Source: a virus
DNA length: 64,000 nt
IMG/VR virus record: IMGVR_UViG_3300028563_000014
Location: 1 to 64,000 of that record
Reading direction: 5' to 3' (one strand)
The notes under the pieces were generated by a model that worked only from the letters and a program-made list of their open reading frames with translations, did not search any database and was not told the origin of the DNA. Below, in pieces: positions 1 to 64,000 of this stretch. Positions within the stretch are counted from its first letter, which is position 1. The number at the start of each line of letters is the position of its first letter. A program made the position numbers and the translations under genes.

Positions 1-260
1 CCGGGCACCACGACCACTAGCATGGGGTCAGCTTCGGCAAAAACCCGCTGCACCTCCGCGATCAGGGCCGGCTCCGGGCGCCGGCTATGGAACAGGTCGC
101 CGGCCACGAACAGGGTATCCGCCCCAGCCGCCCCAGCCGCCTTCACCGCGGCCTGGAGCGACGCGATCGTCAGCCGGGCCCGAGCGTTCAGCCCATTCTC
201 CATCGCTCCGCCGAAACGCGCGTGGTTCCCGCAGTGACAATCCGCGATGATCGCTATCAA
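1..260 (-). CDS. Metallophosphoesterase, SbcD/Mre11-like (C-terminus outside window)
   Basis: The visible N-terminal 86 residues begin LIAIIADCHCGNH and include VAGDLFHSRRPEP and MLVVVVPG. These match the first metal-binding motifs (D-x-H, then GDLFH) of the SbcD/Mre11 calcineurin-like nucleases, which process DNA ends with an SbcC/Rad50 partner. The start is a TTG at 260, preceded by AGGAGG at a good distance and overlapping the stop of the upstream gene as TTGA. It ends the replication/recombination block with RecA and DnaB. The ORF is cut by the window edge just before the expected GNHD motif. Confidence 0.75.
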   Translation of the reverse strand, partial: MIAIIADCHCGNHARFGGAMENGLNARARLTIASLQAAVKAAGAAGADTLFVAGDLFHSRRPEPALIAEVQRVFAEADPMLVVVVP

Positions 261-550
261 AACGCCCTCCTCTTGATCTCCTGCACTTCAGCCCTCGACA
301 GCAGGATCATTGTCCGCGTCTCCGGGACGAACACGCTCCGCGGCAGCTCGCGCCCGTCCATCTCCCCGCCCGGATCGAGGCCACGCCGCTGCGCCAGCGC
401 CTCGGCGTCGACCAGGGACGCCGCCTCGACGATCAAGCCCCCGAGGTAGTGCGGGCCGTCGTCGGTCAGTGGGGGCTCGGCCTGCCGCGCGTCAGCGATC
501 GTCTTCTTGTCGTCGCTGGTGAACTCCAGCAGGTACAGCGCCAGCGGCAT
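257..550 (-). CDS. Hypothetical protein, 97 aa
   Basis: I do not recognise this protein. It begins MPLALYLLEF and has a short mixed alpha/beta composition ending in a basic helix. It is coupled on both sides: its start overlaps the upstream stop by one base (TGATG) and its stop overlaps the TTG start of the SbcD-like gene. One copy of the CGGACAATGATC 12-mer lies inside the gene near its 3' end, with its ATG in frame. Confidence 0.7.
   Translation of the reverse strand: MPLALYLLEFTSDDKKTIADARQAEPPLTDDGPHYLGGLIVEAASLVDAEALAQRRGLDPGGEMDGRELPRSVFVPETRTMILLSRAEVQEIKRRAF
305..316 (-). repeat. CGGACAATGATC 12-mer, copy 1
   Basis: Exact copy inside the 97-aa gene, with its ATG in that gene's frame, 17 codons before the stop that overlaps the SbcD-like start. 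Confidence 0.7.
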
Positions 551-903
551 CAGCCCGGCTCCCGCGCGTCGGCCAGCGCCGCCTTGTCAACGTCCGACAC
601 GTAAGCCGAGTCGACCTCGACCCGGCGGCACTCGACCCGAGCAATGCCGCACCTCTCCAGCACCGGCCTCAGGAGGTGAGCGACCTTGGTCGCAGCCTCG
701 GCGGGACTGTCGTTGAAGTCGAAGATCGCCACGAAAGAGAGCGACGAGTGGTCCGGTATCAGCTCCATATCCGAGTAGCCCCAGAGGTCGCTGACCTTCA
801 GCGCCACCTCGTAGGCCTCGGCTACCTCCTGCTCCGCTTCCCGGATCGCCGCCCGCGCCCGCCCGAGCGGCGTCTGCACCAGCGCCTCGTCCTCTTCCGT
901 CAT
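550..903 (-). CDS. Hypothetical protein, 117 aa
   Basis: Unrecognised acidic protein. An N-terminal helical stretch (about residues 10-40) is rich in Ala and Glu, followed by a compact predicted beta/alpha segment around LSFVAIFDFN. It is coupled to the RecA gene by an ATGA overlap, so a role in recombination or replication is possible but unproven. Confidence 0.7.
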   Translation of the reverse strand: MTEEDEALVQTPLGRARAAIREAEQEVAEAYEVALKVSDLWGYSDMELIPDHSSLSFVAIFDFNDSPAEAATKVAHLLRPVLERCGIARVECRRVEVDSAYVSDVDKAALADAREPG

Positions 904-1943
904 GACCCCTCCTTCTTCTGCCGGATCGCCACCTTGACGTCCGGCGCCGCCTCGTCAACCGGCCACCCCAGCGCCAGCCGCGCCTCTCTCAGGCTCGTGC
1001 AGTCCCTTCCCACGCACCCCGCCTCCTTGGCGAAGTCCATCGTGCTGGCCGCGTCGTCGAACCCCTCACCGAACCGCAGCAGCACCTCCGCGTCCCGCAT
1101 GGGCACGGTGCACTTGTTCTTGATGGCGCGCACCCGCGCCCACTTCCCCACGCGCGCCGTCCCGCGCTTCTCGAACTGCCCGTGGCTCATGGCCAGGCGG
1201 ATCGAGCTGTAGAACTTGATCGCGTTCCCCCCGGGCGTCGTCTCCTGAGGCCCGTACATGTTCCCGATCTTCGCCCGCACCTGGTTCACCAGCACCAGGA
1301 TCGCCTGCTTCTCCGAGACCTTCGGGGCGAGCACCCGCATCCACTCGCTCCAGGCCCGCCCCATGATCCCGGGGACGTCCTTGTCCCTGGCGTGGGCCTT
1401 CACCGCGTCCTCAGGCAGGCAGCTGTCGACGCTGTCCAGGAAGACCACCAGCTTCTGTTTCCCGCGGAGCTTGTCCAGCAGGCACTCGACCTCGCGCAGG
1501 AACACCTCCAGGACGTCGCAGTCGGGCGTCACCACGTCCTTCCGGGAGACCCCGAAGGTGTCCACCCACTCCGGCGCCAGCGCCGGCTCGCTCTCCCCGA
1601 ACACCACCAGCGCCCCGTCTCGCTGCGCCGCCCCCATCAGGTGCCACTCCAGCGCGCTCTTGCCCACGCTCTCCGGGCCGTAGACCTCGACGATGCGCCC
1701 GTAGGGCAGGCCCCCGATCCCGATCACATGGTGGTCGAGAACGGAGAGCCCGGTCGGCATCACCGACCGGACCCTGCTCCGCCCACCCAGCGCCAGCGTG
1801 GACGCCGCGCTGTTCTCCCCGCCGGCACCGCCAAACTCCTTGCGCAGGAGCGCCGCCGCGCGCTCCGCTACCGTCAGCTCGACGGCCACCTCCTTGGGCG
1901 GCCGCGGCGCGCGCTTCTTCTTCGGCTTCTTGGCGGGGCCCAT
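900..1943 (-). CDS. recA: RecA/UvsX-family recombinase
   Basis: A 347-aa RecA-fold strand-exchange ATPase. Walker A GPESVGKS is at residues 89-96, the Walker B strand KLVVFLDS ends at Asp170, and a loop-2-like segment NQVRAKIGNMYGPQ with a following GGNAIKFYSS lies near residues 218-246. The N-terminus (1-20) is Lys/Pro-rich. The architecture is closer to bacterial RecA than to T4 UvsX in the core, but it lacks the long RecA C-terminal domain. It follows the gp32-like SSB by 3 nt and precedes two small genes by ATGA coupling. It should catalyse homologous pairing during phage replication or repair. Confidence 0.9.
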   Translation of the reverse strand: MGPAKKPKKKRAPRPPKEVAVELTVAERAAALLRKEFGGAGGENSAASTLALGGRSRVRSVMPTGLSVLDHHVIGIGGLPYGRIVEVYGPESVGKSALEWHLMGAAQRDGALVVFGESEPALAPEWVDTFGVSRKDVVTPDCDVLEVFLREVECLLDKLRGKQKLVVFLDSVDSCLPEDAVKAHARDKDVPGIMGRAWSEWMRVLAPKVSEKQAILVLVNQVRAKIGNMYGPQETTPGGNAIKFYSSIRLAMSHGQFEKRGTARVGKWARVRAIKNKCTVPMRDAEVLLRFGEGFDDAASTMDFAKEAGCVGRDCTSLREARLALGWPVDEAAPDVKVAIRQKKEGS

Positions 1944-1946
1944 CGG

Positions 1947-2903
1947 TCAGTTCCCCGCCGGCTCGTGCTCGGCGTCGACCGCGTCGTGGTTGCGATCTTC
2001 CTTCGCCGCCAGGCGGCGGCCCTCCGGGATCGGGTCCGGGGCGACGGGCTTCGCGATCAGCTTGCGCATCTCCGCCGTCTCGAGACCCGAGCGCGCCTTC
2101 GACAGGTCGTGCAGCTGGGACAGCCACTTGCGGTCCTCGATCACGGACGCCGCGCGCGCCGGCAGGCACGTGTACTCGGTGTCGTCGCGCTCGGTCCCCT
2201 TCCGCTCGATCACTAGGTTGAATCCCGTGTCCGGGTGAGAGAAGTCTCCCCCGGCGTCCTTGTCCTTGAAGATCTTCATCATCGTCTCGTAGACGCCCTG
2301 GACGATCTGCAGGATCCGGACGCCCTTCTTCTTGTCCTCCTCTCGGTCCATCCTGACCGCGTTCACGAAGAACTCCTCTCTCGACCGCAGTTCGCGTGAC
2401 AGCTCCTTCGCGTCATCGTCCGATCGCCCGAGCTTGCCTAGGGCACCGGAGACGACGCAGAACAGGCACTCGCCGTCCGCGGTCTTGTTCGGGCAGATGA
2501 AACCCTTGAAGCCCTTGCGGGCCGGGGGGACGGTGACGTCCTCGATCCCGAGCGCCATCGCCAGCTCGAACCGCTCCGTGTCCTCCAGCGCGGCGAAGAT
2601 CTTCAGCGCCTCCCGGAGCTTCTCCGCGTTCACGTTGTGCACCCAGACCCGCTTCACCAGCGGGCCGCCGCGTTTCGGCGGCATGACGCGCCAGACGTAC
2701 TTCCCGGGCTTGTCCATCTTGACCATGGCGCCCTTCGCCTTGCGCTCCAACGCCGACTCCTCGTAGTCGGCGAAGTCAGCCGCCACCGCGTCCGGGTCTG
2801 CCGGTTCCCAGTCCTGCTCCTCCGCCTCCGGGGCCGGAGCCGTCGCTGCCGCGGGGGCGGCGCTCGCCGTCGTCTTCGCTGTCTTCGTCGCCTTGGTCGT
2901 CAT
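1947..2903 (-). CDS. gp32-like single-stranded DNA-binding protein
   Basis: A 318-aa protein with a low-complexity Ala/Thr/Lys N-terminus (1-30). A probable zinc-binding cluster, CPNKTADGECLFC, lies near residues 137-149, as in T4 gp32-type SSBs. The C-terminus is acidic (DRNHDAVDAEHEPAGN), like the partner-binding tails of SSBs. The position directly upstream of RecA supports the call, as T4-like phages use gp32 with UvsX. The ribosome-binding site AAAGGAA is well placed before the ATG. The family assignment rests on motifs and context. Confidence 0.65.
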   Translation of the reverse strand: MTTKATKTAKTTASAAPAAATAPAPEAEEQDWEPADPDAVAADFADYEESALERKAKGAMVKMDKPGKYVWRVMPPKRGGPLVKRVWVHNVNAEKLREALKIFAALEDTERFELAMALGIEDVTVPPARKGFKGFICPNKTADGECLFCVVSGALGKLGRSDDDAKELSRELRSREEFFVNAVRMDREEDKKKGVRILQIVQGVYETMMKIFKDKDAGGDFSHPDTGFNLVIERKGTERDDTEYTCLPARAASVIEDRKWLSQLHDLSKARSGLETAEMRKLIAKPVAPDPIPEGRRLAAKEDRNHDAVDAEHEPAGN

Positions 2904-2951
2904 CGTGTCTGTTCCTTTGGTCGTTGGTGTCCGGAATAAAAACGGAATATT

Positions 2952-3503
2952 TCAGCGGCGGGGCCGCTCGCCGCGCAGGGACGGGTCGGCGCCGCGGTCG
3001 GCCCTGATGTCCGCCCCCAGCGAGACCAGCATGTCCCGCTTGGCGTCGAGCACGTCCACCATGGCCAGGGCCTCGCCGGCCTTCTTCGTGGCCGCCGCCA
3101 CCAGCTTCCCGTGCTTCTCGATGGTGTCGATGACCGACTCGCGCAGCTTGCGGAACTCCGGGTCCGTCTTCACCCGGGCTTCGATCTCATCGACCGTCGC
3201 CGACTTCGCCTTCGCGTCCCCACCGGCTCGCGCGGCCTCCACCGCCTCCGCGTCCTCCTTGCGCTTCTGCAGGCGGATCTTCTGCTCGCCCACCTCCAGG
3301 TCGAGCTCGGCCCGCTCCACCGCCGCCTTCTGCTCGACCTCGGCCAGGTGCTGCGCCTCGCGCGCTGCCACCCGCCGCGCCGTCCACCGCGACAGGGTTG
3401 ACGGCAGCTCGGCGTACTCCGTGGCCAGGGCCTCGACGTTGATCGAGACCGCTCGCTTGATGTCAGCCTCTGACTCGGCCTGGGGCTTCGTTGGCGTGGC
3501 CAC
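2952..3503 (-). CDS. Coiled-coil protein, possible recombination mediator
   Basis: A 183-aa protein starting GTG. It is almost entirely helical, with a long charged Ala/Glu/Lys/Arg coiled coil around residues 45-110 and a second helix to about 165. It sits between the gp32-like SSB and a small gene upstream of DnaB. In T4-like phages a small helical mediator (UvsY) works with UvsX and gp32, so this is a positional candidate, but no sequence motif proves it. The C-terminus is Arg-rich. Confidence 0.6.
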   Translation of the reverse strand: MATPTKPQAESEADIKRAVSINVEALATEYAELPSTLSRWTARRVAAREAQHLAEVEQKAAVERAELDLEVGEQKIRLQKRKEDAEAVEAARAGGDAKAKSATVDEIEARVKTDPEFRKLRESVIDTIEKHGKLVAAATKKAGEALAMVDVLDAKRDMLVSLGADIRADRGADPSLRGERPRR

Positions 3504-3506
3504 TGG

Positions 3507-3992
3507 TCAGCTCTCCCCGGTCGAGATGCCCATCATCTCGCAGGCGTTCAGGACGCGGACCGAAACGTCCTCCGAGGCGATCGGAGCCAGGAAGGCCGGA
3601 GCGCCGTCCTGATCTCGGATCCGCGCTACCTCGGCCACCAGCTCCACCGCCGTGACGGCGGGCGCCTCCTTCTGGAGCATCGCCACCAGCTTCCGCATGG
3701 TGTTGACCCCGGTGTAGCCGCGCTTCTTCGCGGCCGGCGCAGGGGCCGGTTTCCGCGCCGCCGTCTCCGGCACCGGCCGGGGAGATTCTTCGGCCTTCTC
3801 CGTCATAACCGCCGCCGCCGCGCCACCGCGCGCCACCGCGCGTAATTCTGCCTCTGGCATCTCCTGCAGCACCCGTGGCGGGTCGAGGCCGATCAGCGAG
3901 ATCACCGCCTTGGGGTTCGCCCAGGCCATCGCCACCGCTCTGAACAACTCGGGCTCGCGCTCCGAGTCGAGGTCCTGAATCACGATCTTCAT
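3507..3992 (-). CDS. Hypothetical protein, 161 aa
   Basis: Unrecognised. The ATG at 3992 (MKIVIQDLDSE) is preferred because AAGGAA lies just upstream. An in-frame ATG at 4040 sits in the CGGACAATGATC repeat and would add 16 residues of poor composition. It has a central Pro/Ala linker (about 70-100), then a helical C-terminal domain containing KRGYTGVNTMRKLVAML. Located between DnaB and the coiled-coil gene. Confidence 0.65.
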   Translation of the reverse strand: MKIVIQDLDSEREPELFRAVAMAWANPKAVISLIGLDPPRVLQEMPEAELRAVARGGAAAAVMTEKAEESPRPVPETAARKPAPAPAAKKRGYTGVNTMRKLVAMLQKEAPAVTAVELVAEVARIRDQDGAPAFLAPIASEDVSVRVLNACEMMGISTGES

Positions 3993-4034
3993 TCCGTTTC
4001 CTTCCCGGGGCCGGCAATCGACCCCTTGCCCCCA

Positions 4035-4046
4035 GATCATTGTCCG
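4035..4046 (-). repeat. CGGACAATGATC 12-mer, copy 2
   Basis: One of four exact copies (305-316, 4035-4046, 5502-5513, 14962-14973), all in the same orientation and all in the replication half. Here the embedded ATG (4040) is in frame with the downstream gene. Confidence 0.7.
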
Positions 4047-4062
4047 CGCACCGCCCGCCCGG

Positions 4063-5496
4063 TCAGGCGCGGTCGTCGTCCCGCTCGGCCGCGTCGTAGA
4101 AAGCCATGAACCGGCCGTCCCAGTCCACGTCGACCTCCCCCTCCGGACCCTCCCGGTGCTTCGCCACGATGATGCTGGCCGGCACCGGGCCCTTGGACGC
4201 GCCGCGGACGCCCGGGTCGCGCCAGGGGAACAGCACCAGGTCCGCGTCCTGCTCGACCGAACCCGAGTCGCGCAGGTCGGCCAGGATCGGCTTCCGGCTC
4301 ACCCCGCCCTTACCGCCCTTCTCGCTCTCGCGGTTCAACTGGGAGACCAGGGCGATCGGGCAGTGCAGCTCCTTCGCCAGCTTCTTGAACCGGCGGGTGA
4401 TCTTGGTGACCACCTGCGTCCGGTTCTCGCTGTCGGACGACTCCTCCACCTCGACCAGGCCGAGATAGTCGACGGCGATCACCTTGCGCACCTTGGTCGG
4501 CGGCTCGCGCTTCTCGGTCAGCGCCTTCGCCCGCGCCTCGCGGTCGATCTTCGCCGCCCAGCGCCTGGCCTCGGAGCAGATCTGCCGGAGCCCCAGCGCG
4601 TCCGTGTTGATGTGCAGGTCGAGCGGCGCCAGCTTCTTCCCCGCGTCATGGACCTTGATCCACTCCTTGGTGTCGATCTTCGCCCGGGAGATCCGGTTCC
4701 CCGTCACTTGCCCGACGAACGCCAGGCCCCGCTCGATCAGCTGCTGCCGACTCATCTCCAGCGAGAACATCAGCGTCGGCACTCCGCCCATCGACATCCG
4801 GATCAGCGTCGACCAGGCCAGCGACGACTTGCCCTTGCCCGGGCGCGCCGCGATCACGATGACCTGCTCCTCGCGCCACCCGCCGATCTTCTCGTCGTAC
4901 TCGCGCAGACCGGTCTGCACCTCGTACTCGTCGGGCTTGTCTTGCTTGTTCTGGATCTCGTCGATCCCGTGCTGGAGCACGTCGCCCAGGCGCACCGTCC
5001 CCGCTCCCATCGGGACCTCGAGGTTCGCCACCGCCGTCCGGTGCTCGGCGACCAGGTCGTGCACGTCCTCCTCGCCGTGCGCGCGCAGGACGATCTCCGT
5101 CGCCGCCTTGATCAGCCGGCGCCGGACGGCGAAGTCCCGCACCTGGCGCGCGTAATGCGGGACGTCCTCGCCGGTCGAGACGACGTCCATGAGCCTCGTC
5201 AGGTAGATCTCTCCGTCTTCCAGCCGCGACAGCTGCCCCCGCAGCCGCAGCTCGTCGGCCAGAAAGACCGGGTTGATCGGCTTCCCGGTCGTCACCAGGT
5301 GGCGCATGGCCTCGTAGATCTCCCGGTGCGCCGGCATGTAGAACTCGTCCGCGTCCCGCAGGAACAGCGTCACGTCCTCCATCGCGGACGGCTTGATCAG
5401 CACGCTCCCCAGCACCGCCTGCTCCGCCTTCAGCGAGTAGGGCATGGGCCGGCTGTTCGGGAGAGGAGACCTCGGGTCCTTCTCGCTGTGTTTCAC
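4063..5496 (-). CDS. dnaB: Replicative DNA helicase, DnaB family
   Basis: A 477-aa DnaB-type helicase. The N-terminal helical domain (about 20-150) begins SLKAEQAVLGSVL, typical of DnaB. The RecA-like core has Walker A ARPGKGKS at residues 217-224, LMFSLEMS near 242-249, Walker B VIAVDYLG with Asp343, and ALVSQLNRE and ADLRDSGSVEQDAD further on. It unwinds the fork ahead of the phage replisome. The start is GTG, overlapping the stop of a 4-codon minigene as GTGA. It is near full length for the family. Confidence 0.95.
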   Translation of the reverse strand: MKHSEKDPRSPLPNSRPMPYSLKAEQAVLGSVLIKPSAMEDVTLFLRDADEFYMPAHREIYEAMRHLVTTGKPINPVFLADELRLRGQLSRLEDGEIYLTRLMDVVSTGEDVPHYARQVRDFAVRRRLIKAATEIVLRAHGEEDVHDLVAEHRTAVANLEVPMGAGTVRLGDVLQHGIDEIQNKQDKPDEYEVQTGLREYDEKIGGWREEQVIVIAARPGKGKSSLAWSTLIRMSMGGVPTLMFSLEMSRQQLIERGLAFVGQVTGNRISRAKIDTKEWIKVHDAGKKLAPLDLHINTDALGLRQICSEARRWAAKIDREARAKALTEKREPPTKVRKVIAVDYLGLVEVEESSDSENRTQVVTKITRRFKKLAKELHCPIALVSQLNRESEKGGKGGVSRKPILADLRDSGSVEQDADLVLFPWRDPGVRGASKGPVPASIIVAKHREGPEGEVDVDWDGRFMAFYDAAERDDDRA

Positions 5497-5507
5497 GGGG
5501 CGATCAT
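5493..5507 (-). other. Minigene MIAP coupling the upstream gene to dnaB
   Basis: ATG ATC GCC CCG TGA. The ATG overlaps the stop of the upstream Cys-rich gene (ATGA) and the TGA overlaps the GTG of dnaB (GTGA). The ATG lies inside a CGGACAATGATC repeat. It could hand ribosomes from the upstream gene to dnaB; whether it is translated is unknown. Confidence 0.4.
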
Positions 5508-5513
5508 TGTCCG
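5502..5513 (-). repeat. CGGACAATGATC 12-mer, copy 3
   Basis: Exact copy of the 12-mer also found at 305, 4035 and 14962, here at the junction before dnaB. Confidence 0.7.
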
Positions 5514-5875
5514 AAGAGCTGGCGCCAGGTCTGCACGCGGAGATCGCAGTCCTGGCAGGCGACGTCGCCGTATCCGCCGGGGCACTCGAAGTGCCGCCAG
5601 CAGACGTGCTCCAGCGTCCAGCTATTGCGCCGGCGCAGGTCGGCGCAGGGAGCGCAGAGCCACGCGTACGTCGTCCACTCCTTCGTCAGCAAGAAGATCC
5701 CGATCGCCCGCCGCACCGGCTCGCGCAGGTCGTGCGGCGCCACCTGAGCTACGATCGCCTTGATCTCGGCCACCGTGATCGGCGGGCCCTCGACCACGGT
5801 CAGCAGCGAGTCCTGGTGCACCACGCGCGTCCCGCCGCCGATCTTCCGCGGCGCCGGAGGCTTCGCCCGCTTCAT
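5504..5875 (-). CDS. Cys-rich, probably zinc-binding protein, 123 aa
   Basis: The start at 5875 (MKRAKPPAPRK) gives an ATGA overlap with the preceding gene. The C-terminal half has spaced metal-ligand pairs: CAPC, then HVCWRHFEC, then CQDC, suggesting one or two zinc sites. The middle contains a helical segment IKAIVAQVAPHDL. It lies between the DnaD-like protein and DnaB, a position used by helicase loaders and replication accessory proteins in many phages, but no loader motif is seen. Confidence 0.65.
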   Translation of the reverse strand: MKRAKPPAPRKIGGGTRVVHQDSLLTVVEGPPITVAEIKAIVAQVAPHDLREPVRRAIGIFLLTKEWTTYAWLCAPCADLRRRNSWTLEHVCWRHFECPGGYGDVACQDCDLRVQTWRQLFGQ

Positions 5876-6759
5876 AGCTTCGGGTACTCGACTTCCTCGG
5901 CCTGTCGGTAGCCGCCGCCGCGGTAGCCGTTGTGGCCGTTCGAGGCCGGCGCGTCGTTCGACTTCGAGAGCCAGGTGTACAGGAACCTGGGCATCCCGAC
6001 CGCCGTCTTGCGCTTGAGCTTGTTCGCCTTCGCCCAGCCGAGCGCCAGCCGGCACTGGGCCGCGACGTCGAGCCCCGGGAAGATCTCCCGCCACTCGTCG
6101 ATCTGCGCTTTCGTCAGCGACCACTCCGGGACCTTCCCGCTGCACGGGAAGACCATCACGACCGGAGAGGCCGGCGGGGGCGGCGCCGCGCGCGCAATTT
6201 TCTCCGGGTCTTCGGTCTTCCCCAGAGGCATCTGGGTTCCGGCAGAGGCCGGCGCGGGAGGTCTGTCCGCAGACCTCCGCGCACTCTGTTCTGATCTCTT
6301 GGGATCGGGATCGGGATCGGTAACGGGGGTTTTGTTTGGAAACCCTTGAGGGTTTCCCATGGGTTTCTGATCTACCCCCCCCAAGGGTTTTTCACGGGGC
6401 GGTTTTGCCACCTTCTGGACCCCTCTTGGACGCCCTCCGAGGGCCCCGAAACGCCCGTTGCTCCGCAGTAGTTTGACCTTCCGCTCCCCTTCCTCGTCGT
6501 ACCCATCCACCACCAGGTCATCGCCACGCCAGGAGGCCAACCCGGCGGTCACTGCGTGCTCGACTTCAGCGGCGGAGACGTGGGCCCGGGTGAGCCACTC
6601 GCGGTCCTTCCAGAGCTTGGCGCCCACCAGGCGGTCGGTCTCGACGCCGTCCGACGTGCAGTAGGAGAGGACCCGGATCCAGGCGCCCAGGGCGGCGCAG
6701 TCGGCGTCCATCGCCGGCGGCGTCGTCATGAACTGTCGGTGCGCGGCGGCGAACCTCAC
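5872..6759 (-). CDS. DnaD-like/replisome-organiser candidate
   Basis: A 295-aa protein starting GTG at 6759, chosen because it makes a GTGA overlap and begins VRFAAAHRQF. The N-terminal domain (about 1-100) resembles the winged-helix domain of phage replication initiators (LGAWIRVLSYCTSDGVETDRL, ending SNGRFGALGGRPRG). A low-complexity Pro-rich linker follows, then a C-terminal domain near 215-270 (WREIFPGLDVAAQCRLALGW, MPRFLYTWLS) like the DnaD/DnaB-loader helical domain. The position just upstream of dnaB supports the call. The linker DNA is unusually rich in GGGTTT-like tracts. Confidence 0.5.
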   Translation of the reverse strand: MRFAAAHRQFMTTPPAMDADCAALGAWIRVLSYCTSDGVETDRLVGAKLWKDREWLTRAHVSAAEVEHAVTAGLASWRGDDLVVDGYDEEGERKVKLLRSNGRFGALGGRPRGVQKVAKPPREKPLGGVDQKPMGNPQGFPNKTPVTDPDPDPKRSEQSARRSADRPPAPASAGTQMPLGKTEDPEKIARAAPPPPASPVVMVFPCSGKVPEWSLTKAQIDEWREIFPGLDVAAQCRLALGWAKANKLKRKTAVGMPRFLYTWLSKSNDAPASNGHNGYRGGGYRQAEEVEYPKL

Positions 6760-7631
6760 TCGGCCACCTCGCACAGGCCCCAGCGCATGCACCCCTCGTC
6801 CGCGGCGCCGGGAGCGAACAGATCCTGTTGCCGGCCCCCGCGGGACGTCTTAGACCAGGCAACGACGTCGTCGATGGGTATGCACTTCCGCTGTCCCTGC
6901 TCATCGCGTATGGGAGCCTGGAAGAATGTCGGAGGGTTGAACTTGTCCGCTTCTCCACGGGCATCCGCCCGCGCCAGTGCTGCCACCTGGACGCGCTCCT
7001 CCATCTTCCGAATCCGAACGATTTGCTCCGGGTGCTGCTCAGCTACGAATCGAATTTCAGCCTTCCGTGAGAAAATGCACGGAAAGCAACCGACCCGGGA
7101 TGCTCCCTGTAGGTACAGCGGGTTTGGCAGTAGGCCGTGACGCGTGTGGATGTCGATTACGTCCTGCTCGGTCCAATTGATCAGTGGCCGCCATACTTCG
7201 CAGTCGAACCCTTTCGACCACTCCCACTCCGGCATCTGCGAGCGCGCCTTCGACTCGCCCGCCCGGATGCCAACGGCGTTGACCAGGTCGAGGCCGACGG
7301 CCACCTGGACGGCCAGGTAAGCCAGGACCGGCTTGACCTTCAGCTCCTCCGTGCAGAAGCGCCGGGTGCGCGACGGGAACATGCCCTTGTGCGCTACCAG
7401 CTCCTCCATCTGCCGCTCACCCTTCAGGACGGCGATCGGCCCGAGGCGTTCCCCCAGGTACTGCAGGTGGTCGTACGTCTCCTGGGCTTCCCATCCGGTG
7501 TCGCAGAAGACCCGGTCGTGCTCGATCCCCTGCTCGGTGAGCCAGAGGGACATGGCCGCGGAGTCTTTGCCGCCGGAGATCGACGCCACCACGCGCCGTC
7601 CTCCTAGCTTGGCCTCGAGGTCCGCGTTCAC
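6756..7631 (-). CDS. PAPS reductase/ATP-pyrophosphatase family protein
   Basis: A 291-aa N-type ATP-pyrophosphatase-fold enzyme with the PP-loop SGGKDS at residues 19-24, a second conserved block MFPSRTRRFCTEELKVKP, and a Cys pair VGCFPC. PAPS reductases, DndC-like and tRNA-thiolation enzymes share this fold. It probably adenylates or reduces a sulfur substrate, or acts in nucleotide modification. No dnd partners are adjacent. The start is GTG at 7631. Its 209-nt upstream region holds unusual interleaved inverted repeats. Confidence 0.8.
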   Translation of the reverse strand: MNADLEAKLGGRRVVASISGGKDSAAMSLWLTEQGIEHDRVFCDTGWEAQETYDHLQYLGERLGPIAVLKGERQMEELVAHKGMFPSRTRRFCTEELKVKPVLAYLAVQVAVGLDLVNAVGIRAGESKARSQMPEWEWSKGFDCEVWRPLINWTEQDVIDIHTRHGLLPNPLYLQGASRVGCFPCIFSRKAEIRFVAEQHPEQIVRIRKMEERVQVAALARADARGEADKFNPPTFFQAPIRDEQGQRKCIPIDDVVAWSKTSRGGRQQDLFAPGAADEGCMRWGLCEVAE

Positions 7632-7640
7632 GTGCGAACC

Positions 7641-7799
7641 CCAGATGAAAGAACCACCCAGCTCGACCCGCCCCGTCTCTTTCCAAAGGTGCGGTTGTTC
7701 AGGTCGCCCTCAGGACGCAGACGAGCCGAGCTGGGTGGTTCTTTCATCTGGACACCTTTGGAATTTTGGAAAGGTTGGGAGGGACGGATCGACCTGAAC
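7641..7799. repeat. Three interleaved inverted repeats upstream of the PAPS-reductase-like gene
   Basis: Three pairs are perfect inverted repeats: 7641-7665 with 7727-7751 (25 bp), 7682-7691 with 7753-7762 (10 bp), and 7697-7706 with 7790-7799 (10 bp). Read on the minus strand the order is c-a-b-c'-a'-b', not nested. Only one pair, or a pseudoknot-like combination, can therefore form at once. The region carries no convincing gene. Confidence 0.85.
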
Positions 7800-7840
7800 G
7801 GGGAAGAAATTACCCCACCGGTCACGAAAAGGAAACGGGG

Positions 7841-8086
7841 TCAATTCGGGTGCAGCACCGCCCCGTCGTTGAACAGGGGGAACATCCGATCGCACCCGGG
7901 GCAGTTGACCAGGGCTGCCTGCCAGCTGGCGGTCGCCCCCTCGCCGTCCACCAGCTTGCCGCGGCCAGCTCCGACGAAGTCCTCGTTGACGTTATCCTGC
8001 GGCAAGCCGTCAGCGAGCAGGCGGATCTTGCGGCCGCACGCCACGAGCGCCCAGTCGTCGTACAGCTGCACCAGGACGTGGATCAT
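7841..8086 (-). CDS. Hypothetical protein, 81 aa, with CPGC motif
   Basis: MIHVLVQLYDDWALVACGRK begins at an ATGA overlap with the upstream gene. The C-terminal part contains CPGCDRMFPLF, and with the earlier Cys it could form a small zinc knuckle. Function unknown. It is the last gene before the repeat-bearing 7632-7840 region. Confidence 0.6.
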   Translation of the reverse strand: MIHVLVQLYDDWALVACGRKIRLLADGLPQDNVNEDFVGAGRGKLVDGEGATASWQAALVNCPGCDRMFPLFNDGAVLHPN

Positions 8087-8385
8087 GACGGGCGCTCGGC
8101 CACCGGGAACAGGGGCAGGCCCTGCGTCTTCCAGCGGATCCAGGCGGTCACGTGGGCCATGGACGGCAACGTCACCGGTACCGCCGTGTCCGCCGCGCGC
8201 GTCGACCCGTCCGGGACCGGGTGTCCCTCCGGGACGACGTAGAACAGCTGGCGCCCCGGGACGAAGTAGATCCAGTGCGGGTGGCGCCGGCTCTCGCGCA
8301 TCGCCTGCCATACCTCCTTGGCCACGGCCTCGGTCGCGCCCAGGAACCACTCCTTCTTCTCCGCCTCGGTCACGCGAAGCTCCAC
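8083..8385 (-). CDS. Hypothetical protein, 100 aa
   Basis: Starts GTG at 8385, inside the 3' end of the previous gene (16-nt overlap). It contains WIYFVPGRQLFYVVPEGHPV, a predicted beta-hairpin, after an N-terminal helix. Unrecognised; coupled downstream by ATGA. Confidence 0.6.
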   Translation of the reverse strand: MELRVTEAEKKEWFLGATEAVAKEVWQAMRESRRHPHWIYFVPGRQLFYVVPEGHPVPDGSTRAADTAVPVTLPSMAHVTAWIRWKTQGLPLFPVAERPS

Positions 8386-8606
8386 GCGAGCGGGGTCGAG
8401 ACGTCGGTCTCCCGGTTCTCCGACTGCTGGGCTATCGTCCGCGCCCGCGCCAGGCTCCGAAGCGCGTCGTCACGCAAGTCCACCGCGACACCGTCGATGA
8501 ACAGCTGCGCCGCGTACGGCTCCGTTCCGCCCCCCGTCCACACCACCTCGTAGGCGGTGCCGTTCTGGCCGACCGCCCGCATTCTCGTGTCCTGGTTCTT
8601 CCTCAT
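8370..8606 (-). CDS. Hypothetical protein, 78 aa
   Basis: The ATG at 8606 (MRKNQDTRMRAVG) has a strong AAAGGAGAGG ribosome-binding site. The protein is a small beta-rich domain (TAYEVVWTGGGTEPYAAQLF) followed by a helix. Function unknown. It directly follows the SF2 helicase gene. Confidence 0.65.
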   Translation of the reverse strand: MRKNQDTRMRAVGQNGTAYEVVWTGGGTEPYAAQLFIDGVAVDLRDDALRSLARARTIAQQSENRETDVSTPLAWSFA

Positions 8607-8628
8607 CTGGTCCTCTCCTTTCGTTTGT

Positions 8629-10032
8629 TCACGCGCGCTCCATCGCCGACAGGTCGTCCTCGCGCACCACCCGCGTCTCGTACCCGCGGGACCGGTAGGC
8701 CTCCATCCGCAGGCGCGCGTGCGCCTCAAGCCAGCGGTTGCCGACATCGAGGAAGTCCCAATAGCGCACCAGCTCCTTCTCGCCGGCGATCCGCATCAGT
8801 CGGCCGGGCTTCTGGATGGCGTCGATCCGGGAGCGGCCCGCGGCCAGGTTCACCGCGCTCTCGACGAACGGGATGTCGACCCCCTTGTTGAAGATCTTGG
8901 AGACCACCAGCACGTCTGACCGCCCGGTGTTCAGGCGGATCTTCGCCCCGTTGCGCGCGTTGGTGCTGTTCACGCCGGAGATGTACTCGGTGCGCACGCC
9001 CGCGGCCTCGAGGCGCCCCATGAACGCGCGTCCGTGCGGGACGGCCTTCACGAAGGCCAGCGCAGGCCGCGGGCACAGGACCGGAGAGGAAGCGATCCGA
9101 GCGGCGATCCGGTTCCGGTCGGCGTTCAGCACCACCCCCGCCTCATAGACCTCGCTCCAGGACCCGGTCATCCGGTGCTGATGGAACTGGATCATCAGGA
9201 TTTCGATGCGCGCCAGGACCCCGGCGTCGACCAGCTCCTTCACCGGGACGTCCACGATCAGCGGGCCCAGCGCCTCGATCGTCCGGTAGTCGTCCTCGTC
9301 CTCGCGCTCCAACGGGGTGGCCGACAGGCCCACCCTCCAGTAGGCGTTCGGGGTGGCCATGGCCACCTTGTGGCTCTCGCCCGGCGCCAGGACCTGGACC
9401 TCGTCGCACACCAGGCCCTGGGCGCCCTCCAGCAGCTCGTCGACTTCGCCCCCCTCGCCGATGCCGCGTAGCAGCGCCTGGAGGGTCGCCACGGTCACCC
9501 GGCGCGGGTCCTTCTCGCCGTCGCCCCAGAGCCCCGCCCGCTCGCCCGTGCGCAGGAAGATCCGGTCGGCGGCCTGGTGCATCAGGTCTTTCGTGTCGAC
9601 CAGGATCAGCCACCGGACGGGGACGGCCTGGGCCAGGGCGGCAAACAGTTCCGATTTTCCCGATCCTGTTGGCATGGCGACGATCCCGCGCCTCCGCTCA
9701 AGGATTCGCTCCAGGACGGGCGTTTGATACGACCGCAGCCAAGCCCCGGCCGAGGCGTTCAACGTCACCCTGGGCTCGCGGCGGACGTCCTGGAGCTCGA
9801 TCTGGACCCCGGCCTCGCGCGCCCGGCCCACCACCATCCGGACAAGCCCGGCCCCGAACCGCTGGCGCCGCTCGTCCAGGAGCCGAGTGGAGCCGTCCCA
9901 GACGCCGTTCTGGTAGGCGTCCGTGTGCTCCGCCCCCTTCACCGGAACGGTCAGGTACTGGCGGAGCCAGGCCAGATCCTCTGGGGAGGCGTCCTCGACC
10001 CGCGCCCAGAGGTTGTCAGCGATCAGTTTCAA
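8629..10032 (-). CDS. SF2 DNA/RNA helicase, UvsW-like
   Basis: A 467-aa superfamily 2 helicase. Motif I PTGSGKS is at residues 121-127, motif II is DEVQ at 210-213, motif III SATP at 237-240, and a motif VI-like IDAIQKPGRLMRI lies towards the C-terminus. A short N-terminal domain precedes the helicase core, as in T4 UvsW, which resolves recombination intermediates and R-loops. The start is TTG at 10032, overlapping the previous stop as TTGA with GGAAGGG upstream. An earlier in-frame start at 10323 is rejected because it runs through the preceding gene. Confidence 0.85.
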   Translation of the reverse strand: MKLIADNLWARVEDASPEDLAWLRQYLTVPVKGAEHTDAYQNGVWDGSTRLLDERRQRFGAGLVRMVVGRAREAGVQIELQDVRREPRVTLNASAGAWLRSYQTPVLERILERRRGIVAMPTGSGKSELFAALAQAVPVRWLILVDTKDLMHQAADRIFLRTGERAGLWGDGEKDPRRVTVATLQALLRGIGEGGEVDELLEGAQGLVCDEVQVLAPGESHKVAMATPNAYWRVGLSATPLEREDEDDYRTIEALGPLIVDVPVKELVDAGVLARIEILMIQFHQHRMTGSWSEVYEAGVVLNADRNRIAARIASSPVLCPRPALAFVKAVPHGRAFMGRLEAAGVRTEYISGVNSTNARNGAKIRLNTGRSDVLVVSKIFNKGVDIPFVESAVNLAAGRSRIDAIQKPGRLMRIAGEKELVRYWDFLDVGNRWLEAHARLRMEAYRSRGYETRVVREDDLSAMERA

Positions 10033-10253
10033 TGGGCCCTTCCCGGCGGCCGCGCGATCTTCCCCCACAGGGAGATGCTGACGGCCACGAACCCGATCGC
10101 GAGCGCGGCGTAGGACGACGCCCGAGACACGTCGTCCCAGCACCAGCAGCCGGCATGCCAATCGTCGACCAGGTCGAGGACGACGTCCACCATGCGGCTC
10201 GCCAGCCCGAACGACGCCAGTAGGATCACCAGCGCCGATACGGCCGGCCTCAT
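10029..10253 (-). CDS. Small membrane protein, two predicted TM helices, 74 aa
   Basis: Two hydrophobic segments, about residues 4-20 (VSALVILLASFGLASR) and 45-64 (SSYAALAIGFVAVSISLW), are separated by a short acidic/Trp-Cys segment. It is coupled at both ends by 4-base overlaps between an HTH protein and a helicase. Function unknown; superinfection exclusion or membrane anchoring of replication are possibilities only. Confidence 0.65.
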   Translation of the reverse strand: MRPAVSALVILLASFGLASRMVDVVLDLVDDWHAGCWCWDDVSRASSYAALAIGFVAVSISLWGKIARPPGRAH

Positions 10254-10597
10254 CCCGCGCTCCGCCGCGCGCCCCGAGGGGCTGCCTTGGGAGCGCTGCG
10301 CGCCTTGGCCGCGCGTTCCTCACGCCGGGCCGGCGGCAGCGGCGCGGCCGCGGTCACCTGCCCCGGGAACGCCGCGGGGAACTTCCGCTGCAGGTCCGCC
10401 AGCGCCACGTAGACCGAGCCCTTGCCGGCGCCCCAGGTCTCGACCTTGAACTGGCCCGCCCGGATCCAGTGGAAAATGTTGCTGCGCGGGTGCTTCACCA
10501 GCTCCGCCGCGCGCGCCACGCTGACGAACCCCTTCGCCTCCATGATGGCGGCGCGCTCCGCGGCGTACTTCATCGTCTCTTCCTTCGCGTTTCCCAT
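10250..10597 (-). CDS. Helix-turn-helix DNA-binding protein, excisionase/MerR-like
   Basis: A 115-aa protein. Residues about 22-70 (GFVSVARAAELVKHPRSN, then HWIRAGQFKVETWG and VYVALADLQ) match the winged HTH of the excisionase/MerR-like family. The tail is Pro/Ala/Arg-rich and basic. AGGAG lies upstream of the ATG. It probably regulates transcription or architecture of phage DNA. No integrase was found to pair with it, so an excisionase role is not supported. Confidence 0.7.
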   Translation of the reverse strand: MGNAKEETMKYAAERAAIMEAKGFVSVARAAELVKHPRSNIFHWIRAGQFKVETWGAGKGSVYVALADLQRKFPAAFPGQVTAAAPLPPARREERAAKARSAPKAAPRGARRSAG

Positions 10598-10640
10598 GCT
10601 GTCTCGTTCTCCTGGTTCGTTGTTGGGGGGGCCTCGGCCT

Positions 10641-11315
10641 TCAGGCCAGGCGAGCTTCGAGGACGTCGACCTGCAGGCGGAGCGCGCCGATGCCGGCGGC
10701 GTCCAGAGCGCGCTTGTACCGGCGCGCGCAGCGCTCGACCTCCGCCGGATCCAGCCCTAGCCGCTTGGCGATCTCCCGTTTGGACAGGGGCGCCTCCTCC
10801 AGGCCGATCAGCAGCTCGCCGACGTCCCGCCCGTAGCCGGCGAAGCGGCGGCCCACCCGCTCGACTGCCGCGCGCCACCGCACGCGCGCCACCGCCAGCT
10901 GCTCCTGCAGCTCGCGCCGCTCCATGCCGGCGTCGAAGTCCTGCAGGAGCTGCAGCGCCGGCTCTGCCGCCAGCGCCTTGTTGGCGACGCCGTTCGGGCG
11001 GTCGCTGACCTGGTCCAGCGGGATGCACACTGCCATCTCCCGCTCGCGCCCCAACCGCGCCGCGCTCTTGAGCGACGTCGGGTGCAGCAGGCGCGTCAGC
11101 GCCGCGTTCACACCGTTGCGGATCGTGAGGTCGAAGAACCCGGAGGCCCCCGGGTTCGCCGGATCCCAGCGGTGGGCCGCAGTCAGGCAGTGCAGCCAGG
11201 CTTCGTTCTCGACCTCCTCGTATTCGACCGGGAGGCCACGGTGCATCACCCCGCGGGCGAAGGCGGCGGACTTGGTGCGGATCAGTTCCAGGCAGACGGG
11301 CGACAGATCGGGCAT
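10641..11315 (-). CDS. Sigma-70-family-like RNA polymerase sigma factor
   Basis: A 224-aa protein. The N-terminal part (VEYEEVENEAWLHCLTAAHRWDPANPGASGFFDLTI) resembles sigma region 2, which binds the -10 element. A C-terminal segment (APLSKREIAKRLGLDPAEV) resembles the region 4 HTH, which binds -35. A long helical middle separates them. A strong AAGGAGG ribosome-binding site precedes the ATG. It is a natural candidate for reading the 16 late promoter-like sites in this window; that is inference. Confidence 0.7.
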   Translation of the reverse strand: MPDLSPVCLELIRTKSAAFARGVMHRGLPVEYEEVENEAWLHCLTAAHRWDPANPGASGFFDLTIRNGVNAALTRLLHPTSLKSAARLGREREMAVCIPLDQVSDRPNGVANKALAAEPALQLLQDFDAGMERRELQEQLAVARVRWRAAVERVGRRFAGYGRDVGELLIGLEEAPLSKREIAKRLGLDPAEVERCARRYKRALDAAGIGALRLQVDVLEARLA

Positions 11316-11400
11316 GACGGTTCCTCCTTGGTACGTTCGGGTTCTCGGGCGGGGCGGCGAAGAGCGCGGTCACCCGGGCGGGGAGACCGTCTCGCGCTCT

Positions 11401-11429
11401 ACCGTAATCAAGTCTGTTTCTTCTCGCAA
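11401..11429 (-). promoter_or_regulatory. Candidate promoter of the sigma-like gene
   Basis: Minus strand: TTGCGA (11429-11424), 17 nt, TACGGT (11406-11401), about 85 nt upstream of the sigma-like ATG. The 9-mer ATTACGGTA recurs at a second candidate near 14112. Not the 18-nt-spaced late class. Confidence 0.4.
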
Positions 11430-11947
11430 CCATTCGGCGTAGGCAGGGCGATCAGCCACTGCGCGATCTGGACGGCGCGGTCCTGCAGCTGCTCCGGAGG
11501 GATACCGCCGCGCCGCTGGCGCCAGTGGGCCCAGCGCTCCATCCGCCGGTCCTGGCGGTTCAGGCCGTCCAGGAGCTGCCGCAGGTTCTTGACCAACTCG
11601 TCCTTGTCAGGCAACGCTACTGGGTGCACGGCTGGTGCCTCTGTCGTTCGGGGCGCTTCTGGTGCGGGGACATCGGGCAGGACCCCCGGCTCGTTCGTGA
11701 CGGGCGAGCCGGGGTCATCCTGGAGCAGGGCGCGTAGCTGGACCTTGTAGATCGGCATCTCGCAGATGAGGCCGTCCACCGTGACCAGCGCCTTCCACCA
11801 GCCCGGGAGGACGCCGTTCGGAGCGAGCGGGGCGATCACTTCGCCAGACGCCCCGGGAGGCACCCGGACCGTGGCCTTCGGGTCATCCGCCCCCCGGGGC
11901 CAGGCGCCCCACCAGTCGCCGCGGATGACGAACTTCTTGCCGACCAC
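11408..11947 (-). CDS. Hypothetical protein, 179 aa
   Basis: Starts GTG at 11947 (VGKKFVIRGDWWGAW). The N-terminal 65 residues look like a small beta-barrel (KATVRVPPGASGEVIAP, WWKALVTVDG), followed by a Pro-rich linker and a C-terminal helical domain (ELVKNLRQLLDGLNRQDRRM). There is no good ribosome-binding site of its own. An 8-codon minigene ending one base upstream may supply ribosomes. Function unknown. Confidence 0.65.
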   Translation of the reverse strand: MVGKKFVIRGDWWGAWPRGADDPKATVRVPPGASGEVIAPLAPNGVLPGWWKALVTVDGLICEMPIYKVQLRALLQDDPGSPVTNEPGVLPDVPAPEAPRTTEAPAVHPVALPDKDELVKNLRQLLDGLNRQDRRMERWAHWRQRRGGIPPEQLQDRAVQIAQWLIALPTPNGCEKKQT

Positions 11948-11948
11948 G

Positions 11949-11975
11949 TCAGACCAGAACCTTGCTCGTCTTCAT
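11949..11975 (-). other. Leader minigene MKTSKVLV
   Basis: An 8-codon ORF with a good AAAGGAT ribosome-binding site, whose TGA ends 1 nt before the GTG start of the downstream 179-aa gene. It looks like a translational-coupling leader. Confidence 0.4.
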
Positions 11976-12058
11976 GTGCGATCCTTTCGTCGGTCAGTTA
12001 TCCAGGCGAACTCAGCCGTTGCCGTACGCGCCCAGGTGCGTCCCGATCCCGCGCGCCA

Positions 12059-12247
12059 TCAGCACCGACTGTGCCGGCTCCAGCGCGTGGGCTTGATTTC
12101 GATGGGCTGGATGTTGTCGCCCTCGATGTATGCGGGGCGCCCCAGCCGGTCGGCCTTCTCCTGCGCGATGGCTTCGAGGCGAATGTCGCTCAGTCCGTCT
12201 GCGAGCTGGTTGCCGTGTCCGTCGGTGATCATGTACGTGGTTTTCAT
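12059..12247 (-). CDS. Hypothetical protein, 62 aa
   Basis: MKTTYMITDGHGNQLADGLS, with AGGAG 7 nt upstream of the ATG. A small basic protein with a conserved-looking DGHG turn. Unknown function. It follows an intergenic repeat (12288-12318) downstream of the DUF932 C-terminal half. Confidence 0.6.
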   Translation of the reverse strand: MKTTYMITDGHGNQLADGLSDIRLEAIAQEKADRLGRPAYIEGDNIQPIEIKPTRWSRHSRC

Positions 12248-12287
12248 GGTGTCTCCTCGGTTCGTGTTGTTGCAGGCGACCTCAGCG

Positions 12288-12318
12288 GCGACGGGCTTGC
12301 CTGGTTGGTGGTTAGTCG
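12288..12318 (-). repeat. Intergenic repeat, copy A
   Basis: A 31-bp sequence matching 12885-12915 at 29 of 31 positions. Both copies lie at or just after a gene's stop. On the minus strand copy B forms CCAGGC-(9 nt)-GCCTGG; copy A can form a looser version. Possibly an attenuator, terminator or recombination joint. Confidence 0.7.
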
Positions 12319-12834
12319 TCAGTTGCCTCTCGAACTCCTCGCGTAGCCGGCGCAGCGTCGCCACTCCTTCGCGTCCGTCTTCGAGACGCGCTTCTTCAGG
12401 TTCTCCAGCTTGGCCTTCGGGTCGATGCCCTCCTCCGCCGCCCGGGTGATCTTCTCCGCGGTCTCGGCGATCTTGACCTCGGAGAGCAGCGCCCGAGCCG
12501 TGTCGCGCGCGGCCGAGACCGCCGTCCGCGTGTCCAGCTCCAGCGTCTGCTGCGACCACTCGACGTCGTCCGTCAGCTGGCGCCCGAGGTGCACCTGGCG
12601 CAGCGCCTGCTCCATCGTCATCCCGTTCCAGCAGGCCAGCCGGTTCGCGAAGGCGTGCAGGTTGTTGGCGCCGGCGCCGAAGTCGCTCCAGGCGAAGCCG
12701 AACACCATGAACTCGCCGGGCGCCGGCTCGAAGATCCGGGGGACGATGAACTTCATCGTCACCCGGATGTCCGAGCCCCGACCATCGACCACGATCGCCC
12801 CGGCGCGCTGCGCCTCGCCGATCAGAGTGTCCAA
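12319..12834 (-). CDS. DUF932-like protein, C-terminal half (split gene)
   Basis: 171 aa: DTLIGEAQRAGAIVVDG, then FIVPRIFEPAPGEFMVFGFAW, DFGAGANNLHAFANRLACWNGM, LRQVHLG and a helical C-terminus. This is the second half of the phage/plasmid DUF932 (TIGR03299-like) domain. The N-terminal half is a separate ORF at 13229-13708. The start is a TTG at 12834 with AAGGAG 9 nt upstream, so it appears separately translated. A 24-bp direct repeat shared with the N-half spans its first codons. Function of the family is unknown. Confidence 0.7.
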   Translation of the reverse strand: MDTLIGEAQRAGAIVVDGRGSDIRVTMKFIVPRIFEPAPGEFMVFGFAWSDFGAGANNLHAFANRLACWNGMTMEQALRQVHLGRQLTDDVEWSQQTLELDTRTAVSAARDTARALLSEVKIAETAEKITRAAEEGIDPKAKLENLKKRVSKTDAKEWRRCAGYARSSRGN

Positions 12835-12837
12835 GAT
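12814..12837 (-). repeat. 24-bp direct repeat, copy 1 (split DUF932 junction)
   Basis: Identical to 13241-13264. It encodes (I)LDTLIGE in both halves of the split gene, and the 403 bp between the copies hold the inserted cassette. Confidence 0.9.
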
Positions 12838-12884
12838 TCGATTCTCCTTTTCGGTTGGTTCGGTTCGGTTAGTTGGTTATCCAG

Positions 12885-12915
12885 GCGACGCGCTTGCCTG
12901 GTCGGTGGTTAGTCG
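12885..12915 (-). repeat. Intergenic repeat, copy B
   Basis: Partner of 12288-12318, 29 of 31 identical. It lies within the cassette inserted into the DUF932-like gene and overlaps the end of the cassette gene. A 12-bp part (CGCCTGGATAAC) recurs near 11997-12008. Confidence 0.7.
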
Positions 12916-13232
12916 ATGCTGCGCTCGGCTCGAATGGCGGCGCGCGTCGCCTTGCCCATCGCAGCCAGCTTGCGCTGCATGCACTTGACGACCTCTGCCA
13001 TGTTCGCGGCAGGGTCCGTCACGGTCTCGGATACGCCGTTGCCCGTGCGCGCGTCTGTGAGCCGCAGGCTCACAGAAATGAGCCGCACGACCTCGCCCGT
13101 GTATGTCCCGTCGGGATTCTGCGGGGCATGGTCGCGGGACTTTGCAAGCGCCTCGATCTTTGGGGCGGCGGCCTTTGCGTCAGCCACCAGCTTCGCTGCC
13201 TCAGTCGCTGTCATCGTCGTCGTCGTCGTCAT
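12909..13232 (-). CDS. Inserted cassette protein, 107 aa
   Basis: Begins MTTTTTMTATEAAKLVADAK, with an ATG and GAC/GTC-like repeats in the first codons, and ATGA overlap with the truncated N-half of the DUF932 gene. The rest is a helical/beta mix (YTGEVVRLISVSLRLTDART; a basic helix at the end). It is unrecognised. It sits between the two halves of a split gene and inside a 24-bp direct repeat, so it looks like a recent insertion. Confidence 0.65.
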   Translation of the reverse strand: MTTTTTMTATEAAKLVADAKAAAPKIEALAKSRDHAPQNPDGTYTGEVVRLISVSLRLTDARTGNGVSETVTDPAANMAEVVKCMQRKLAAMGKATRAAIRAERSID

Positions 13233-13708
13233 GAAAACCACTCGCCGATCAGAGTGTCCAAGATCGGCCGGGCATCGATGCGCCGGAACTTCGAGGACAG
13301 GACCGCGCGGACCTCCGTGCCTACGCGGCGGACCAGGTAACGCGACTTCTCCTGTCCCATGTGGACGCCGTCGTTCAGGTTGCGGGCCAGGAGCTCGGTT
13401 CCCCACTGCCCCTGCGTCAGCAGGTGGTCGGCGTAGGCCATCGGCATCTTGGCCTGCTCGGACAGGTGATTCAGCGCGTGCCGGTGGACCTGGTAGAAGG
13501 TGCCGGCGCCGACCGCCACCCCCACCTCGCCCGGGCGCGTGGCGGTGAAATTCAGGGCGGTGGCGCGGGCCACGGCGTCCTCCGGGATCTCGCGCAGGAT
13601 GCGCTCCTGCAGCCCGACGGCGCGGGCCTGGCCCTGGGCGATGTACTGCTCCAGGCGGGACTGGGCAACCTGGCGCTGGGCGGGGGTGGAGGCGATGAGG
13701 TTCGACAT
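13229..13708 (-). CDS. DUF932-like protein, N-terminal half (split gene)
   Basis: 159 aa starting MSNLIASTPAQRQ with AAAGGA upstream. It contains FYQVHRHALNHLSEQAKMP, YADHLLTQGQWGTELLARNLN and YLVRRVGTEVRAVLSSKFRRID, typical of the N-terminal part of DUF932 proteins. The ORF reads RPILDTLIGE and then stops after three unrelated residues. Joined through the repeat to the ORF at 12319 it would make about 320 aa, the usual size of the family. Confidence 0.75.
   Translation of the reverse strand: MSNLIASTPAQRQVAQSRLEQYIAQGQARAVGLQERILREIPEDAVARATALNFTATRPGEVGVAVGAGTFYQVHRHALNHLSEQAKMPMAYADHLLTQGQWGTELLARNLNDGVHMGQEKSRYLVRRVGTEVRAVLSSKFRRIDARPILDTLIGEWFS
13241..13264 (-). repeat. 24-bp direct repeat, copy 2 (split DUF932 junction)
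   Basis: Identical to 12814-12837. It marks the upstream edge of the inserted cassette. Confidence 0.9.
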
Positions 13709-13799
13709 GACGGTCCTTTCGTTCGGGTCAGGAGAGCGAGGGCAGCGCCCCCTTGGGCGACCGCGCGCGATAGTCAGCGCCGCGCGGCCGGAGGATGCA

Positions 13800-14060
13800 T
13801 CAGGCCGCACCTCCTTCCCGGCGCCGAGCCATCATCCGCTCCACGGCCTCCACGCTGGTGCCCTCCGGCCACCCCAGCCCCTGGGCGATCAGGTGGGCGT
13901 AGCCCAGGAATATCTCCAGGCCGTCGCGGGCGACGTAGATCTCTACGTTCCCGGCGGCCGGGCCGCTCCGGTACCCGTCCACCAGCACCGCGACGAACGT
14001 GCGCCCGTCCTGCTCGAACTCGGCCCGCGCCGCGACGTAACCACCAACTACGTATCCCAT
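13800..14060 (-). CDS. Hypothetical protein, 86 aa
   Basis: MGYVVGGYVAARAEFEQDGR with GAAGGGA just upstream. A further in-frame TTG at 14135 lacks a ribosome-binding site. Beta-rich N-terminal half (FVAVLVDGYRSG, NVEIYVARDG), helical C-terminus. Function unknown. Confidence 0.65.
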   Translation of the reverse strand: MGYVVGGYVAARAEFEQDGRTFVAVLVDGYRSGPAAGNVEIYVARDGLEIFLGYAHLIAQGLGWPEGTSVEAVERMMARRREGGAA

Positions 14061-14111
14061 CGGTCCCTTCTTTCTGCCCGGCGGGTCCAACCGCCTGACG
14101 AAGAGGACCTT

Positions 14112-14139
14112 ACCGTAATGAAAAACTAAACGCAAACAA
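14112..14139 (-). promoter_or_regulatory. Candidate promoter, early/middle type
   Basis: Minus strand: TTGTTT (14139-14134), 16 nt, TACGGT (14117-14112), in the only clearly AT-rich gap of this region. It shares ATTACGGTA with the candidate near 11401. Confidence 0.35.
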
Positions 14140-14144
14140 AATCG

Positions 14145-14387
14145 TCAGCCCTGGTTCACTGGCGCCAGATCAGCGGGGCCCCGATAAAAGCACCGGTACT
14201 CTCCCCAGCCCCACTGAAAGCACCTCCTCTCCCGCTCGAACGCCGCGAAGTTGAACGCGCGGTTCAGCAGGTCGGTCGACGGCCCGCCGCAGCGCTGGCA
14301 GACGGCGCCATCGTAGAGCTGCTTGACGGGCGCGCCCGGGGGATGGGCAGCCAACCATTTCTTGCCAGGTCCGATCCGGTACTTCAT
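14145..14387 (-). CDS. Small protein with Cys pair, 80 aa
   Basis: MKYRIGPGKKWLAAHPPGAP, then CQRCGGPS and later Cys residues (RRCFQWGWGEYRCFYRG). Four Cys could bind zinc. Coupled to the RuvC-like gene by ATGA. Unknown function. Confidence 0.6.
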   Translation of the reverse strand: MKYRIGPGKKWLAAHPPGAPVKQLYDGAVCQRCGGPSTDLLNRAFNFAAFERERRCFQWGWGEYRCFYRGPADLAPVNQG

Positions 14388-14953
14388 CCGAGCAGCCCGA
14401 GCGCCTTTTGTCTGCCGTAATGCGCGAGGAACAGTGCGTCCGCGCGGTCGACCAGGAGCGCGCCGCGTGGCCCGCGCAGATGCGCCGCCGCCGCTGGGTA
14501 GAGCTGGCAGATAGCCGGGACCGCCGCCTCCTTCGTCTTCGGCTGGCCGGCGAGCAGCCGCGCCTTCCAGGTGACCGCGGCGACGATGTCGTAGGGGATC
14601 CCGAGCGCGGCCAGCAGGCCCTGCCAGATCCCGAACCCCTCGCCGGCGGCGAACGCGTACTGCGCTCCCATCGGGATGATGCGAGTCCCGATCCGCCGGG
14701 GCTGCGCCGTCGCGCGCTCCAGCGTCAGCGACGCCAGCCGAGCGTTGCGCAGGATCAGCGCCATCTCCGCCGGCAGGTAGACGCGCTTCTTCTTCTTGTT
14801 CCCGGCCTTCGTCTTCGTCGTCAGCTCGACCTCGATGGTCGGGACGTCGAAGAACTGAACCGACAGGTCCGGTCGGATCACCGCCAGGGCGCCGTCCTTC
14901 CCCGGATCGATGCCACCGAACGACTGCCCCTCTGCGAACGTGGTTTGGCTCAT
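14384..14953 (-). CDS. RuvC-like Holliday-junction resolvase
   Basis: A 189-aa RNase-H-fold nuclease. The first acidic ligand lies in GGIDPGKDGALAVI (Asp16), LTLERATAQPRR supplies the second Glu, and the C-terminal VDRADALFLAHYG supplies the last Asp. The phage-type insertion GFGIWQGLLAALGIPYDIV is present. It would resolve branched DNA before packaging. The ATG at 14953 overlaps a 5-codon minigene stop. A longer upstream frame is a shadow. Confidence 0.85.
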   Translation of the reverse strand: MSQTTFAEGQSFGGIDPGKDGALAVIRPDLSVQFFDVPTIEVELTTKTKAGNKKKKRVYLPAEMALILRNARLASLTLERATAQPRRIGTRIIPMGAQYAFAAGEGFGIWQGLLAALGIPYDIVAAVTWKARLLAGQPKTKEAAVPAICQLYPAAAAHLRGPRGALLVDRADALFLAHYGRQKALGLLG

Positions 14954-14967
14954 GGTACCCAGATCAT
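14950..14967 (-). other. Minigene MIWVP before the RuvC-like gene
   Basis: ATG ATC TGG GTA CCA TGA, with TGA overlapping the downstream ATG (ATGA) and its own ATG inside a CGGACAATGATC repeat. The same arrangement occurs before dnaB. Confidence 0.4.
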
Positions 14968-14973
14968 TGTCCG
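14962..14973 (-). repeat. CGGACAATGATC 12-mer, copy 4
   Basis: Exact copy. Here and at 4035 it continues as CTGGG, making a 17-base match. Confidence 0.7.
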
Positions 14974-15000
14974 GGCCGAGGCCGCGCGGGCAAGGATGGA

Positions 15001-15483
15001 TCAGGCGGAGGGCGCGCCGGTCGTCGGCAGGACGGACACCGGCGTCGCCGCGGTCGCCGCCGCGCGCGCCACCTTCATCCCGAACACGGCTGCGGAGACC
15101 TTCGCCTCGAGGGCTGCCTGGAGTTGCTCGTCGTTCGGGAGCTGCAAGATCGTCTTTGCGCGCTCGATCCCCTCGGGGCCGAACTGCGCCTTGAGCTTGT
15201 CGACGGCGATCGCCCGGAGCTTCTTCTTGTCGTCCATGGACAGGGTTCCGTCCTGGATCCCGGCCTTGAGCTCGACCAGCTCGTGGGCGCTGATGTCCTT
15301 CACGATCTCGCTGATCTGCAGCGCCAGGCGCTCCCCGAATCCACGCGCCACCTCGTTCTTCACCCGGGCCTTCAGGAAGGCATTCCACTTATCCAGCAGG
15401 AAAGGGGACGCCGCAGTGACCATGACGCTCAGCAGCCCGAGGACCGCGATGATGAGCTTTACGACGGCATCAGAGAGGGACAT
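15001..15483 (-). CDS. Holin-like membrane protein (LLH-type candidate)
   Basis: 160 aa: a single N-terminal TM helix (about residues 8-30, VVKLIIAVLGLLSVMVTAAS) followed by a long charged cytoplasmic helical region. This is the layout of LLH-family holins. No Shine-Dalgarno is visible. Instead a TAGACG-N18-CACCAT promoter-like element ends 7 nt before the ATG. Position in a cluster with a papain-like protease and lipoproteins supports a lysis role, but a structural membrane protein is possible. Confidence 0.55.
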   Translation of the reverse strand: MSLSDAVVKLIIAVLGLLSVMVTAASPFLLDKWNAFLKARVKNEVARGFGERLALQISEIVKDISAHELVELKAGIQDGTLSMDDKKKLRAIAVDKLKAQFGPEGIERAKTILQLPNDEQLQAALEAKVSAAVFGMKVARAAATAATPVSVLPTTGAPSA

Positions 15484-15626
15484 GCAGACGATGGTGCCAC
15501 TGGTTTGTCTGCCGCGTCTACTTCTGTACGGGGAGGCGGCAGGTCGACCAGCACCGGCCCGGTGTTTTCGATGAAATCTCGCGGGACTGGTCGCCAGAAG
15601 CTCCAGTAGACCGCGAGGGGTTCCAT
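15459..15626 (-). CDS. Hypothetical protein, 55 aa
   Basis: MEPLAVYWSFWRPVPRDF with AGGTGA upstream. It overlaps the start of the holin-like gene by 25 nt. Aromatic N-terminus, low-complexity C-terminus. Possibly a small lysis accessory; not recognised. Confidence 0.5.
   Translation of the reverse strand: MEPLAVYWSFWRPVPRDFIENTGPVLVDLPPPRTEVDAADKPVAPSSACPSLMPS
15491..15520 (-). promoter_or_regulatory. Late leaderless-type promoter before the holin-like gene
   Basis: TAGACG (15520-15515), 18 nt, CACCAT (15496-15491), 7 nt, ATG at 15483. The only candidate signal for this gene, which lacks a ribosome-binding site. Confidence 0.6.
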
Positions 15627-15634
15627 GTGGAACG

Positions 15635-15961
15635 TCACCTGCCGCGCCGCTCCTCTTCGACCGGGACGCTCCGCTTTCTTCGGTCCCGGAAGAACCCGAC
15701 CTCGATCCCTCCGCGCCGGTCCGGGTCCATCATGACGAGCCGCCCGGTGACCTTGCACCACCACCAGCGCCCGGACGCCGGCCCGCGGCAGAGGACCACA
15801 GGTTGTTCCTCCGTAACGCGCCAGGCGTCGCCGTGCGATGCCGGCGGCGCCGCGTCTTCAGGCAGTTCCCGAAACTCGCAGCCGCGCTCTGGACAGCGGC
15901 GCGCGACCCTTGGGGTCTTCGCGCCGTCGTCAGGCTCGTACGCCAGGTCTACGTCTTCCAC
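15635..15961 (-). CDS. Hypothetical protein, 108 aa
   Basis: GTG start at 15961 (VEDVDLAYEPDDG), 13 nt inside the previous gene. Contains RRCPERGC and VVLCRGPASGRWWWCKVTG, so two Cys pairs. The C-terminus is strongly basic. Function unknown; an earlier in-frame start would overlap the upstream gene heavily. Confidence 0.5.
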   Translation of the reverse strand: MEDVDLAYEPDDGAKTPRVARRCPERGCEFRELPEDAAPPASHGDAWRVTEEQPVVLCRGPASGRWWWCKVTGRLVMMDPDRRGGIEVGFFRDRRKRSVPVEEERRGR

Positions 15962-16317
15962 GGCCCTATCTTCGGGGTGACCCCGGGGGAAGAATCCTCG
16001 CGGCGCGGTAGCCCGGCGCGGGCGCGCTCCTCGTCGATCTGGAGTTTCAGTACCTTGCGGTGCTCGATCAGCAGCTCGATCGCGCACTTCTCGTGCGCGT
16101 CCAGCTCCTCTAGGGCAGCCGCTCGATGAACGTGGTCAGTTCGCTGGACGCCGATGAAAGCATCCGCGAAACGGTCGAAATACCCTGCGAGATCTCTTGT
16201 GAGCTTGACCCCGTCTTGGGCGTGCCTGAGGCCATCGACCGCCTCTTGAACCTTCCGCGAAACCGCCGCCGCTGCCCCACCACCAGATCGCGGACTACCG
16301 TTTCGCTCATGCGACAT
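15949..16317 (-). CDS. Helical protein, 122 aa
   Basis: MSHERNGSPRSGGGAAAAVS with AGGGAGA upstream of the ATG. The remainder is mostly helical with a charged coiled-coil (HRAAALEELDAHEKCAIELL). Unrecognised. Confidence 0.6.
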   Translation of the reverse strand: MSHERNGSPRSGGGAAAAVSRKVQEAVDGLRHAQDGVKLTRDLAGYFDRFADAFIGVQRTDHVHRAAALEELDAHEKCAIELLIEHRKVLKLQIDEERARAGLPRREDSSPGVTPKIGPWKT

Positions 16318-16336
16318 ATTCTCCCTGTTCGTTTGA

Positions 16337-16681
16337 CTAACCACCAGCTCGTGCCGTCTGTACGATCATCGCGATCCTGCCTACCCAGGCCAGCAATCCC
16401 AGGGCCACTGCTATCGAGAACGTCATCGCCGCCGTCTTCCATCGGTCGGCCGTCTTGGATTCCATAGCCCGCTGGGTGACGATGGCCTCCACCGCACTCG
16501 TCAGCCTTGCCAACTGCTCCGAGAGCTCGCCCAGGCGCTCAGCCAGGTCAGAGTCCCTGTCGGCTAGATCGCGGTTTCGCTGCTCCTGGTGAGCCTCGAA
16601 TTTCTCCAACATGCCGACGCGCACCTCGAGTCCTCGAGGGGGGCCGCCCCCGCCGAACCCGACCAGGTGAGGTGCCGACAT
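16337..16681 (-). CDS. Membrane protein with C-terminal TM helix, 114 aa
   Basis: MSAPHLVGFGGGGPPRG, then a coiled coil (about 20-70) and one TM helix near the C-terminus (TFSIAVALGLLAWVGRIAMIV). The ATG at 16681 is chosen because a TAGACG-N18-TACGGT element ends 7 nt upstream. A GTG three codons earlier is less likely. The topology fits a second holin or spanin-like component, not proven. Confidence 0.65.
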   Translation of the reverse strand: MSAPHLVGFGGGGPPRGLEVRVGMLEKFEAHQEQRNRDLADRDSDLAERLGELSEQLARLTSAVEAIVTQRAMESKTADRWKTAAMTFSIAVALGLLAWVGRIAMIVQTARAGG

Positions 16682-16688
16682 GCCACCC

Positions 16689-16718
16689 ACCGTATCTGAC
16701 GGTGAAGAGGCTCGTCTA
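16689..16718 (-). promoter_or_regulatory. Late leaderless-type promoter
   Basis: TAGACG (16718-16713), 18 nt, TACGGT (16694-16689), 7 nt, ATG at 16681. Confidence 0.65.
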
Positions 16719-16729
16719 GATTCCCGTGG

Positions 16730-17017
16730 TCACGGGAAGCAAGCTGACCATGCCGCACATGTCGTCGCGCCAGCCAGGCACCCGGTATCGTACGTGAACG
16801 CGCCGCTGTTCTGGACGTTCTGGCAGACCGCCTCGCACTCCGGGTTCGTGTCGCACCCGAGGCGCGCGCCGTTCTGGCAGGCGTCCGCGCAGGAGGCTCC
16901 TGGGATCGGCGTCGGGATCGGCGCGGGCGGTGGCGGCACGGACGCGCACCCGGCCAGCGCCAGCACGGCCCCCATCACCAGCGCGGCCAAGATCAACGCT
17001 CTCTCCATTGCGCGCAT
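16730..17017 (-). CDS. Cys-rich lipoprotein
   Basis: 95 aa. Basic N-terminus, hydrophobic segment and lipobox LALAGC near residues 20-25 predict lipidation and export. The mature part has a Pro-rich stretch, then a Cys-rich domain (CADACQNGARLGC, CEAVC, TGCLAG, CAAWSACF) likely held by disulfides outside the cytoplasm. The start overlaps the protease stop as TGATG. It could be an outer-membrane spanin-like or superinfection-exclusion lipoprotein. Confidence 0.75.
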   Translation of the reverse strand: MRAMERALILAALVMGAVLALAGCASVPPPPAPIPTPIPGASCADACQNGARLGCDTNPECEAVCQNVQNSGAFTYDTGCLAGATTCAAWSACFP

Positions 17018-17793
17018 CAGAACCCCTTGAAGCGAGGCGTGCTCACGGCGATCCAGAGGTCGGTCGCCGCCTGCACGTAGTCCCACGAGATGTCGAAGTA
17101 ACCGCCCTGGAAGACGTTCGTGCCCCAGCTGGTCAGCGACCGAGCTGCCCGATCGCCGTCGTGGCCGCACAGGACCATGGCGTGGCCCCCGGCGATCTGA
17201 TCCCCCGGCTCCGGCGGCTGGGCGATGCCCGTGGGCCCGAGGTTCCCAGAGCAGAACTGATCCGTGACCTGGACGCCGTAGACCACCAGGTGGCCGGCGC
17301 CCAGCGCTCGCTTGACGTCGTCCACCAGCGCGCCGCCGATCGACAGGATCCGGCGGTAGTCCGTCGGCTGCCGCTGGTCGAACGCCCCCTCCAGCACGGA
17401 CAGGGGCGGCTGCTTCTTCCACCGGTCCTCGCCGCTGTACGGCCAGAGCTCCTCCGGGCAGAAGCCGAACGTGGAGATCGCCTCGAACCCCAGGTGGATG
17501 AACGACCCGGCGTCCTGGTCGGTCTCCCGCAGATACGACCGGCCCAGCCAGTAGGCGGCGAGCCGAGACAAGATCGGCGTCTCCGCCGGCGCGCCCTCGG
17601 CCAGCTGGCACCCGCGGACCACGTTCGCGATCGAGTTGTAGACGCAGTCCTCGTAGTCCTGGTCGAGCACGGTCGTCAGCGAAACGAGGTCTGACGCCGC
17701 TGGCACCGGGCCCGCGCCCAGGTGCGGACGGGCGTCTCGCTGCGCACCGAGCCCCGGCGGAGATGGCCGGTAGCCGAGCCGGCGCGCGTTCAC
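17017..17793 (-). CDS. Papain-like (C1-type) cysteine protease domain protein
   Basis: 258 aa with a GTG start forming a GTGA overlap. The catalytic Cys is probably Cys50 in DQDYEDCVYNSIANVV, the His is His204 in AGGHAMVLCG, and the Asn/Trp block is TSWGTNVFQGGYFDISW (222-237). This is the usual C1 order. No signal peptide is visible. It may process a phage structural protein, cut a host protein, or act in lysis with neighbouring lipoproteins. Confidence 0.75.
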   Translation of the reverse strand: MNARRLGYRPSPPGLGAQRDARPHLGAGPVPAASDLVSLTTVLDQDYEDCVYNSIANVVRGCQLAEGAPAETPILSRLAAYWLGRSYLRETDQDAGSFIHLGFEAISTFGFCPEELWPYSGEDRWKKQPPLSVLEGAFDQRQPTDYRRILSIGGALVDDVKRALGAGHLVVYGVQVTDQFCSGNLGPTGIAQPPEPGDQIAGGHAMVLCGHDGDRAARSLTSWGTNVFQGGYFDISWDYVQAATDLWIAVSTPRFKGF

Positions 17794-18176
17794 GTCCCGC
17801 TCCCGGCTGCCAGCGCCACGTGGGTGATCCAGTCGCCCAGGCTGCCCCCGGCCCACCCGCACGAGCAATTCCCGGGCGTGGTGGCGATCCTAACGTGCCT
17901 CAGCATCGCCGCGCGGAAGTCCTGCGTGGTCCGGATCTTCGCAGTCGAGGCCGCCTGCGACTCGGCCGCTGACACGCCGGACGTCTGCGCCGCCCGCTGC
18001 TCACCAATCACGTCATTGGCGCGCGCGATCAGGACGTCGAGCCCGGCGTCCACCAGGACGCCGACCACCCGCTCCGTCAGCAGGACCCCGGGGAACGGCA
18101 CGGAGACCAGCTCCGCGAGCTTCAGGACGTCGTCCACGACGTCCTTCGCCACCTGCGCCTGTGGCACGCCGCTCAT
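17790..18176 (-). CDS. Hypothetical protein, 128 aa
   Basis: MSGVPQAQVAKDVVDDVLKL. Helical N-terminus followed by Ala-rich helices and a C-terminal CSCGWAGGS segment. Coupled to the protease gene by GTGA. Function unknown. Confidence 0.6.
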   Translation of the reverse strand: MSGVPQAQVAKDVVDDVLKLAELVSVPFPGVLLTERVVGVLVDAGLDVLIARANDVIGEQRAAQTSGVSAAESQAASTAKIRTTQDFRAAMLRHVRIATTPGNCSCGWAGGSLGDWITHVALAAGSGT

Positions 18177-18178
18177 GG

Positions 18179-18673
18179 CTACGACCGCGGGGCCGACAAG
18201 ATCGCCGGGTCTGAGATTACGTAGCGGGTTCCCGGCGGCAGCGAACGAACGGAGACGCGCCCCGGCGCGCCGACGCGCTGCACGCCCAGCGGCCCCAGCA
18301 GTGCCATAACGCTCACGTAGGCCGTCTGGAAGTCCTGGAATGCCTCGGCGATCTGCACCTGCGAGAGCGCCTGGGTCCCTTGGCAGATCTTCAGGCCGGC
18401 ATCGTTCGCCACCTGCGCGTCCGAGATGCCGATTTCGATCTTCGCCTGAAGTGCCGGGTTGGGTGCGGTTGCGAAGATCGCCTGCTCGGTGGCCCTCACG
18501 ACGACCAGGGCGACCTGGGCGTCCTTCGCGTACGCCTCGGCCTGCGGCAGGTTGTTGATGACCGGTGCCAGGTGAGCGCACCCGGGGGACATGCCGACGG
18601 CGATCATCGCCACCCCGAGGATCAGCCCGGACAACGTGCAGGCTACACCGCAGATCCGCGCGAGCTTCTTCAT
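18179..18673 (-). CDS. Exported protein or lipoprotein, 164 aa
   Basis: MKKLARICGVACTLSGLILG with a hydrophobic core to residue 28, then MSPGCAHLAP. This looks like a signal peptide with a non-canonical lipobox (SPGC). The mature protein is Ala/Gln-rich and helical. The ATG is 7 nt after TTGACA-N18-CAGAGT with no Shine-Dalgarno, so leaderless translation is predicted. Probably periplasmic or surface-attached. Confidence 0.7.
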   Translation of the reverse strand: MKKLARICGVACTLSGLILGVAMIAVGMSPGCAHLAPVINNLPQAEAYAKDAQVALVVVRATEQAIFATAPNPALQAKIEIGISDAQVANDAGLKICQGTQALSQVQIAEAFQDFQTAYVSVMALLGPLGVQRVGAPGRVSVRSLPPGTRYVISDPAILSAPRS

Positions 18674-18680
18674 GCGGTCA

Positions 18681-18710
18681 ACTCTGCGCCTGCCCGCGCG
18701 CGACTGTCAA
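18681..18710 (-). promoter_or_regulatory. Late leaderless-type promoter
   Basis: TTGACA (18710-18705), 18 nt, CAGAGT (18686-18681), 7 nt, ATG at 18673. Perfect consensus -35. Confidence 0.75.
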
Positions 18711-18937
18711 CCTTGCGGGGCTGCAGCATCCAGCGCGTCGAGCGTCACGGAGATGGCCGTTCGCAGCGACGTCAGCGCGTGCGACAGCGCCGCTACCTGC
18801 TCCGTCAACTCATTTGCGCGCTGGGCCACCAGCGTTACCTCGGCCTTCAGAACGGAAGCGCGGCTGGCGGTCTCTCGGGCTTCTCGCCCCAGGACCACCA
18901 GCCGCTGTCTGATTTCGGAGCGCTGACGCTCCGTCAT
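18707..18937 (-). CDS. Coiled-coil protein, 76 aa
   Basis: MTERQRSEIRQRLVVLGREA. The whole protein is a heptad-rich helix with a Ser/Thr/Ala C-terminus. A GAGG ribosome-binding site precedes the ATG. Function unknown; may oligomerise. Confidence 0.6.
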   Translation of the reverse strand: MTERQRSEIRQRLVVLGREARETASRASVLKAEVTLVAQRANELTEQVAALSHALTSLRTAISVTLDALDAAAPQG

Positions 18938-18944
18938 GGAGACC

Positions 18945-19349
18945 TCAGCTCGAGGGAACCGCCGAGACCTCGGGCAGCTGCAGCTCGTAGACGCTGGCCG
19001 GCACCGCCTCCTGCGACGGGATCGGCGGGTTCAGGTCCATGTGGCCGGGGTGCGCCGGGCTGCCCGCCTTGAAGGTCGCGTACTTCTCGCCCTTCACGTA
19101 GACGGTGGCCTCCGTGATCAGGGAGTTCGCCGGGATCATCTGCTTCGTGAAGATCCGGGCATCCTTCGGGTCGCGCAGTTCATGCGCCGGGTGGAACACC
19201 ACGTCCGCCTTCGAGAAGGCGAGCAGGATGTCTCCGCCGGCCAGGTTGATCGGCGTGAGCTTGACGTAGGTCGTCCAGGCTTCCTCGCCGTCCTCGCCCT
19301 GGCGGGGAACCCGAGAGATGAGAGCGCACTTGCAGAGGATCTTCGGCAT
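18945..19349 (-). CDS. Hypothetical virion-region protein, 134 aa
   Basis: MPKILCKCALISRVPRQGED with AAAAGGA upstream. Predicted beta-rich (WTTYVKLTPINLAGGDILLAF, SLITEATVYVKGEKYATF). Unrecognised; lies between fibre and lysis genes. Confidence 0.6.
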   Translation of the reverse strand: MPKILCKCALISRVPRQGEDGEEAWTTYVKLTPINLAGGDILLAFSKADVVFHPAHELRDPKDARIFTKQMIPANSLITEATVYVKGEKYATFKAGSPAHPGHMDLNPPIPSQEAVPASVYELQLPEVSAVPSS

Positions 19350-19377
19350 GGTCTTCGTCCTTTTCGATTGCTGTTTT

Positions 19378-19788
19378 TCAGAGCCCCATGGACGCCCGGG
19401 AGCGTGCCTGGGCCTCCTGTCGGTCGAACTTCTTCTCCCACACCTCGCACGGCCCGTCCCCTGCCATCTTCTTCGAGCAGGTCTTGCAGCAGGGGCGCCT
19501 GCACGCGCTGCAGAAGCAGCCGATGTCGTCCAGGCGCTGCGAGAACTCGACGATCGTCACGTGCTGGCAGTGCCCGCAGGTGAACGTCTCCTTCTCGACC
19601 AGCTTCCCGGTCGAGACGTCCTCGGTGAGGAAATACCCCTTGCGGCGCCCCTGGATCTCGAAGGAGATCCGGGGGACGCCCTCCGCCTTCGGACGGGCGT
19701 GCGCGTTGTACCGGTAGCCGTCGGATACCTCCTCCGGTGGAGGGGGAGGCATCTCGCCGTCTGCGGTCGATGTGACCGAGGTATCCAC
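19378..19788 (-). CDS. Zinc-binding protein, 136 aa
   Basis: GTG start at 19788 (MDTSVTSTADGE). A beta domain (VPRISFEIQGRRKGYFLTED) is followed by a cysteine cluster CGHCQH, CFCSACRRPCCKTC, enough for two zinc sites. The family is unrecognised, though similar Cys-cluster proteins occur near phage head and tail genes. The C-terminal helix is basic. Confidence 0.65.
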   Translation of the reverse strand: MDTSVTSTADGEMPPPPPEEVSDGYRYNAHARPKAEGVPRISFEIQGRRKGYFLTEDVSTGKLVEKETFTCGHCQHVTIVEFSQRLDDIGCFCSACRRPCCKTCSKKMAGDGPCEVWEKKFDRQEAQARSRASMGL

Positions 19789-19812
19789 GCGCGCGCTCGA
19801 GGGCCTTCCTCG

Positions 19813-20262
19813 TTACTCGACGAAGTCGCTGTTGACGTCGACCGTGGTCAGCGCGCCGCCGGGGGCCTGGATCTGGAAACCCAGGCCGTTGGCGGTGACC
19901 GCCAGGAAGCAGAGCTCGGCGTCCGGGTTGTAGCCCATCCACTGGCCGAAGCTGCGCGGGTTGAAGCAGACGTCCAGCATCGGCTCGCCGGTGGTGTAGG
20001 TCGGCTCGGCCGAGGCGTTCGAACCTGCGACGCCGCCCGCCACGCTCACGCCGTTCTTCGGGCGAGGGGTGACCGCGGTGCTGGTGCCGGCCGCCGTCGA
20101 CTGGCGAACGAACACCTGGACCGAGGCGTCCGACGACGGCGCGCCGGTGGTCCCGATGCGGAACGCCACCAGGCGGGACCGGAGGGTCGACGACCCGGTG
20201 AGGACGAGAGGGGTCTTGGTCGCCGCGGGGGCGATGGATCCGGAAGCGCCGAAAGTGGGCAT
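19813..20262 (-). CDS. Hypothetical structural protein, 149 aa
   Basis: MPTFGASGSIAPAATKTPLV with AAGGAG upstream. Beta-rich sequence (STLRSRLVAFRIGTTG, ASVQVFVRQS, ELCFLAVTANGLGFQ), typical of small virion or fibre-associated domains. The mRNA probably starts near 20300 from a TTGACG-N18-CAGCAT promoter, giving a 38-nt leader. Confidence 0.6.
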   Translation of the reverse strand: MPTFGASGSIAPAATKTPLVLTGSSTLRSRLVAFRIGTTGAPSSDASVQVFVRQSTAAGTSTAVTPRPKNGVSVAGGVAGSNASAEPTYTTGEPMLDVCFNPRSFGQWMGYNPDAELCFLAVTANGLGFQIQAPGGALTTVDVNSDFVE

Positions 20263-20307
20263 TGCGTCTGCTCCTTGATGGGAAAGATTGCCGTGCTGGC
20301 TCCGGAC

Positions 20308-20337
20308 ATGCTGCCGGACCCCGGGAGCAACCGTCAA
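20308..20337 (-). promoter_or_regulatory. Late promoter, leadered form
   Basis: TTGACG (20337-20332), 18 nt, CAGCAT (20313-20308). The predicted start near 20300 leaves a leader with AAGGAG before the ATG at 20262. Confidence 0.65.
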
Positions 20338-20340
20338 GAT

Positions 20341-20715
20341 TCAGCCGGCGACTAGGTAGTGCAGCGCGCCCACGCCCGCGACGACCACGGCCGTCATCAC
20401 CGTCATGTCCGACGACCACACCACCTCGCGATCGAACGGGATCGCCTGTGGGGGACCCGCCGCCGTCGTGAAGAATGCCACCATCGGGGCATCGGACTGC
20501 AGCAGCACCAGGCGCGCGCCGGCCCCGACCGGGACGACGAAGGCGTCCACCGGCGGGCCGCCTGACCCGGGTGCCCCGGTGGCGACCGCCGCGTCCCCGG
20601 ACTGGTACGAGTCGACCTCGACCTCTTCGAAGACCTGGTACCGGGAGAGCGTCGTCGTGTTGCCGGCGTAGCCCGGATCGACGACCGCCGCCCCGCGCAT
20701 GCGAACGCGCACCAT
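20341..20715 (-). CDS. Small virion-region protein family member 1, 124 aa
   Basis: Ends QAIPFDREVVWSSDM, then VVVAGVGALHYLVAG. The same C-terminal architecture (small residue, PFD, hydrophobic strand, YLxAG) is found in the neighbours at 20722 and 54443. Beta-rich; possibly a decoration or fibre-attachment domain. No function assigned. Confidence 0.65.
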   Translation of the reverse strand: MVRVRMRGAAVVDPGYAGNTTTLSRYQVFEEVEVDSYQSGDAAVATGAPGSGGPPVDAFVVPVGAGARLVLLQSDAPMVAFFTTAAGPPQAIPFDREVVWSSDMTVMTAVVVAGVGALHYLVAG

Positions 20716-20721
20716 GTCGCG

Positions 20722-21081
20722 TCAGTCCCCCGCCAGGAGGTACTCCAGCACGCCGGTCCCGACGATTCGGATCGTCGAGTACGGCGACCGGTCGGACTCC
20801 AGGAACAGGATCCGGTCGAACGGCACGCGCTGGTCGGCGCCCCCGGCCCCGCTCGACAGCAGCGCCGTCAGCAGGTCGCCCCGGAGCGACTTCAGCAGGA
20901 CGAACTTGATGCTCACGATCGATCCCTGGTCCAGGGTCATCGGCGAGATGTCCGTGCCGGCGACCCCACCGGACCCGCTCCGCTCCGCGCTGTAGGTCTT
21001 CTTCCCGGCCAGGGAGACCGTGGTGGTCAGCCCGCCGCACCCGGAGGGGCTGAGGTTCGCCGTTCCCGCGATCTCGAGCAT
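20722..21081 (-). CDS. Small virion-region protein family member 2, 119 aa
   Basis: MLEIAGTANLSPSGCGGLTT, ending VPFDRILFLESDRSPY and IRIVGTGVLEYLLAGD. Paralogue of 20341 and 54443. The start codon lies 7 nt after GTGACC-N18-TACCAT with no Shine-Dalgarno, predicting leaderless translation. Confidence 0.7.
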   Translation of the reverse strand: MLEIAGTANLSPSGCGGLTTTVSLAGKKTYSAERSGSGGVAGTDISPMTLDQGSIVSIKFVLLKSLRGDLLTALLSSGAGGADQRVPFDRILFLESDRSPYSTIRIVGTGVLEYLLAGD

Positions 21082-21088
21082 GGGACGG

Positions 21089-21118
21089 ATGGTACCAGCC
21101 GGCGGCCCGTCAGGTCAC
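21089..21118 (-). promoter_or_regulatory. Late leaderless-type promoter
   Basis: GTGACC (21118-21113), 18 nt, TACCAT (21094-21089), 7 nt, ATG at 21081. The -35 overlaps the end of the upstream 836-aa gene. Confidence 0.6.
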
Positions 21119-23620
21119 GATCACGTCTACATCCAGCAGCAGCAGCAGCTGGAACTGCACGCCCTTCGGGCGCTCGATCACCGGGTTCACCTCGACGTCC
21201 ACCCAAGCCGTCCCGTCCCAGATCGCTGGCGGCCGCCGCCACCCGGACCGCAGCAGCACCATGTCGCCCAGGAACGACGCGGGCGGGGGAGGCGGGGGCG
21301 ATACCCCGGCTCCTACGTCCGCCGCGCCAGCGCGACGCCAGGCCGCCCCGAAGGGCGCTCGGATCAGCTCCCCGTCCGGCGGCGGCAGCGCCAGGCCGGC
21401 GGCGGAGACCACCCACCCCACGGCGTCGTAGCGCCCGGAGGCGCGCGCGGCGGCGCGGGCCCGCGCGATCTCTTCCGGCAGCGGAGGGCGCCCGCCGGCC
21501 AGGGAGGCGTCCTCGACCAGCTGGATCACTCGCGGCGGCGCGCGGCGCACCGGCGCCTGCCACGCCTCGTCAGGAAGCGGCGGGTGCGTCGCCCCTGCCC
21601 CCACCACCAGCTCCTCGGTCCGCGCGACCACGCGGCCCGACTGGCGCCGGACCTGCGCCTGCTCGGAGAGCGTCCCCAGCGGGGAGACCGGCGGCGGGGC
21701 GAACGGCTCGCGCTCCGGACGACCACGGGGAACGGGCGGGCGGATCGGCTGCTCGTCGTACCAGGGAGACATCTGCGCCACCACCGGAGGCGCTGCCCAC
21801 GGCTCGCGCTCCGGGCGTCCGCGGGGCACCGTGGTCCGCGGCGCAGTCTCCCAGAACCACGTAGCCGTGAACGCGGGCGGGACGAACACCGACGAATTCC
21901 AGGAATCCGGGACCAGCAGCGCCGCCCAGGCGCGTCGCGCGGGCGGCCGGGGCTCCGTCACCGCGTAGTGCGGCAAGAGGGACGCCAGCGGCGGCGCGGC
22001 GAACGGCTGGTCGACCTGTCGCCGTGAAATGACCAGCGGCGCGCGTAGCACCTGCTCCGGGAGAGCGGACGGTAGCTGAGTGGCGGCGGGCGCGCCGAGC
22101 GCCTCGCCTCCCGGTTGCGCGCGGGGGCGCGGGGGCGCGGGCCGAGCCGGCTGGTCGTTGAGGGCTCCTGGAGCAGGTGCGGCAGCGTCCGCTCCAGGAG
22201 CGCGGGCCCGGATCACAGCGGAGGGCCGAGCCATCACCGGGTCCTCGGCCCACGTCCCGAGCTGCGCGGACGGAGGCGCCGCGAACGGCTCGCGGTCCAA
22301 CCGGCCCCGCGGGATGGCCGGGTGCGGCGGGTTGTCCTCATACCAGGGCGCCAGTTGAGCGACCGGGGGGAGCGCCATCGGCTCCCTCTCCGGGCGCCCG
22401 CGCGGGACGTTGGTTGCGGCCGGCGTCTCCGCGTACCAGGGCGCCAGGGCCCCAACCGGCGGCGCAGCCCAGGCGTCTACCGGGGTGCCGCGCCAGACGC
22501 CCTGGCGCCGCGCCAGCAGCGGGTCTTCGAGCGCGGGGGGCAGGGAGAGCGACGTCGCCAGGGGCGCCGGGGCCCCCTCCTGCGCGACCCTGCGCACCTG
22601 GGGCGCGCGCGGCGGCAGGAACGGGGCATCGCCCAGCGCCGGCAGCGGCGCGCCCAGCGAGGCCTCTCCTGCGCGCTGGCGCGCAGCCACGCGACCCAGC
22701 GCGGCCGGGGACTCGAATCCAAAGCCGGGGACGACCGTCGACCCGGGCGGCAGCTCGAAGACGTGCAGCGGGACCCGAGTCGGGGCGCGCCACGGAGGAA
22801 CGGAGACGACGGGGGGGAGGGCCAAGATCGGAACAGGCAGGAGAGCGGAGACGACGTCGCTGGCTGAGAGCGCCAGGGCGAGCTCGCGCCGCCGTTGCGT
22901 CGCATGGAGCGCGCGCGCGGCCACGAGCAGCGCCGGATCCCTCTCCTCGAACCACGGCAGCAGACTGCCTGACGCGAACGGCGCCGTGCTCGCGATCCGA
23001 ACCGCCGTCGTGTGGCCTGCTAGCGTCCCCGTGTACGTTCCGGCCACGAGGTCCGTGACGGTGGTGTTGCTGTCCGGGGACTCGTCGAAATTCCAATAGG
23101 CGACCAGGCCCGAGGTGCTCGGGTTCATCGTCTGGTTCCAGTTCGCTGCGATCTGCCCGCTGGTGCGGGCGACGTTCCAGAGGCGCACCTCATCGAGCGT
23201 GATATCGGCCGTATTGCCGGCGCTTCCGGACCCTAAATTTGCGAACGCGAAGGTCCCGGAGAACGAATTCAGCGTCGTTGGCGTCCCAGCAACCCCATTG
23301 ATGTAATAGGAAAGCGTCGTTCCGCTGCGAACGATCGCGATGTGGTACCACGTGCTCGCGCTGATCGTCTCAGAGCCGACGATGTAGTTCGTTCCCGTCG
23401 ACCCGAGAAAGAACTGCAGGACGTCCGCGTAGAACTCGATCTCCTGGTAGGTGTTCGAAGGGCCGGCGAGAACGTAGTCCTGGTATCCGCCGCCGCCGCC
23501 GTGAGCTGTTCCTCTCTTGACGAAAAACTCGATCGTGAAATCGCCGGATATCGACGGCGTGGACCCGAGGGCTACGTACTGGCCCTCGGTGTAGTCGAGT
23601 GGGAGTGCCCGGTTCGACAT
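21110..23620 (-). CDS. LamG-domain protein with Pro-rich repeats (fibre-like)
   Basis: 836 aa. Residues about 1-215 form a concanavalin-like LamG domain (YVALGSTPSISGDFTIEFFV, STWYHIAIVRSGTTLSYYIN, DITLDEVRLWNVART). The rest is a Pro/Arg-rich region with a degenerate repeat of about 30 residues built on PWYEE, VPRGRPEREP and APPVA (copies near 390-450 and 600-670). A small C-terminal domain ends FQLLLLLDVDVIVT. Likely a virion fibre or surface-binding protein; LamG may bind glycans. Unlike the three upstream neighbours it has no signal peptide. Confidence 0.7.
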   Translation of the reverse strand: MSNRALPLDYTEGQYVALGSTPSISGDFTIEFFVKRGTAHGGGGGYQDYVLAGPSNTYQEIEFYADVLQFFLGSTGTNYIVGSETISASTWYHIAIVRSGTTLSYYINGVAGTPTTLNSFSGTFAFANLGSGSAGNTADITLDEVRLWNVARTSGQIAANWNQTMNPSTSGLVAYWNFDESPDSNTTVTDLVAGTYTGTLAGHTTAVRIASTAPFASGSLLPWFEERDPALLVAARALHATQRRRELALALSASDVVSALLPVPILALPPVVSVPPWRAPTRVPLHVFELPPGSTVVPGFGFESPAALGRVAARQRAGEASLGAPLPALGDAPFLPPRAPQVRRVAQEGAPAPLATSLSLPPALEDPLLARRQGVWRGTPVDAWAAPPVGALAPWYAETPAATNVPRGRPEREPMALPPVAQLAPWYEDNPPHPAIPRGRLDREPFAAPPSAQLGTWAEDPVMARPSAVIRARAPGADAAAPAPGALNDQPARPAPPRPRAQPGGEALGAPAATQLPSALPEQVLRAPLVISRRQVDQPFAAPPLASLLPHYAVTEPRPPARRAWAALLVPDSWNSSVFVPPAFTATWFWETAPRTTVPRGRPEREPWAAPPVVAQMSPWYDEQPIRPPVPRGRPEREPFAPPPVSPLGTLSEQAQVRRQSGRVVARTEELVVGAGATHPPLPDEAWQAPVRRAPPRVIQLVEDASLAGGRPPLPEEIARARAAARASGRYDAVGWVVSAAGLALPPPDGELIRAPFGAAWRRAGAADVGAGVSPPPPPPASFLGDMVLLRSGWRRPPAIWDGTAWVDVEVNPVIERPKGVQFQLLLLLDVDVIVT

Positions 23621-23626
23621 GGCTCC

Positions 23627-25414
23627 TCAGAAGCCCCCGTACAAGAACAGGCCCGCGCGCCCGACAGTGATCGTCGGTCCGCCGTTCAGCTGAGCCATCC
23701 CGAACCCAGCGCGCATGTAGTCGTTGATCGCCGCAGCCATCCACTGGGGATGAGGATTATTTCTGGAGACCGTCCGAATCGCGGCCAGGTACCCGGCAGC
23801 ATTCGTGAGCCCAATGCTGGCGGCGTAGCTGTCCAGGTTGCGGGACGGAGCAGGGAACGACGTCGTCGCTGTCGACGGTCCGGCCTCGCTGCTCGCGCCG
23901 AGCCAGTTCGATCCGCCGCTGCTATAGCCGTGGTACGTCGAACCGTCCGTCCAGAAGTGCGACGTCGAGAGAAGCGAGTAGGTGTTCCCCGTGAACGTGA
24001 ACGGCGTGAAGATCGCGCTGTCCACCTCGTAGGCCCCTTGGCCTTGGTCGGGGTCCTGGATGACGTTCGAGAAGATCTTGATGTTCGACCACGTCGGGCG
24101 CGCGGTGACGAGGATGCCCGTGTCGTGCATCCGATAGATCACGTTGTTGTCGATGTTCAGGTTCCCGCTGAACTGCGTGCTAGTGTCGTCGTCGATGGCG
24201 ATCGCGAAGGTCCCATTCGTGTAGCTGTAGTCGGTGAACAGGTTGTGCTCGATCACCGATCCGTTGTTGTTTTTCATCTCGATGCCCCACCCGAGGCTGC
24301 GCCCGGTGGGGTTGCTCTGGTTCGTCTGGCTCAGGACGTTCCACGTGATGCTGCTGTTCGTGATGCACCCTGTCCCGTCGCACGACGATCCGGGCGTGCC
24401 GTTCGCCATGCTGATGCCGACCTCGCCCTGGAAGAAGAAATTATTGTAGGCGACGGTGTTGTTCGTGACCGTGATGTCCGTTCGCCCGTACTGAACGAAT
24501 TTCAGACTCAGCGAGGATGACCTGCCAAAGATATTCCCACGAGCTGTTACGGCCGTGCTGTCCTCGATGTAGACGTGATGGTTGAAGACGTCGGCAGGTT
24601 GGCCGCCGGTCACGTTCCATGCGTTCATATCAAACCAGTTCTCTTCGAAGATGGTCCCAAATGTTCCCGTGCTCGCCGCCGCGATGTACGCCCCTTGCGC
24701 GTGGCCACCGCAGCTTGACGGGTTTCCGTTGTACTGGTCGGTGATGACGTTGCGGCGGATCACGATATCCGTCGGGTGGACGAGGCTGACGTAGGCGATA
24801 TTGATCCCGTCCTCGAAGAAGTGGAACCAGTTGTCCTCGATGAGGAGGTCTGACCCCGCGTCGAAGATCGTGATTCCATTCGTACACGGGGCGGCTCCTC
24901 CCGATCCCCCGCCGGCACCCGCATAGTTGCCGCTCGCCGGGTCCTTGGCCGCGTCATAGAAATCCAACCCGATGATGTAGACGTGGCTCAGCGTCCCCGA
25001 CCCGCCCCGGCTGATGAACGAGCCTACGCTGCTGCTGCTGCTCGTCTGCAGCCGCGGCCTCGTCGTGCTGCCGGTGGAATAGCTCGATATCACGATGGGC
25101 TCGTCTGAGCCGCGACCGTTGAAGTTCGTCGGAAGGCCGAGACCTTCATCCGTCCACGTATCTCCAGCCTTCAGGTACAGGTGGTCAGGCTTGCCGTTGC
25201 GGATGAGCGCCAGCGCGTTCGAGAGGTGGCGCTTCGGAAGCGACGGGCTCAGGCCGCTGTTGCTGTCGCTGCCGCTGGTGCTGACGTAGACGTCGACCGT
25301 GTCGGAAGAGTCGGCCACCAGCGTGTAGCCGTTGCCATCGCGCGTGACGTTGGCAGCCCACGCAGAACTGCTGAGTCCCACGATGGCAACGACGATAGCG
25401 GCGTGAAGCCTCAC
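23627..25414 (-). CDS. Right-handed beta-helix protein with signal peptide (tailspike-like)
   Basis: 595 aa starting GTG (GTGA overlap). Residues 1-20 (VRLHAAIVVAIVGLSSSAWA) are a clear Sec signal peptide. Residues about 30-500 form a pectate-lyase-like parallel beta-helix with regular Asn ladders (IEDNWFHFFEDGINI, VIRRNVITDQYNG, TVTNNTVAYNNFFF, LNIDNNVIYRM). Such helices are common in tailspikes that bind or cut polysaccharide. Export of a tailspike is unexpected, so it may instead be a secreted enzyme expressed from the phage. Confidence 0.75.
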   Translation of the reverse strand: MRLHAAIVVAIVGLSSSAWAANVTRDGNGYTLVADSSDTVDVYVSTSGSDSNSGLSPSLPKRHLSNALALIRNGKPDHLYLKAGDTWTDEGLGLPTNFNGRGSDEPIVISSYSTGSTTRPRLQTSSSSSVGSFISRGGSGTLSHVYIIGLDFYDAAKDPASGNYAGAGGGSGGAAPCTNGITIFDAGSDLLIEDNWFHFFEDGINIAYVSLVHPTDIVIRRNVITDQYNGNPSSCGGHAQGAYIAAASTGTFGTIFEENWFDMNAWNVTGGQPADVFNHHVYIEDSTAVTARGNIFGRSSSLSLKFVQYGRTDITVTNNTVAYNNFFFQGEVGISMANGTPGSSCDGTGCITNSSITWNVLSQTNQSNPTGRSLGWGIEMKNNNGSVIEHNLFTDYSYTNGTFAIAIDDDTSTQFSGNLNIDNNVIYRMHDTGILVTARPTWSNIKIFSNVIQDPDQGQGAYEVDSAIFTPFTFTGNTYSLLSTSHFWTDGSTYHGYSSGGSNWLGASSEAGPSTATTSFPAPSRNLDSYAASIGLTNAAGYLAAIRTVSRNNPHPQWMAAAINDYMRAGFGMAQLNGGPTITVGRAGLFLYGGF

Positions 25415-26340
25415 AGCGCGCACCCGACAACCAGACCGACGCCATGCCTCGCTTGCCACCACCCGGGGACACTCATGTCGATGACTTCGACCGGTCCCGG
25501 TGGGTGCAAACCGGCAAGCACACAAGGGGGAGTAGACCAGCCAAGTGCAAACATGAAAGCATCGTAGTTCGTCGTCCCTCCTCCGTTGGGGTCGGCGTCG
25601 TTATTCGCCAGGATCGCCGAATTGTGAGACGTCGCTTCAGTAGAGCCGAGCGGATTGGACGGGTCATAAAATGCCGCATAGGAAATGTAACTCGGCAATG
25701 TCAACGTGGCGTAGTTGCTGAATAACAGCGCGTTCGATGACCACGTGCTCGAAGTTGAGTCGACGGCTGACGCGGACGTCAACTCAGACGAAACCGTGGC
25801 GGTCAGCGCGCTTCCGTTGCGCCATGCCTTTATTCGAGACGCCGCCGCTTGCCCCGTGTCAACGGCTACCTGCAATCGATTGCGCCCCGCCGCCCATGGG
25901 AATGAGTAGTTCCCATTAGACGAGTAGACCTCCAGCGCCGTCCCGGTTCCCGAGACGAACACCAAGAAGACGTACGCGATATTCACGTTTCCTACCTCTG
26001 CGATGATGTCGAATGACGCCGGCGTGGTGTCATCGAATTCGCACTCGAAGTAGAGCTTCGTTGTGCCGCCGTATGCGGTCTGGAACTTCGTTCCGTTAAG
26101 CGCAGCTGACGTAGCCGTGGCAGCACCGGCAAAATTGTAATAACCACCCCCGCTGTTGCTGCCCCACGCTGAACTCCCGCCCGCAGTGATCGTTGCGGCG
26201 ACCGGTGAAGCAGCGGAGTCACCGATGGTGGTCCCGGTTCCTTCGTTGAATTTATAGAGCGCCAGCGGTGTCGTCGCCGCTGCAGGCGCGGACGCCAGGA
26301 GCATGACCAGCGCGAGTAGGAGTTTCTGCAGCCGGCGCAT
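25411..26340 (-). CDS. LamG-like protein with signal peptide
   Basis: 309 aa. MRRLQKLLLALVMLLASAPA is a typical signal peptide with cleavage near APAAA. The mature part is a concanavalin-like fold (LALYKFNEGTGTTIGDSAAS, TKLYFECEFDDTTPASFDII, NRLQVAVDTGQAAASRIKAW). It sits in a coupled three-gene unit (TGATG with the upstream gene, GTGA with the beta-helix gene). Probably a glycan-binding exported or virion protein. Confidence 0.7.
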   Translation of the reverse strand: MRRLQKLLLALVMLLASAPAAATTPLALYKFNEGTGTTIGDSAASPVAATITAGGSSAWGSNSGGGYYNFAGAATATSAALNGTKFQTAYGGTTKLYFECEFDDTTPASFDIIAEVGNVNIAYVFLVFVSGTGTALEVYSSNGNYSFPWAAGRNRLQVAVDTGQAAASRIKAWRNGSALTATVSSELTSASAVDSTSSTWSSNALLFSNYATLTLPSYISYAAFYDPSNPLGSTEATSHNSAILANNDADPNGGGTTNYDAFMFALGWSTPPCVLAGLHPPGPVEVIDMSVPGWWQARHGVGLVVGCAL

Positions 26341-28631
26341 CAGTTCCACCCCACCGCGCTCTGACCGTAGGATCCATAGTAAGTGCTGTTGTAGTAGACG
26401 AACGTCACCCAGAATTGGGCGTTGGCCGCGGTCGGGATCGACGGCGCCGTGCCCTGCCACTTCACACCAGCTGGCCACGCGGGCAGCGAGAACCCTCCGG
26501 TGCCGTTCTGCAGGATGAGCAAACGCAAAACCGCGACTTGTCCGCTACCCAGCGTCGGCGCTGTGAACGTCGGCGTGCCGGACATGCTTCCGGTTGCTGT
26601 TGCGACGTAGACGTTCCCCGTGGTCCAGTCGGCCAAGAGCGGGTTCGCGCCAGTGATATTGCTGGCTCCGGCCTTGTACGAAGCGTCCTGGATATTGGTG
26701 ATGTTGTTGCCGCCCATCGCGATGGGGCCGGACATCGTTCCGCCGGCGAGCGGCAGCGCCGAGCTGCTACCAGAGGCGACGGCCTGTCCGATGATCGTGG
26801 TCCCGTTGTAGGTGAAGTCGATGACGTCGCAGGCGTTGGGCGTCGGCGAGAGGACCGGCGCCGATCCGTCTCCCGCCCACACCAGCGTCGGCGACGTCGG
26901 CCAGGCCTGGTGTCGCGTTCCGGTCGCGTCCTGGCAGACCCAGGCCTCGAAGTGCTTGGCGCCGCCGATGGTCCAGGTCGGGGTCCCGGTAACGTCTCCG
27001 GTCAGGACCCAGAAATGGGTGTTGCAGGTGGTCGAGAAGTCGGCAAGGACGGGGGACGCGCCCGTCTTGTTGCCGTCATTGTGGTAGGTGGTCCCGCAGT
27101 CGATCGGGTTGTCGCCCAGGTTCAGCCGACCCGCCATGGTGGCGCCGGTCAACGTCGGGTTGAACGCGAAGCAAGCTGGGCCGGTCCCGGTCTCGTCTGT
27201 CAGACGCCCCGCCAGCGTCGAGGACGAGAACGTCGCCATGTCCGACATGGCCGCCGAGAACGCCAGTGCAGTCGCAGTCGTGTAGGCCACCACGCCAGCC
27301 GAGCTGATCCCGGTGGCGACCTGATTGGACCCCGCGGTGCTCGCGCGGACCGTGGTCCCGATGTTCCCGCTCGAGTCCTTGTCGTGGAACCGGTGGTCCG
27401 TCGAGTCCGCCCAGCTGGCGAGATTCCCCGAGCCGGGCGTCCCCGGCGCAGAGCTCTCGGCCGTCGTGGCGGCGATGCCCGCGCCACCACCGGCTGGGAC
27501 AGCCCACGCCCCATCAGCCCGCAGGAAGTTTGTAGTGCCGCCGCCGCTGGCCGGCGCCAGGCCCTTCAGGCTCGAGCTGAAGGCGTTCAGCGCCGCCGTC
27601 TGGGCGGAGGCGTCCACCAGTCCAGCCCAGGTCCGCCCGGCCGCCGAGCAGGTGTAGAGCGCGGCCGCGCCGGCACCGGTGAAATAGATGCACTTGTCGG
27701 CTGCCGTCGACAGGGCGGCGATCGCTGCCAGGTCGCTGTCGTACACCTGGACGTTCGTCCCCGGGACCAGCGATATGGCCGCCTGCGCTGCGGCGACGCT
27801 CGCTGCCGTTACCAGGCTCCGGCCGAGAGATGTGCTGTCAGTGATGGCCGTCGACCCGATCGCGATCGTCGAGCTCCCCGCCGCCGTCAGACGTCCATCG
27901 TTCCCGACCGTGTACGTGGCGACGTGCTGGCCATCGCCGTAGCCGCCAGGGCTGACGCCGGTGGGCGCCAAGCTCGGGTTCGGATAGTTATTGGCCAGCG
28001 ACCCACCAGCCGGCCCACTGGGAGGTCCGCCGCCCCCTCCGCCGCCCGCCCCGGTGCCCAGGTACTGGTCCACCAGAGAGATCAGGTCGTTCACCAGGCC
28101 GTTCCCCGGGGCGCCGAGCCACCCGTTACTGTTCCCTGGGAAGTTGGCCTCGTTCGGAGAGTTGCCGAGCTTTCCCGTGGACGGGTCCGGGTTCGGCGGC
28201 GGGTCGATCTGGGGCGCTAGCTGGACGAGCCCTCGGTTCGGCCCAGGGACCGAGAACCACCGGATGTCCGTCACGCCGGGGTTCCCGCTGCGGTGGGAGG
28301 AGATCCAGAGCTTCTCGCGCACGCGGTAGGTCCCGACGACGTCAGGCGTGAACGTCGCCAGGGGCGTGTTCGACGTCTCGCCGTACGCCAGGACGCCGGT
28401 GGCGATGGCGCTGCCGCCGGGCACCCAGAGCATCTCGATCTGCCAGGATCCGATCCCCGTGGTCGTCCCGTTGCCCACCGAGACCACAGTCCCGGTCACG
28501 CCCTTCATCGCGAAACCGGCGGAGCCGACCGTGGCCCCCTGCGTGAACTTGATGCGGGCCAGCTGCGCCCGGGAGGCGCGCGGAACCAAGAGGACAGCTG
28601 CCACCAGGACAGCGACTGCGAGGCGCTTCAT
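26340..28631 (-). CDS. Tail-fibre-like protein with signal peptide
   Basis: 763 aa. MKRLAVAVLVAAVLLVPRAS(RA) is a signal peptide with a likely cut after SRA. Beyond it are tail-fibre signatures: the glycine-rich linker and NNYPNPSLAP motif near residues 195-230, and LPLAGGTMSGPIAMGGNNIT near 630. The rest is repetitive Ala/Thr/Gly-rich fibre sequence. The ATG lies exactly 7 nt after TTGACG-N18-CATCCT and lacks a ribosome-binding site. First gene of the three-gene exported unit. Confidence 0.75.
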   Translation of the reverse strand: MKRLAVAVLVAAVLLVPRASRAQLARIKFTQGATVGSAGFAMKGVTGTVVSVGNGTTTGIGSWQIEMLWVPGGSAIATGVLAYGETSNTPLATFTPDVVGTYRVREKLWISSHRSGNPGVTDIRWFSVPGPNRGLVQLAPQIDPPPNPDPSTGKLGNSPNEANFPGNSNGWLGAPGNGLVNDLISLVDQYLGTGAGGGGGGGPPSGPAGGSLANNYPNPSLAPTGVSPGGYGDGQHVATYTVGNDGRLTAAGSSTIAIGSTAITDSTSLGRSLVTAASVAAAQAAISLVPGTNVQVYDSDLAAIAALSTAADKCIYFTGAGAAALYTCSAAGRTWAGLVDASAQTAALNAFSSSLKGLAPASGGGTTNFLRADGAWAVPAGGGAGIAATTAESSAPGTPGSGNLASWADSTDHRFHDKDSSGNIGTTVRASTAGSNQVATGISSAGVVAYTTATALAFSAAMSDMATFSSSTLAGRLTDETGTGPACFAFNPTLTGATMAGRLNLGDNPIDCGTTYHNDGNKTGASPVLADFSTTCNTHFWVLTGDVTGTPTWTIGGAKHFEAWVCQDATGTRHQAWPTSPTLVWAGDGSAPVLSPTPNACDVIDFTYNGTTIIGQAVASGSSSALPLAGGTMSGPIAMGGNNITNIQDASYKAGASNITGANPLLADWTTGNVYVATATGSMSGTPTFTAPTLGSGQVAVLRLLILQNGTGGFSLPAWPAGVKWQGTAPSIPTAANAQFWVTFVYYNSTYYGSYGQSAVGWN

Positions 28632-28638
28632 GCGTCCG

Positions 28639-28668
28639 AGGATGCGTCCCCGGCGCCTTGCGCGTCAA
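28639..28668 (-). promoter_or_regulatory. Late leaderless-type promoter of the exported fibre unit
   Basis: TTGACG (28668-28663), 18 nt, CATCCT (28644-28639), 7 nt, ATG at 28631. Confidence 0.75.
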
Positions 28669-28678
28669 TCTTCGAGGG

Positions 28679-29089
28679 TCAGCCAGCGCGGCGGCGCGGC
28701 GGACGGGACTGCGGCCCGGAGACCGGGATCGGTGACCTCGGGTCGCTCTGGTCGTGGTGGATCATTGGGAACACCGGAAGCGCCGGAGCCGGTGGAGCCG
28801 GCACATCGACGATCAGGACCTTCGCTTCGATCTCCACGATCTGCCACTCCGAGGACGAGAACTCTTCCGGGGACGGGTTCCAGCCGTGGATCGCCACTCC
28901 GGTGTCCGTCACCACCGAAAAAGCGTACTTCTCCCCCGGGCGCTTGACCAGCGCCAGCGCAGTCGGCCCCACGAACTCCGGCGCCTTCGTCGGCTTGTTG
29001 GCCACCCACGTTGCGTGGTTCGCGTATCTCCCGGCGTGCAGGGCTTGCAGGACCTGCTTCCAGGTCTGCCTGGTCTTGAGGACCCTCAT
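28679..29089 (-). CDS. DUF2829/Tad2-like protein
   Basis: 136 aa. Residues about 11-87 follow the DUF2829 pattern: LQALHAGRYANHATW at the start, a middle strand, then IHGWNPSPEEFSSSEWQIVE. The Thoeris anti-defence protein Tad2 belongs to this fold and sequesters the cyclic-ADP-ribose-type signal. The C-terminal 45 residues are Pro-rich and probably disordered. No ribosome-binding site is clear; TATAGT lies 8 nt upstream of the ATG without a matching -35. Confidence 0.55.
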   Translation of the reverse strand: MRVLKTRQTWKQVLQALHAGRYANHATWVANKPTKAPEFVGPTALALVKRPGEKYAFSVVTDTGVAIHGWNPSPEEFSSSEWQIVEIEAKVLIVDVPAPPAPALPVFPMIHHDQSDPRSPIPVSGPQSRPPRRRAG

Positions 29090-29109
29090 GGCAACCGACT
29101 ATACACCGC

Positions 29110-29799
29110 TCAGCGGTACAGCTCGTCCGACCCCAGGCAGCGCACGTCGAAGTCTGGCCCGGCCCAGGCGTTCGACGTCCTGCTCTCCAGTGTCATGTGC
29201 GGCGCAGCTAGAGATCGCTCGCCGACGTGCTGGTATAGGCCCGGGTAATGGACCCCGATCATCCATCCGCGTCGCTTCCCGATCGCCCGGATGCAGTCGT
29301 CAGATCCGCCGCCCTTCATGTTCTCCATCTCCGGACGCGCGTGCTCGAGCTCGCGCAGGGTGCGCAGCGGGATCTTCAGCGCCTGGCAGTAGCTGAAGAT
29401 CTGCGCGGGGACGCGCCAGATGCTCCGCGGGAACCACTCGTCCCCCCACGGAGCGTAGAGCATGACCAGGGCACAGTCGGACGGGACGACCAGCGAGCAG
29501 GCGCGCGCGGCCGCCCCGGGACTGCCGCGCGCGTCGTCTTCGAGGAACACCAGGTTCTCGCCTGCGCGCGCAGCCAGTTCGAGCGCGGCCCAGGTCGACC
29601 AACGGTTCTCACCAGGACGTGCCACCGCGGGCTTCGGCGCCAGGTGTATCTCCCAGCCATCGCGCACTGCCGCTGCCGGCGGCGCGTCCCCGTCTACCAC
29701 GACCACGCGCCGCTCCTCGCGAGGGGCTGAGTCGTCTACCCCGGAGATCGTGGCAGCCAAGTAATCCGGCCGCCGCGGGTCGGTCAGGACGGCGATCAA
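29110..29799 (-). CDS. Glycosyltransferase-like protein
   Basis: 229 aa, TTG start overlapping the previous stop as TTGA. The GT-A-like opening LIAVLTDPRRPDYLAATISG is followed by RRVVVVDGDAP, ENRWSTWAALELA and LVFLEDDARG, whose EDD (87-89) resembles the metal-binding DxD. Later GGGSDDCIRAIG and GVHYPGLYQHVG support a nucleotide-sugar-transferase fold. It may glycosylate phage fibres or host surface sugars to block reinfection. Confidence 0.6.
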   Translation of the reverse strand: MIAVLTDPRRPDYLAATISGVDDSAPREERRVVVVDGDAPPAAAVRDGWEIHLAPKPAVARPGENRWSTWAALELAARAGENLVFLEDDARGSPGAAARACSLVVPSDCALVMLYAPWGDEWFPRSIWRVPAQIFSYCQALKIPLRTLRELEHARPEMENMKGGGSDDCIRAIGKRRGWMIGVHYPGLYQHVGERSLAAPHMTLESRTSNAWAGPDFDVRCLGSDELYR

Positions 29800-30986
29800 G
29801 ACAGAGTGACCGTCGCCGTATAATTCAGGTTGAACGCCCCGTTCCCGAAGATCCCGAGACCGATTGCCCGGTAACCGGCACGCGGCCCAGCCACATAGGG
29901 AGCGGGGATGGCAACGGTGACATCTGTGACACTGCCCGCGCTGCTGCTGCTGTAGCTGAAGATCGTGCCAGCAATCGGGACGGTGGCCCCCGTCAGGTAG
30001 ATGTTCGTCCCTCCGCCCGACGTGATCGCATTCATGAGGCCGACGTAGCGCATGGTCGTCGCGCCAGCGAGAACGCACTGGTCGATCGAATACTCCATGG
30101 GGTCGGAACTCGGGAGCGTCGCGTGCCCGCCGGGAAACCACTGGCTCAGGCTACCGGCCCCGTCGAGGACGCCACCGAACTGAAAGGTGCCAAGGATCTT
30201 CGCCGAGACGGTCGGGTTCGGGCCGCCGCCGCCCCCGGGCACGTTGATACCCGGGCCGGCTAGGATAGCGAGGACGCCGGTGTTGTTGACGATCGGGCTG
30301 GTCGCTGTCCCGGTGATCGAGATGCCGGTGCCCGCGCGGACAGACGTGACCACGCCGGTCACGTTGATCACCGGGTTCTGCGCCGTACCGCTGATGGTGA
30401 CGTTGGTCCCTGCCGTCGCGGACAGGACGCCGGTGTTGTTGACGATCGGGTTCGCGCCGGTTCCGGTAATGGAGATGCCGGGGCCGGAAGACACGGAGAG
30501 GACGCCCGTGTTGTTGATGATCGGGTTCGTGGACGTGCCCGTGATGCTGATGCCGGGCCCGGCGCTGACAGACGCCACGGCAGCTCCGGGGCCTACGCCG
30601 GCTACCTGGATCGCTGCCCCGACCGCATCGTCATAGACGAACCATGCCTTACCACCGGCGCCCGTGGTCGTGTCAGCTCCGGCCAGGAGCTGCATGGGCA
30701 CGGTCCCACCCGGCGGTGACGCCGCGTTGTTCCCGAGCACCAGGGAGGACGGGAAGTAGAGCAGGAACTTTCGGCCGGGGAGCAGGTTGGTCGTCCCGAT
30801 AAAATTGACCCGCGTCGCCCCGGTGACGTGGAAGTAGTCCTCGATCCCAGGGGTGACGATGGCCGCGGACGCGATGTCGGCGCCGCGCAGTGACTGCTGG
30901 AAGATCGGAAAGTCCGTGGCCACCGCCGCCGCCGCCGAGGCGTTGACGCCGTGGATCTTCTCTCCCTTGGTAAAAACGTAGCCCAT
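29796..30986 (-). CDS. Fibre-like protein with GISITGT repeats
   Basis: 396 aa. A central block (about 138-250) contains five to six copies of a 24-residue repeat with GPGISITGTSTNPIINNTGV-like consensus, expected to fold as a beta-solenoid. The C-terminal domain (TFQFGGVLDGAGSLSQWF onward) is a beta-sandwich-like receptor or trimerisation domain. The next gene upstream carries the same repeats. Likely a tail-fibre component. Confidence 0.7.
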   Translation of the reverse strand: MGYVFTKGEKIHGVNASAAAAVATDFPIFQQSLRGADIASAAIVTPGIEDYFHVTGATRVNFIGTTNLLPGRKFLLYFPSSLVLGNNAASPPGGTVPMQLLAGADTTTGAGGKAWFVYDDAVGAAIQVAGVGPGAAVASVSAGPGISITGTSTNPIINNTGVLSVSSGPGISITGTGANPIVNNTGVLSATAGTNVTISGTAQNPVINVTGVVTSVRAGTGISITGTATSPIVNNTGVLAILAGPGINVPGGGGGPNPTVSAKILGTFQFGGVLDGAGSLSQWFPGGHATLPSSDPMEYSIDQCVLAGATTMRYVGLMNAITSGGGTNIYLTGATVPIAGTIFSYSSSSAGSVTDVTVAIPAPYVAGPRAGYRAIGLGIFGNGAFNLNYTATVTLS

Positions 30987-30989
30987 GGG

Positions 30990-33311
30990 TCAGAAGCTCG
31001 CCCCGCCCGAGTCGTTGAGCATCGTCAGCGTGGAGAGGTCGACGATCGGGATCTGGCTGGCCAGGTAGTTGTTGCTCGTGTCGGAGAGGCCGATCCCAGC
31101 CAGGTTGACGAACCCCGGGCCAGACGTAGTCACGGTGATTCCGAGCTTGGGAAACTTGCTCCGTGAGCCCTTGCCGATGATCAGGTTGACGTAGATGTTT
31201 CCCGACCCGTACCAAAGGCTCTTGGTCCCGTCGTTGCCATCCGACCCGAAAATCTCCCCCGGCATCCCGGCATGCGTCGACAGCATGGCGATCGTTGGCC
31301 CATTCATTCCGAACTCTCCAATCTGACTCTCGTCGGTGACCTCGATCAGGAGTGGAGAATCTCCTGTCGCCCTCAGTCCAGCCCCGCTTCCGGTAGCCCC
31401 GACGAAGAGGACCTCGTCTAAAAAGATCATGCTCGTGCCACCCGCGAATATTGGCCCGGGGACGATCAGCCCCACAGATGCCCAGGTGATCAGCCCGCCA
31501 TAGAAGACATTCCCGTTCGATCCCCAGATCAGGCACCCGCTGATGCTGAGGTTTGCGGCGCCCGACAGTAGGAATCCGAACTCAAATGCGTCGAGGACGC
31601 CGGTCCCGAAGATGCATTGAGCCGCCGTCGCGAAGCCACTGCTGATGATGTTCTGGGGGAAGAACCCAGCGACGTTGCCGTCGAAGCGGAGCTGAGCCGC
31701 GTACGGGTACGCGACGCCGGCGGCAGGGAACGGCCACCCCAGGATCTTCACGAGGTCGAGGATGTTCACGTGGTCGTTGACCGCGAAGTCGCTCACGTTC
31801 CACGTGTCGCTGCCGTTGATGCCAGAGGCGTTGTCGATGACCTGCGAGATCGAGAAGTGGTCCGCCGACTTCTGCCGCGTGATGAATGCCGTCTTCAGTC
31901 CGTCCGTCGTCTGGATCATCTTCCCGACGTAGCCCGGCTTCAGGCCGATCCCGGCGATCACGATCTCGCGCTCCGTGTTCGTCGCCGGGACAGCCGGAGT
32001 AACTGCCGTGATCGTTCGGTTCGATGCGCTTCCGTCGACCGGCGAAGTGCCACCCCGGATGCGGATGAAATCGTTGGCGTCCGGGCTCGCCAGGTTGGTC
32101 AAAATCGCGAACTTCGTGGGGTCGACCAGATCGTCCATCAGGTGGATCGACAGCGACACGGTCGTCAGACCAGCCGCGCTGTTTACCTGATTCCACCCGA
32201 CTAGGCGCCGGTTCAGCTCCTGGAAACTCTGGAGCGGATGCGCGTCGGCCGCCGCTTCCGACGTCCCCCATCCCACATTCTGGTCATTCCCCGTCGCGGG
32301 CGAGACGGACCAGTACGTTGCCTGTAGGAACGCCTGGTTAGGGATGCCCATGCGCGCCCATTGGCCGCCACCCCCGCCAGTGTTGGTGACCACCGAGGTC
32401 CCGCTCACCGTCATCGTCGATCCGGGGACGTAGCGGTAGAAGTCCCCGACGGTGAGGACCTCGCAGATGTGAGCATCGGACGTGAGGAACCCAGAAGCGT
32501 CGATGCCCGCCATACCGGCGATGTTCGTCCGGCGGAACAGGGTCGGGTTAGCCCCGCCCGATCCGCTACCCGCGGCGTTGATGATCGGATTCTGGATCGT
32601 GCCGGTGATGGAGACGTTAAGCCCTGCGGTGATCGACAGGATGCCCGTGTTGTTCACCACCGGGTTCGCGCCTGTTCCGGTGATCGAGATCCCCGTTCCA
32701 CTCGTGACCGAAATGACGCCAGTGTTGTTGACGATCGGATCAGTCGACGTCCCGGTGATGGAGATACCGGGCCCCGCGTTGACCGTATTGACCGTGCCCC
32801 CTCCACCCGTGCCGGCGCCGCGCAGTCGCTCCAGCCAGCGGTTGAGCATGGTCGCCCAGCCCTCGCGCGTGTTCGGGACGGACGTGTCTTCGTACGTCTC
32901 CATGGGCCCGAGCTTCGCCAGGGGGAGCGTCGTGCCGTTCGGGCCGGGGATCGTCAGGCCGGTCAGGCGCCGAACGATGATCGTCTTCCGGGTCTCGCCG
33001 GGCGATCCGGGATTGATCGTGGCCTGCAGGACGTAGGTCCCATCGCGGTGGACGGCGGGCGGACCCGCGTCGTCGGAGTCGATCGTCCATGCCGACTGGA
33101 GCCCGGTGCCGAGGTCCCACGGGTTGATCCCGGTACCGCCGGCGAGGGACAGCTCCGGGCGCCCGATGAGCTCCCAGTGGACCGAGCTGACGCCGATTTC
33201 GCTGGTCAGCGAGGCGACGACGACGTCCCCCTGGTGGACGTCGTCGCGATAGCCGACGATCGGGGAGGCCCCGTTGACCGTCGTCTGGATCTGGACGCTC
33301 TCGAATGCCAT
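30990..33311 (-). CDS. Large fibre/baseplate-attached protein with the same repeats
   Basis: 773 aa. The N-terminal domain (1-150) is Ig-like and followed by a short linker. Residues about 175-250 hold three copies of the GISITGT repeat shared with 29796-30986. The C-terminal 450 residues contain a beta-helix-like region with NHVNILDLVKIL, FGFLLSGAANLSISGCLIWG and similar strands. Probably a fibre or short tail-spike attached to the baseplate. Confidence 0.7.
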   Translation of the reverse strand: MAFESVQIQTTVNGASPIVGYRDDVHQGDVVVASLTSEIGVSSVHWELIGRPELSLAGGTGINPWDLGTGLQSAWTIDSDDAGPPAVHRDGTYVLQATINPGSPGETRKTIIVRRLTGLTIPGPNGTTLPLAKLGPMETYEDTSVPNTREGWATMLNRWLERLRGAGTGGGGTVNTVNAGPGISITGTSTDPIVNNTGVISVTSGTGISITGTGANPVVNNTGILSITAGLNVSITGTIQNPIINAAGSGSGGANPTLFRRTNIAGMAGIDASGFLTSDAHICEVLTVGDFYRYVPGSTMTVSGTSVVTNTGGGGGQWARMGIPNQAFLQATYWSVSPATGNDQNVGWGTSEAAADAHPLQSFQELNRRLVGWNQVNSAAGLTTVSLSIHLMDDLVDPTKFAILTNLASPDANDFIRIRGGTSPVDGSASNRTITAVTPAVPATNTEREIVIAGIGLKPGYVGKMIQTTDGLKTAFITRQKSADHFSISQVIDNASGINGSDTWNVSDFAVNDHVNILDLVKILGWPFPAAGVAYPYAAQLRFDGNVAGFFPQNIISSGFATAAQCIFGTGVLDAFEFGFLLSGAANLSISGCLIWGSNGNVFYGGLITWASVGLIVPGPIFAGGTSMIFLDEVLFVGATGSGAGLRATGDSPLLIEVTDESQIGEFGMNGPTIAMLSTHAGMPGEIFGSDGNDGTKSLWYGSGNIYVNLIIGKGSRSKFPKLGITVTTSGPGFVNLAGIGLSDTSNNYLASQIPIVDLSTLTMLNDSGGASF

Positions 33312-33320
33312 CGCCGAGGG

Positions 33321-34754
33321 TCAGCCCCTGAGCCGCTGTACGTTGTGCTGGTACCCCTGTACCTGAAAATTCGGTGCGATCGCGTTGGTAACGACGAACT
33401 GGAACAGGGGCGTCGTAATCGGGAGCCGCACGACGCGACGAAACAGAAGGGCGCTCGATGACGAGCCACCCAATTCCTCGATGACGTACCCGGTTGCGCC
33501 TCCCGTGCCAGGAGCCCCCAGGGCATCCATGCCGATCGAGATCAACGTCTGGGGTCCGTTGGCGGTCAGGGCGACCCCCATCTCCACGGCACCGAACAAC
33601 GCGGTGGCCGGGCATGAAGTGAGCGTCGCTGGAGACGTCGCGGATAGGAGGACCTCCAGCTCGTCGCGCCCGAACGTCCATTCGCCGGCCATGATCAGCG
33701 GCTGCCGGTGGGTCGTGTTCCGGAAGACGAATCCCAGACCGACGTACACGGCGCCGAGCTTCGTCGCCCCGCGCGGCGTGATGATGCTTGCCGTCGGGTG
33801 GCCGTCGGAGTCAGGGGGCGTCGTGCTCTCCATGAGAATGATCGGGTAGAAGGTCCCCGCGTTCGCGTAGCCCTGCGGCAGGTTGCGCCCGCCGCACAGA
33901 TACACGTAATAGGGCCGCGACCACGTCAGGCCAGCAGCAGTCGCGAAGGGGTTCGCGGCGGTATCCGTCGCCACAGGGGGGGAGCTACCCACCCACTCCA
34001 CGACCTCGCCGTCGATCGCGATCTTGTGCTTCGAGGCCCCCACGAGCCCGATGGACGCGCTGGCCGCGGATGGGTCAACGGTAATGTCCCATGCCAGGAC
34101 GCAGCCAGCTATCGGGCCGTTGCTGGCAGATCCTGGGTAGGCGGCTCTCCGCCAGAGGCACGGCGCCACCTGGAACGCTGTCGCGTCGGCTGCCAGCGCC
34201 GGCACGTAGACCTCTGCCACGGCGACCATGTGCGCGGGAACCGCAGGCGGGAGCGGAGTCGACGCGGCGGTACCAGTAATCACGGTCAGCACGGATGCCG
34301 GCCCGGACGTCTTATAGACGTTCTGGGGGGAGATGGTCCGGGCGACCGGGTCGAGCAGGATGTTGCGGCTTTGCAGGTCCGTGTCCAGCTGCTGCGGGTC
34401 GGCCACGACCAGGTCGATGCGCGGGTTCGATCCGTTCGGATTTCCGAACGTGAGGAGCTGCGCCCCCCACCGCAGCGCCAGGAACGGGCTGTCGTCGCTC
34501 GTCAAGCCCGGGAACGCAGCGTCGTAGAACCACCCGCGGTTCGCTGCGATGTTCGCCGTGAACCCGCCGACCACACCGGTCAGGGACAGCGCGTAATCCA
34601 GGGAGGAGATGGGGGACCCCAACTGGCTGGCAGATCCGCCCGCCATCTCTTCCTGGACCTCCCGGGACATCAGCCGGATCATCCGGACCAGATCCGAGCT
34701 CAGAAGCTGCTCGCGCGCGTTCTCTTTGACGGTCGAGAGGGGAGATCCACCCAT
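33321..34754 (-). CDS. Baseplate/tail structural protein, 477 aa
   Basis: Starts MGGSPLSTVKENAREQLLSS, with a helical N-terminus and beta-rich body (IDLVVADPQQLDTD, GYVIEELGGSSSSALLF). Position between the baseplate J-like cluster and fibres suggests an upper baseplate or fibre-attachment protein. The ATG at 34754 is chosen because GTGACA-N18-TACCGT ends 7 nt upstream; the GTG three codons earlier would fall inside that spacing. Confidence 0.65.
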   Translation of the reverse strand: MGGSPLSTVKENAREQLLSSDLVRMIRLMSREVQEEMAGGSASQLGSPISSLDYALSLTGVVGGFTANIAANRGWFYDAAFPGLTSDDSPFLALRWGAQLLTFGNPNGSNPRIDLVVADPQQLDTDLQSRNILLDPVARTISPQNVYKTSGPASVLTVITGTAASTPLPPAVPAHMVAVAEVYVPALAADATAFQVAPCLWRRAAYPGSASNGPIAGCVLAWDITVDPSAASASIGLVGASKHKIAIDGEVVEWVGSSPPVATDTAANPFATAAGLTWSRPYYVYLCGGRNLPQGYANAGTFYPIILMESTTPPDSDGHPTASIITPRGATKLGAVYVGLGFVFRNTTHRQPLIMAGEWTFGRDELEVLLSATSPATLTSCPATALFGAVEMGVALTANGPQTLISIGMDALGAPGTGGATGYVIEELGGSSSSALLFRRVVRLPITTPLFQFVVTNAIAPNFQVQGYQHNVQRLRG

Positions 34755-34761
34755 GGCGACC

Positions 34762-34791
34762 ACGGTAGCAGGGCGGGCCCGGCGCTGTCAC
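34762..34791 (-). promoter_or_regulatory. Late leaderless-type promoter
   Basis: GTGACA (34791-34786), 18 nt, TACCGT (34767-34762), 7 nt, ATG at 34754. Confidence 0.7.
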
Positions 34792-34800
34792 GATACGGGG

Positions 34801-36201
34801 TCAGCCGGTGAAACCGACCAGAGAGTGCGCCAGGAAGGCTCCCACCAGGTTGACGGGCGTCGTCCCGTCGGATTGGACCATCCCGACGATCTGGGTGACC
34901 ACCCGGCCGACTACCGGGATCCGCTGGGTGTCGGTGCCCGTGTACCACCCGGTGTCGTACACGTCACCACCGAGGAACGCGAAGATCAGCTTGTGCTGCG
35001 CGCCCGGGACTGGGTTCGGGCTGTCGTGCCCGGCGCTCGCCTCGACCATCAGCCACGCCGTCCCGGAGGGCGGGGAGATCGCCCAGACGTTGGTCGGAAA
35101 CGCGGGGGCCGCCGCCCCGACGCCGTAGAAGGCATCCGCCGAACGCATGTACGCGTCGAACAGCACCCCGCCCGCCTTGGTCGCGGCGACCGACTGGACC
35201 AGCGCCAGGAGCGCCGCCATAACGCGCGGAGGGTAGACCAGGAAGGCGTCCATGTACCCGTGCGCCGGGTCGTCGGAGAACCCGTCGTCCAAGAACAGCG
35301 CCTCGGAATCAGAGTCCTGGACGTATTCCTGGGCCTGCAGGCGAAAGTAAGCTCGGACGTCGCGGCGGTCGCCTAGCTCCGGCGTCACCAGCTCGTCCAG
35401 GAAGTCCGTGTCCGTGGCCAGCAGGTCGAACCCGCCCAGGCCGTGGAGGGCCTTCAGGTCAGCGCTGGCGCCGTCGTCGAAGGGCTCCAGGACCAGGAAC
35501 GGCGGGACGCCCGGCACCTGGCTGGCCGCGGACACCAGGTCGCCCACCGCGATCGGCGAGACCTTGTCCGGGACGTTGCGGACGCGCTGGCGGTAGTCGT
35601 CCTCGCGCTCGTTCGGCTGGCGCAGGATCCCCCGCTCGGACCCGTGCACCGACAGGTAGTCGGCGGCCCCGCCCGAGATCGGAGTGGCGGTCTCCACCGC
35701 GACGAACGTTGAGGCGGTGTTGCCGGCAGCGCCGTCGGGCGCGATCAGGTTCGAGACTCCGCCTATCGCCGGGACGGGCGCGGCCTGCGGATGGACCGCG
35801 AACGCCGGCTCGTCCACCGTGTTGACCAGCTCGGTCTCGCGTAGCGTCTTGACCGCCACGATCAGCACCAGCTGGCCTACCGCTACCGGGAGCGGCAGCT
35901 GGGAGATCGCCTGGACGCCGCGGTCGTCGAGGAACCGGTAGCCGGTCGGGATGAGCCCAGACGTGCTGCCGTCCCCGCGGCGCATCGTCAGGACGGACGT
36001 CCCCGCCTGGCCGGCGGACGACGCAGAGATCGTCGCCGCGTCGCGGTCGTGGATCGCCGCCTTCCAGGTGCGCGCGAAGATGGAGACGTCTGCACCCAGG
36101 AGCGCGGCGCTGTCCGGGTCATCCAGCAGCGGCTGCAGCCAACCGAAGTTGTCCGTCGTCCGCCGCAGCAGCGCGATCAGGTCGTCGAAGTCCTCCGCCA
36201 C
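34801..36201 (-). CDS. Baseplate-region protein, 466 aa
   Basis: GTG start with GGGGAGG upstream. N-terminal helix, then beta-rich (TGYRFLDDRGVQAISQLPLP, VGQLVLIVAVKTLRE). Coupled between the J-like gene cluster and the next structural gene. It probably plays a role like Mu gp48 or a baseplate wedge component, but the family is not recognised. Confidence 0.6.
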   Translation of the reverse strand: MAEDFDDLIALLRRTTDNFGWLQPLLDDPDSAALLGADVSIFARTWKAAIHDRDAATISASSAGQAGTSVLTMRRGDGSTSGLIPTGYRFLDDRGVQAISQLPLPVAVGQLVLIVAVKTLRETELVNTVDEPAFAVHPQAAPVPAIGGVSNLIAPDGAAGNTASTFVAVETATPISGGAADYLSVHGSERGILRQPNEREDDYRQRVRNVPDKVSPIAVGDLVSAASQVPGVPPFLVLEPFDDGASADLKALHGLGGFDLLATDTDFLDELVTPELGDRRDVRAYFRLQAQEYVQDSDSEALFLDDGFSDDPAHGYMDAFLVYPPRVMAALLALVQSVAATKAGGVLFDAYMRSADAFYGVGAAAPAFPTNVWAISPPSGTAWLMVEASAGHDSPNPVPGAQHKLIFAFLGGDVYDTGWYTGTDTQRIPVVGRVVTQIVGMVQSDGTTPVNLVGAFLAHSLVGFTG

Positions 36202-36202
36202 G

Positions 36203-36574
36203 TCACCGGACCTCCCCGTTCGTGATGTAGCCGTGCCAGCACTCCGGGGGTCCCACGGCTACGGACGGCGACAGGGTGAGGTCGTCCAGTCCGGTGCCGG
36301 TCATCTGCCACCGCGAGGGGCCCCCATTGCGCGACTGAGAACCGGCGTCAGCCGGCGCGGGCTGGCACCCGATCGGGTTGGCGAATGACACCTCGACCAT
36401 ATGCGGGCGCGCTCCGTCGATCGGGAACTCCGGCTTGCCGTACCCGCACGGGCACCAGAACCGAACTCCGTCAGCGCCCACGATGTTCAGCAGGTCGCCG
36501 TAGTAGGTCCCCTTCGCCGTGGTGTTGCGGATGAACCCGGCACTGAACCACGGGTTCGTCAGACGCGCGATCAC
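36203..36574 (-). CDS. DUF6527-like zinc-binding protein, 123 aa
   Basis: GTG start. The motifs FWCPCGYG near residue 40, DLTLSPSV near 98 and PPECWHGYITNGEV at the end match the phage DUF6527 pattern, in which the CPC(G) pair and the late Cys/His bind zinc. Function of the family is unknown. It lies inside the baseplate operon and overlaps the J-like gene by 4 bases. Confidence 0.65.
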   Translation of the reverse strand: MIARLTNPWFSAGFIRNTTAKGTYYGDLLNIVGADGVRFWCPCGYGKPEFPIDGARPHMVEVSFANPIGCQPAPADAGSQSRNGGPSRWQMTGTGLDDLTLSPSVAVGPPECWHGYITNGEVR

Positions 36575-37677
36575 GTGAAGCTCACGTCCTCCGGGCGCAC
36601 CCGGATCAGGATGCTGTTCGACGTCGGGACGACGTCGCCGGCAGGGACCACCAGGGAGTCGTCGTTCACCAGGACGCCCGGCACGGCCTTCGCCGCCCCG
36701 ATCATGTCCGCCCGCCGCAGGGGCTGCCCCGGGATCAGGAACTGCGCCACGGACACCGCCACCGCGCGCACCTCGGCCTGGGCCTGCTGGGTGTCGATGC
36801 CGGTAGAGTAGGCCAGCTTGTAGGTGACCGGCTCGTAGCTGATGAGCCCCCCGGAGACGAAGACCGGGATCCCGCAGGCCCGGAACTGCAGCAGGACGTC
36901 GCTCACGGCCTGGAGCATCGGGCCCGAGGCGTTGCCGGCGTCGTCCCCGATCACGAGCTCCACCGCGCCCGCGGGCAGGCCGCTCCCCGGGTTGCTGATC
37001 TCGAACGCGCTCGATACGGACACCCCGGGGACCGTCAGCGCCGCGTACTGGATCGCGCCCAGCGTGGCGCGCCGGAGCGTGATGTAGTACCCGCGGATCC
37101 GCCCGCGGAACCTGGGATCGCTCTCCTGGACCGTCCCGCCCGCCGCCGGCTCTGGGTTCGTCACCGTGATCGTCGGGTCGAACGCCTGGTCACCGAGCAG
37201 GGAGATCGCCCCGGCGGGGACGTTCTGGTCCGGCCCGACGATCGCCGCGACGACGTCCGCGGCGACCTCCAGGTCCGGCGCGTTGAACACCGCATCAGAC
37301 ATCAGCGAGAACGTCGACCCCTGCGCTGTCGTGAACCGGAACCCGGCCTGCAGGACCCCGCCCCCCGCCCCCGCCGTCGGGCGCGACAGGAGGACCCCGG
37401 TGGTGGCCGCGTTCGCCGGCTTGCGGGTGATGCCGAAGCGGTCGTAAGCGAGCCGGTCCAGGCCGTCCTGGCGGGCGGTGTCGACGAACAGGTCGCGCAT
37501 GCAGCGCGCCCAGGCCGCGACCAGGTTCTCGCCCATCACCGAGGCCTGGCCGACGATGATGTTCGCGTCGCTGCCGGCGACGTCGACCACCTTCGGGTTG
37601 ATGCGCGTGTTCGGCTGGCCCTTGATGTAGCGGCGCCCGACGGAGAATAAGTCCTGCCGGCTCGGAAGGTCAGCCAC
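36571..37677 (-). CDS. Baseplate J-like protein (Mu gp47/P2 gpJ family)
   Basis: 368 aa, GTG start. The order of segments matches baseplate J proteins: N-terminal helix, LDRLAYDRFGITRKPA near 75-90, VLQAGFRFTTAQGSTFSLMSD, IVGPDQNVPAGAI, ESDPRFRGRIRGYYITLRRA near 185, and a C-terminal RRADMIGAAKAVPGV. It forms part of the baseplate wedge. Confidence 0.85.
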   Translation of the reverse strand: MADLPSRQDLFSVGRRYIKGQPNTRINPKVVDVAGSDANIIVGQASVMGENLVAAWARCMRDLFVDTARQDGLDRLAYDRFGITRKPANAATTGVLLSRPTAGAGGGVLQAGFRFTTAQGSTFSLMSDAVFNAPDLEVAADVVAAIVGPDQNVPAGAISLLGDQAFDPTITVTNPEPAAGGTVQESDPRFRGRIRGYYITLRRATLGAIQYAALTVPGVSVSSAFEISNPGSGLPAGAVELVIGDDAGNASGPMLQAVSDVLLQFRACGIPVFVSGGLISYEPVTYKLAYSTGIDTQQAQAEVRAVAVSVAQFLIPGQPLRRADMIGAAKAVPGVLVNDDSLVVPAGDVVPTSNSILIRVRPEDVSFT

Positions 37678-37680
37678 CGG

Positions 37681-38628
37681 TTAGGCCCCCGCCGATACAG
37701 CGCCGTCGCTGGAGATCGAGGCGTTCAGGCGCACCTGGCGCCCGGAGCGCGTCTTGATCAGGCTGTTCACGAACGTCAGCCCGGTCCCGTCGATCGACGT
37801 CGTCACGCTGACCGCCGCTACCTCCGGCTCCTGGGAGATCTGATTGATGGCGTCGACCTTCAGCGCGGCGAGCTTGGACGTGCTGCCGATGCTCTTCAGG
37901 TCCACGGCCAGGCCGTAGCCGGGCAGGTGAGCGAAGCTGTTCTTGCGGGTGCCGAACCGGCGCAGGACCCGCTTCACCAGCCCGAGGTCCTCGGCCTCCG
38001 GCGCCGCGTCCCCGCTGTCGTCGATCTGCCAGCAGCCGATGGCCGGCGGGTTGGCGATGTCGATCAGGTCCTGCCGGCGCTCCGGGAGCCGCGTCTCGGA
38101 CAGCTGGGTCACCCCGTCGAACTGGGCATCGTACGGCGCGCCCAGGCCGCCCCCGAAGGCCGAGGCGACCTGCCGGACGTGCACCTGGTAGCGGATGCCC
38201 AGGACGAGCTGCCGGTCGACGCAGACGTCGATCCCGCGCTCGTAGGGCGCCAGCGGACTGGACCCGTTGCCCACGCCCCAGGCGGGCCCGGCGACGACGT
38301 CCGTCAGGACCCCGACCGGGGTAGGCGCGGTCGCCGCGCCCGACACGACAGAGAAGCTGTAGTTGCTCGGGTTCAGCGCGTCGGCGCGCCCGGACGGGGT
38401 CCGGTGCTGCGGGGTCTCCGAGAACACCACCCGGACCACCTGGCCGGCGACCGCGACCGCGCGCAGCACGGACAGCGACCCGCCGCTGCCCATCGGGTCG
38501 CCGTAGGCCTCCCCGCCGTAGCCCCCATGGCGAGGGGGGATCGCGGACGGGCCCGTGGACTCGCTGTCCTCGTCGTCTGCCCCACCGACAGGGGCGCCGC
38601 CCAGGGGGGACCCGCCGGTTCCGCTCAT
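37681..38628 (-). CDS. gp25-like baseplate wedge protein with extra N-terminal domain
   Basis: 315 aa. A Gly-rich acidic N-terminus and a beta-sandwich-like middle (LSVLRAVAVAGQVVRVVFSE) precede a C-terminal gp25/W-like segment (DLKSIGSTSKLAALKVDAINQI, EPEVAAVSVTTSID). The ATG lies 7 nt after TTGTCG-N18-TAGAGT with no ribosome-binding site. The fusion of an extra domain to gp25 is notable. Confidence 0.6.
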   Translation of the reverse strand: MSGTGGSPLGGAPVGGADDEDSESTGPSAIPPRHGGYGGEAYGDPMGSGGSLSVLRAVAVAGQVVRVVFSETPQHRTPSGRADALNPSNYSFSVVSGAATAPTPVGVLTDVVAGPAWGVGNGSSPLAPYERGIDVCVDRQLVLGIRYQVHVRQVASAFGGGLGAPYDAQFDGVTQLSETRLPERRQDLIDIANPPAIGCWQIDDSGDAAPEAEDLGLVKRVLRRFGTRKNSFAHLPGYGLAVDLKSIGSTSKLAALKVDAINQISQEPEVAAVSVTTSIDGTGLTFVNSLIKTRSGRQVRLNASISSDGAVSAGA

Positions 38629-38635
38629 GCGTTCG

Positions 38636-38665
38636 ACTCTACTCGGATTTGGAGGTAACCGACAA
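38636..38665 (-). promoter_or_regulatory. Late leaderless-type promoter
   Basis: TTGTCG (38665-38660), 18 nt, TAGAGT (38641-38636), 7 nt, ATG at 38628. Confidence 0.6.
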
Positions 38666-39382
38666 AAACGCGGTCGACTGCGCCTCGAACGCCTGCCACG
38701 CCGCCTGCAGCGCCTGTAGGCCCGGCTGGAGCGCCCCCAGGGGCCCCACCGCCACGGCGATGAGCGCGGCGAGCCCGGCCAAGATCGCCGCGCTCTGGGT
38801 CGCCTGCGCCTCCCGGTAGGCGTCTCCGAGCAGCAGGTGCTGCTGGGCGTCCTTGCCCAGGGAGATCTCCCCCTCCTTGCTGATCACGACCGCCTTCCCG
38901 GCGCTGGCCAGGGACGCCGAGCCGTCCGCCTCGAGGCGCAGGACCGCACCCGCCGCCGTCCGGACCTCGATCGGGACGCCGCGGGCGAAGATGCTCGCGC
39001 GGTCGTTCCGAAACACCGGCTTGCCGTCGGTCTCCACCGGCAGCGGCTCTGAGGCCCCCGCCACCACGCACAGGACGTAGGGGATCATCGCCAGGTCCCC
39101 CCCGGGGATCGCCACCAGCACCTGGTTCCCTGGGCGGATCGGGAACAGGACGGAGACCGCGCCGGCCTGGTGCCCGTAGTGGCAGGTGATCGGCACCCCG
39201 GACGGCTCCAGGACCACGTCCACGTCCACGCCAGACGGCGAGATCACGACCGCGTTCGGGTCGGTGTAGTCGGGCTGCTCCCCGTTGACGGCGGCGACCG
39301 TTCCCCGGGAAACCCAGAACCGGGCGTCGATACCAGCCATCGTGAGCCCCGCCCCCAGGCGGAGCATGTCCGGGGACCTCAC
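38639..39382 (-). CDS. Baseplate spike/assembly protein (gpV/Mu gp45-like)
   Basis: 247 aa, GTG start overlapping the hub stop. An OB-fold-like N-terminus (NGEQPDYTDPNAVVISPSGV, GHQAGAVSVLFPIRPGNQVL) is followed by a beta-prism segment (VRTAAGAVLRLEADGSASLAS, KAVVISKEGEISLG) and a helical tail. This is the domain order of gpV-type central spikes. It would tip the tail tube. Confidence 0.75.
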   Translation of the reverse strand: MRSPDMLRLGAGLTMAGIDARFWVSRGTVAAVNGEQPDYTDPNAVVISPSGVDVDVVLEPSGVPITCHYGHQAGAVSVLFPIRPGNQVLVAIPGGDLAMIPYVLCVVAGASEPLPVETDGKPVFRNDRASIFARGVPIEVRTAAGAVLRLEADGSASLASAGKAVVISKEGEISLGKDAQQHLLLGDAYREAQATQSAAILAGLAALIAVAVGPLGALQPGLQALQAAWQAFEAQSTAFLSVTSKSE

Positions 39383-41535
39383 CCGCCGCCCCCCACCGCC
39401 GCCTCGGCCAGGCGCACCAGCAGCTGGTCAGTGTTCGCCTGGATAGCGGCGGCGCGCCCGTCGGGCTTGGCGCCGGACACCGCAGCCTTCAGCCGGTCGT
39501 TCGTGGCCGCGTCCTGGGGCGCCAGGTTGGCCGGCAGGTTGCGCGCTTCCAGGAACCCGGAGAGCTCGATCGTCACCGAGAACCCCTCTCGCACGGACCA
39601 CTGGTACTCGACCCGGCGGCAGTAGAACCAGTCGGTCAGCTTAGCCGAGGCGTAGGCCGCTTCGATCTTGGCCAGGGCTGACTCCAGCGCGGACTTCTGG
39701 CCTACGGCGATGAACGCCTTGCTGTTCGGGTTCTCGAGCAGCGCGCGCCGCAGGAAAGCCGGGTTGCTCCGCCGGCCGAACAGTTCGGACAGGCCGTTCA
39801 CCACCAGGTCGGCGGACGGGTCGGAGACGGTGCTCCCGACCGTCACACGGCAGGGCGTCCCCGGCCGCAAGCGCAGGATGTCCGGGTTCTCGTTGTGCGT
39901 CTCCGGCCGGGTCGGGTCGAGGTAGCTGCACAGCTCGTTCGTCTCGATCGTGCACTGCAGCTCGTGCCGGCTGATGGAGTGGTAGAGGGCCACTGCAATC
40001 AGGTCCAGCGCCTCCTGCGACCGGATCTCCCGCACCTCCCGGACGATCTCCTCCTCGATCGGCTGGTGCCCGAGCGCCGAGCCGGCGCCGCCCGACCCCA
40101 CGGCGCTGGGCTTCGTCGCGCGGTGCGTGCGCGGGAAGAACGCCTCCAGCGTCCGCTTCCCGGGCGGCCCGTCCGGGTTGTGGCAGATGACGCGAATGCG
40201 CGGCGCCCGGTTGCGCCCGTACTTCCGCGACATCTTCATCTTCTTGATGTTGGAGCCCCAGACGAAGAACCGCACGTCGGTGTGGATGACGGATCCACCC
40301 ACCGTGATGTCGCGACCGAACCCGTCGACCGGGCCACCCGGCACCACGATCCCGTCCTGCGGCGTCTCCTTGATGTTCTGCGGCGGCACCAGGAGGATGT
40401 TGTTGGCTCCGATCGGCGTCACCGAGCCGTCCGCCTCCTGGGCCACGATCGACGGGTCATAGACTGGGATCATTCCGCCCAGCAGCGCCGCGCGCGTGAC
40501 GATGTCCCAGATGGACACGTCGGTGGACGGGTTGATCGACGGCGGCTGCACGCCCGCAGGCTGCCCCCCGCCCGGGTCGGCCGCGGGGTCCATGCCGGGC
40601 GGCGGCCCCCCCTGGACGAGCCCGCCTGCCTGCGCGCGGCTGGCCGCCGTCTGGAGCGACCGCTTGAAACGCTGGGCGTCGATCCGGGGCTCCTTCGCCG
40701 GGTCGACGTTCGGGAAGTACCTGACGCCGATGGCGTCGCCCAGCTGGCCGTTGAACTCCGGCACGGTCGAGATCACGCGCCGGATGTAATCGGCCAGCCC
40801 CTCGCCCCCGGGCGCCACCCGCAGCTCCTTGGCGAACGGGTTGACCTTCAGGGCGTTCAGGCGCCCCTCCAGTGAGTCGGCGCTGACGGAGATCTTCACG
40901 TCCTCCTCGTCCGCCTCCATGTCCTCGCTCTCGGCGTAGCCGCGGAACACCGGCGGCAGCCCCATCACCCGGGGGATCCAGCTGGCCGGGTCGGCATAGT
41001 CGTCGACCGCGGCGGTGCCGAAAAACACCTCCACGAACATCGCCCGGACAATCTCCGGGGCGATCGGGAGGTCCGACAGCTGGACGCCGAACGTCAGCTT
41101 TGCCGCGGTGCGGAACCCGTCCAGGTTCAGCGTCAGGTCCACCGGGACGACGCAGATCTGCACCGAGTTGTCCGTGCGCGATTTCCCGAGGGGAGCGGCC
41201 GCCGCGCCGGGCGCCGCCGTCCCCGCCGCGCTGGCGGCCGCGCGCCGGCTCGCCACCGCTGCCGCCGCGTCAGCCCCCAGGTCGCGCTCCCCGGACGCGC
41301 GCCGGACGGCCTGCAGGTTCGCCGCCGCCTGCGCCGCCGCCTGCGCCTTGGCCGCCGGGGATTTCGGGGGGGAGCTCTCCGACTGCGCGCCGGCGCCGTC
41401 GTCGTTGGTGAAGTCCTCCAGCAAGATCGACAGGCGCAGCACCGCCGCTGGCCGGTAGACGTACTTCACCCCGGCGGTGCCGGAGGAGAGCACCTCGGCG
41501 GATAGGGCGCGAGGGATCTGCGGGGTCAGCGCCAC
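39379..41535 (-). CDS. Baseplate hub protein (gp27/gpD-like)
   Basis: 718 aa, GTG start. An N-terminal tube-like domain is interrupted by an Ala-rich low-complexity stretch (about 60-115). Then come VPVDLTLNLDGFRTAAKLTF, DYIRRVISTVPEFNGQLG and a large central region, ending with YQWSVREGFSVTIELSGF. Length and position between the spike gene and LysM-type protein fit the tail hub. Confidence 0.7.
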   Translation of the reverse strand: MALTPQIPRALSAEVLSSGTAGVKYVYRPAAVLRLSILLEDFTNDDGAGAQSESSPPKSPAAKAQAAAQAAANLQAVRRASGERDLGADAAAAVASRRAAASAAGTAAPGAAAAPLGKSRTDNSVQICVVPVDLTLNLDGFRTAAKLTFGVQLSDLPIAPEIVRAMFVEVFFGTAAVDDYADPASWIPRVMGLPPVFRGYAESEDMEADEEDVKISVSADSLEGRLNALKVNPFAKELRVAPGGEGLADYIRRVISTVPEFNGQLGDAIGVRYFPNVDPAKEPRIDAQRFKRSLQTAASRAQAGGLVQGGPPPGMDPAADPGGGQPAGVQPPSINPSTDVSIWDIVTRAALLGGMIPVYDPSIVAQEADGSVTPIGANNILLVPPQNIKETPQDGIVVPGGPVDGFGRDITVGGSVIHTDVRFFVWGSNIKKMKMSRKYGRNRAPRIRVICHNPDGPPGKRTLEAFFPRTHRATKPSAVGSGGAGSALGHQPIEEEIVREVREIRSQEALDLIAVALYHSISRHELQCTIETNELCSYLDPTRPETHNENPDILRLRPGTPCRVTVGSTVSDPSADLVVNGLSELFGRRSNPAFLRRALLENPNSKAFIAVGQKSALESALAKIEAAYASAKLTDWFYCRRVEYQWSVREGFSVTIELSGFLEARNLPANLAPQDAATNDRLKAAVSGAKPDGRAAAIQANTDQLLVRLAEAAVGGGG

Positions 41536-41536
41536 G

Positions 41537-42727
41537 TCAGCACTGCTGGCTGAGGTTGCCCGAGGACCCGTTCGCGGGCCGCGGGATCACGATGGACCGG
41601 CCCGGATCGTCGCTGGCCCCGTCCGGCGGCGCCGGCACGGCCGACCCGTCGATGTCGTTCTGGTTCGCGATCAGCCACCACATGTCCGGGTCCTGGTAGT
41701 AGCGCAGCGCCAGATCGCGCAGGTCCGTCCCGGCCGGCGCGTCGACCACGGCGATTACGTCCGGCTGGAAGCTCTCCTGCAGTCCGGCGCTGGCGTCCAC
41801 GCACCGCTCGCGCGCCACGTCGACCTGCAGGAGCTGCGTGAACAGGTCGTCCTTCAGGGTCAGCAGGCCGAGCGCCGAGTCGCGCACCTCGATGAACAGG
41901 AGCGCCATGTTCAGCAGGTTCTGCTCCACCTGGCCCAGGGCCTCGACCGTCGCCGCGCACGCCCCGATCATCTGGAGCGCCGCCTGCGCCGGGACCTGGA
42001 CTGATGACACGATCATGGCTGAGCCCGCTTGGATCGAGTCGAGGGCGCTGGCCACCTGCTCGTAGGCCTGGCCGATGCCGTTCGCGATCTGCTGCGGGAT
42101 GCCGCCGGTCGAGACGGCCGGCCCCTGAGAGAACTCGTCCCACATCGCGGCGGACAACTGGGCGTCGTCCACCGCTTCGTTCATGTCCTGGCGCGGGTTC
42201 ACCTTGGCCGTCGTGAGCGACGCCGGGGCCTGGCTCTGCGTCTTCGATCGCCACTCGAAGTCCGCTTCCCACTTGATGTCCTGGACGCGGGCGATCTCGA
42301 ACTTGGCCCGGGAGACGATCCCCTGCCGGATGACGGGCGTCCCCGAGAGCACCGGCGCCCCGGTGTCCCCACCGATCGCCCCGCCCCAGCTCACCTCGAC
42401 CGAGACCCCGCGGACCCTCAGCTCGTCGAGTAGCTCCATCAGGGCCCAGGCCGCGCCGTCGCCCAGGAAGCGGTCGTTCCACTCTCCGGCCACCGTGGTG
42501 GGCTTCTCCGTGGGCCCCAGGGCCTGCTGGGAGGCCACCGGGTTGCCGTTGTACCAGGTGGTGACCACCTTGTGCGTCCCTTCCAGGATCAGCGCCCCGG
42601 CGACGTTCTGACGCCCGACCAGCTGGATCACCCCGGGCGCCTGGTCCGGCTGCAGCTGAGCGACGGACAGGTCGCCCTCCAGAACTCGGATCTGGAACGG
42701 ACCAGCTTGGGAGGCGAAGTCGGCCAC
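41537..42727 (-). CDS. Tail protein with C-terminal LysM-like domain
   Basis: 396 aa, GTG start. The N-terminal part (SVAQLQPDQAPGVIQLVGRQ, TTVAGEWNDRF) resembles phage tail initiator/DNA-circulation-type domains. The C-terminus holds a LysM-type element (GTDLRDLALRYYQDPDMWWL followed by IANQND), which often anchors baseplate proteins. It follows the tape measure. Confidence 0.7.
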   Translation of the reverse strand: MADFASQAGPFQIRVLEGDLSVAQLQPDQAPGVIQLVGRQNVAGALILEGTHKVVTTWYNGNPVASQQALGPTEKPTTVAGEWNDRFLGDGAAWALMELLDELRVRGVSVEVSWGGAIGGDTGAPVLSGTPVIRQGIVSRAKFEIARVQDIKWEADFEWRSKTQSQAPASLTTAKVNPRQDMNEAVDDAQLSAAMWDEFSQGPAVSTGGIPQQIANGIGQAYEQVASALDSIQAGSAMIVSSVQVPAQAALQMIGACAATVEALGQVEQNLLNMALLFIEVRDSALGLLTLKDDLFTQLLQVDVARERCVDASAGLQESFQPDVIAVVDAPAGTDLRDLALRYYQDPDMWWLIANQNDIDGSAVPAPPDGASDDPGRSIVIPRPANGSSGNLSQQC

Positions 42728-42736
42728 GGGGAGATC

Positions 42737-44467
42737 TTAGTCCCCGAGGGGCTCCGCCGTCATCGCCTGCGATCGGGCGTGCACCTGGTTCTCGAGATTG
42801 TCCCAGAAGCGCAGAAAGGCCCGGCCCGGGTCCTTCTCCTCGTTCTTCCACGTGACGTGGATCCCCCCGTTGAAGTTGTAGACCGGCTTCGGCGGCTTCG
42901 TCCCGGGCACGCCCTCCGTCCGCGCCGCCTGGCGCACCACGGCCAGGTTCCGGCTCAACACCTCGGCCGCCGCCGCGCCCAGCAGCCCAGCGCTGGCGCC
43001 CGCGCCCAGGCCGGATGACTTGAACATCGCGGCGAACTTGTCCCGGTCGGCGCTGGCCATCGAGTCGACGATGCCGTTGAACTTCTCCATTGCGATCGCG
43101 CCGTTCTCGAACAGGCCCTTCTGCTTCAAGATCTCCGCCGCGGCGCTGGCGCGCACCGCCATGTCCTTCTTCCCGGCCTCGATCTGCTCGTTCGTCAGCT
43201 CCGAGTTGTGCTTCTGCATGTAGGCCTGCGTCTTGGCGATCTCGCCCACGGTCGAGAAGAAATCGCCCAGCTCGGATGCCTGCTTCTTCCGGCTCTGCCA
43301 CTCGTCGTAGACGCCCTTCAGCGCGATGGCCGCCAGGCCGCCCGCCGTGACGATGGCGCCGAACATCGGCGCCACGGCCCCGAGCGTGCCCAGGAGGCCA
43401 CCCGCGCCCGACAGCGCGCTCCCCACGCCGCCCAGGGCCCCGATCCGTCCTACCCCGGCTCCCAGCCCCGCCAGGCCCCCGCCGAGCGACGCCGCCAGCT
43501 CCCCGACCTTCAGGCCGGCGAAGACCGCCCCGATCGCCACCCAGTGCTCGCGGATGAACCCGGAGATGCTCTGGAGCGTATGGAACCCGGCCACCAGCTT
43601 GCCGGCGAACGATTCGACCAGGCTCTTGCCGTCCTTGCCTACCTGGCTGATGTGCTTCGACCAGCCCTCCAGGCTCTTGGCGATCTCCTTGAATAGCGGG
43701 CCGGTGGCATCGCGCAGCAGCGCCGAGACCGTGATCTGGGCCCGGGTCAGCGCGCCTCCGATCCCGCCCCCCATCGCCTCCGCGATGTCCTTCGAGCCCT
43801 TGAGCCCCTTCTGGATGCGCTCGTAGATCTGCGGCGCGGAGAGCTTGTGCAGGTCTCCAAGCGTCATACGCATGGCCAGGGAGAAGTCGTTCCCCGGACG
43901 GATCGCCTTCGTGGTCAGCGCGCGCGCAATGGTCTGGGCGGCTTCCTCACCGCTGACACCGTAGCGCTTGGCCGTGGCGATGGACGCCTCGGTCAGTCCC
44001 ATCACCTTCTCCTGCGAGAGGCCCAGGCCCCCGGTCGCCACCAGGAGCTTCTTGTAGGCCGCGGTGACGTCGTCGAGCGGCATGACGTACTTGCCGGCGG
44101 ACTCCTCCAGTTCCTCCGTCACGCCCTTGGCGATCTTCATCGACCGGGTGAACTGGTCGATCTCCGACGTCCCCTTGCCGAAGTCGAGGGCCGACGTCAG
44201 GACGCCCGCGATGCCCTTCTGCGTCTGGGCGAACTCGGTGTTCGCCTCCTTGATCTTCTCGATCCAGGACCCGACCCCGTAGCCCAGCCCCAGCGCCGCC
44301 AGCGTCGTCAGCCCCTGCTCGCGCCGAAACTCGCCCACCCGCTCCCGCAGGTGGTCCAGGCGCTTCGCCCCACCCTCGAAGGCCGAGGCCATGCGCATCA
44401 CCGTCGCGCCTACGCCGGCGTCGCGCGCGGTGAACTCGGTCCTGACCTCTCGGCCGATGGTCTCCAT
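42737..44467 (-). CDS. Tail tape measure protein
   Basis: 576 aa. Helical, with hydrophobic Gly/Ala-rich stretches near 320-375 (GGLAGLGAGVGRIGALGGVG, MFGAIVTAGGLAAIALKGVY), and a C-terminal basic/aromatic domain. Located directly after the frameshifted G/GT chaperone genes, as expected. A tape measure of this length implies a short contractile tail, roughly 80-90 nm at 1.5 A per residue. Confidence 0.85.
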   Translation of the reverse strand: METIGREVRTEFTARDAGVGATVMRMASAFEGGAKRLDHLRERVGEFRREQGLTTLAALGLGYGVGSWIEKIKEANTEFAQTQKGIAGVLTSALDFGKGTSEIDQFTRSMKIAKGVTEELEESAGKYVMPLDDVTAAYKKLLVATGGLGLSQEKVMGLTEASIATAKRYGVSGEEAAQTIARALTTKAIRPGNDFSLAMRMTLGDLHKLSAPQIYERIQKGLKGSKDIAEAMGGGIGGALTRAQITVSALLRDATGPLFKEIAKSLEGWSKHISQVGKDGKSLVESFAGKLVAGFHTLQSISGFIREHWVAIGAVFAGLKVGELAASLGGGLAGLGAGVGRIGALGGVGSALSGAGGLLGTLGAVAPMFGAIVTAGGLAAIALKGVYDEWQSRKKQASELGDFFSTVGEIAKTQAYMQKHNSELTNEQIEAGKKDMAVRASAAAEILKQKGLFENGAIAMEKFNGIVDSMASADRDKFAAMFKSSGLGAGASAGLLGAAAAEVLSRNLAVVRQAARTEGVPGTKPPKPVYNFNGGIHVTWKNEEKDPGRAFLRFWDNLENQVHARSQAMTAEPLGD

Positions 44468-44469
44468 GC

Positions 44470-45050
44470 TTACGAGCGCTCCAGCTTCCTCATGGCGGCG
44501 ATCCCCTCCAGATAGGCGGCCATGTCCCGCTGGGTCATGGCGTACAGGTGCGGGAGCTGCTGCCGGCCGTGGACCGTCGCCTGGGCGAACTGGAGCCAGA
44601 TGTTGCGCTCGATCTTCCGGCAGATCGAAGCGTCCTGGAGTTTCTCCAGTTCGCCGTACACTAGCCCGTTGGCTAGACGGACTGCTTCATGCTGTCTAAA
44701 AAAGCTTTGCCGTCCGCCTCGGACGGGAAGTTGATCTTGTTCAGCGCGCGGCAGAGCAGGCGCAGCACCGGCGGCGAGCACTTGTCCAGCCAGTCGCCGC
44801 CCTGGTCCGCGGCCTTCCCGTTTACCTTGATGACTGATCGGCGCACCAGCTCGTACTCCAGGGCCTGGGCAGCGCCCGTGGCATTGGCGGCGCGCGCGGC
44901 ATCGATCTCCTGGCCCATGGTGTAGGCCTGCATCACGACCGACGTCGGGTCCGAGTCCGGGAAGATCCGAGCCCCATCTGGGATCGTGAACGTGTAGGTG
45001 GCTCGCTCCAGGGTGGCCGGATTGAGGACGGACGCTGCGCTCGTGGTCAT
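44470..45050 (-). CDS. Tail assembly chaperone GT, -1 frameshift product (193 aa)
   Basis: Predicted fusion: codons 1-118 in frame with the G gene, then a -1 slip on T_TTT_TTA (44703-44697), continuing RQHEAVRLANGLVYGELEKL to the stop at 44470. The total is 193 aa. The -1 extension is helical and charged, like GT extensions in lambda and P2. It directly precedes the tape measure gene, which GT escorts during tail assembly. Confidence 0.8.
44661..44676 (-). other. Hairpin downstream of the slippery site
   Basis: CTAGCC-AACG-GGCTAG, a perfect 6-bp stem including the G stop codon, 20 nt after the heptamer. That is farther than usual for a frameshift stimulator, so its role is uncertain. Confidence 0.4.
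44673..45050 (-). CDS. Tail assembly chaperone G (125 aa)
   Basis: MTTSAASVLNPATLERATYT with CAGGAG upstream. A small mixed-fold protein ending SEADGKAFLDSMKQSV. The slippery heptamer is six codons before its C-terminus and a -1 extension follows. Located between tube and tape measure genes, the standard position for G. Confidence 0.8.
   Translation of the reverse strand: MTTSAASVLNPATLERATYTFTIPDGARIFPDSDPTSVVMQAYTMGQEIDAARAANATGAAQALEYELVRRSVIKVNGKAADQGGDWLDKCSPPVLRLLCRALNKINFPSEADGKAFLDSMKQSV
44697..44703 (-). promoter_or_regulatory. -1 ribosomal frameshift site TTTTTTA
   Basis: Reads T_TTT_TTA in the zero frame of the G gene (GCT TTT TTA), the X_XXY_YYZ form. The -1 frame is open to 44470. 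Confidence 0.85.
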
Positions 45051-45091
45051 CGCTGTCTCCTGCCGGTCGGGTTATGACGGCAGGGGCGATG

Positions 45092-45538
45092 CTACACCAG
45101 CGACAGTTTGAAGTCCTCGGCCTCTCCGGTCAGCTTCTCACCCACGTACGAGTCCCGCCCGGCGATCGTCAGGGACGGGTTCGAGAACTTCAGGTCCCCG
45201 ATCGTCACGCGCGGGCGCTGGCCGTTCGGGAAGTTCAGGACGCACGCGACGCCGATCTTGAAGTTCGCGGCGTTCGTCCGCTTCGAGGCGCGGTCGCGGA
45301 TTACGCCCAGGAGGATGATCCCCTCGTTGCTCTCCGGGTCGAACTCGAGGTCGAACCCGACGCCCTTGTAGATCTCGTCCTTCCGTTCCGACCCCTCGCC
45401 AAGGTAGCCCTTCGAGAGGATGTCGGACTTGACCGTCAGGGTCATGCTGGAGACGGCGGTGATCGTCCGGAGCAGGACCCCGGCGGAAGTGATCCGGAGC
45501 TGGGTGTCCTGCCCCTTGAGTCGCTGTTCTTCGGCCAT
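45092..45538 (-). CDS. Tail tube protein
   Basis: 148 aa. Beta-rich tube-like fold (VLLRTITAVSSMTLTVKSDI, GVGFDLEFDPESNEGIILLG, GQRPRVTIGDLKFSNPSLTI), lying directly downstream of the sheath gene, as tubes do in contractile tails. GGAAGGAG lies upstream of the ATG. The family is inferred from fold pattern and position. Confidence 0.75.
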   Translation of the reverse strand: MAEEQRLKGQDTQLRITSAGVLLRTITAVSSMTLTVKSDILSKGYLGEGSERKDEIYKGVGFDLEFDPESNEGIILLGVIRDRASKRTNAANFKIGVACVLNFPNGQRPRVTIGDLKFSNPSLTIAGRDSYVGEKLTGEAEDFKLSLV

Positions 45539-45566
45539 GGTCTGCTATCGCTCCTTCCGGCGCAGG

Positions 45567-47255
45567 TTAACCGACGGCCGCCGCGGTCGCAGACGGGATG
45601 ATCACCGTCTCGCCGATCTGGGTGTTGAACACGATGTAATCCATCGACGGCAGGAGCCGCACGTAGGTGATGATCACGAAGATCCCGAGCGCCGTCAGCT
45701 GGTCGGTGTTGCCGCTCGACGGGTCCAGGTAGTAGTCGACGATGCGCTGGGCCGCCGGGACGTTCGGGCTCTTCAGCCCCTCCAGGAACGCCTCCGCTGC
45801 GGCGACGAAAGCGTCTACGCGCTCCGTGGTCCCGGGGAGCTTCTGGTAGGGCGCGGCCACCTCCGCCAGCGTGTCCTGGATCAGGTCCGCCATCCGGCGG
45901 CGCTTGATCGGCGTCCGCGTCGGGTAGACCGCCGAGTTGGCCGCGGTCACGCCCTGCATCCACTGCCAGCCGGTCGCCCGATCGTTGTAGAGCACGCAGA
46001 CGCCCGCCGCGATCAGGTTCGCGTAGTCCTGCTTCGCCAGCGGGGAAGTCACGAAGGCGTCCTCGACCTGGACGATGTCCGTCATGTACTCGTTGGCCAC
46101 GCCCGGGTTGATCTCCTCGGACAGGTTCGAGAGCAGGCCCGCCATCCAGCTGGTCGCGTCGATCGAGACCGCGATGTTGCCGAGGTCGACCGATTTGATC
46201 TTGGCCTTCGGGAACGTGACGATCACCCGGTCGGCCGGCTGGGCGTACCCGTCCGCCGCCGCCAGACCGATCGCCGCCGCCTTCGCCGTGGCCGCTGCCG
46301 CCGCCGTGTTCGCGGTGGCCGGGTCGGCGCCGACGATCACGATGCGGCCTCGCCCCATCTCGCTACAGGCCACCGCGTTCGCCGCCAGCGCCTGGCGGAT
46401 GGCCTGGGTGCGCCGCGCTGCCCAGAGGACGACGATGGCGCTGGTGACGTCGGACCCGGGCTGGGTCTTCCCGATCGCCGCCACGTACTGAGCCTCGAGG
46501 CGCGCTGCCAGCGTGGTCCCGGTCCCCTGGGGCCAGAGCGTCGTCGCGTTGTTGACCGCGGAGATCGTGGTCGTCGCGGCGACGTTGTCGATGGCCGGGT
46601 CGAGCACGTTGACGATGGCGGCGACGGCCGTGGCCACCACCGGCTCGACCACCCGGATCGGAAAGCACGGGATCGTGAGCGTCAGCGCGTTGGACGTCAC
46701 CAGGGTCCCGATCGGGACGACCGTGTCGCCGGATGCCGCGTAGACCGCGGTCGCGCTCCCGAAGGCCGCGTTGTTGGCGAAGCGCGTGCCCGCCTTCACC
46801 ACGATCACCTTGTTCGTTTTGCTGGAGACGTCCTGGTCGGCCGCGGCTACCGTCACCGTGACGGTCAGGGCTCCCTTGGTCGTGCCCTGGTCGGTCGTAA
46901 CCGCTTCGTGGTCGACACGGACGATCGCCAGCCGGCGGAAGGTCCGCCCGAGCAGCATCAGGTTGCCGTTGCCGTTGTACTTCCCGGACCCGCCCTGGCT
47001 GCCGTCCTGGATGTCAGCGGCCGACTGGCTGAAGTACGGGTACACCTTGGGCCCGTAGAGCGCCTGGGCCTCGCCCCCGCTGCCGACCTCGGTCGGGTCG
47101 AAGGGGCCGGACACGAACTCGCCGATCATGCAGGCCGAGCCGGGCGACGTCCCGAGCGTGACGGCCGGGCCGGTCTGGTCGACGATCACGATCTGCGGGA
47201 CCGCCGTGATCTCGGCCAGCGACGGCATCTGGTTCCGGCGCAAGAAGAATGCCAT
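45567..47255 (-). CDS. Tail sheath protein
   Basis: 562 aa. The start MAFFLRRNQMPSLAEITAVP, the inner-domain motifs (GKYNGNGNLMLLGRTFRRLA near 90-110) and the C-terminal sheath signature (DYANLIAAGVCVLYNDRATG, TPIKRRRMADLIQDTLAEV) identify a contractile-tail sheath. The ATG follows the stop of a 6-codon leaderless minigene, TAGATG, which contains the ribosome-binding site AAGGTGAGGG. Confidence 0.9.
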   Translation of the reverse strand: MAFFLRRNQMPSLAEITAVPQIVIVDQTGPAVTLGTSPGSACMIGEFVSGPFDPTEVGSGGEAQALYGPKVYPYFSQSAADIQDGSQGGSGKYNGNGNLMLLGRTFRRLAIVRVDHEAVTTDQGTTKGALTVTVTVAAADQDVSSKTNKVIVVKAGTRFANNAAFGSATAVYAASGDTVVPIGTLVTSNALTLTIPCFPIRVVEPVVATAVAAIVNVLDPAIDNVAATTTISAVNNATTLWPQGTGTTLAARLEAQYVAAIGKTQPGSDVTSAIVVLWAARRTQAIRQALAANAVACSEMGRGRIVIVGADPATANTAAAAATAKAAAIGLAAADGYAQPADRVIVTFPKAKIKSVDLGNIAVSIDATSWMAGLLSNLSEEINPGVANEYMTDIVQVEDAFVTSPLAKQDYANLIAAGVCVLYNDRATGWQWMQGVTAANSAVYPTRTPIKRRRMADLIQDTLAEVAAPYQKLPGTTERVDAFVAAAEAFLEGLKSPNVPAAQRIVDYYLDPSSGNTDQLTALGIFVIITYVRLLPSMDYIVFNTQIGETVIIPSATAAAVG

Positions 47256-47276
47256 CTAGGCGGCCCTCACCTTCAT
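47256..47276 (-). other. Leaderless minigene MKVRAA before the sheath gene
   Basis: ATG AAG GTG AGG GCC GCC TAG, adjacent to the sheath ATG. The ATG is exactly 7 nt after TTGACC-N18-CAGCAT. Its codons double as the sheath ribosome-binding site. Confidence 0.5.
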
Positions 47277-47283
47277 GCGGACC

Positions 47284-47313
47284 ATGCTGCGGCCGCGCGT
47301 GCCCGGAGGTCAA
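47284..47313 (-). promoter_or_regulatory. Late promoter of sheath/tube genes
   Basis: TTGACC (47313-47308), 18 nt, CAGCAT (47289-47284), 7 nt, ATG at 47276 (minigene). It lies just after the stop of the upstream 219-aa gene. Confidence 0.75.
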
Positions 47314-47969
47314 GAATCGGTGGGACGCGGGATCGGGCCCTCGCAGACCTTCATGACCGTCTTCAGCGTGAACGGCGCCACCGGCCCCAGCATCACGTGC
47401 TTCGCCTCAGCCCGGACGACGAACGTCGCCTCGTTCTGGTTCCGCGCGGCCGTGTCCTGGTCGTCGTGCTTCTGGCTGGACAGGAACGTCAGCCGGCACG
47501 GGATACCGAAGTACCCGGGCATTGGGACGAAGACGCCGTTGCGCGCCCCCCGGCGCCACATGAGCAGGCGCGGGTCCTGGAACGTCGTCTCGATGCCCGC
47601 CAGCAGCGCCTGGCGCTCCGCGGACGTCGGCGCTCGGACCACCACCTCGACGTCCCTGGTGGCCTCCTGGAGCTCGTAGAGCCCGAACCCGAGCTGCCCC
47701 TGCGGCTCCCAGGTCTCCTCGAGCAGCCGCGGGGTCGGGTGGGACGGCCCGTAGACCAGGGGCGGGTCCGGCAGGATGCACCCGGAGGGCCGCTCGAACT
47801 CGTCGTTGAACGTCGGCCAGTCCGTGAACACCCGCTTCAGCTGGATCGTCCCCTGCCCGCCCGGGCCCGGCCAAGCGCAGGCGGTCAGCCGATCGGCGAT
47901 GGCCTGGGACATGGCCGTCGTCAGGTCGACGGTCTGCTTCCGGCTGTAGTCCTCGCGGCTGAACGCCAT
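47310..47969 (-). CDS. Neck/tail terminator-region protein, 219 aa
   Basis: MAFSREDYSRKQTVDLTTAM. Beta-rich centre (RDVEVVVRAPTSAERQALLA, PCRLTFLSSQKHDDQDTAAR, EATFVVRAEAKHVMLGPVAP). Position before sheath fits a tail terminator or neck protein, with no decisive motif. Confidence 0.6.
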   Translation of the reverse strand: MAFSREDYSRKQTVDLTTAMSQAIADRLTACAWPGPGGQGTIQLKRVFTDWPTFNDEFERPSGCILPDPPLVYGPSHPTPRLLEETWEPQGQLGFGLYELQEATRDVEVVVRAPTSAERQALLAGIETTFQDPRLLMWRRGARNGVFVPMPGYFGIPCRLTFLSSQKHDDQDTAARNQNEATFVVRAEAKHVMLGPVAPFTLKTVMKVCEGPIPRPTDS

Positions 47970-47978
47970 GCGATTAGC

Positions 47979-48482
47979 TTACTCGCCGGCGCCCGCGCGC
48001 CCCAACCTTCGCTCCAGCGCCTGGCGGACGATCGGCTCCAGGCGCCGCGACGCCAGCTGCAGGACGTGCCGCGCCGGCAGGCCGCGCCGCTTGATGGCGC
48101 GGGCGATCAGGAACGCCGCCTGGCGGATCTCCGCCTCCGCTGCCCGCCCGCTCCCGCGCACCAGCTTCTTCCTGCGCACCCAGTCGGCGATCACAGCTAT
48201 CGGCGGCGCCTTCGCTCCGGGCCGGCGCCCCTCCTCGATGATCGCCCCGTGCTTCGAGTAGTTGTAGATCACCGCCCCGTGCGGGATGTCCTCGAACTTC
48301 CAGGACCGGCGGTAGATCGTCCGGTCAACCGGAGGCGGAGAAATGCTTGCGATCTCCTCCTGCACCAGACGCGGCCCGTGGAGCTTCACCGTCCGCCGGA
48401 TCTCCGCTACCGCGTCCTCCACCACCATCCCCTCCTGGCGCCGGAAGTCGCGCGCCAGGTCCGAGAACGAGACCACCTTCAC
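47979..48482 (-). CDS. Tail completion protein, HK97 gp10/Mu gpG-like
   Basis: 167 aa, GTG start (GTGA overlap). The segment RTIYRRSWKFEDIPHGAVIY, then YSKHGAIIEEGRRPGAKAPP, is the usual signature of gp10/gpG-like tail completion proteins. The C-terminus is basic and helical. It joins head and tail. Confidence 0.7.
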   Translation of the reverse strand: MKVVSFSDLARDFRRQEGMVVEDAVAEIRRTVKLHGPRLVQEEIASISPPPVDRTIYRRSWKFEDIPHGAVIYNYSKHGAIIEEGRRPGAKAPPIAVIADWVRRKKLVRGSGRAAEAEIRQAAFLIARAIKRRGLPARHVLQLASRRLEPIVRQALERRLGRAGAGE

Positions 48483-49081
48483 GGCGTCTCTTCGTAGCGC
48501 CCGGCGTCGTAGTCCTGCTTCGTGAGCGTCACCCGCCACGACATGCCGTCGCGCGACAGGACCGGCACCTTGGACGGCGGACTGAAGCGCCGCACCGGAG
48601 GCGGCGGCGTGCTCGGCCGCAGTTCCCGGATCTCCCAGAAGAACTCCACGTTGCGCTTCGAGGTGCGCGGGAGCAGCGGGTCCCGCAGGTCCGGCGTCCG
48701 CCCGGTCAGGTCGTCCTCCGGGATGCGCGCGCTGATCTGGTCGATCACCACGTCGCCCTCCTCCGTCAGCCCGGTGGAGTGGACGTTCCGGTTGACGCTG
48801 TCGATGTCTCGCACGCGCGGCGGGGGCAAGATCTCCCGCCGCGACGTGACCCGCGCCAGCCCCTCCCCAACCTGGTTCCCTGTCCACACGGCGTGGACCA
48901 GGAACACCCGGTAGGGCCGCAGCCCGAGCTCGGCTGCGATCCCACGGACGCTGTCGACCACGCCCACCAGGTCGAACCCCAGCGTCGCCGGCGCCGCGTA
49001 CGGCTCCGGCCCGCGGAGATCCCCGGCCAGCTCGGGGATGTCCGCCGCCGGGGTCCCCGACTGGACGCGGTCGTCGGCCAC
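48479..49081 (-). CDS. Head-tail connector-region protein, 200 aa
   Basis: GTG start. The first half has ELGLRPYRVFLVHAVWTGNQ and the later half VRRFSPPSKVPVLSRDGMSW, both beta-rich, in the neck-gene position. Possible connector; not recognised beyond that. Confidence 0.5.
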   Translation of the reverse strand: MADDRVQSGTPAADIPELAGDLRGPEPYAAPATLGFDLVGVVDSVRGIAAELGLRPYRVFLVHAVWTGNQVGEGLARVTSRREILPPPRVRDIDSVNRNVHSTGLTEEGDVVIDQISARIPEDDLTGRTPDLRDPLLPRTSKRNVEFFWEIRELRPSTPPPPVRRFSPPSKVPVLSRDGMSWRVTLTKQDYDAGRYEETP

Positions 49082-49084
49082 GCC

Positions 49085-49579
49085 TTAGCCCGGGAGCGCC
49101 GCCGACGGATCCAGGATCGGAGACCAGCGGATCAGCAGCCAGGTGCTCACGTTCAGCGTGGTCGGGAGGTACCCGCTATTGGTCGTGTGCTTCACGCCCA
49201 GGCTGTCGCCCTTGTAGAAGGCCACCGGCTTGACGAAGTCCTGCGTCCCCTTGAGCGCCGCCGCGAAGTTCACGTTGTCGCCCACGATGGTCCCGGCGAT
49301 CGTCGCGTTAACGACGCCCGTGCCAGCAGTCACCGCGGCGGAGGTCTGCCAGACGAGGCCGATGATGTGCCCGGCGCGCCCAGCTACGACCGCGTTCGGA
49401 GCGGCAGCGTCCACGGCCTGGAAGGTCTCCGCGACCCCGGCCTGGCTGGCAGCGAGGGCGGCGACCCGGAAGGCCCCGACCTGGTCGAAGCGCGCGTTTG
49501 GCGTCTCGATCGCCGCCGCGTTGCTCACAAGGGTCCGGGTCTTCCCCTGGCCCAGATCCGTTACCTCGTAATTGTTCAT
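49085..49579 (-). CDS. Virion-region protein, 164 aa
   Basis: MNNYEVTDLGQGKTRTLVSN with GAGGGAG upstream. Ala/Val/Thr-rich beta protein (ATIAGTIVGDNVNFAAALKG), similar in composition to capsid decoration proteins. Function not assignable. Confidence 0.55.
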   Translation of the reverse strand: MNNYEVTDLGQGKTRTLVSNAAAIETPNARFDQVGAFRVAALAASQAGVAETFQAVDAAAPNAVVAGRAGHIIGLVWQTSAAVTAGTGVVNATIAGTIVGDNVNFAAALKGTQDFVKPVAFYKGDSLGVKHTTNSGYLPTTLNVSTWLLIRWSPILDPSAALPG

Positions 49580-49613
49580 GCTCTGCGTCTCCCTCGTGTT
49601 GGCTGTTCTCGGT

Positions 49614-50042
49614 TCAGGACCACGTCACGGGCCGCGCCATACTGCTGCGACCGGCCCCCGGCAGGTCCTGTGCGTACGGGTTGGGCACCACGCCCAGGAC
49701 GTTCGCCAGGCGGTTCACCCAGCGCGTCCGCTCGCGCTCCAGGTCGTCGCCCGCCGTCGGGTTCAGCTTGATGCTGTCAACCTGGCTCACCCGCACCTGC
49801 CCCAGGACCTCGGTCAGCCGGGCGTCGATGGCGTCCAGTCGGCCGAGCAGCATCCGGACGATCCCCGCTGCCGACACCGGCGTGTGCTCCAGCACCGAGT
49901 CCACCATGAAGGACGTCTGCGTCGCCGCCGGCACGCCCAGCGAGATGGACTGCGCCAGCTGGAGCACCTGGTAGCCCAGGTGGTACTTGATGCGCGTCTT
50001 CTCCTCCTGGGAGAAGACGACGCTCGGCTCGGCGTTGGACAC
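49614..50042 (-). CDS. Virion-region helical protein, 142 aa
   Basis: GTG start at 50042 (MSNAEPSVVFSQEEKTRIKY). Mainly helical (YHLGYQVLQLAQSISLGVPA, ERERTRWVNRLANVLGVV). A TTCACA-N18-TACCGT element ends 9 nt upstream. It lies among neck genes; possible head-completion protein. Confidence 0.6.
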   Translation of the reverse strand: MSNAEPSVVFSQEEKTRIKYHLGYQVLQLAQSISLGVPAATQTSFMVDSVLEHTPVSAAGIVRMLLGRLDAIDARLTEVLGQVRVSQVDSIKLNPTAGDDLERERTRWVNRLANVLGVVPNPYAQDLPGAGRSSMARPVTWS

Positions 50043-50051
50043 GACAGGGAG

Positions 50052-50081
50052 ACGGTAACAGGTACCGCCCCCCGCTGTGAA
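50052..50081 (-). promoter_or_regulatory. Late promoter, weaker match
   Basis: TTCACA (50081-50076), 18 nt, TACCGT (50057-50052), then 9 nt to the GTG at 50042 instead of 7. Confidence 0.45.
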
Positions 50082-50097
50082 AGATCGGCCGGGTGCC

Positions 50098-50454
50098 CTA
50101 CCCCTGAGCGCTCGTGAACCAGCCCGGCGGGTCGCACCGCTCCAGGCCGATCCCCGCGTTCCTCAGCTTCTCGAAGTCGTAGGCGCCGGCCCGCAGGGTC
50201 TCCCCGCCGGGGATCGTCATCACCCCGCCCTTGCGCGCGACGTCGCCCCCCTTCGTCACGCGGGCCCACTCCCAGCCCCGGACGTCGTCCGGCGCGAACG
50301 CCACCGCCGGCTCGTCGCTCTCCCCGGGCCCGGCGGGGAGCGTCGTCTGCGCTCTCGCGGGCGCCTTGGCGCCAGCCGCCGGCTTCGGACCGGGCTTGGA
50401 ACCCGGCCCCACGCCGAGAGGGGAAGTGTTCACCTGGGTGTTCTCGTCGGACAT
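50098..50454 (-). CDS. Hypothetical virion-region protein, 118 aa
   Basis: MSDENTQVNTSPLGVGPGSK with GAGGAGG upstream. Low-complexity Pro/Ala N-terminus; folded C-terminal half (DDVRGWEWARVTKGGDVARK, YDFEKLRNAGIGLERCDPPG) reminiscent of small phage structural domains. Confidence 0.6.
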   Translation of the reverse strand: MSDENTQVNTSPLGVGPGSKPGPKPAAGAKAPARAQTTLPAGPGESDEPAVAFAPDDVRGWEWARVTKGGDVARKGGVMTIPGGETLRAGAYDFEKLRNAGIGLERCDPPGWFTSAQG

Positions 50455-50464
50455 GGGCGCCTCC

Positions 50465-50671
50465 TCAGAAAAAAACCGCAGGCTGCAGCGAGAGAAATGG
50501 GAGCACAGGACCGAAGTCCCAGCCCCCCCGGCCAATACGTGGGCCGTACACGAGGTCTCGCTGCCGACCCGCGGATCCCGACGGCTCACCGGTTGAGGCC
50601 GAAGCCTGCCGTTTCTCGCCGTCAGGAAATCCCGGGCACCGCACCGCGCGGCGCCTCTTGTTCTCGTTCAC
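50465..50671 (-). CDS. Small basic protein, 68 aa
   Basis: GTG start (MNENKRRRAVRCPGFPDGEK). On its own the ORF would be doubtful, but TTGACC-N18-CAAGCT ends exactly 7 nt before the GTG, so it is kept. Function unknown. Confidence 0.45.
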   Translation of the reverse strand: MNENKRRRAVRCPGFPDGEKRQASASTGEPSGSAGRQRDLVYGPRIGRGGWDFGPVLPFLSLQPAVFF

Positions 50672-50678
50672 GCCTCTC

Positions 50679-50708
50679 AGCTTGCAGCCGGGCGGCCCCG
50701 CCGGTCAA
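50679..50708 (-). promoter_or_regulatory. Late leaderless-type promoter
   Basis: TTGACC (50708-50703), 18 nt, CAAGCT (50684-50679), 7 nt, GTG at 50671. Confidence 0.6.
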
Positions 50709-50798
50709 GGGGGCCAGTCCTCGAGGTCCAGCCGGCACCTGGTGCAGCAGCGCAGAAGAGGCGGCAGCAGCACCAGGCACCGGAAGCAACTGGACAGG

Positions 50799-51290
50799 CT
50801 AGGGCGTGGTCGACGGCGCGCCCGAGGCGGCGGGCGTCGCGCTGGTATCGCTGGTGGGGGCCGTGGTCCCGGTGCTGGCGGGCGGGGCGGCGGGGGTGTT
50901 CGCCACGACCGCGGTCGTCAGGTCCGACTTCTTGGCTGCCAGCGCGGCGGAAGCGGCCTTGATCTTCGCGCCCAGCGCTTGGATCGTCGCGCTGTCGGCG
51001 CCGGCAGCGGCGGTCACCTCGGAACCCGCGCTGTCCAGCAGCGCGACGGCGGCGTCGATGGTGGTGCTCAGACCCTCTTCCGCAGAGGTCAGGTCGGTGA
51101 CCTCCGCGGTAAGGGTGTCGAGATCCTGGGTTACCTGGTCGAGTGCGTTGGACATGGCGGCTTCTCCCTTTGCGATCGGTTCGAGCAGCGCCAGGGCCCG
51201 CCGCATCATCGCGGCCAGGTCGTCTACCTTGCGCTCGATCCGCTGCATCCTCGAAGGCATCTCCAGCGCGAGGTCGACGGCGTTGCTCAT
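50799..51290 (-). CDS. Coiled-coil virion-region protein with possible internal start
   Basis: 163 aa. A helical N-terminus (MSNAVDLALEMPSRMQRIER) is followed by a second MSNALDQVTQDLDTLTAEVT (residue 46) that has its own AAGGGAG ribosome-binding site. The protein then runs as a coiled coil and ends in a Pro/Thr/Ala-rich tail. The upstream ATG is 7 nt after TTGACG-N18-CATCGT. Two nested products are possible. A capsid-fibre or decoration role is a guess. Confidence 0.6.
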   Translation of the reverse strand: MSNAVDLALEMPSRMQRIERKVDDLAAMMRRALALLEPIAKGEAAMSNALDQVTQDLDTLTAEVTDLTSAEEGLSTTIDAAVALLDSAGSEVTAAAGADSATIQALGAKIKAASAALAAKKSDLTTAVVANTPAAPPASTGTTAPTSDTSATPAASGAPSTTP

Positions 51291-51297
51291 GCCGCCG

Positions 51298-51327
51298 ACG
51301 ATGCGGCGACGGGGACAGCGGCGTCAA
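51298..51327 (-). promoter_or_regulatory. Late leaderless-type promoter
   Basis: TTGACG (51327-51322), 18 nt, CATCGT (51303-51298), 7 nt, ATG at 51290. It starts a new unit after the capsid terminator. Confidence 0.75.
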
Positions 51328-51338
51328 GCGGAAAAGAG

Positions 51339-51373
51339 AAAGGGCCGGGGAGGTTTCCCTCCGCCGGCCCTTT
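51339..51373 (-). terminator. Intrinsic terminator after the major capsid gene
   Basis: A 10-bp GC-rich stem (AAAGGGCCGG / CCGGCCCTTT) with a further inner 5-bp stem, followed on the minus strand by TCTCTTTTCC. A textbook rho-independent shape. Confidence 0.8.
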
Positions 51374-51447
51374 CGGGCGTCATCCGCGTTGCCTCAATTT
51401 TTCCCCCCGGCCTCTTTGGCCGCGACGGTCCTGCGGAGGTCGCGTTA

Positions 51448-51463
51448 CCCCGCTACAGCGGGG
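51448..51463 (-). other. Hairpin at the 3' end of the capsid gene
   Basis: CCCCGC-TACA-GCGGGG in the plus orientation, perfect 6-bp stem, 15 nt after the capsid stop. May protect the mRNA end or aid termination. Confidence 0.45.
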
Positions 51464-51477
51464 GCGCCTTCAAAGCC

Positions 51478-52860
51478 TTACTCGCCGTGGCAGATCACGA
51501 CCGCGCGCTTGTAGCTGGCGGGGCTGGACGTGGCCAGCTCGTCCGTCGGGATCGGCCAGTCGCCCGAGATGCTCCAGGTCGACGCCGTCAGCTGCTGCAG
51601 GCGGTCCTGGGGCGCGCGGAGGATGAGCCGGATCCGCTCGGTCATGACCTGGACGCCGCCGTTCACCACGGCGAACTCCCCGATCTTGCCCATCACGCCG
51701 GCCTCGGAGATGTACTTGCTCTCGTCGAGGTACTTCTCCTCGATCCAACCCTGGCCCGTCATGATCGGCCGGTGGACGTTCACGCCCGCGGCGTTCACCG
51801 TCTCGAACCCGTGCGTCGCGCCGGTCTGCGCGTCCGGGTCGCACGTAGTCACGTAGGGCGCCTCGTTGTTCCGGTAGAACGCGCAGTTCAGCAGGTAGCC
51901 GGCTGCGAACTGCCGGTAGTGGACGCCGTCCGGCATCGATGTATTCAGCACCCGGAACTCGTTGTCGGAGAAGATCTGCGACTCCGAGGTCGGGTCCAGG
52001 TGGACGTGGAACGAGCCGTCCTCGTGGGTCGGGACGTTGTTGAAGCGCATCTGAGCCACCGCCGAACGGATGTCCGCCAGGGTCAGCAGGTCGCTGCTCG
52101 AGATGTCGTCCACGCCCGCGCCGCCGCCGCTGTAGACCACGACGGAGCGCTTCGTCGACAGGACGGGCGAGCGCGCCGGCACGTTGCCGGAGAGCGCCGG
52201 GGTGATGGTCAGCGTGCCCGCGTGGATCTCCGCGAACGGGTCGTTCGCGTTGTCCGGGGTGAACGCCGTCACCTGGCCGACGTACGTCCCACCCACCTGG
52301 TTCGGGATCGTGATGTTGATCGGGTTGGACGAGGAGACCAGCGCCGGGCGGCCGTTGAACAGCGCGCGGGTGAACCCGGTCAGGTTCGCCACGTGGATCG
52401 AGGTCGCCGCGCTGTTCGCCAGCGTGTCCACCATGCCGTTGCCCGAGATGTAGGCGTTGTAGCCCTTGTCGCGGACGACGCGGTTGATGGACTGGCCGGA
52501 GTGCATGCCCAGCGCCTGCATGTTCGACAGATACTGGTTCGCCAGCGTCACGTAGCTGGTCGGCATGTGGGTATCGACCGTGTCCGACCACTGCGCCGCG
52601 GTGGCCTCCCACTGCTCGACGCCGACCGTCTTCGGCACCGGGTCCAGGCCGGGAGAGATCGGCCGAGTGGTGGGCTTGATCAGGCCGCGCCGGGTGAACG
52701 TCATGTTCGCGCCCAGGTTCACGGCCCACAGCTCGGGCACCGCTTCCATGCGGTACAGCAGGCGGGGGAACAGGGCGTCGCGGAAGGTCCGCTGCAGCGT
52801 GCGGTCCTGGATGCTCGAGACGACGCTGGGGTTGAACGCGACGCTGATTTGATCGGCCAT
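51478..52860 (-). CDS. Major capsid protein
   Basis: 460 aa. Follows the scaffold gene. It begins MADQISVAFNPSVVSSIQDR and has an N-arm followed by a beta-rich HK97-like body with a long E-loop-like segment (ANMTFTRRGLIKPTTRPISP) and a C-terminal domain (IMTGQGWIEEKYLDESKYIS). Similar N-termini occur in N4-gp56/P22-type coat proteins. Promoter TTGACG-N18-CACAGT gives a 17-nt leader with AAGGAG. Confidence 0.75.
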   Translation of the reverse strand: MADQISVAFNPSVVSSIQDRTLQRTFRDALFPRLLYRMEAVPELWAVNLGANMTFTRRGLIKPTTRPISPGLDPVPKTVGVEQWEATAAQWSDTVDTHMPTSYVTLANQYLSNMQALGMHSGQSINRVVRDKGYNAYISGNGMVDTLANSAATSIHVANLTGFTRALFNGRPALVSSSNPINITIPNQVGGTYVGQVTAFTPDNANDPFAEIHAGTLTITPALSGNVPARSPVLSTKRSVVVYSGGGAGVDDISSSDLLTLADIRSAVAQMRFNNVPTHEDGSFHVHLDPTSESQIFSDNEFRVLNTSMPDGVHYRQFAAGYLLNCAFYRNNEAPYVTTCDPDAQTGATHGFETVNAAGVNVHRPIMTGQGWIEEKYLDESKYISEAGVMGKIGEFAVVNGGVQVMTERIRLILRAPQDRLQQLTASTWSISGDWPIPTDELATSSPASYKRAVVICHGE

Positions 52861-52884
52861 GTGCTCTTATCTCCTTGGTCCGCA

Positions 52885-52914
52885 ACTGTGCAGTGGCGCC
52901 GCGACGGCCGTCAA
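52885..52914 (-). promoter_or_regulatory. Late promoter of the major capsid gene, leadered form
   Basis: TTGACG (52914-52909), 18 nt, CACAGT (52890-52885). The predicted start leaves CAAGGAG at the very 5' end before the ATG at 52860. Confidence 0.75.
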
Positions 52915-52945
52915 GAATCGGCGGCCGTCGCCACGGCCCGAGAGA

Positions 52946-53818
52946 TCAACTCCCGGTGAACTGGTACTTCCGACCCCGGTACTCCTTGAACTCTTCTTCG
53001 GTCATGTCGTCGACGGACTTGTCCGCCGGCGGGGTCACCTTCGTCTTCGCGTCGGGCGTCCCGCCGCCCGGGGTCGCGCTCTCCGGCGCCGCCGTCGCAC
53101 CCGCCACCGGGACCGTCGTCGTTGGCTTCGGGGTCGCCGCGCCCGCGAACAGGTGCGGCCGCTTCGCCCGCAGCCCGGTGAAAAACGCCTCGGGCTCCGG
53201 GAGAGGCTGACCCTCCGGGACGGTCGCGCAGGTCCGGCGGAGCAGGTCCAGCACGTAGTCCGTCTCCTCTGCCAGAACCCCCGCCACCAGCGCCTTCCCG
53301 CGCATGCGCTCCTCGAAGACCTCGTCCCGGGCCTTCGCCCTCACCGACTGCAAGCGCCGCTTCTTCCGCTCGACGACGTCCTTCAGCCGCTTGATCTCGC
53401 GCTCCTGGCGCTCCTCGGCCTTCGACTTCCCAGTCGTCGCCGCGCTCGCCGCTGGTGTTCCGCCGCTGGCTGCTGCCGCTGCCGCCGCGGTCGCTGCCTT
53501 CTCCCGGTCGGCGATGATCTTCTTCGCCTCCTCCAGGCCGACCCCGAGTTGCTCCGAGACCAGCTTCTCCGCGTCGCGCCGTACGCGCTTCCTGAACTCG
53601 GCCTCCGGGATGGTGATGACCGGGCGCTTCTGCCCGCCCCCGCCCTGCCCACCAGCCGCTGCCGCGGGAGCCGCTCCGCCCGCCGGGGCGCCCGCGCCAC
53701 CAGCTCCAGCGCCCGCCGCTGGGGTTCCGCCTGCGCCCGCCGCTCCGCCGCCCTCCGCGCCGGCTCCGCCGCCGGCTGCTCCGCCTTCTCCGCTTCCCTT
53801 GCCCTCTTCGTTCGCCAT
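52946..53818 (-). CDS. Scaffolding protein
   Basis: 290 aa. The N-terminal 65 residues are Gly/Ala low-complexity. A charged helical core (KSKAEERQEREIKRLKDVVE) forms a coiled coil, and the C-terminus (DDMTEEEFKEYRGRKYQF) is typical of phage scaffolds. It lies directly upstream of the major capsid gene, as scaffolds do. It directs capsid assembly and is then removed. Confidence 0.75.
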   Translation of the reverse strand: MANEEGKGSGEGGAAGGGAGAEGGGAAGAGGTPAAGAGAGGAGAPAGGAAPAAAAGGQGGGGQKRPVITIPEAEFRKRVRRDAEKLVSEQLGVGLEEAKKIIADREKAATAAAAAAASGGTPAASAATTGKSKAEERQEREIKRLKDVVERKKRRLQSVRAKARDEVFEERMRGKALVAGVLAEETDYVLDLLRRTCATVPEGQPLPEPEAFFTGLRAKRPHLFAGAATPKPTTTVPVAGATAAPESATPGGGTPDAKTKVTPPADKSVDDMTEEEFKEYRGRKYQFTGS

Positions 53819-53908
53819 GTCGCTCTCCTCTTCGTGTCCTCGCCGGTTAACCGCCCGGTGGTGGCGTAGGGGGAGGAATGCCCCCGGTTACTGCTCTGCG
53901 TTGCTACA

Positions 53909-53948
53909 GGACGCGCGCGGAGCCCACCTGGAGCCCCGGCGCGCGTCC
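53909..53948 (-). other. Inverted repeat in the 53819-53954 gap
   Basis: GGACGCGCG at 53909-53917 pairs with CGCGCGTCC at 53940-53948 around a 22-nt loop. No T-run follows, so a classical terminator is not supported. Nothing else was seen in this 136-nt gap. Confidence 0.4.
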
Positions 53949-53954
53949 GCGAAA

Positions 53955-54365
53955 CTACTTGTCGAGCTGGCCCAGCAGGCAGCTCGCCGCCTGGGTCAGG
54001 TCGGCCTTGCTGTACACCAGGTCGCAGGTGGTGTTCGCATCGGCGGTGTTGAATAGGAGCTTCGAGCCGCCGTCCCAGATCACCTCGCCCGGGAGGGGCA
54101 CGAGCGCCCCGGTACCGGTGATGGCGCCCTGGCGCAGCTTCTTGGTGCCCGCCGTGCCGCCGATGCCGTTCACCTGGAACACCGCCACCGCCGCCTGCGC
54201 CATAGTGCAGACGTGGGACGTGATGGTGGCGCCGGTCTCCGTCTTGGCCAGGCCGGAGATGATCACCGACAGCAGCTCGCCGAAGCCCAGCAACCGCAGA
54301 GCGTCGGCGAGGCGGTTCAGGTTCGCTGAGTTGAGGGAATCTCGCTTCGTGGTCTCTGCGCTCAT
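53955..54365 (-). CDS. Virion-region protein, 136 aa
   Basis: MSAETTKRDSLNSANLNRLA with TAGGAGA upstream. Helical start, then beta-rich (QGAITGTGALVPLPGEVIWD). Unrecognised, directly before scaffold. Leadered promoter TTGACC-N18-GATCCT. Confidence 0.6.
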   Translation of the reverse strand: MSAETTKRDSLNSANLNRLADALRLLGFGELLSVIISGLAKTETGATITSHVCTMAQAAVAVFQVNGIGGTAGTKKLRQGAITGTGALVPLPGEVIWDGGSKLLFNTADANTTCDLVYSKADLTQAASCLLGQLDK

Positions 54366-54405
54366 GGTCGTTGGTCTCCTACGAGGGGTTGCCTGTTCGC
54401 GGACC

Positions 54406-54435
54406 AGGATCGACCCGCGCGCGCGCCGCGGTCAA
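54406..54435 (-). promoter_or_regulatory. Late promoter, leadered form
   Basis: TTGACC (54435-54430), 18 nt, GATCCT (54411-54406). The -10 departs from YANNNT only at its first base. Confidence 0.55.
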
Positions 54436-54442
54436 GATTCGC

Positions 54443-54832
54443 CTACGTCGTGTCGCCCGCCAGCACCAGCTCGTAGTCCCCATTCCCGACGATCCCGATG
54501 GCCGTGAACTCGTCCCCGCCGTTCGGGTTGTGCACGAAGATCTGGTCGCTGACCGGCATCTTCTGCACCGCGCCGCCGTTCACGGACGTCAGCAGCAGCA
54601 GCATCGGGGCCCACTGCGCTCGGAACCAGAGGAACCGCACCGCGGTCAGCCCCTGGAGCGGCACCGCGTACGGGCTCCCGATCGGCGCGTTCACCGACCC
54701 GCGGAAGGTGAACGCGCCCGAGTAAGCCGCGCATACCGCCAGCTGCCTGACCTCCTGCGCGGTCAGCCCGCACCCGGCCGCCGGGGAGAGCGACAGAACG
54801 CCCTGCAGCGAGACGAGCGCCGGCTGACCCAT
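54443..54832 (-). CDS. Small virion-region protein family member 3, 129 aa
   Basis: C-terminus QKMPVSDQIFVHNPNGGDEF, then AIGIVGNGDYELVLAGD, paralogous to 20341 and 20722 although 33 kb away. Beta-rich. Adjacent to head genes, so the family is probably virion-associated. Confidence 0.65.
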   Translation of the reverse strand: MGQPALVSLQGVLSLSPAAGCGLTAQEVRQLAVCAAYSGAFTFRGSVNAPIGSPYAVPLQGLTAVRFLWFRAQWAPMLLLLTSVNGGAVQKMPVSDQIFVHNPNGGDEFTAIGIVGNGDYELVLAGDTT

Positions 54833-54838
54833 CGCGGG

Positions 54839-55003
54839 CTACTTGACTTCCCGCAGGCCGGTGAAGGCCGGGGCCGTCTCGCGGACAGGGTTCAGCTTCG
54901 TCCCCCAGGCGTCCGCCTCGTTCATCGGCTTCGCGTCCGGGACCGATCCCGGCGCCCCGTTCTTGCGATCGTACTCATCCAGCGGGTTCGCGTTCTCGGC
55001 CAT
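54839..55003 (-). CDS. Small hypothetical protein, 54 aa
   Basis: MAENANPLDEYDRKNGAPGS, AAGGAG upstream. Polar, probably disordered. Confidence 0.55.
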   Translation of the reverse strand: MAENANPLDEYDRKNGAPGSVPDAKPMNEADAWGTKLNPVRETAPAFTGLREVK

Positions 55004-55022
55004 GGTGCTGCTCCTTGAGTAA

Positions 55023-55039
55023 GAATTGAGTAACAATTC
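55023..55039 (-). other. AT-rich hairpin
   Basis: GAATTG-(5 nt)-CAATTC followed by TTACTC on the minus strand, in an unusually AT-rich spot between two small genes. Could be a weak terminator for the upstream gene. Confidence 0.4.
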
Positions 55040-55049
55040 CCCGGCGGGC

Positions 55050-55205
55050 CTACCGGCCGCGGGTGATCTTGAACGGGACCGGGGCCGGCGGCTCGTTGTT
55101 GCTGCCGGGCTGGATGTTCGCCAGCTTGGCGAAGTCCGTGTCCTTCGCCGGGTCGCCCTGCTGCCGGACGATCTCCTCGTTCGGGTCCTCGCCTTTGACG
55201 TCCAT
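55050..55205 (-). CDS. Small hypothetical protein, 51 aa
   Basis: MDVKGEDPNEEIVRQQGDPA, with AAGGGGGG upstream of the ATG. Polar, ends FKITRGR. Function unknown. Confidence 0.5.
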   Translation of the reverse strand: MDVKGEDPNEEIVRQQGDPAKDTDFAKLANIQPGSNNEPPAPVPFKITRGR

Positions 55206-55206
55206 A

Positions 55207-55377
55207 TCAGCCCCCCTTCAGGTTCTTGCAGGGAGCCGGCGGCTCCGGCGGGTTGGTCGGGTTCGCGCGGTAGTCGCGCTCGGCGACTCGCTCGTCGTTC
55301 TTGCGGGCCATCTCCTCGGCCTCGACCGAGGAAATGCCCTTGTTCGTCTTCAGGGCGATCTCGCGCAGCGTCGGCAT
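55207..55377 (-). CDS. Small hypothetical protein, 56 aa
   Basis: MPTLREIALKTNKGISSVEA, helical, with GGGAGGAAG upstream. Unknown. Confidence 0.5.
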   Translation of the reverse strand: MPTLREIALKTNKGISSVEAEEMARKNDERVAERDYRANPTNPPEPPAPCKNLKGG

Positions 55378-55379
55378 GT

Positions 55380-55592
55380 TCACTTCCTCCCGCGAAACGG
55401 ATTCTTGTCGATGACCGGGCTCCCGCTCTCGGTCGGGTCGTCGGACAGCCCGCCGCTGGCCTGGCGGGAGATCTCGATGTACGAGTCGCGGCGACCGAGC
55501 CCCGGGTTGGCCTCGTCGGCGGTCACGCCGGCCGGCAGCCCGGGTACGTCCTCGATCACCTTTGCGGGCGGTGGGCCCTTCGATGCGGACAC
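55380..55592 (-). CDS. Small hypothetical protein, 70 aa
   Basis: GTG start at 55592 (MSASKGPPPAKVIEDVPGLP), disordered and polar. Unknown. Confidence 0.5.
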   Translation of the reverse strand: MSASKGPPPAKVIEDVPGLPAGVTADEANPGLGRRDSYIEISRQASGGLSDDPTESGSPVIDKNPFRGRK

Positions 55593-55595
55593 GGC

Positions 55596-56021
55596 TCAGT
55601 CGTCCTTCTTCTCGTCTCCGCCACCGTCCTCGTCGTCTTCCTCGTCCTCGTCGTCGCCCGGTTTTTCGTCGGGCTCGTCGTCTTCGTGGGCCTCTTCGAT
55701 CTCGTCGGCCAGGTCGTTCACTTCGGAGACCAGGTCGTCCGCCATCGACAGGACGTTCTTGAACGCCTTCTTCGTGGCCTTGTCCTCGTCGCCCATCTCC
55801 TCGCCGCGCAGGTCCTTGAAGGCATCCTGGACGGTGGTCGCGGCCTCGCGGATCCGGCCCCAGAGATTGCTGGGGGCCTCGTCGCCGCCGGTCCCCTCGT
55901 CGTCGTCCGGATCGACCTCCTTGCCGCCCGTGCCGCCGCCAGCGTCCCCGCCGTCATCGGCGCCGCCATTGCTGCCCTTCGCCCAGTTGCGCAGATCGTT
56001 CTGGTCGGCGTCGTTTCCCAT
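55596..56021 (-). CDS. Acidic low-complexity protein, 141 aa
   Basis: Starts MGNDADQNDLRNWAKGSNGG; a helical middle segment (LWGRIREAATTVQDAFKDLR) is flanked by a Gly/Asp-rich N-terminus and a strongly acidic Asp/Glu-rich C-terminus. Similar acidic proteins are common beside phage head genes and may act as DNA mimics or scaffolds. The ATG is 7 nt after TTGACA-N18-CATCAT. Confidence 0.6.
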   Translation of the reverse strand: MGNDADQNDLRNWAKGSNGGADDGGDAGGGTGGKEVDPDDDEGTGGDEAPSNLWGRIREAATTVQDAFKDLRGEEMGDEDKATKKAFKNVLSMADDLVSEVNDLADEIEEAHEDDEPDEKPGDDEDEEDDEDGGGDEKKDD

Positions 56022-56028
56022 GGCGCCG

Positions 56029-56058
56029 ATGATGCGCGGCGCGCGCGGCGGGTGTCAA
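56029..56058 (-). promoter_or_regulatory. Late leaderless-type promoter
   Basis: TTGACA (56058-56053), 18 nt, CATCAT (56034-56029), 7 nt, ATG at 56021. Confidence 0.75.
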
Positions 56059-56071
56059 GAACGCCCGGGGA

Positions 56072-56350
56072 CTAGGACCAGGTCGAGATCTCGACCGTGG
56101 CCGGACCGCCGCTGACGGCGCGCAGCCAGATCTTCTGGATCGTCATGCTCTCGAAGCGGCGCGAGGACGCCTTCAGGTTCGCGCTGTCGAGGCGCCCGTG
56201 CTCGTTCTTGCCGTCGTAGGAGAAGGCGACCACGGACGCGGTCGAGACGTAGATCTCGAGGTTCTTCATCACCGCGCCCGCGTCGTAGTCGGGCAACGTG
56301 TTGTACGTCGTCGTCGCCGTGGTCGCTACCGATGCCGCGCTGGCTGCCAT
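56072..56350 (-). CDS. Small virion-region protein, 92 aa
   Basis: MAASAASVATTATTTYNTLP, then a beta-rich domain (NLEIYVSTASVVAFSYDGKN, IQKIWLRAVSGGPATVEIST). Unrecognised. The ATG is 7 nt after TTGACC-N18-TAGGCT with no ribosome-binding site. Confidence 0.6.
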   Translation of the reverse strand: MAASAASVATTATTTYNTLPDYDAGAVMKNLEIYVSTASVVAFSYDGKNEHGRLDSANLKASSRRFESMTIQKIWLRAVSGGPATVEISTWS

Positions 56351-56357
56351 GCCGGAG

Positions 56358-56387
56358 AGCCTACGCGCCGGCAGAGCCGCGGGTCAA
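56358..56387 (-). promoter_or_regulatory. Late leaderless-type promoter
   Basis: TTGACC (56387-56382), 18 nt, TAGGCT (56363-56358), 7 nt, ATG at 56350. Confidence 0.7.
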
Positions 56388-56492
56388 TTCGAGCGGCGAG
56401 CAGACCCCCGCCAGCCTGTGCACCTCGCGGTGCGCGCCGGCACGCCCTGAAGCGTGAAGCTCGGCAGCGGGAGCCAACCGCTGACGAAGCTA

Positions 56493-57413
56493 TCACAGCC
56501 CCGGGACGCGCGGGCGGACCGGACCCGCGTCGTCGAGCTGCGGCGAGGCCGGCCAGGAAGCGAGCCACGGAATAGTTACGGCACGATCCTGGGGCCGATT
56601 GGGGGGTTGGAAATACTCCACCACCTTGCCCGTCGGGACCCCGCGACTGTTCTTTACTACCCAGCGGAACGGCTTGTCGACGTCGACAGTTTGCCCGTTC
56701 AGTTCGATGGAGTCCTCGCCCGTCCGGTTGTCGATGGTCTCCACCAGGCGTTTCATCAGCCTCGGGACCTGCGCCTTCAGCGCCGCCATCCCAACCTGGT
56801 TCGACACCCCGTAGGCGTAGGACACCTCGGTGCGCACGATGCGCTCCGCCCGCCAACGCTGCTTAGCGAACACCCCGTCCGTGCCCGCCACCCGGTCCAC
56901 CGCCTCGTCCACGCCCTCGCCCTGGAGCATGGAGAGCGTCAGCTCGTCCCGGATCTTCTTCACCACCGGTGGCCCGTACAGCTCGCTCGACCGCTTGAAG
57001 TGGTCCAGGAGCGACGGCGCCTGGCCGCGGTAGGCGCGCTGGAACACCGCCGCCTGGCTGGGTTGGAGCACCGGGGCCAGGCCCCCGAAGTGCTTCTCCA
57101 GGGTTTCCACGGCGCCCACCAGGTGGCGGGGGGCGAGCTTGGCGGCGAGCCCGCCGGTGTCGTCCAGGTGCTCGGCGATCTCCCCCTGGAGCTCCCGCAC
57201 GGTCGCCGAGACCTGGGCCAGCACCTGGCGCAGGTGCTGCGCGCCGAACGTCTGGCCCTTCCCCGCGCGCACCATCCCGGTCAGCTTCCGCTCGAGGTCC
57301 GTCCTCGACCGCTCGTAGAACTTTTGCAGGCGGCCCACCCCGCGCACCTCCGTCAGCCCGAACAGCTGGCGCCGGTGCAGGTCAACCATGCGCATGACGG
57401 CGGAGACGGCCAC
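56493..57413 (-). CDS. Minor head morphogenesis protein (Mu gpF/SPP1 gp7-like)
   Basis: 306 aa, GTG start. A helical N-terminal two-thirds is followed by the family's C-terminal block: ERIVRTEVSYAYGVSN, TIDNRTGEDSIELNGQTV and YFQPPNRPQDRAVTIPW. In Mu and SPP1 these proteins sit beside the portal and help head assembly and DNA entry. Position four genes after the portal supports the call. Confidence 0.75.
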   Translation of the reverse strand: MAVSAVMRMVDLHRRQLFGLTEVRGVGRLQKFYERSRTDLERKLTGMVRAGKGQTFGAQHLRQVLAQVSATVRELQGEIAEHLDDTGGLAAKLAPRHLVGAVETLEKHFGGLAPVLQPSQAAVFQRAYRGQAPSLLDHFKRSSELYGPPVVKKIRDELTLSMLQGEGVDEAVDRVAGTDGVFAKQRWRAERIVRTEVSYAYGVSNQVGMAALKAQVPRLMKRLVETIDNRTGEDSIELNGQTVDVDKPFRWVVKNSRGVPTGKVVEYFQPPNRPQDRAVTIPWLASWPASPQLDDAGPVRPRVPGL

Positions 57414-57419
57414 GGCGGG

Positions 57420-57707
57420 TCAGCCCTCGTCTTCGCCGCCGTTGACGGCGTAGTCGGTCAGGTAGGCCGCGGTCATCGCGATCTGCGACCGCTTCACCGA
57501 CCCGAACAAGTACATCCCGTCGAATCCGTCCTCGTCGATGGCGACGATGACGATCCCGGCCGGTTTCTCCTTCGCCGCCAGGAGCACGTGCAGGCGCTTC
57601 AGCGCGTCCTCCGGCTTGGCGGCGCCCGGGAAGGCCTCCATCTCCCCGGCCTTCCTCCGCCCGCGCCCAGCCTTCTTCCGCGGCGGCAGGGTCAGGACCT
57701 TGGCCAC
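57420..57707 (-). CDS. Hypothetical protein, 95 aa
   Basis: MAKVLTLPPRKKAGRGRRKA; a basic N-terminus, then a compact alpha/beta domain (GIVIVAIDEDGFDGMYLFGS). Unrecognised. Confidence 0.55.
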   Translation of the reverse strand: MAKVLTLPPRKKAGRGRRKAGEMEAFPGAAKPEDALKRLHVLLAAKEKPAGIVIVAIDEDGFDGMYLFGSVKRSQIAMTAAYLTDYAVNGGEDEG

Positions 57708-57714
57708 GGGCTGG

Positions 57715-58257
57715 CTACCCGCCCCTCGGCAGGTCGGAGATCGCCGCCACCAGCCCGCCCCGCCCGAACGGGTTCTTGGGCGCCTCGACCCCCTCCTCGC
57801 CGGACGGGACCTGAACCGTGTTCGGGTCCCCGTCCAGCGCCAGGGCCTGGACGACGTGGGGCCCTACCCCGTAGGCCGAGGCCTGGCTGGGCGAGACGAT
57901 GTCCGGGAGCGCGGCCAGCGCCTTGTCCCACGGATCTTCGACCGCGTGCCCGTCCACGGTCAGCGGCCGCACCAGCTGGGCGTTCCGGTGGCGCCGGATG
58001 GGCACCACGTTCGGGTACGCCTGGGGCGCTCCCGCTTGCGGCTGGTAGGGCGCGGGCGCCGGGACGAAGGCCTGCGGGGCGGGCGCCAGCTGCGCCAGCC
58101 TGAGGACGCCCTGCGCGTCCTGGACGTAGACGTAGCCTTCAGGGGCCGGCGGGAGCTGCGAGGAGGGGGACGGCGCCCGCGGGGCTGGGGCCTCCTCCCG
58201 GGTCGCCGCCGGCCTGCGGCCCCGGGAGGCCCAACGCCTGAGGTCGTCCTGGCTCAT
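57715..58257 (-). CDS. Hypothetical protein with Pro/Ala-rich N-terminus, 180 aa
   Basis: MSQDDLRRWASRGRRPAATR. A Pro-rich 85-residue N-terminal half precedes a folded C-terminal part (LTVDGHAVEDPWDKALAALP). It overlaps the HAD-like gene by 119 nt. Unknown function. Confidence 0.55.
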   Translation of the reverse strand: MSQDDLRRWASRGRRPAATREEAPAPRAPSPSSQLPPAPEGYVYVQDAQGVLRLAQLAPAPQAFVPAPAPYQPQAGAPQAYPNVVPIRRHRNAQLVRPLTVDGHAVEDPWDKALAALPDIVSPSQASAYGVGPHVVQALALDGDPNTVQVPSGEEGVEAPKNPFGRGGLVAAISDLPRGG

Positions 58258-58654
58258 GGGGCAACTGTACCCCCAGCTCCGCCGCCAGCGCTACGAAAGA
58301 CGGAAACTCGGCCCGGTCGTCGACGAAGCGGTCGGCCCGCGGCTTCCCCGGGCCCTCCCACACCGGCACCAGCCCCCACACCCCCTCGGCCCGCAGGAAC
58401 GCCCTCATCTCGTCCAGGAGCGCCCACTGCTCCAACGCGTCCGGGTCGACCGCGCCGGTCTCCGCGTAGGCGTCGCCGGCGCCCGGCTCGCCCGGGCACG
58501 GGGTCGCCCGGCAGGTGTGGATCACGACCGGCACCCCGGCCACCACCGCGCCCAGCAGGAACTCCCGCGCCCCGGGCCGCCAGCGCAGCGGCGCCGCGTC
58601 CTTCTCCACCAGCGTGCCGTCGAAGTCGACGGCCGCCGCGTACCAGCCGGGCAC
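58139..58654 (-). CDS. HAD-like hydrolase
   Basis: 171 aa, GTG start with GGAGG upstream. Motif I DFDGTLV (residues 9-15), a TCRATPCPG segment replacing motif II Thr/Ser, and KPRADRFVDDRA as motifs III/IV. Family enzymes remove phosphate from sugars, nucleotides or 5'-ends. The C-terminal ~40 residues overlap the next gene. Role in the phage unclear; a polynucleotide-phosphatase-like function is possible. Confidence 0.65.
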   Translation of the reverse strand: MPGWYAAAVDFDGTLVEKDAAPLRWRPGAREFLLGAVVAGVPVVIHTCRATPCPGEPGAGDAYAETGAVDPDALEQWALLDEMRAFLRAEGVWGLVPVWEGPGKPRADRFVDDRAEFPSFVALAAELGVQLPHEPGRPQALGLPGPQAGGDPGGGPSPAGAVPLLAAPAGP

Positions 58655-58657
58655 CGG

Positions 58658-60415
58658 CTACGCCTCCGCCTCGGGGCGCGGGCCCCGCCCGGTCCCCTCG
58701 CCCGTCAGCGCGCGCATCGACTCGCCCGTGACCCCGGCCTCGGCCGACGCCTCCGCCTGGGCCAGCATCTCCGCCTGCTCCCGCTCGACGTTCTGCTGCA
58801 TCGAGGCCACGTCACGTACCTGGAAGATCGGCCCGGCCACGTGCTTGCTGGCCGTCTCCCGGTCCACCAGCTCGCCCGCCTTCGCCGCCACCGCGTTCTG
58901 GATGTCCAGGCCCTCCTCCTGCGGCGTCTTGCTGAAGTACGGACCCCACTGGATCGAGATCTGCCCGCCGGGCCCGAGCTCCTGCGGGACAGGCGTCACC
59001 TTGCCGTCCGCGCCCATCACCAGGCGGGGAGGCAGGCGCAGGTCGAATACGCCCACGCGCTTCTCCCCGTCCGGCCCGTCCGGCAATGGGATCGGCTCCG
59101 CCGACGTGAACTTGCGGACGATGGCCACGGCGATCTCCAGGGTGCGCACGATGGCCCCGCCGTACTGGTCGCGCAGCTCGTCCGCGCAGGTGAGCATCGG
59201 CTCGAACATGAGCTTGATCGCGAGCGAACTCACCGCCGATCCGCCGACCTCGGCCGGGTCGACCATGATGCAGCGGGTGAGGGCCTGGATGCGCTTGTCG
59301 AGCTTGTCGGCGAGCTTGCCGGCCGCCTCGATGCCGGCGCCGGTGATCTCCAGGAACCCGGCCTTGCCGTCCTTGCCCAGCTCCAGCGCGCTTCCCGATC
59401 CGAGCGGCACCGGAGAGCCGGCTGCCGCTCCGGACTGCTTCGGGTCCGTGGCCGTCCACGGAGTCGGGTCGCAGGTCTGCAGGACGCCCTTGTTCATCTG
59501 GGAGAGCAGGCGGTCCAGGACGTCGATCATCTTCCAGGCGCCCTCGCAGTCGGCGTCGCCGTCCAGCTCCTCCTCGTCCTCGTGGTTCTGCACCCAGACG
59601 CCGGGGAAGAACCCGAGGTCGTGCTTCGTGTAGAGCGCCGGGTCCGGCGTCCACTCGAAGTCCTCCGGCTTCGCCCCCTCGGCGCGGACGGGCTTGTACA
59701 CCACGTCTTCGATCTCCGTGATGATGCGGCGGTAGATCCACTCGACCTCTCTCACCCCGACCACCTTGTTCGTCTTCTGGTCGATCACCGGCTCCTCGCG
59801 CAGGACCGACCAGGTCTTCAGCATCGCCGCCGGGGTCCAGGTGCGCCGGTCGCGCCAGAGCACCTTGCAGTGCTTCGAGTTGTGGACCTCGAGCGCCATC
59901 TTGGAATCGCGCATGTGGACCGTGAGCGCGACCGACCCCACCGCGCCGCCCAGGTTGCGCGCCGAGCGCCACTTCGGCCAGAAGCGCATCTGCTTCCGCA
60001 GTTCCTCCAGGAGCGCCTCCGTCTGCGGGTCCTGCTCGACCATCACCTGAGGCAGGCGCTGCTCGCCGAACAGGAGCCCGGTGAGCCGCCGCACCACCGC
60101 CTTCGCCGTGTTCGTCTCGACGCTGGGCTTCTTCTGGCGCGTCGATAGGCCCTGCGCGATGACCTCGAACCCGGGCGGCTGCTGCACCACCTGCGGCGAC
60201 TGGGTCTCCCAGAGCTCCGGCGGCATGCCCCACCAGTCGTACTTCTGGTGGTCGTACTGCTCGCCTCGGTAGAACGCCTCGTATCGCTCCAACTGCTCGT
60301 AGCGCGGCCCGGCGTTGTAGGGCCCGGGGCTCGTCTTCTCCAGGAACTCGCGCGCCTGGATCTGGGTGAGCGCGAACGGGTCGAGAACTACCTTGCCTTC
60401 GGGTGAGTACGCCAC
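58658..60415 (-). CDS. Portal protein
   Basis: 585 aa, GTG start. The fold pattern follows phage portals of the SPP1 gp6 type: N-terminal QIQAREFLEKTSPGPYNAGP and YEAFYRGEQYDHQ, central WIYRRIITEIEDVVYKPVRA, and a C-terminal helical barrel region ending QNVEREQAEMLAQAEASAEA. It forms the dodecameric channel for DNA and the vertex where packaging and tail attach. Confidence 0.85.
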   Translation of the reverse strand: MAYSPEGKVVLDPFALTQIQAREFLEKTSPGPYNAGPRYEQLERYEAFYRGEQYDHQKYDWWGMPPELWETQSPQVVQQPPGFEVIAQGLSTRQKKPSVETNTAKAVVRRLTGLLFGEQRLPQVMVEQDPQTEALLEELRKQMRFWPKWRSARNLGGAVGSVALTVHMRDSKMALEVHNSKHCKVLWRDRRTWTPAAMLKTWSVLREEPVIDQKTNKVVGVREVEWIYRRIITEIEDVVYKPVRAEGAKPEDFEWTPDPALYTKHDLGFFPGVWVQNHEDEEELDGDADCEGAWKMIDVLDRLLSQMNKGVLQTCDPTPWTATDPKQSGAAAGSPVPLGSGSALELGKDGKAGFLEITGAGIEAAGKLADKLDKRIQALTRCIMVDPAEVGGSAVSSLAIKLMFEPMLTCADELRDQYGGAIVRTLEIAVAIVRKFTSAEPIPLPDGPDGEKRVGVFDLRLPPRLVMGADGKVTPVPQELGPGGQISIQWGPYFSKTPQEEGLDIQNAVAAKAGELVDRETASKHVAGPIFQVRDVASMQQNVEREQAEMLAQAEASAEAGVTGESMRALTGEGTGRGPRPEAEA

Positions 60416-60424
60416 CCCGTCAGC

Positions 60425-60670
60425 CTACGCGCCGAAGCCCGAGGCCCGCAATATGCGCCACAGGAGCTGGCGGATCCGTCCGGGCGGTGGCAGCGGCGGC
60501 TCCAGCGCGTACTGGGACGGCTCCACGTCGGCGTAGCCGTCCCAGCCCGCCGTGCTGGCGGGGATGGCTACGACCGTCGGCTGGCGCGCTGCAGGGCCAC
60601 CCGGCGCTCCGCCTTCGAGACGCTCCGGTTCGCCATCAGCTGCCGCTCCAGTTTCTTTCCGGTCGCCCAT
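60425..60670 (-). CDS. Possible overlapping small gene, 81 aa
   Basis: MGDRKETGAAADGEPERLEG, with GGAGG about 10 nt upstream. It overlaps the neighbouring 148-aa gene by 103 nt in another frame. The C-terminus (VEPSQYALEPPLPPPGRIRQ) has plausible composition. Marginal. Confidence 0.4.
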   Translation of the reverse strand: MGDRKETGAAADGEPERLEGGAPGGPAARQPTVVAIPASTAGWDGYADVEPSQYALEPPLPPPGRIRQLLWRILRASGFGA

Positions 60671-61014
60671 CGGTCGAAGTCCTCCGGTGTCAGGAACTGG
60701 GCCAGCAGGTCCGTGGGCGTGAACGCCATCTTCGCCCGCGCGTTGCGCCACTGGCCCTCGTGCGGGAGCCCCGCGGCCGCGCTGCCGACGTTCACCGGTA
60801 CCCGCTCGGGCGGCCACCAGACGAACCCGTGCGCCTCCATCGCGCGGGCGTAGGCCTCCGCCTTCCGCCCGTCCGCTACGCGCGCCACCACGTCGGCGTG
60901 CTCCAGCAGGTCGAAGGCCGGGCGCTGATCTACGCTGCCAGCGTCCGTGCCCGCCTTGATGCGGTTCATCGCCTCGCGCAGCGCGCCCTCGTCGAAGTTG
61001 AAGATCTTCGGCAT
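60568..61014 (-). CDS. Hypothetical protein, 148 aa
   Basis: MPKIFNFDEGALREAMNRIK. Mixed helix/beta with YARAMEAHGFVWWPPERVPV. Coupled to a 57-aa gene by TGATG. Unrecognised. Confidence 0.6.
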   Translation of the reverse strand: MPKIFNFDEGALREAMNRIKAGTDAGSVDQRPAFDLLEHADVVARVADGRKAEAYARAMEAHGFVWWPPERVPVNVGSAAAGLPHEGQWRNARAKMAFTPTDLLAQFLTPEDFDRWATGKKLERQLMANRSVSKAERRVALQRASRRS

Positions 61015-61187
61015 CACCAGGTCCTGGTGTCGCTCTCGTCCTGCAGCTGCGCCCGCGCGCCGCCCTCCCGCCACGCCGCCTGCTCCCTGTCCGCGGCCAG
61101 GGCCCGCTCGCGCCCCTGGCGCAGCGCCCGGCTGACGTCGCGGTGCCACCGGTACCAGGCGAGCAGCCGGCGAAAGAGCGCGATCAC
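61014..61187 (-). CDS. Small protein, 57 aa, basic N-terminus
   Basis: GTG start in GTGA overlap: VIALFRRLLAWYRWHRDVSR, a helix rich in Arg/Trp/Ala, ending in TGATG coupling. Unknown; missed by length filters. Confidence 0.5.
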   Translation of the reverse strand: MIALFRRLLAWYRWHRDVSRALRQGRERALAADREQAAWREGGARAQLQDESDTRTW

Positions 61188-61675
61188 TTCCAGGCGCCCG
61201 CCCGCTTGTCCAGCCGGGCCGACCCGGACATCTCGCGCTGGCGCGCCATCATCTCCGGGTGCGTCTCCTGCCCCGGCTTGGCCACCATCATGAAGTCGTA
61301 CCCCGGCGCCTCCTCCCGCGCCGCCTTCACCTCGTCCGAGAACTGCGCGGACATCGGGTCCGTCGCCCGCACCGGCACCCGCCGGAACTCCTCGGGCTTG
61401 GCCGCGTGCGCGCCGGCCGAGGTCTTGATCAGCAGCACCACCTCGAACGCCTCCAGGCGCTGGGGCGGGATCTTCGGCTCGGCGCTGCCGCCGCCTTCGG
61501 ACGAGAGGGGCTTGCTCATGCCGGGCAGGATATCACGCGAGACGGGCACGCCGGGGTAGAGCTTGGCGATCTCCTCCGCGCTGAGCCTTCGCCCCTTCGA
61601 CGTGCGCGGGTCACGCCACGGCTTCAGGCTCGGGGCGTCCTTCATGTCGCGGTAGTGGAACCTGGTCCGCGCCAT
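61184..61675 (-). CDS. Hypothetical protein, about 163 aa
   Basis: Starts MARTRFHYRDMKDAPSLKPW at ATG 61675 (a GTG three bases earlier would give a longer overlap). Central EAFEVVLLIKTSAGAHAAKP and a C-terminal helical segment with Met-rich HPEMMARQREMS. Unrecognised. Confidence 0.55.
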   Translation of the reverse strand: MARTRFHYRDMKDAPSLKPWRDPRTSKGRRLSAEEIAKLYPGVPVSRDILPGMSKPLSSEGGGSAEPKIPPQRLEAFEVVLLIKTSAGAHAAKPEEFRRVPVRATDPMSAQFSDEVKAAREEAPGYDFMMVAKPGQETHPEMMARQREMSGSARLDKRAGAWK

Positions 61676-62121
61676 CACCCCTCGCCCGCTGCCGGGTCCT
61701 CCGCCTCCGGCGGCGGCGCGCGCTCCGGGTCCACCACCACCGGAGGGATCCGCACACGCGCCCGGCCCTGCTTCCCGGCCCCCTCCGGCGGCTGGCGGAT
61801 CTCGTAGACCGTCATCCGCGCCCCGGGCTGGACCACCAGGAACATCGCCTGGTGCGGGTAGATCAGATCGCCCGCCTGCTGCGCGGCGCGCTCCACCTGC
61901 GTCAGCGACATCTTCGCGCGATCCTCCGAGGACAGGACGAAGACGAACGCACGCTGGTCCTGCCCCAGGTCGAAGGCGTAGGAGCGCAGCGGCGCGGCGA
62001 TGTCGAGCCGGTCGGGCTCGAACGTCTCCAGCACCATCTGGCGCCGGTCCTTTTTCTTTGGCTTCGGGCGGTCCCCCGGCGGCGCGGGGACGGGCTTGGT
62101 CGCTTGGCTCATGCTGGTCAT
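61675..62121 (-). CDS. Hypothetical protein, about 148 aa
   Basis: ATG at 62121 (MTSMSQATKPVPAPPGDRPK), TGATG coupled to the TerL gene. A Pro/Lys linker leads to a beta-rich core (YAFDLGQDQRAFVFVLSSED, MFLVVQPGARMTVYEIRQPP). Unrecognised. Confidence 0.55.
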   Translation of the reverse strand: MTSMSQATKPVPAPPGDRPKPKKKDRRQMVLETFEPDRLDIAAPLRSYAFDLGQDQRAFVFVLSSEDRAKMSLTQVERAAQQAGDLIYPHQAMFLVVQPGARMTVYEIRQPPEGAGKQGRARVRIPPVVVDPERAPPPEAEDPAAGEG

Positions 62122-62909
62122 CACCTCATGTTCAGGTCTCGCCGCCCGTCACCGGCGATGCGCCGGTTCCCCCACTGGTCGATCGCGGACTTGCAGAACC
62201 ACGCCGCCATCACCCCGTCCGTGGTGCTGTACTTCGGATAGAGCGAGAACTGCCTGAAGAACACGCACCAGGAGCAATCGTGCCCCTCCGGGTGCCCCTC
62301 CCATTCGCCCGACGGGAAGGACCACGCCCGGTTCGAGAACTCCACCTCGAGCCCCGGCAGACCGAACGCCGGGTCCGCCTTGTTCTTCCCGGTCGTGTGC
62401 GCCTCGACCTTCATCCAGAGAGACGGGTAGGCGGTCTTGCCCTTCTGGATCCAGTCGATCAGCGAGCCCTGGTACGCGTTGTTCTCGACCATCACGTATT
62501 GCACGTTGTGCCGGCCGCAGACGTCCGCCAGCATCATCGCCGTCTCCGGGCTCGACCAGGCGCCGTGCACCACCTCCGCCACGATCCGCCGCCGCGTGGT
62601 CGGCTCCACCACTACCACCACGATGAAGTTGCCCGGACGGGTGGCGGAGGACAGGTCGACCCCGACGTAGGCCGGCCACATGCGCCGGCGCACCTCGGAG
62701 ACGATCAGGCCCGGCTCGCAGCAAAGCTTGAAGCTCGGGAACTTCAGGTCGCCGGGCTTGATCACCTGCATCCGGAACCCCTGCAGCCACATGGCGTGGC
62801 CGCCCTCGTCGCCGCCGCGCGCCTTCTGCTCCAGGACGTCGCGCGGGAACTTGCTCTCCCACAGCGGCAGGTCCGGGAGCTTCTGAACGCTGACGGCGCG
62901 AGGGCTCAC
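62121..62909 (-). CDS. terL: Terminase large subunit, nuclease domain only
   Basis: 262 aa, GTG start. The first 50 residues are the usual linker to the nuclease (LPLWESKFPRDVLEQKARGG). The RNase-H-like nuclease then has VGVDLSSATRPG (Asp85), VQYVMVENNAYQG (Glu142) and STTDGVMAAWFCKSAID (Asp231), with GKNKADPAFGLPGLEVEF between. The ATPase domain, normally in the same chain, is absent from this ORF and from the 1.1 kb upstream that I can see. It cuts DNA during packaging. Confidence 0.8.
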   Translation of the reverse strand: MSPRAVSVQKLPDLPLWESKFPRDVLEQKARGGDEGGHAMWLQGFRMQVIKPGDLKFPSFKLCCEPGLIVSEVRRRMWPAYVGVDLSSATRPGNFIVVVVVEPTTRRRIVAEVVHGAWSSPETAMMLADVCGRHNVQYVMVENNAYQGSLIDWIQKGKTAYPSLWMKVEAHTTGKNKADPAFGLPGLEVEFSNRAWSFPSGEWEGHPEGHDCSWCVFFRQFSLYPKYSTTDGVMAAWFCKSAIDQWGNRRIAGDGRRDLNMR

Positions 62910-62912
62910 GTT

Positions 62913-63011
62913 CTAGCGCCCCACCTCGACCATGCCCTTGAAGCTGCAGCCGCCGTGGAAGTAGGCGCCCGCGTCCGCGTTCGGGAACTTCTCTCCAGGC
63001 TTGGTCTCCAT
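62913..63011 (-). CDS. Small hypothetical protein, 32 aa
   Basis: METKPGEKFPNADAGAYFHG, with a strong AAGGAGG ribosome-binding site. One Cys, Gly-rich. The gap from 63012 to 63070 shows nothing further. Confidence 0.45.
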   Translation of the reverse strand: METKPGEKFPNADAGAYFHGGCSFKGMVEVGR

Positions 63012-63070
63012 CGGGCCTCCTTGTCGTTCTCGGATCTGCTCTTCTCCAGTCACTGCCAAAATAGGCGGCT

Positions 63071-64000
63071 TCACCGGTCCACCGGCCCCGGCAACACCAC
63101 CGGCCGCTCGACCACCGTGACCGCATCCGCGGCGAACGCGGCCTCTGCCGGCGCCGGGTCGACCACCGAGAACGTTGGCACCACCACCGGCGGCGGGCAG
63201 GCCCGCAGGAACCGCTCGCCCGCCGCGCCCCAGTCCAGGTTCCGGAACCACGCCTCCACCGCCAGGTGCTGCCCGGCCCCGCCGTGGTCCGGGACGTACG
63301 CGTGCTCGTGGCAGCAGCAGGCGAAGACCACGGGCCAGCCGGCCGGCGCGCCGCCATCGTTCAGCGCCAGGTTGCGCAGGCGCCCCTCGCCAGGATCCCA
63401 GCACGTCAGCGCCCAGGCGTCGGCGCCCATCGCGAGCTGCCGCAGGTCCGCCTGCCAGTCGTCAACCGAGCCGTACGCGAGAGCCAGCGCAGCCTGCAGC
63501 GGCGCCGCGCTGGCTCCTCCGGCTGTCACTCCCGCTACCGCGCCGCCCGCTCCCGCCAGCCCCTGGAAGAAAATCTCATGCAGGACGGCATCTTGCGCGG
63601 CCTCCGTCTCCTCTCGCGCCACCTGCGCGCGCTCCGGCGGCGTCACCTTGGGTTTTCCCAGGTAATCGGCCACGGTTCCCGCCAGGCGGGTAAACGGCTC
63701 CTGGTAGCCGGGCAGGCTGGTGGCGGGGTCGCCGTAGAACAGGCCGAGGCCCGTGACCATTAGCGCCACCGTCTCCAGCTTGAAGGCGGCGCGCGAGTCC
63801 TCCTGGTAGCCCTCCGTGTCCCCGCCGAGCCAGGCGGCGAAGGTCTCGGCCCAGTCCTCGTCCGGGTGCTTCTGGGCGTAATGGGCCATCTGGCCCTGGC
63901 CCGGCCGGTCGAGGTTCCGGACGTAGTCGGCGGCGCGGGCGGGGTCCGGCTCATAGGCGTCGAGGTACGGGCGAGCGAAGTCCCCGAAGGCGGTGCGCCA
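63071..64000 (-). CDS. Metallopeptidase-like protein (5' end outside window)
   Basis: Open from the window edge through 63071, so the N-terminus is missing. The visible part begins WRTAFGDFARPYLDAYEPDP, then MAHYAQKHPDEDWAETFAAW, resembling the third-ligand helix of putative zinc metallopeptidases (HYA..HPxEDWAETxAxxL). The HExxH motif would lie upstream, outside. The rest is Ala/Gly-rich with no Walker motif, so it is not the missing TerL ATPase. A protease role (head maturation or host lysis) is possible. Confidence 0.45.
   Translation of the reverse strand, partial: WRTAFGDFARPYLDAYEPDPARAADYVRNLDRPGQGQMAHYAQKHPDEDWAETFAAWLGGDTEGYQEDSRAAFKLETVALMVTGLGLFYGDPATSLPGYQEPFTRLAGTVADYLGKPKVTPPERAQVAREETEAAQDAVLHEIFFQGLAGAGGAVAGVTAGGASAAPLQAALALAYGSVDDWQADLRQLAMGADAWALTCWDPGEGRLRNLALNDGGAPAGWPVVFACCCHEHAYVPDHGGAGQHLAVEAWFRNLDWGAAGERFLRACPPPVVVPTFSVVDPAPAEAAFAADAVTVVERPVVLPGPVDR

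Follow-up and report, generated by a model that had tools for sequence, protein, structure and literature searches.

A DUF932-like phage gene interrupted by an orphan reading frame and probably damaged by recent cassette recombination

Background

Phage genes split by inserted ORFs are known mainly in connection with homing endonucleases. In Aeromonas phage Aeh1 the gene nrdA is split by mobE and the NrdA protein was shown to be active (Friedrich et al. 2007, as described in PMC2988022), while in phage T4 the gene for the large subunit of topoisomerase is split by mobA and in Aeromonas phage 25 the DNA polymerase is split into 43A and 43B (PMC2988022). According to that account, the enzyme in each of the three cases forms, or is believed to form, from its pieces. 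Accessory regions of phages offer another comparison: the 'ORFanage' of S-PM2 is an example of an ORFan accessory block (PMC4503421), and the mobile regulatory cassettes of T4-type phages appear among the references listed in that same paper.

Here we describe a phage gene which is interrupted by an ORF of another kind. The window, meaning the whole stretch of DNA that was analysed, comprises the first 64,000 bases of the 87,462-base IMG/VR virus record IMGVR_UViG_3300028563_000014. On its minus strand three ORFs are transcribed in the order N, X and C', followed by two further small genes, K and W:

13229..13708, minus strand: N, N-terminal fragment of the DUF932-like (PHROG 1362) gene, 159 aa, from the ATG at 13708 to the TGA at 13229
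12909..13232, minus strand: X, orphan ORF of 107 aa, from the ATG at 13232 to the TAA at 12909, in ATGA overlap with the stop codon of N
12319..12834, minus strand: C' ORF, 171 aa, from the TTG at 12834 to the TGA at 12319
12364..12834, minus strand: homologous part of C', DUF932-like gene, equivalent to residues 154-312 of relative L006
12319..12363, minus strand: non-homologous 3' end of C', WRRCAGYARSSRGN and TGA, in place of a conserved tail of ~53 residues
12062..12247, minus strand: K, next small orphan gene downstream (MKTTYMITDGHG...), apparent frameshift at ~12088, same accessory block
11408..11947, minus strand: W, small gene after K (VVGKKFVIRGDWW...), with an RBS and ATG (11975) in another frame, same accessory block

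This locus is similar to nrdA/mobE of Aeh1 in that a short ORF lies inside a phage gene and two ORFs are found where relatives have one, and the coupling of X to the upstream fragment resembles that of mobE after nrdA in T4 (PMC2988022). It differs from the Aeh1 locus in three respects, namely the lack of a homing endonuclease signature in X, the presence of a 24-bp target duplication and the loss of the C-terminal tail. As with the T4 topoisomerase and the phage 25 polymerase, the gene is contiguous in relatives and is predicted to yield two polypeptides here; however, those two are essential enzymes for which activity of the pieces is shown or implied, and no comparable loss of a tail is described for them in the parts of PMC2988022 that concern us. 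The S-PM2 'ORFanage' is matched by an orphan block of odd composition between conserved genes, with the addition that the spacers are here partly shared. Compared with the mobile regulatory cassettes of T4-type phages, as far as these can be judged from their listing in PMC4503421, the shared spacers are present in only two or three copies, all of them local.

Results and discussion

The interrupted gene and its contiguous form in relatives

The coordinates of N, X and C' given in the original prediction were all verified on the minus strand, as were the 107-aa inserted gene, whose ATG overlaps the stop codon of N in an ATGA join, and the TTG start of C' with an AAGGAG placed 9 nt upstream.

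The identity of the gene was assessed against the DUF932 / LGT_TIGR03299 proteins of phages and plasmids (PF06067, PHROG 1362), to which it is linked by sequence through PHROG 1362 and by structure through the DUF932 models of BFVD. The two fragments match consecutive stretches of PHROG 1362, N at profile positions 70-162 (E 6e-6) and C' at 173-333 (E 5e-17) of 391. The intact relative L006 gave a confident predicted structure (pLDDT 85.8), and among the predicted viral structures of BFVD its best named matches are DUF932 domain proteins (E 5e-17 to 2e-15, query TM 0.49-0.68). The DUF932-like assignment thus holds by fold but not by curated Pfam membership: the N and C' fragments fell short of every Pfam family, PF06067 included, a search with PF06067 had no match in relatives L003, L004 and L002 either, and the best member tested, a protein of a Croceibacter phage, scored 16.7 bits for a cut-off of 23.

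Solved structures gave no sequence match and, with the L006 model, no significant fold match for the family. The same model repeatedly returned non-significant matches to RAD52 (E about 1). Together with the position of the gene between resolvase and UvsW-like helicase genes, these may hint at a role in recombination for PHROG 1362, which we regard as a lead and not as a result.

Scans of viral contigs recovered 22 distinct relatives, L006 and others which are 26-65% identical to it, and every one of them has a single open frame across the split point. Moreover, when 84 relative ORFs matching the window were compared, the DUF932-like gene was the only one interrupted with a change of frame, and this was seen from three different relatives. 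The insertion is therefore derived; the contiguous form is the ancestral one, and the window carries a derived insertional split. This is also the outcome of the alignment with uninterrupted relatives that had been proposed as a check, in which the N-X-C' order turned out not to be ancestral, the family being contiguous in 22 of 22. Since no other matched gene is disrupted, the contig is not generally error-ridden, and frequent sequencing indels were rejected as a general cause for the genes conserved in relatives.

In L007, the second-closest relative, a C run towards the 3' end of the gene (4955-5000) is longer by one base, so that the tail is read in a different frame, probably through homopolymer error or slippage.

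No near relative with the split was recovered by an exact search for the junction and by conserved-peptide scans of viral contigs, in collections that may omit records very near the window, and the contigs of bacterial and archaeal genomes contained no relative of X or C'.

The accessory block

Downstream of the DUF932-like gene, the relatives carry small genes which are different from those in the window. In relative L009 a tRNA-Met gene (5150-5222) lies directly downstream, which indicates that this position takes varied cargo.

Neither the viral, genome, phage and plasmid collections nor 13 records of related phages contain a relative of X, which also has no significant match in Pfam, PHROGs, NCBIfam or PADLOC. 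Its single-sequence structure model is weak (pLDDT 62) and of alpha-beta-beta-alpha arrangement. Likewise K has no relative in phage records or in the 13 related phage records, and W has no match in phage records or PHROGs. The three orphans stand low on a codon-usage score of the CAI type (X 0.51, K 0.57, W 0.575), N and C' reaching 0.78 and 0.88 and the core genes 0.58-0.87. In K the third-position G+C changes phase at ~12088, with the look of a one-base frame shift, and W is preceded by an RBS and ATG in another frame (11947-11975). Sequencing error or local decay are possible explanations for both and, for W, also a short leader peptide.

The block lies between the genes for a Holliday-junction resolvase and a UvsW-like helicase (8632-10032), the latter intein-free. 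In a related phage, L029 (IMGVR_UViG_3300028024_000007, G002), the UvsW-like helicase has an intein at the Walker A motif (14572-15380, MPTG/C...HN/SGK), recognized by Pfam Intein_splicing with 55.9 bits.

Direct repeats and shared spacers

Two pairs of direct repeats, R1 and R2, and a spacer, s1, mark the borders of the pieces:

13241..13264, minus strand: R1 copy a, direct repeat of 24 bp without mismatch, located within N
12814..12837, minus strand: R1 copy b, the 24-bp repeat again without mismatch, at the beginning of C'; the proposed start codon is the TTG in it
12884..12915, minus strand: R2 copy a, 32-bp direct repeat (30/32) that spans the X stop codon and the first bases of the spacer
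12838..12883, minus strand: spacer s1, of low G+C (46%), with the AAGGAG RBS for C' and with TCGCCTGGATAAC in common with the spacer after K
12287..12318, minus strand: R2 copy b, 32-bp direct repeat directly after the stop codon of C'

R1 reads ATC TTG GAC ACT CTG ATC GGC GAG and is in frame in both N and C', so that the earlier description of a perfect repeat encoding (I)LDTLIGE is exact. N ends in this duplicated ILDTLIGE, three new codons (WFS) and TGA. Only two copies are present in the window, where 0.00 are expected (100 shuffles, up to 3 mismatches). Both copies contain codons that are rare in the phage, TTG being used for 14 of 555 Leu and ACT for 16 of 406 Thr, and this, along with the exactness of the repeat, indicates identity by descent and a young age for the two copies. 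On these sequence grounds the split event seems to be recent.

R2 (30/32), which was absent from the original prediction, follows both X and C'. The spacers after X, C' and K (window 12884-12915, 12287-12318 and 11997-12009, respectively) share the 32 bp of R2, TCGCCTGGATAAC and GCTGAGKTCGCCTG; the spacer after K has 13 bases in common with that after X and 13 of 14 with that after C'. These shared spacers showed neither a promoter nor a terminator element. This sharing suggests that accessory cassettes may be shuffled or duplicated here via common spacers. Elsewhere in the window a second exact 24-bp direct repeat (AGGACGCCGGTGTTGTTGACGATC) occurs at 30271-30294 and 30424-30447; several relative ORFs have matches at repeated positions in this region.

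Loss of the C-terminal tail

The homology of C' ends at position 12364, which corresponds to residue 312 of the 365 residues of L006. Residues 313-365 (~53 residues, with the motif NSPDVVELPPGNTMWRFSNAISLVAR) are missing from C', and the tail sequence is absent across the whole 87-kb contig. The claim that the two halves together make a full-length protein was accordingly wrong, and the window does not hold a complete PHROG 1362 protein with its C-terminal tail. The lost part is conserved to the same degree as the C region (mean pairwise identity 0.407 for the tail, 0.408 for C and 0.336 for N) and helical in the L006 model, where it comprises part of helix 307-318 and the helices 331-343 and 348-363. 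In its place stand 14 codons (WRRCAGYARSSRGN) with a G+C of 0.43, 0.86 and 0.79 at positions 1-3, a base pattern that does not resemble this phage's coding sequence in the same frame. In addition, C' has a two-residue gap ahead of the conserved SD[FY]G motif.

Origin of the split

The explanation that we favour, with a probability of roughly 55%, is that a phage gene of DUF932 fold (PHROG 1362) was damaged by recent recombination of cassettes in a variable accessory block. The cassette would consist of the orphan X and its RBS-bearing spacer, placed inside the gene by short-homology or illegitimate (template-switch) recombination. Strand switching or short-homology repair would have resumed 24 bases upstream of the point of leaving, duplicating R1, and a second breakpoint at the border of the R2 repeat would have removed the last ~53 codons. 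N would keep using its own start, X would probably be translated by re-initiation at the ATGA and C' probably from the AAGGAG and TTG; the expression of these last two is predicted from their sequence signals. We infer the order and mechanism of these events from the end product in one contig, the only one where the split was seen. The product is likely to be impaired because the conserved helical tail is gone.

Several common origins of interrupted genes were rejected. There was no Rfam match above chance for an intron, the fold of the insert is only mildly stable (z -2.3) and the insert holds a coding region. An intein is discarded as N closes with a stop codon and the frame of X differs from that of N. 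A transposon with target-site duplication was set aside given the lack of a transposase match for X and of a convincing terminal inverted repeat by eye in an insert of 403 bp, and a homing endonuclease given that X matches no such family (HNH, GIY-YIG or similar).

The strongest alternative is a functional case of 'genes in pieces', as with NrdA of phage Aeh1: both N and C' would be made and would come together again as an active DUF932 protein, and through the duplicated helix segment LDTLIGE neither half would lack the boundary helix. Phages Aeh1 and T4 and Aeromonas phage 25 provide precedents (PMC2988022). Both ORFs are open and have their own starts, with the ATGA coupling and the AAGGAG RBS, and the family-invariant positions, as defined from ten relatives, are all unbroken (14 in N and 25 in C'). 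Moreover the break lies near the end of the predicted helix 150-163, just before a beta sheet, in the model of pLDDT 85.8, and the presence of ILDTLIGE in both halves could help their reassembly. Nevertheless, the last ~53 residues are encoded nowhere on the contig, which argues against full function, two residues are gone just before the conserved SD[FY]G, and the identity of the R1 copies suggests that the split is too recent for constraint to show. N and C' change no faster than L006 and L007 (with L008 as outgroup) and retain a strong third-position G+C (0.93 and 0.97, respectively). Judged from sequence features, the unbroken invariants, normal rates, third-position G+C and RBS of C' would fit a working split and a recent loss alike. 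We therefore consider this alternative possible but rather unlikely: recombination has more probably damaged the gene than divided it cleanly into a protein that still works. What had been proposed as a gene insertion giving a split protein rather than a pseudogene stands as regards the DUF932 fold, the contiguous ancestor (22 of 22), the inserted gene and plausible starts for both halves, but a split protein instead of a pseudogene cannot be concluded from a gene that has lost its tail and whose normal conservation is equally expected of a very recent event.

Damage by recombination of cassettes can also be weighed against a tandem duplication of a block R1-C-tail-X-R2 followed by complementary deletions, in which the first copy lost C and the tail and the second lost the tail and the larger part of X. 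Both repeats would thereby be accounted for together, and the observed order N-R1-X-R2-s1-R1-C'-R2 is the leftover expected from it; in addition, the alignment around R2 beats all of 1000 shuffles (56 and 31, respectively). Outside R2, however, the stretches do not align above shuffles (upstream 15.5, with shuffles up to 23; downstream 11, with shuffles up to 16), for which reason a simple tandem duplication was rejected as the sole cause. Moreover R1 is 100% identical, whereas repeats of equal age would be predicted to have equal identity. We regard this course of events as improbable.

An artefact of assembly, in which metagenome variants were chained through the 24-bp repeat or R2, is hardly probable. 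In its favour, a single uncultured contig carries the arrangement, searching for the N-R1-X junction gave no further copy of it, and the neighbours K and W look frame-shifted. Against this, no other relative-matched gene is disrupted, and X is open in frame and furnished with the ATGA join and the RBS spacer. A repeat of 24 bp is also shorter than the usual final k-mers of assembly, which counts against such chaining.

It is very improbable that R1 makes the split reversible, with recombination between its two copies deleting X and the spacer exactly and rejoining N and C' in frame, so that the population would switch between split and joined DUF932 and X would be a passenger for which the gene serves as a landing site and which provides a spacer and RBS for the downstream half; if this were true, X would be a cassette that encodes no endonuclease and can split genes yet leave them alive.

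Conclusions

Damage by recent recombination of cassettes, if this is indeed what befell the DUF932-like gene, has a bearing on how such loci are read. Two halves that are open and look conserved can pass wrongly for a working split protein. Damage to the DUF932-like gene would be tolerated in at least this phage genome, provided that the assembly is right. An orphan that is no endonuclease, together with a recent 24-bp duplication and the loss of a tail, would represent a way in which accessory cassettes break conserved genes.
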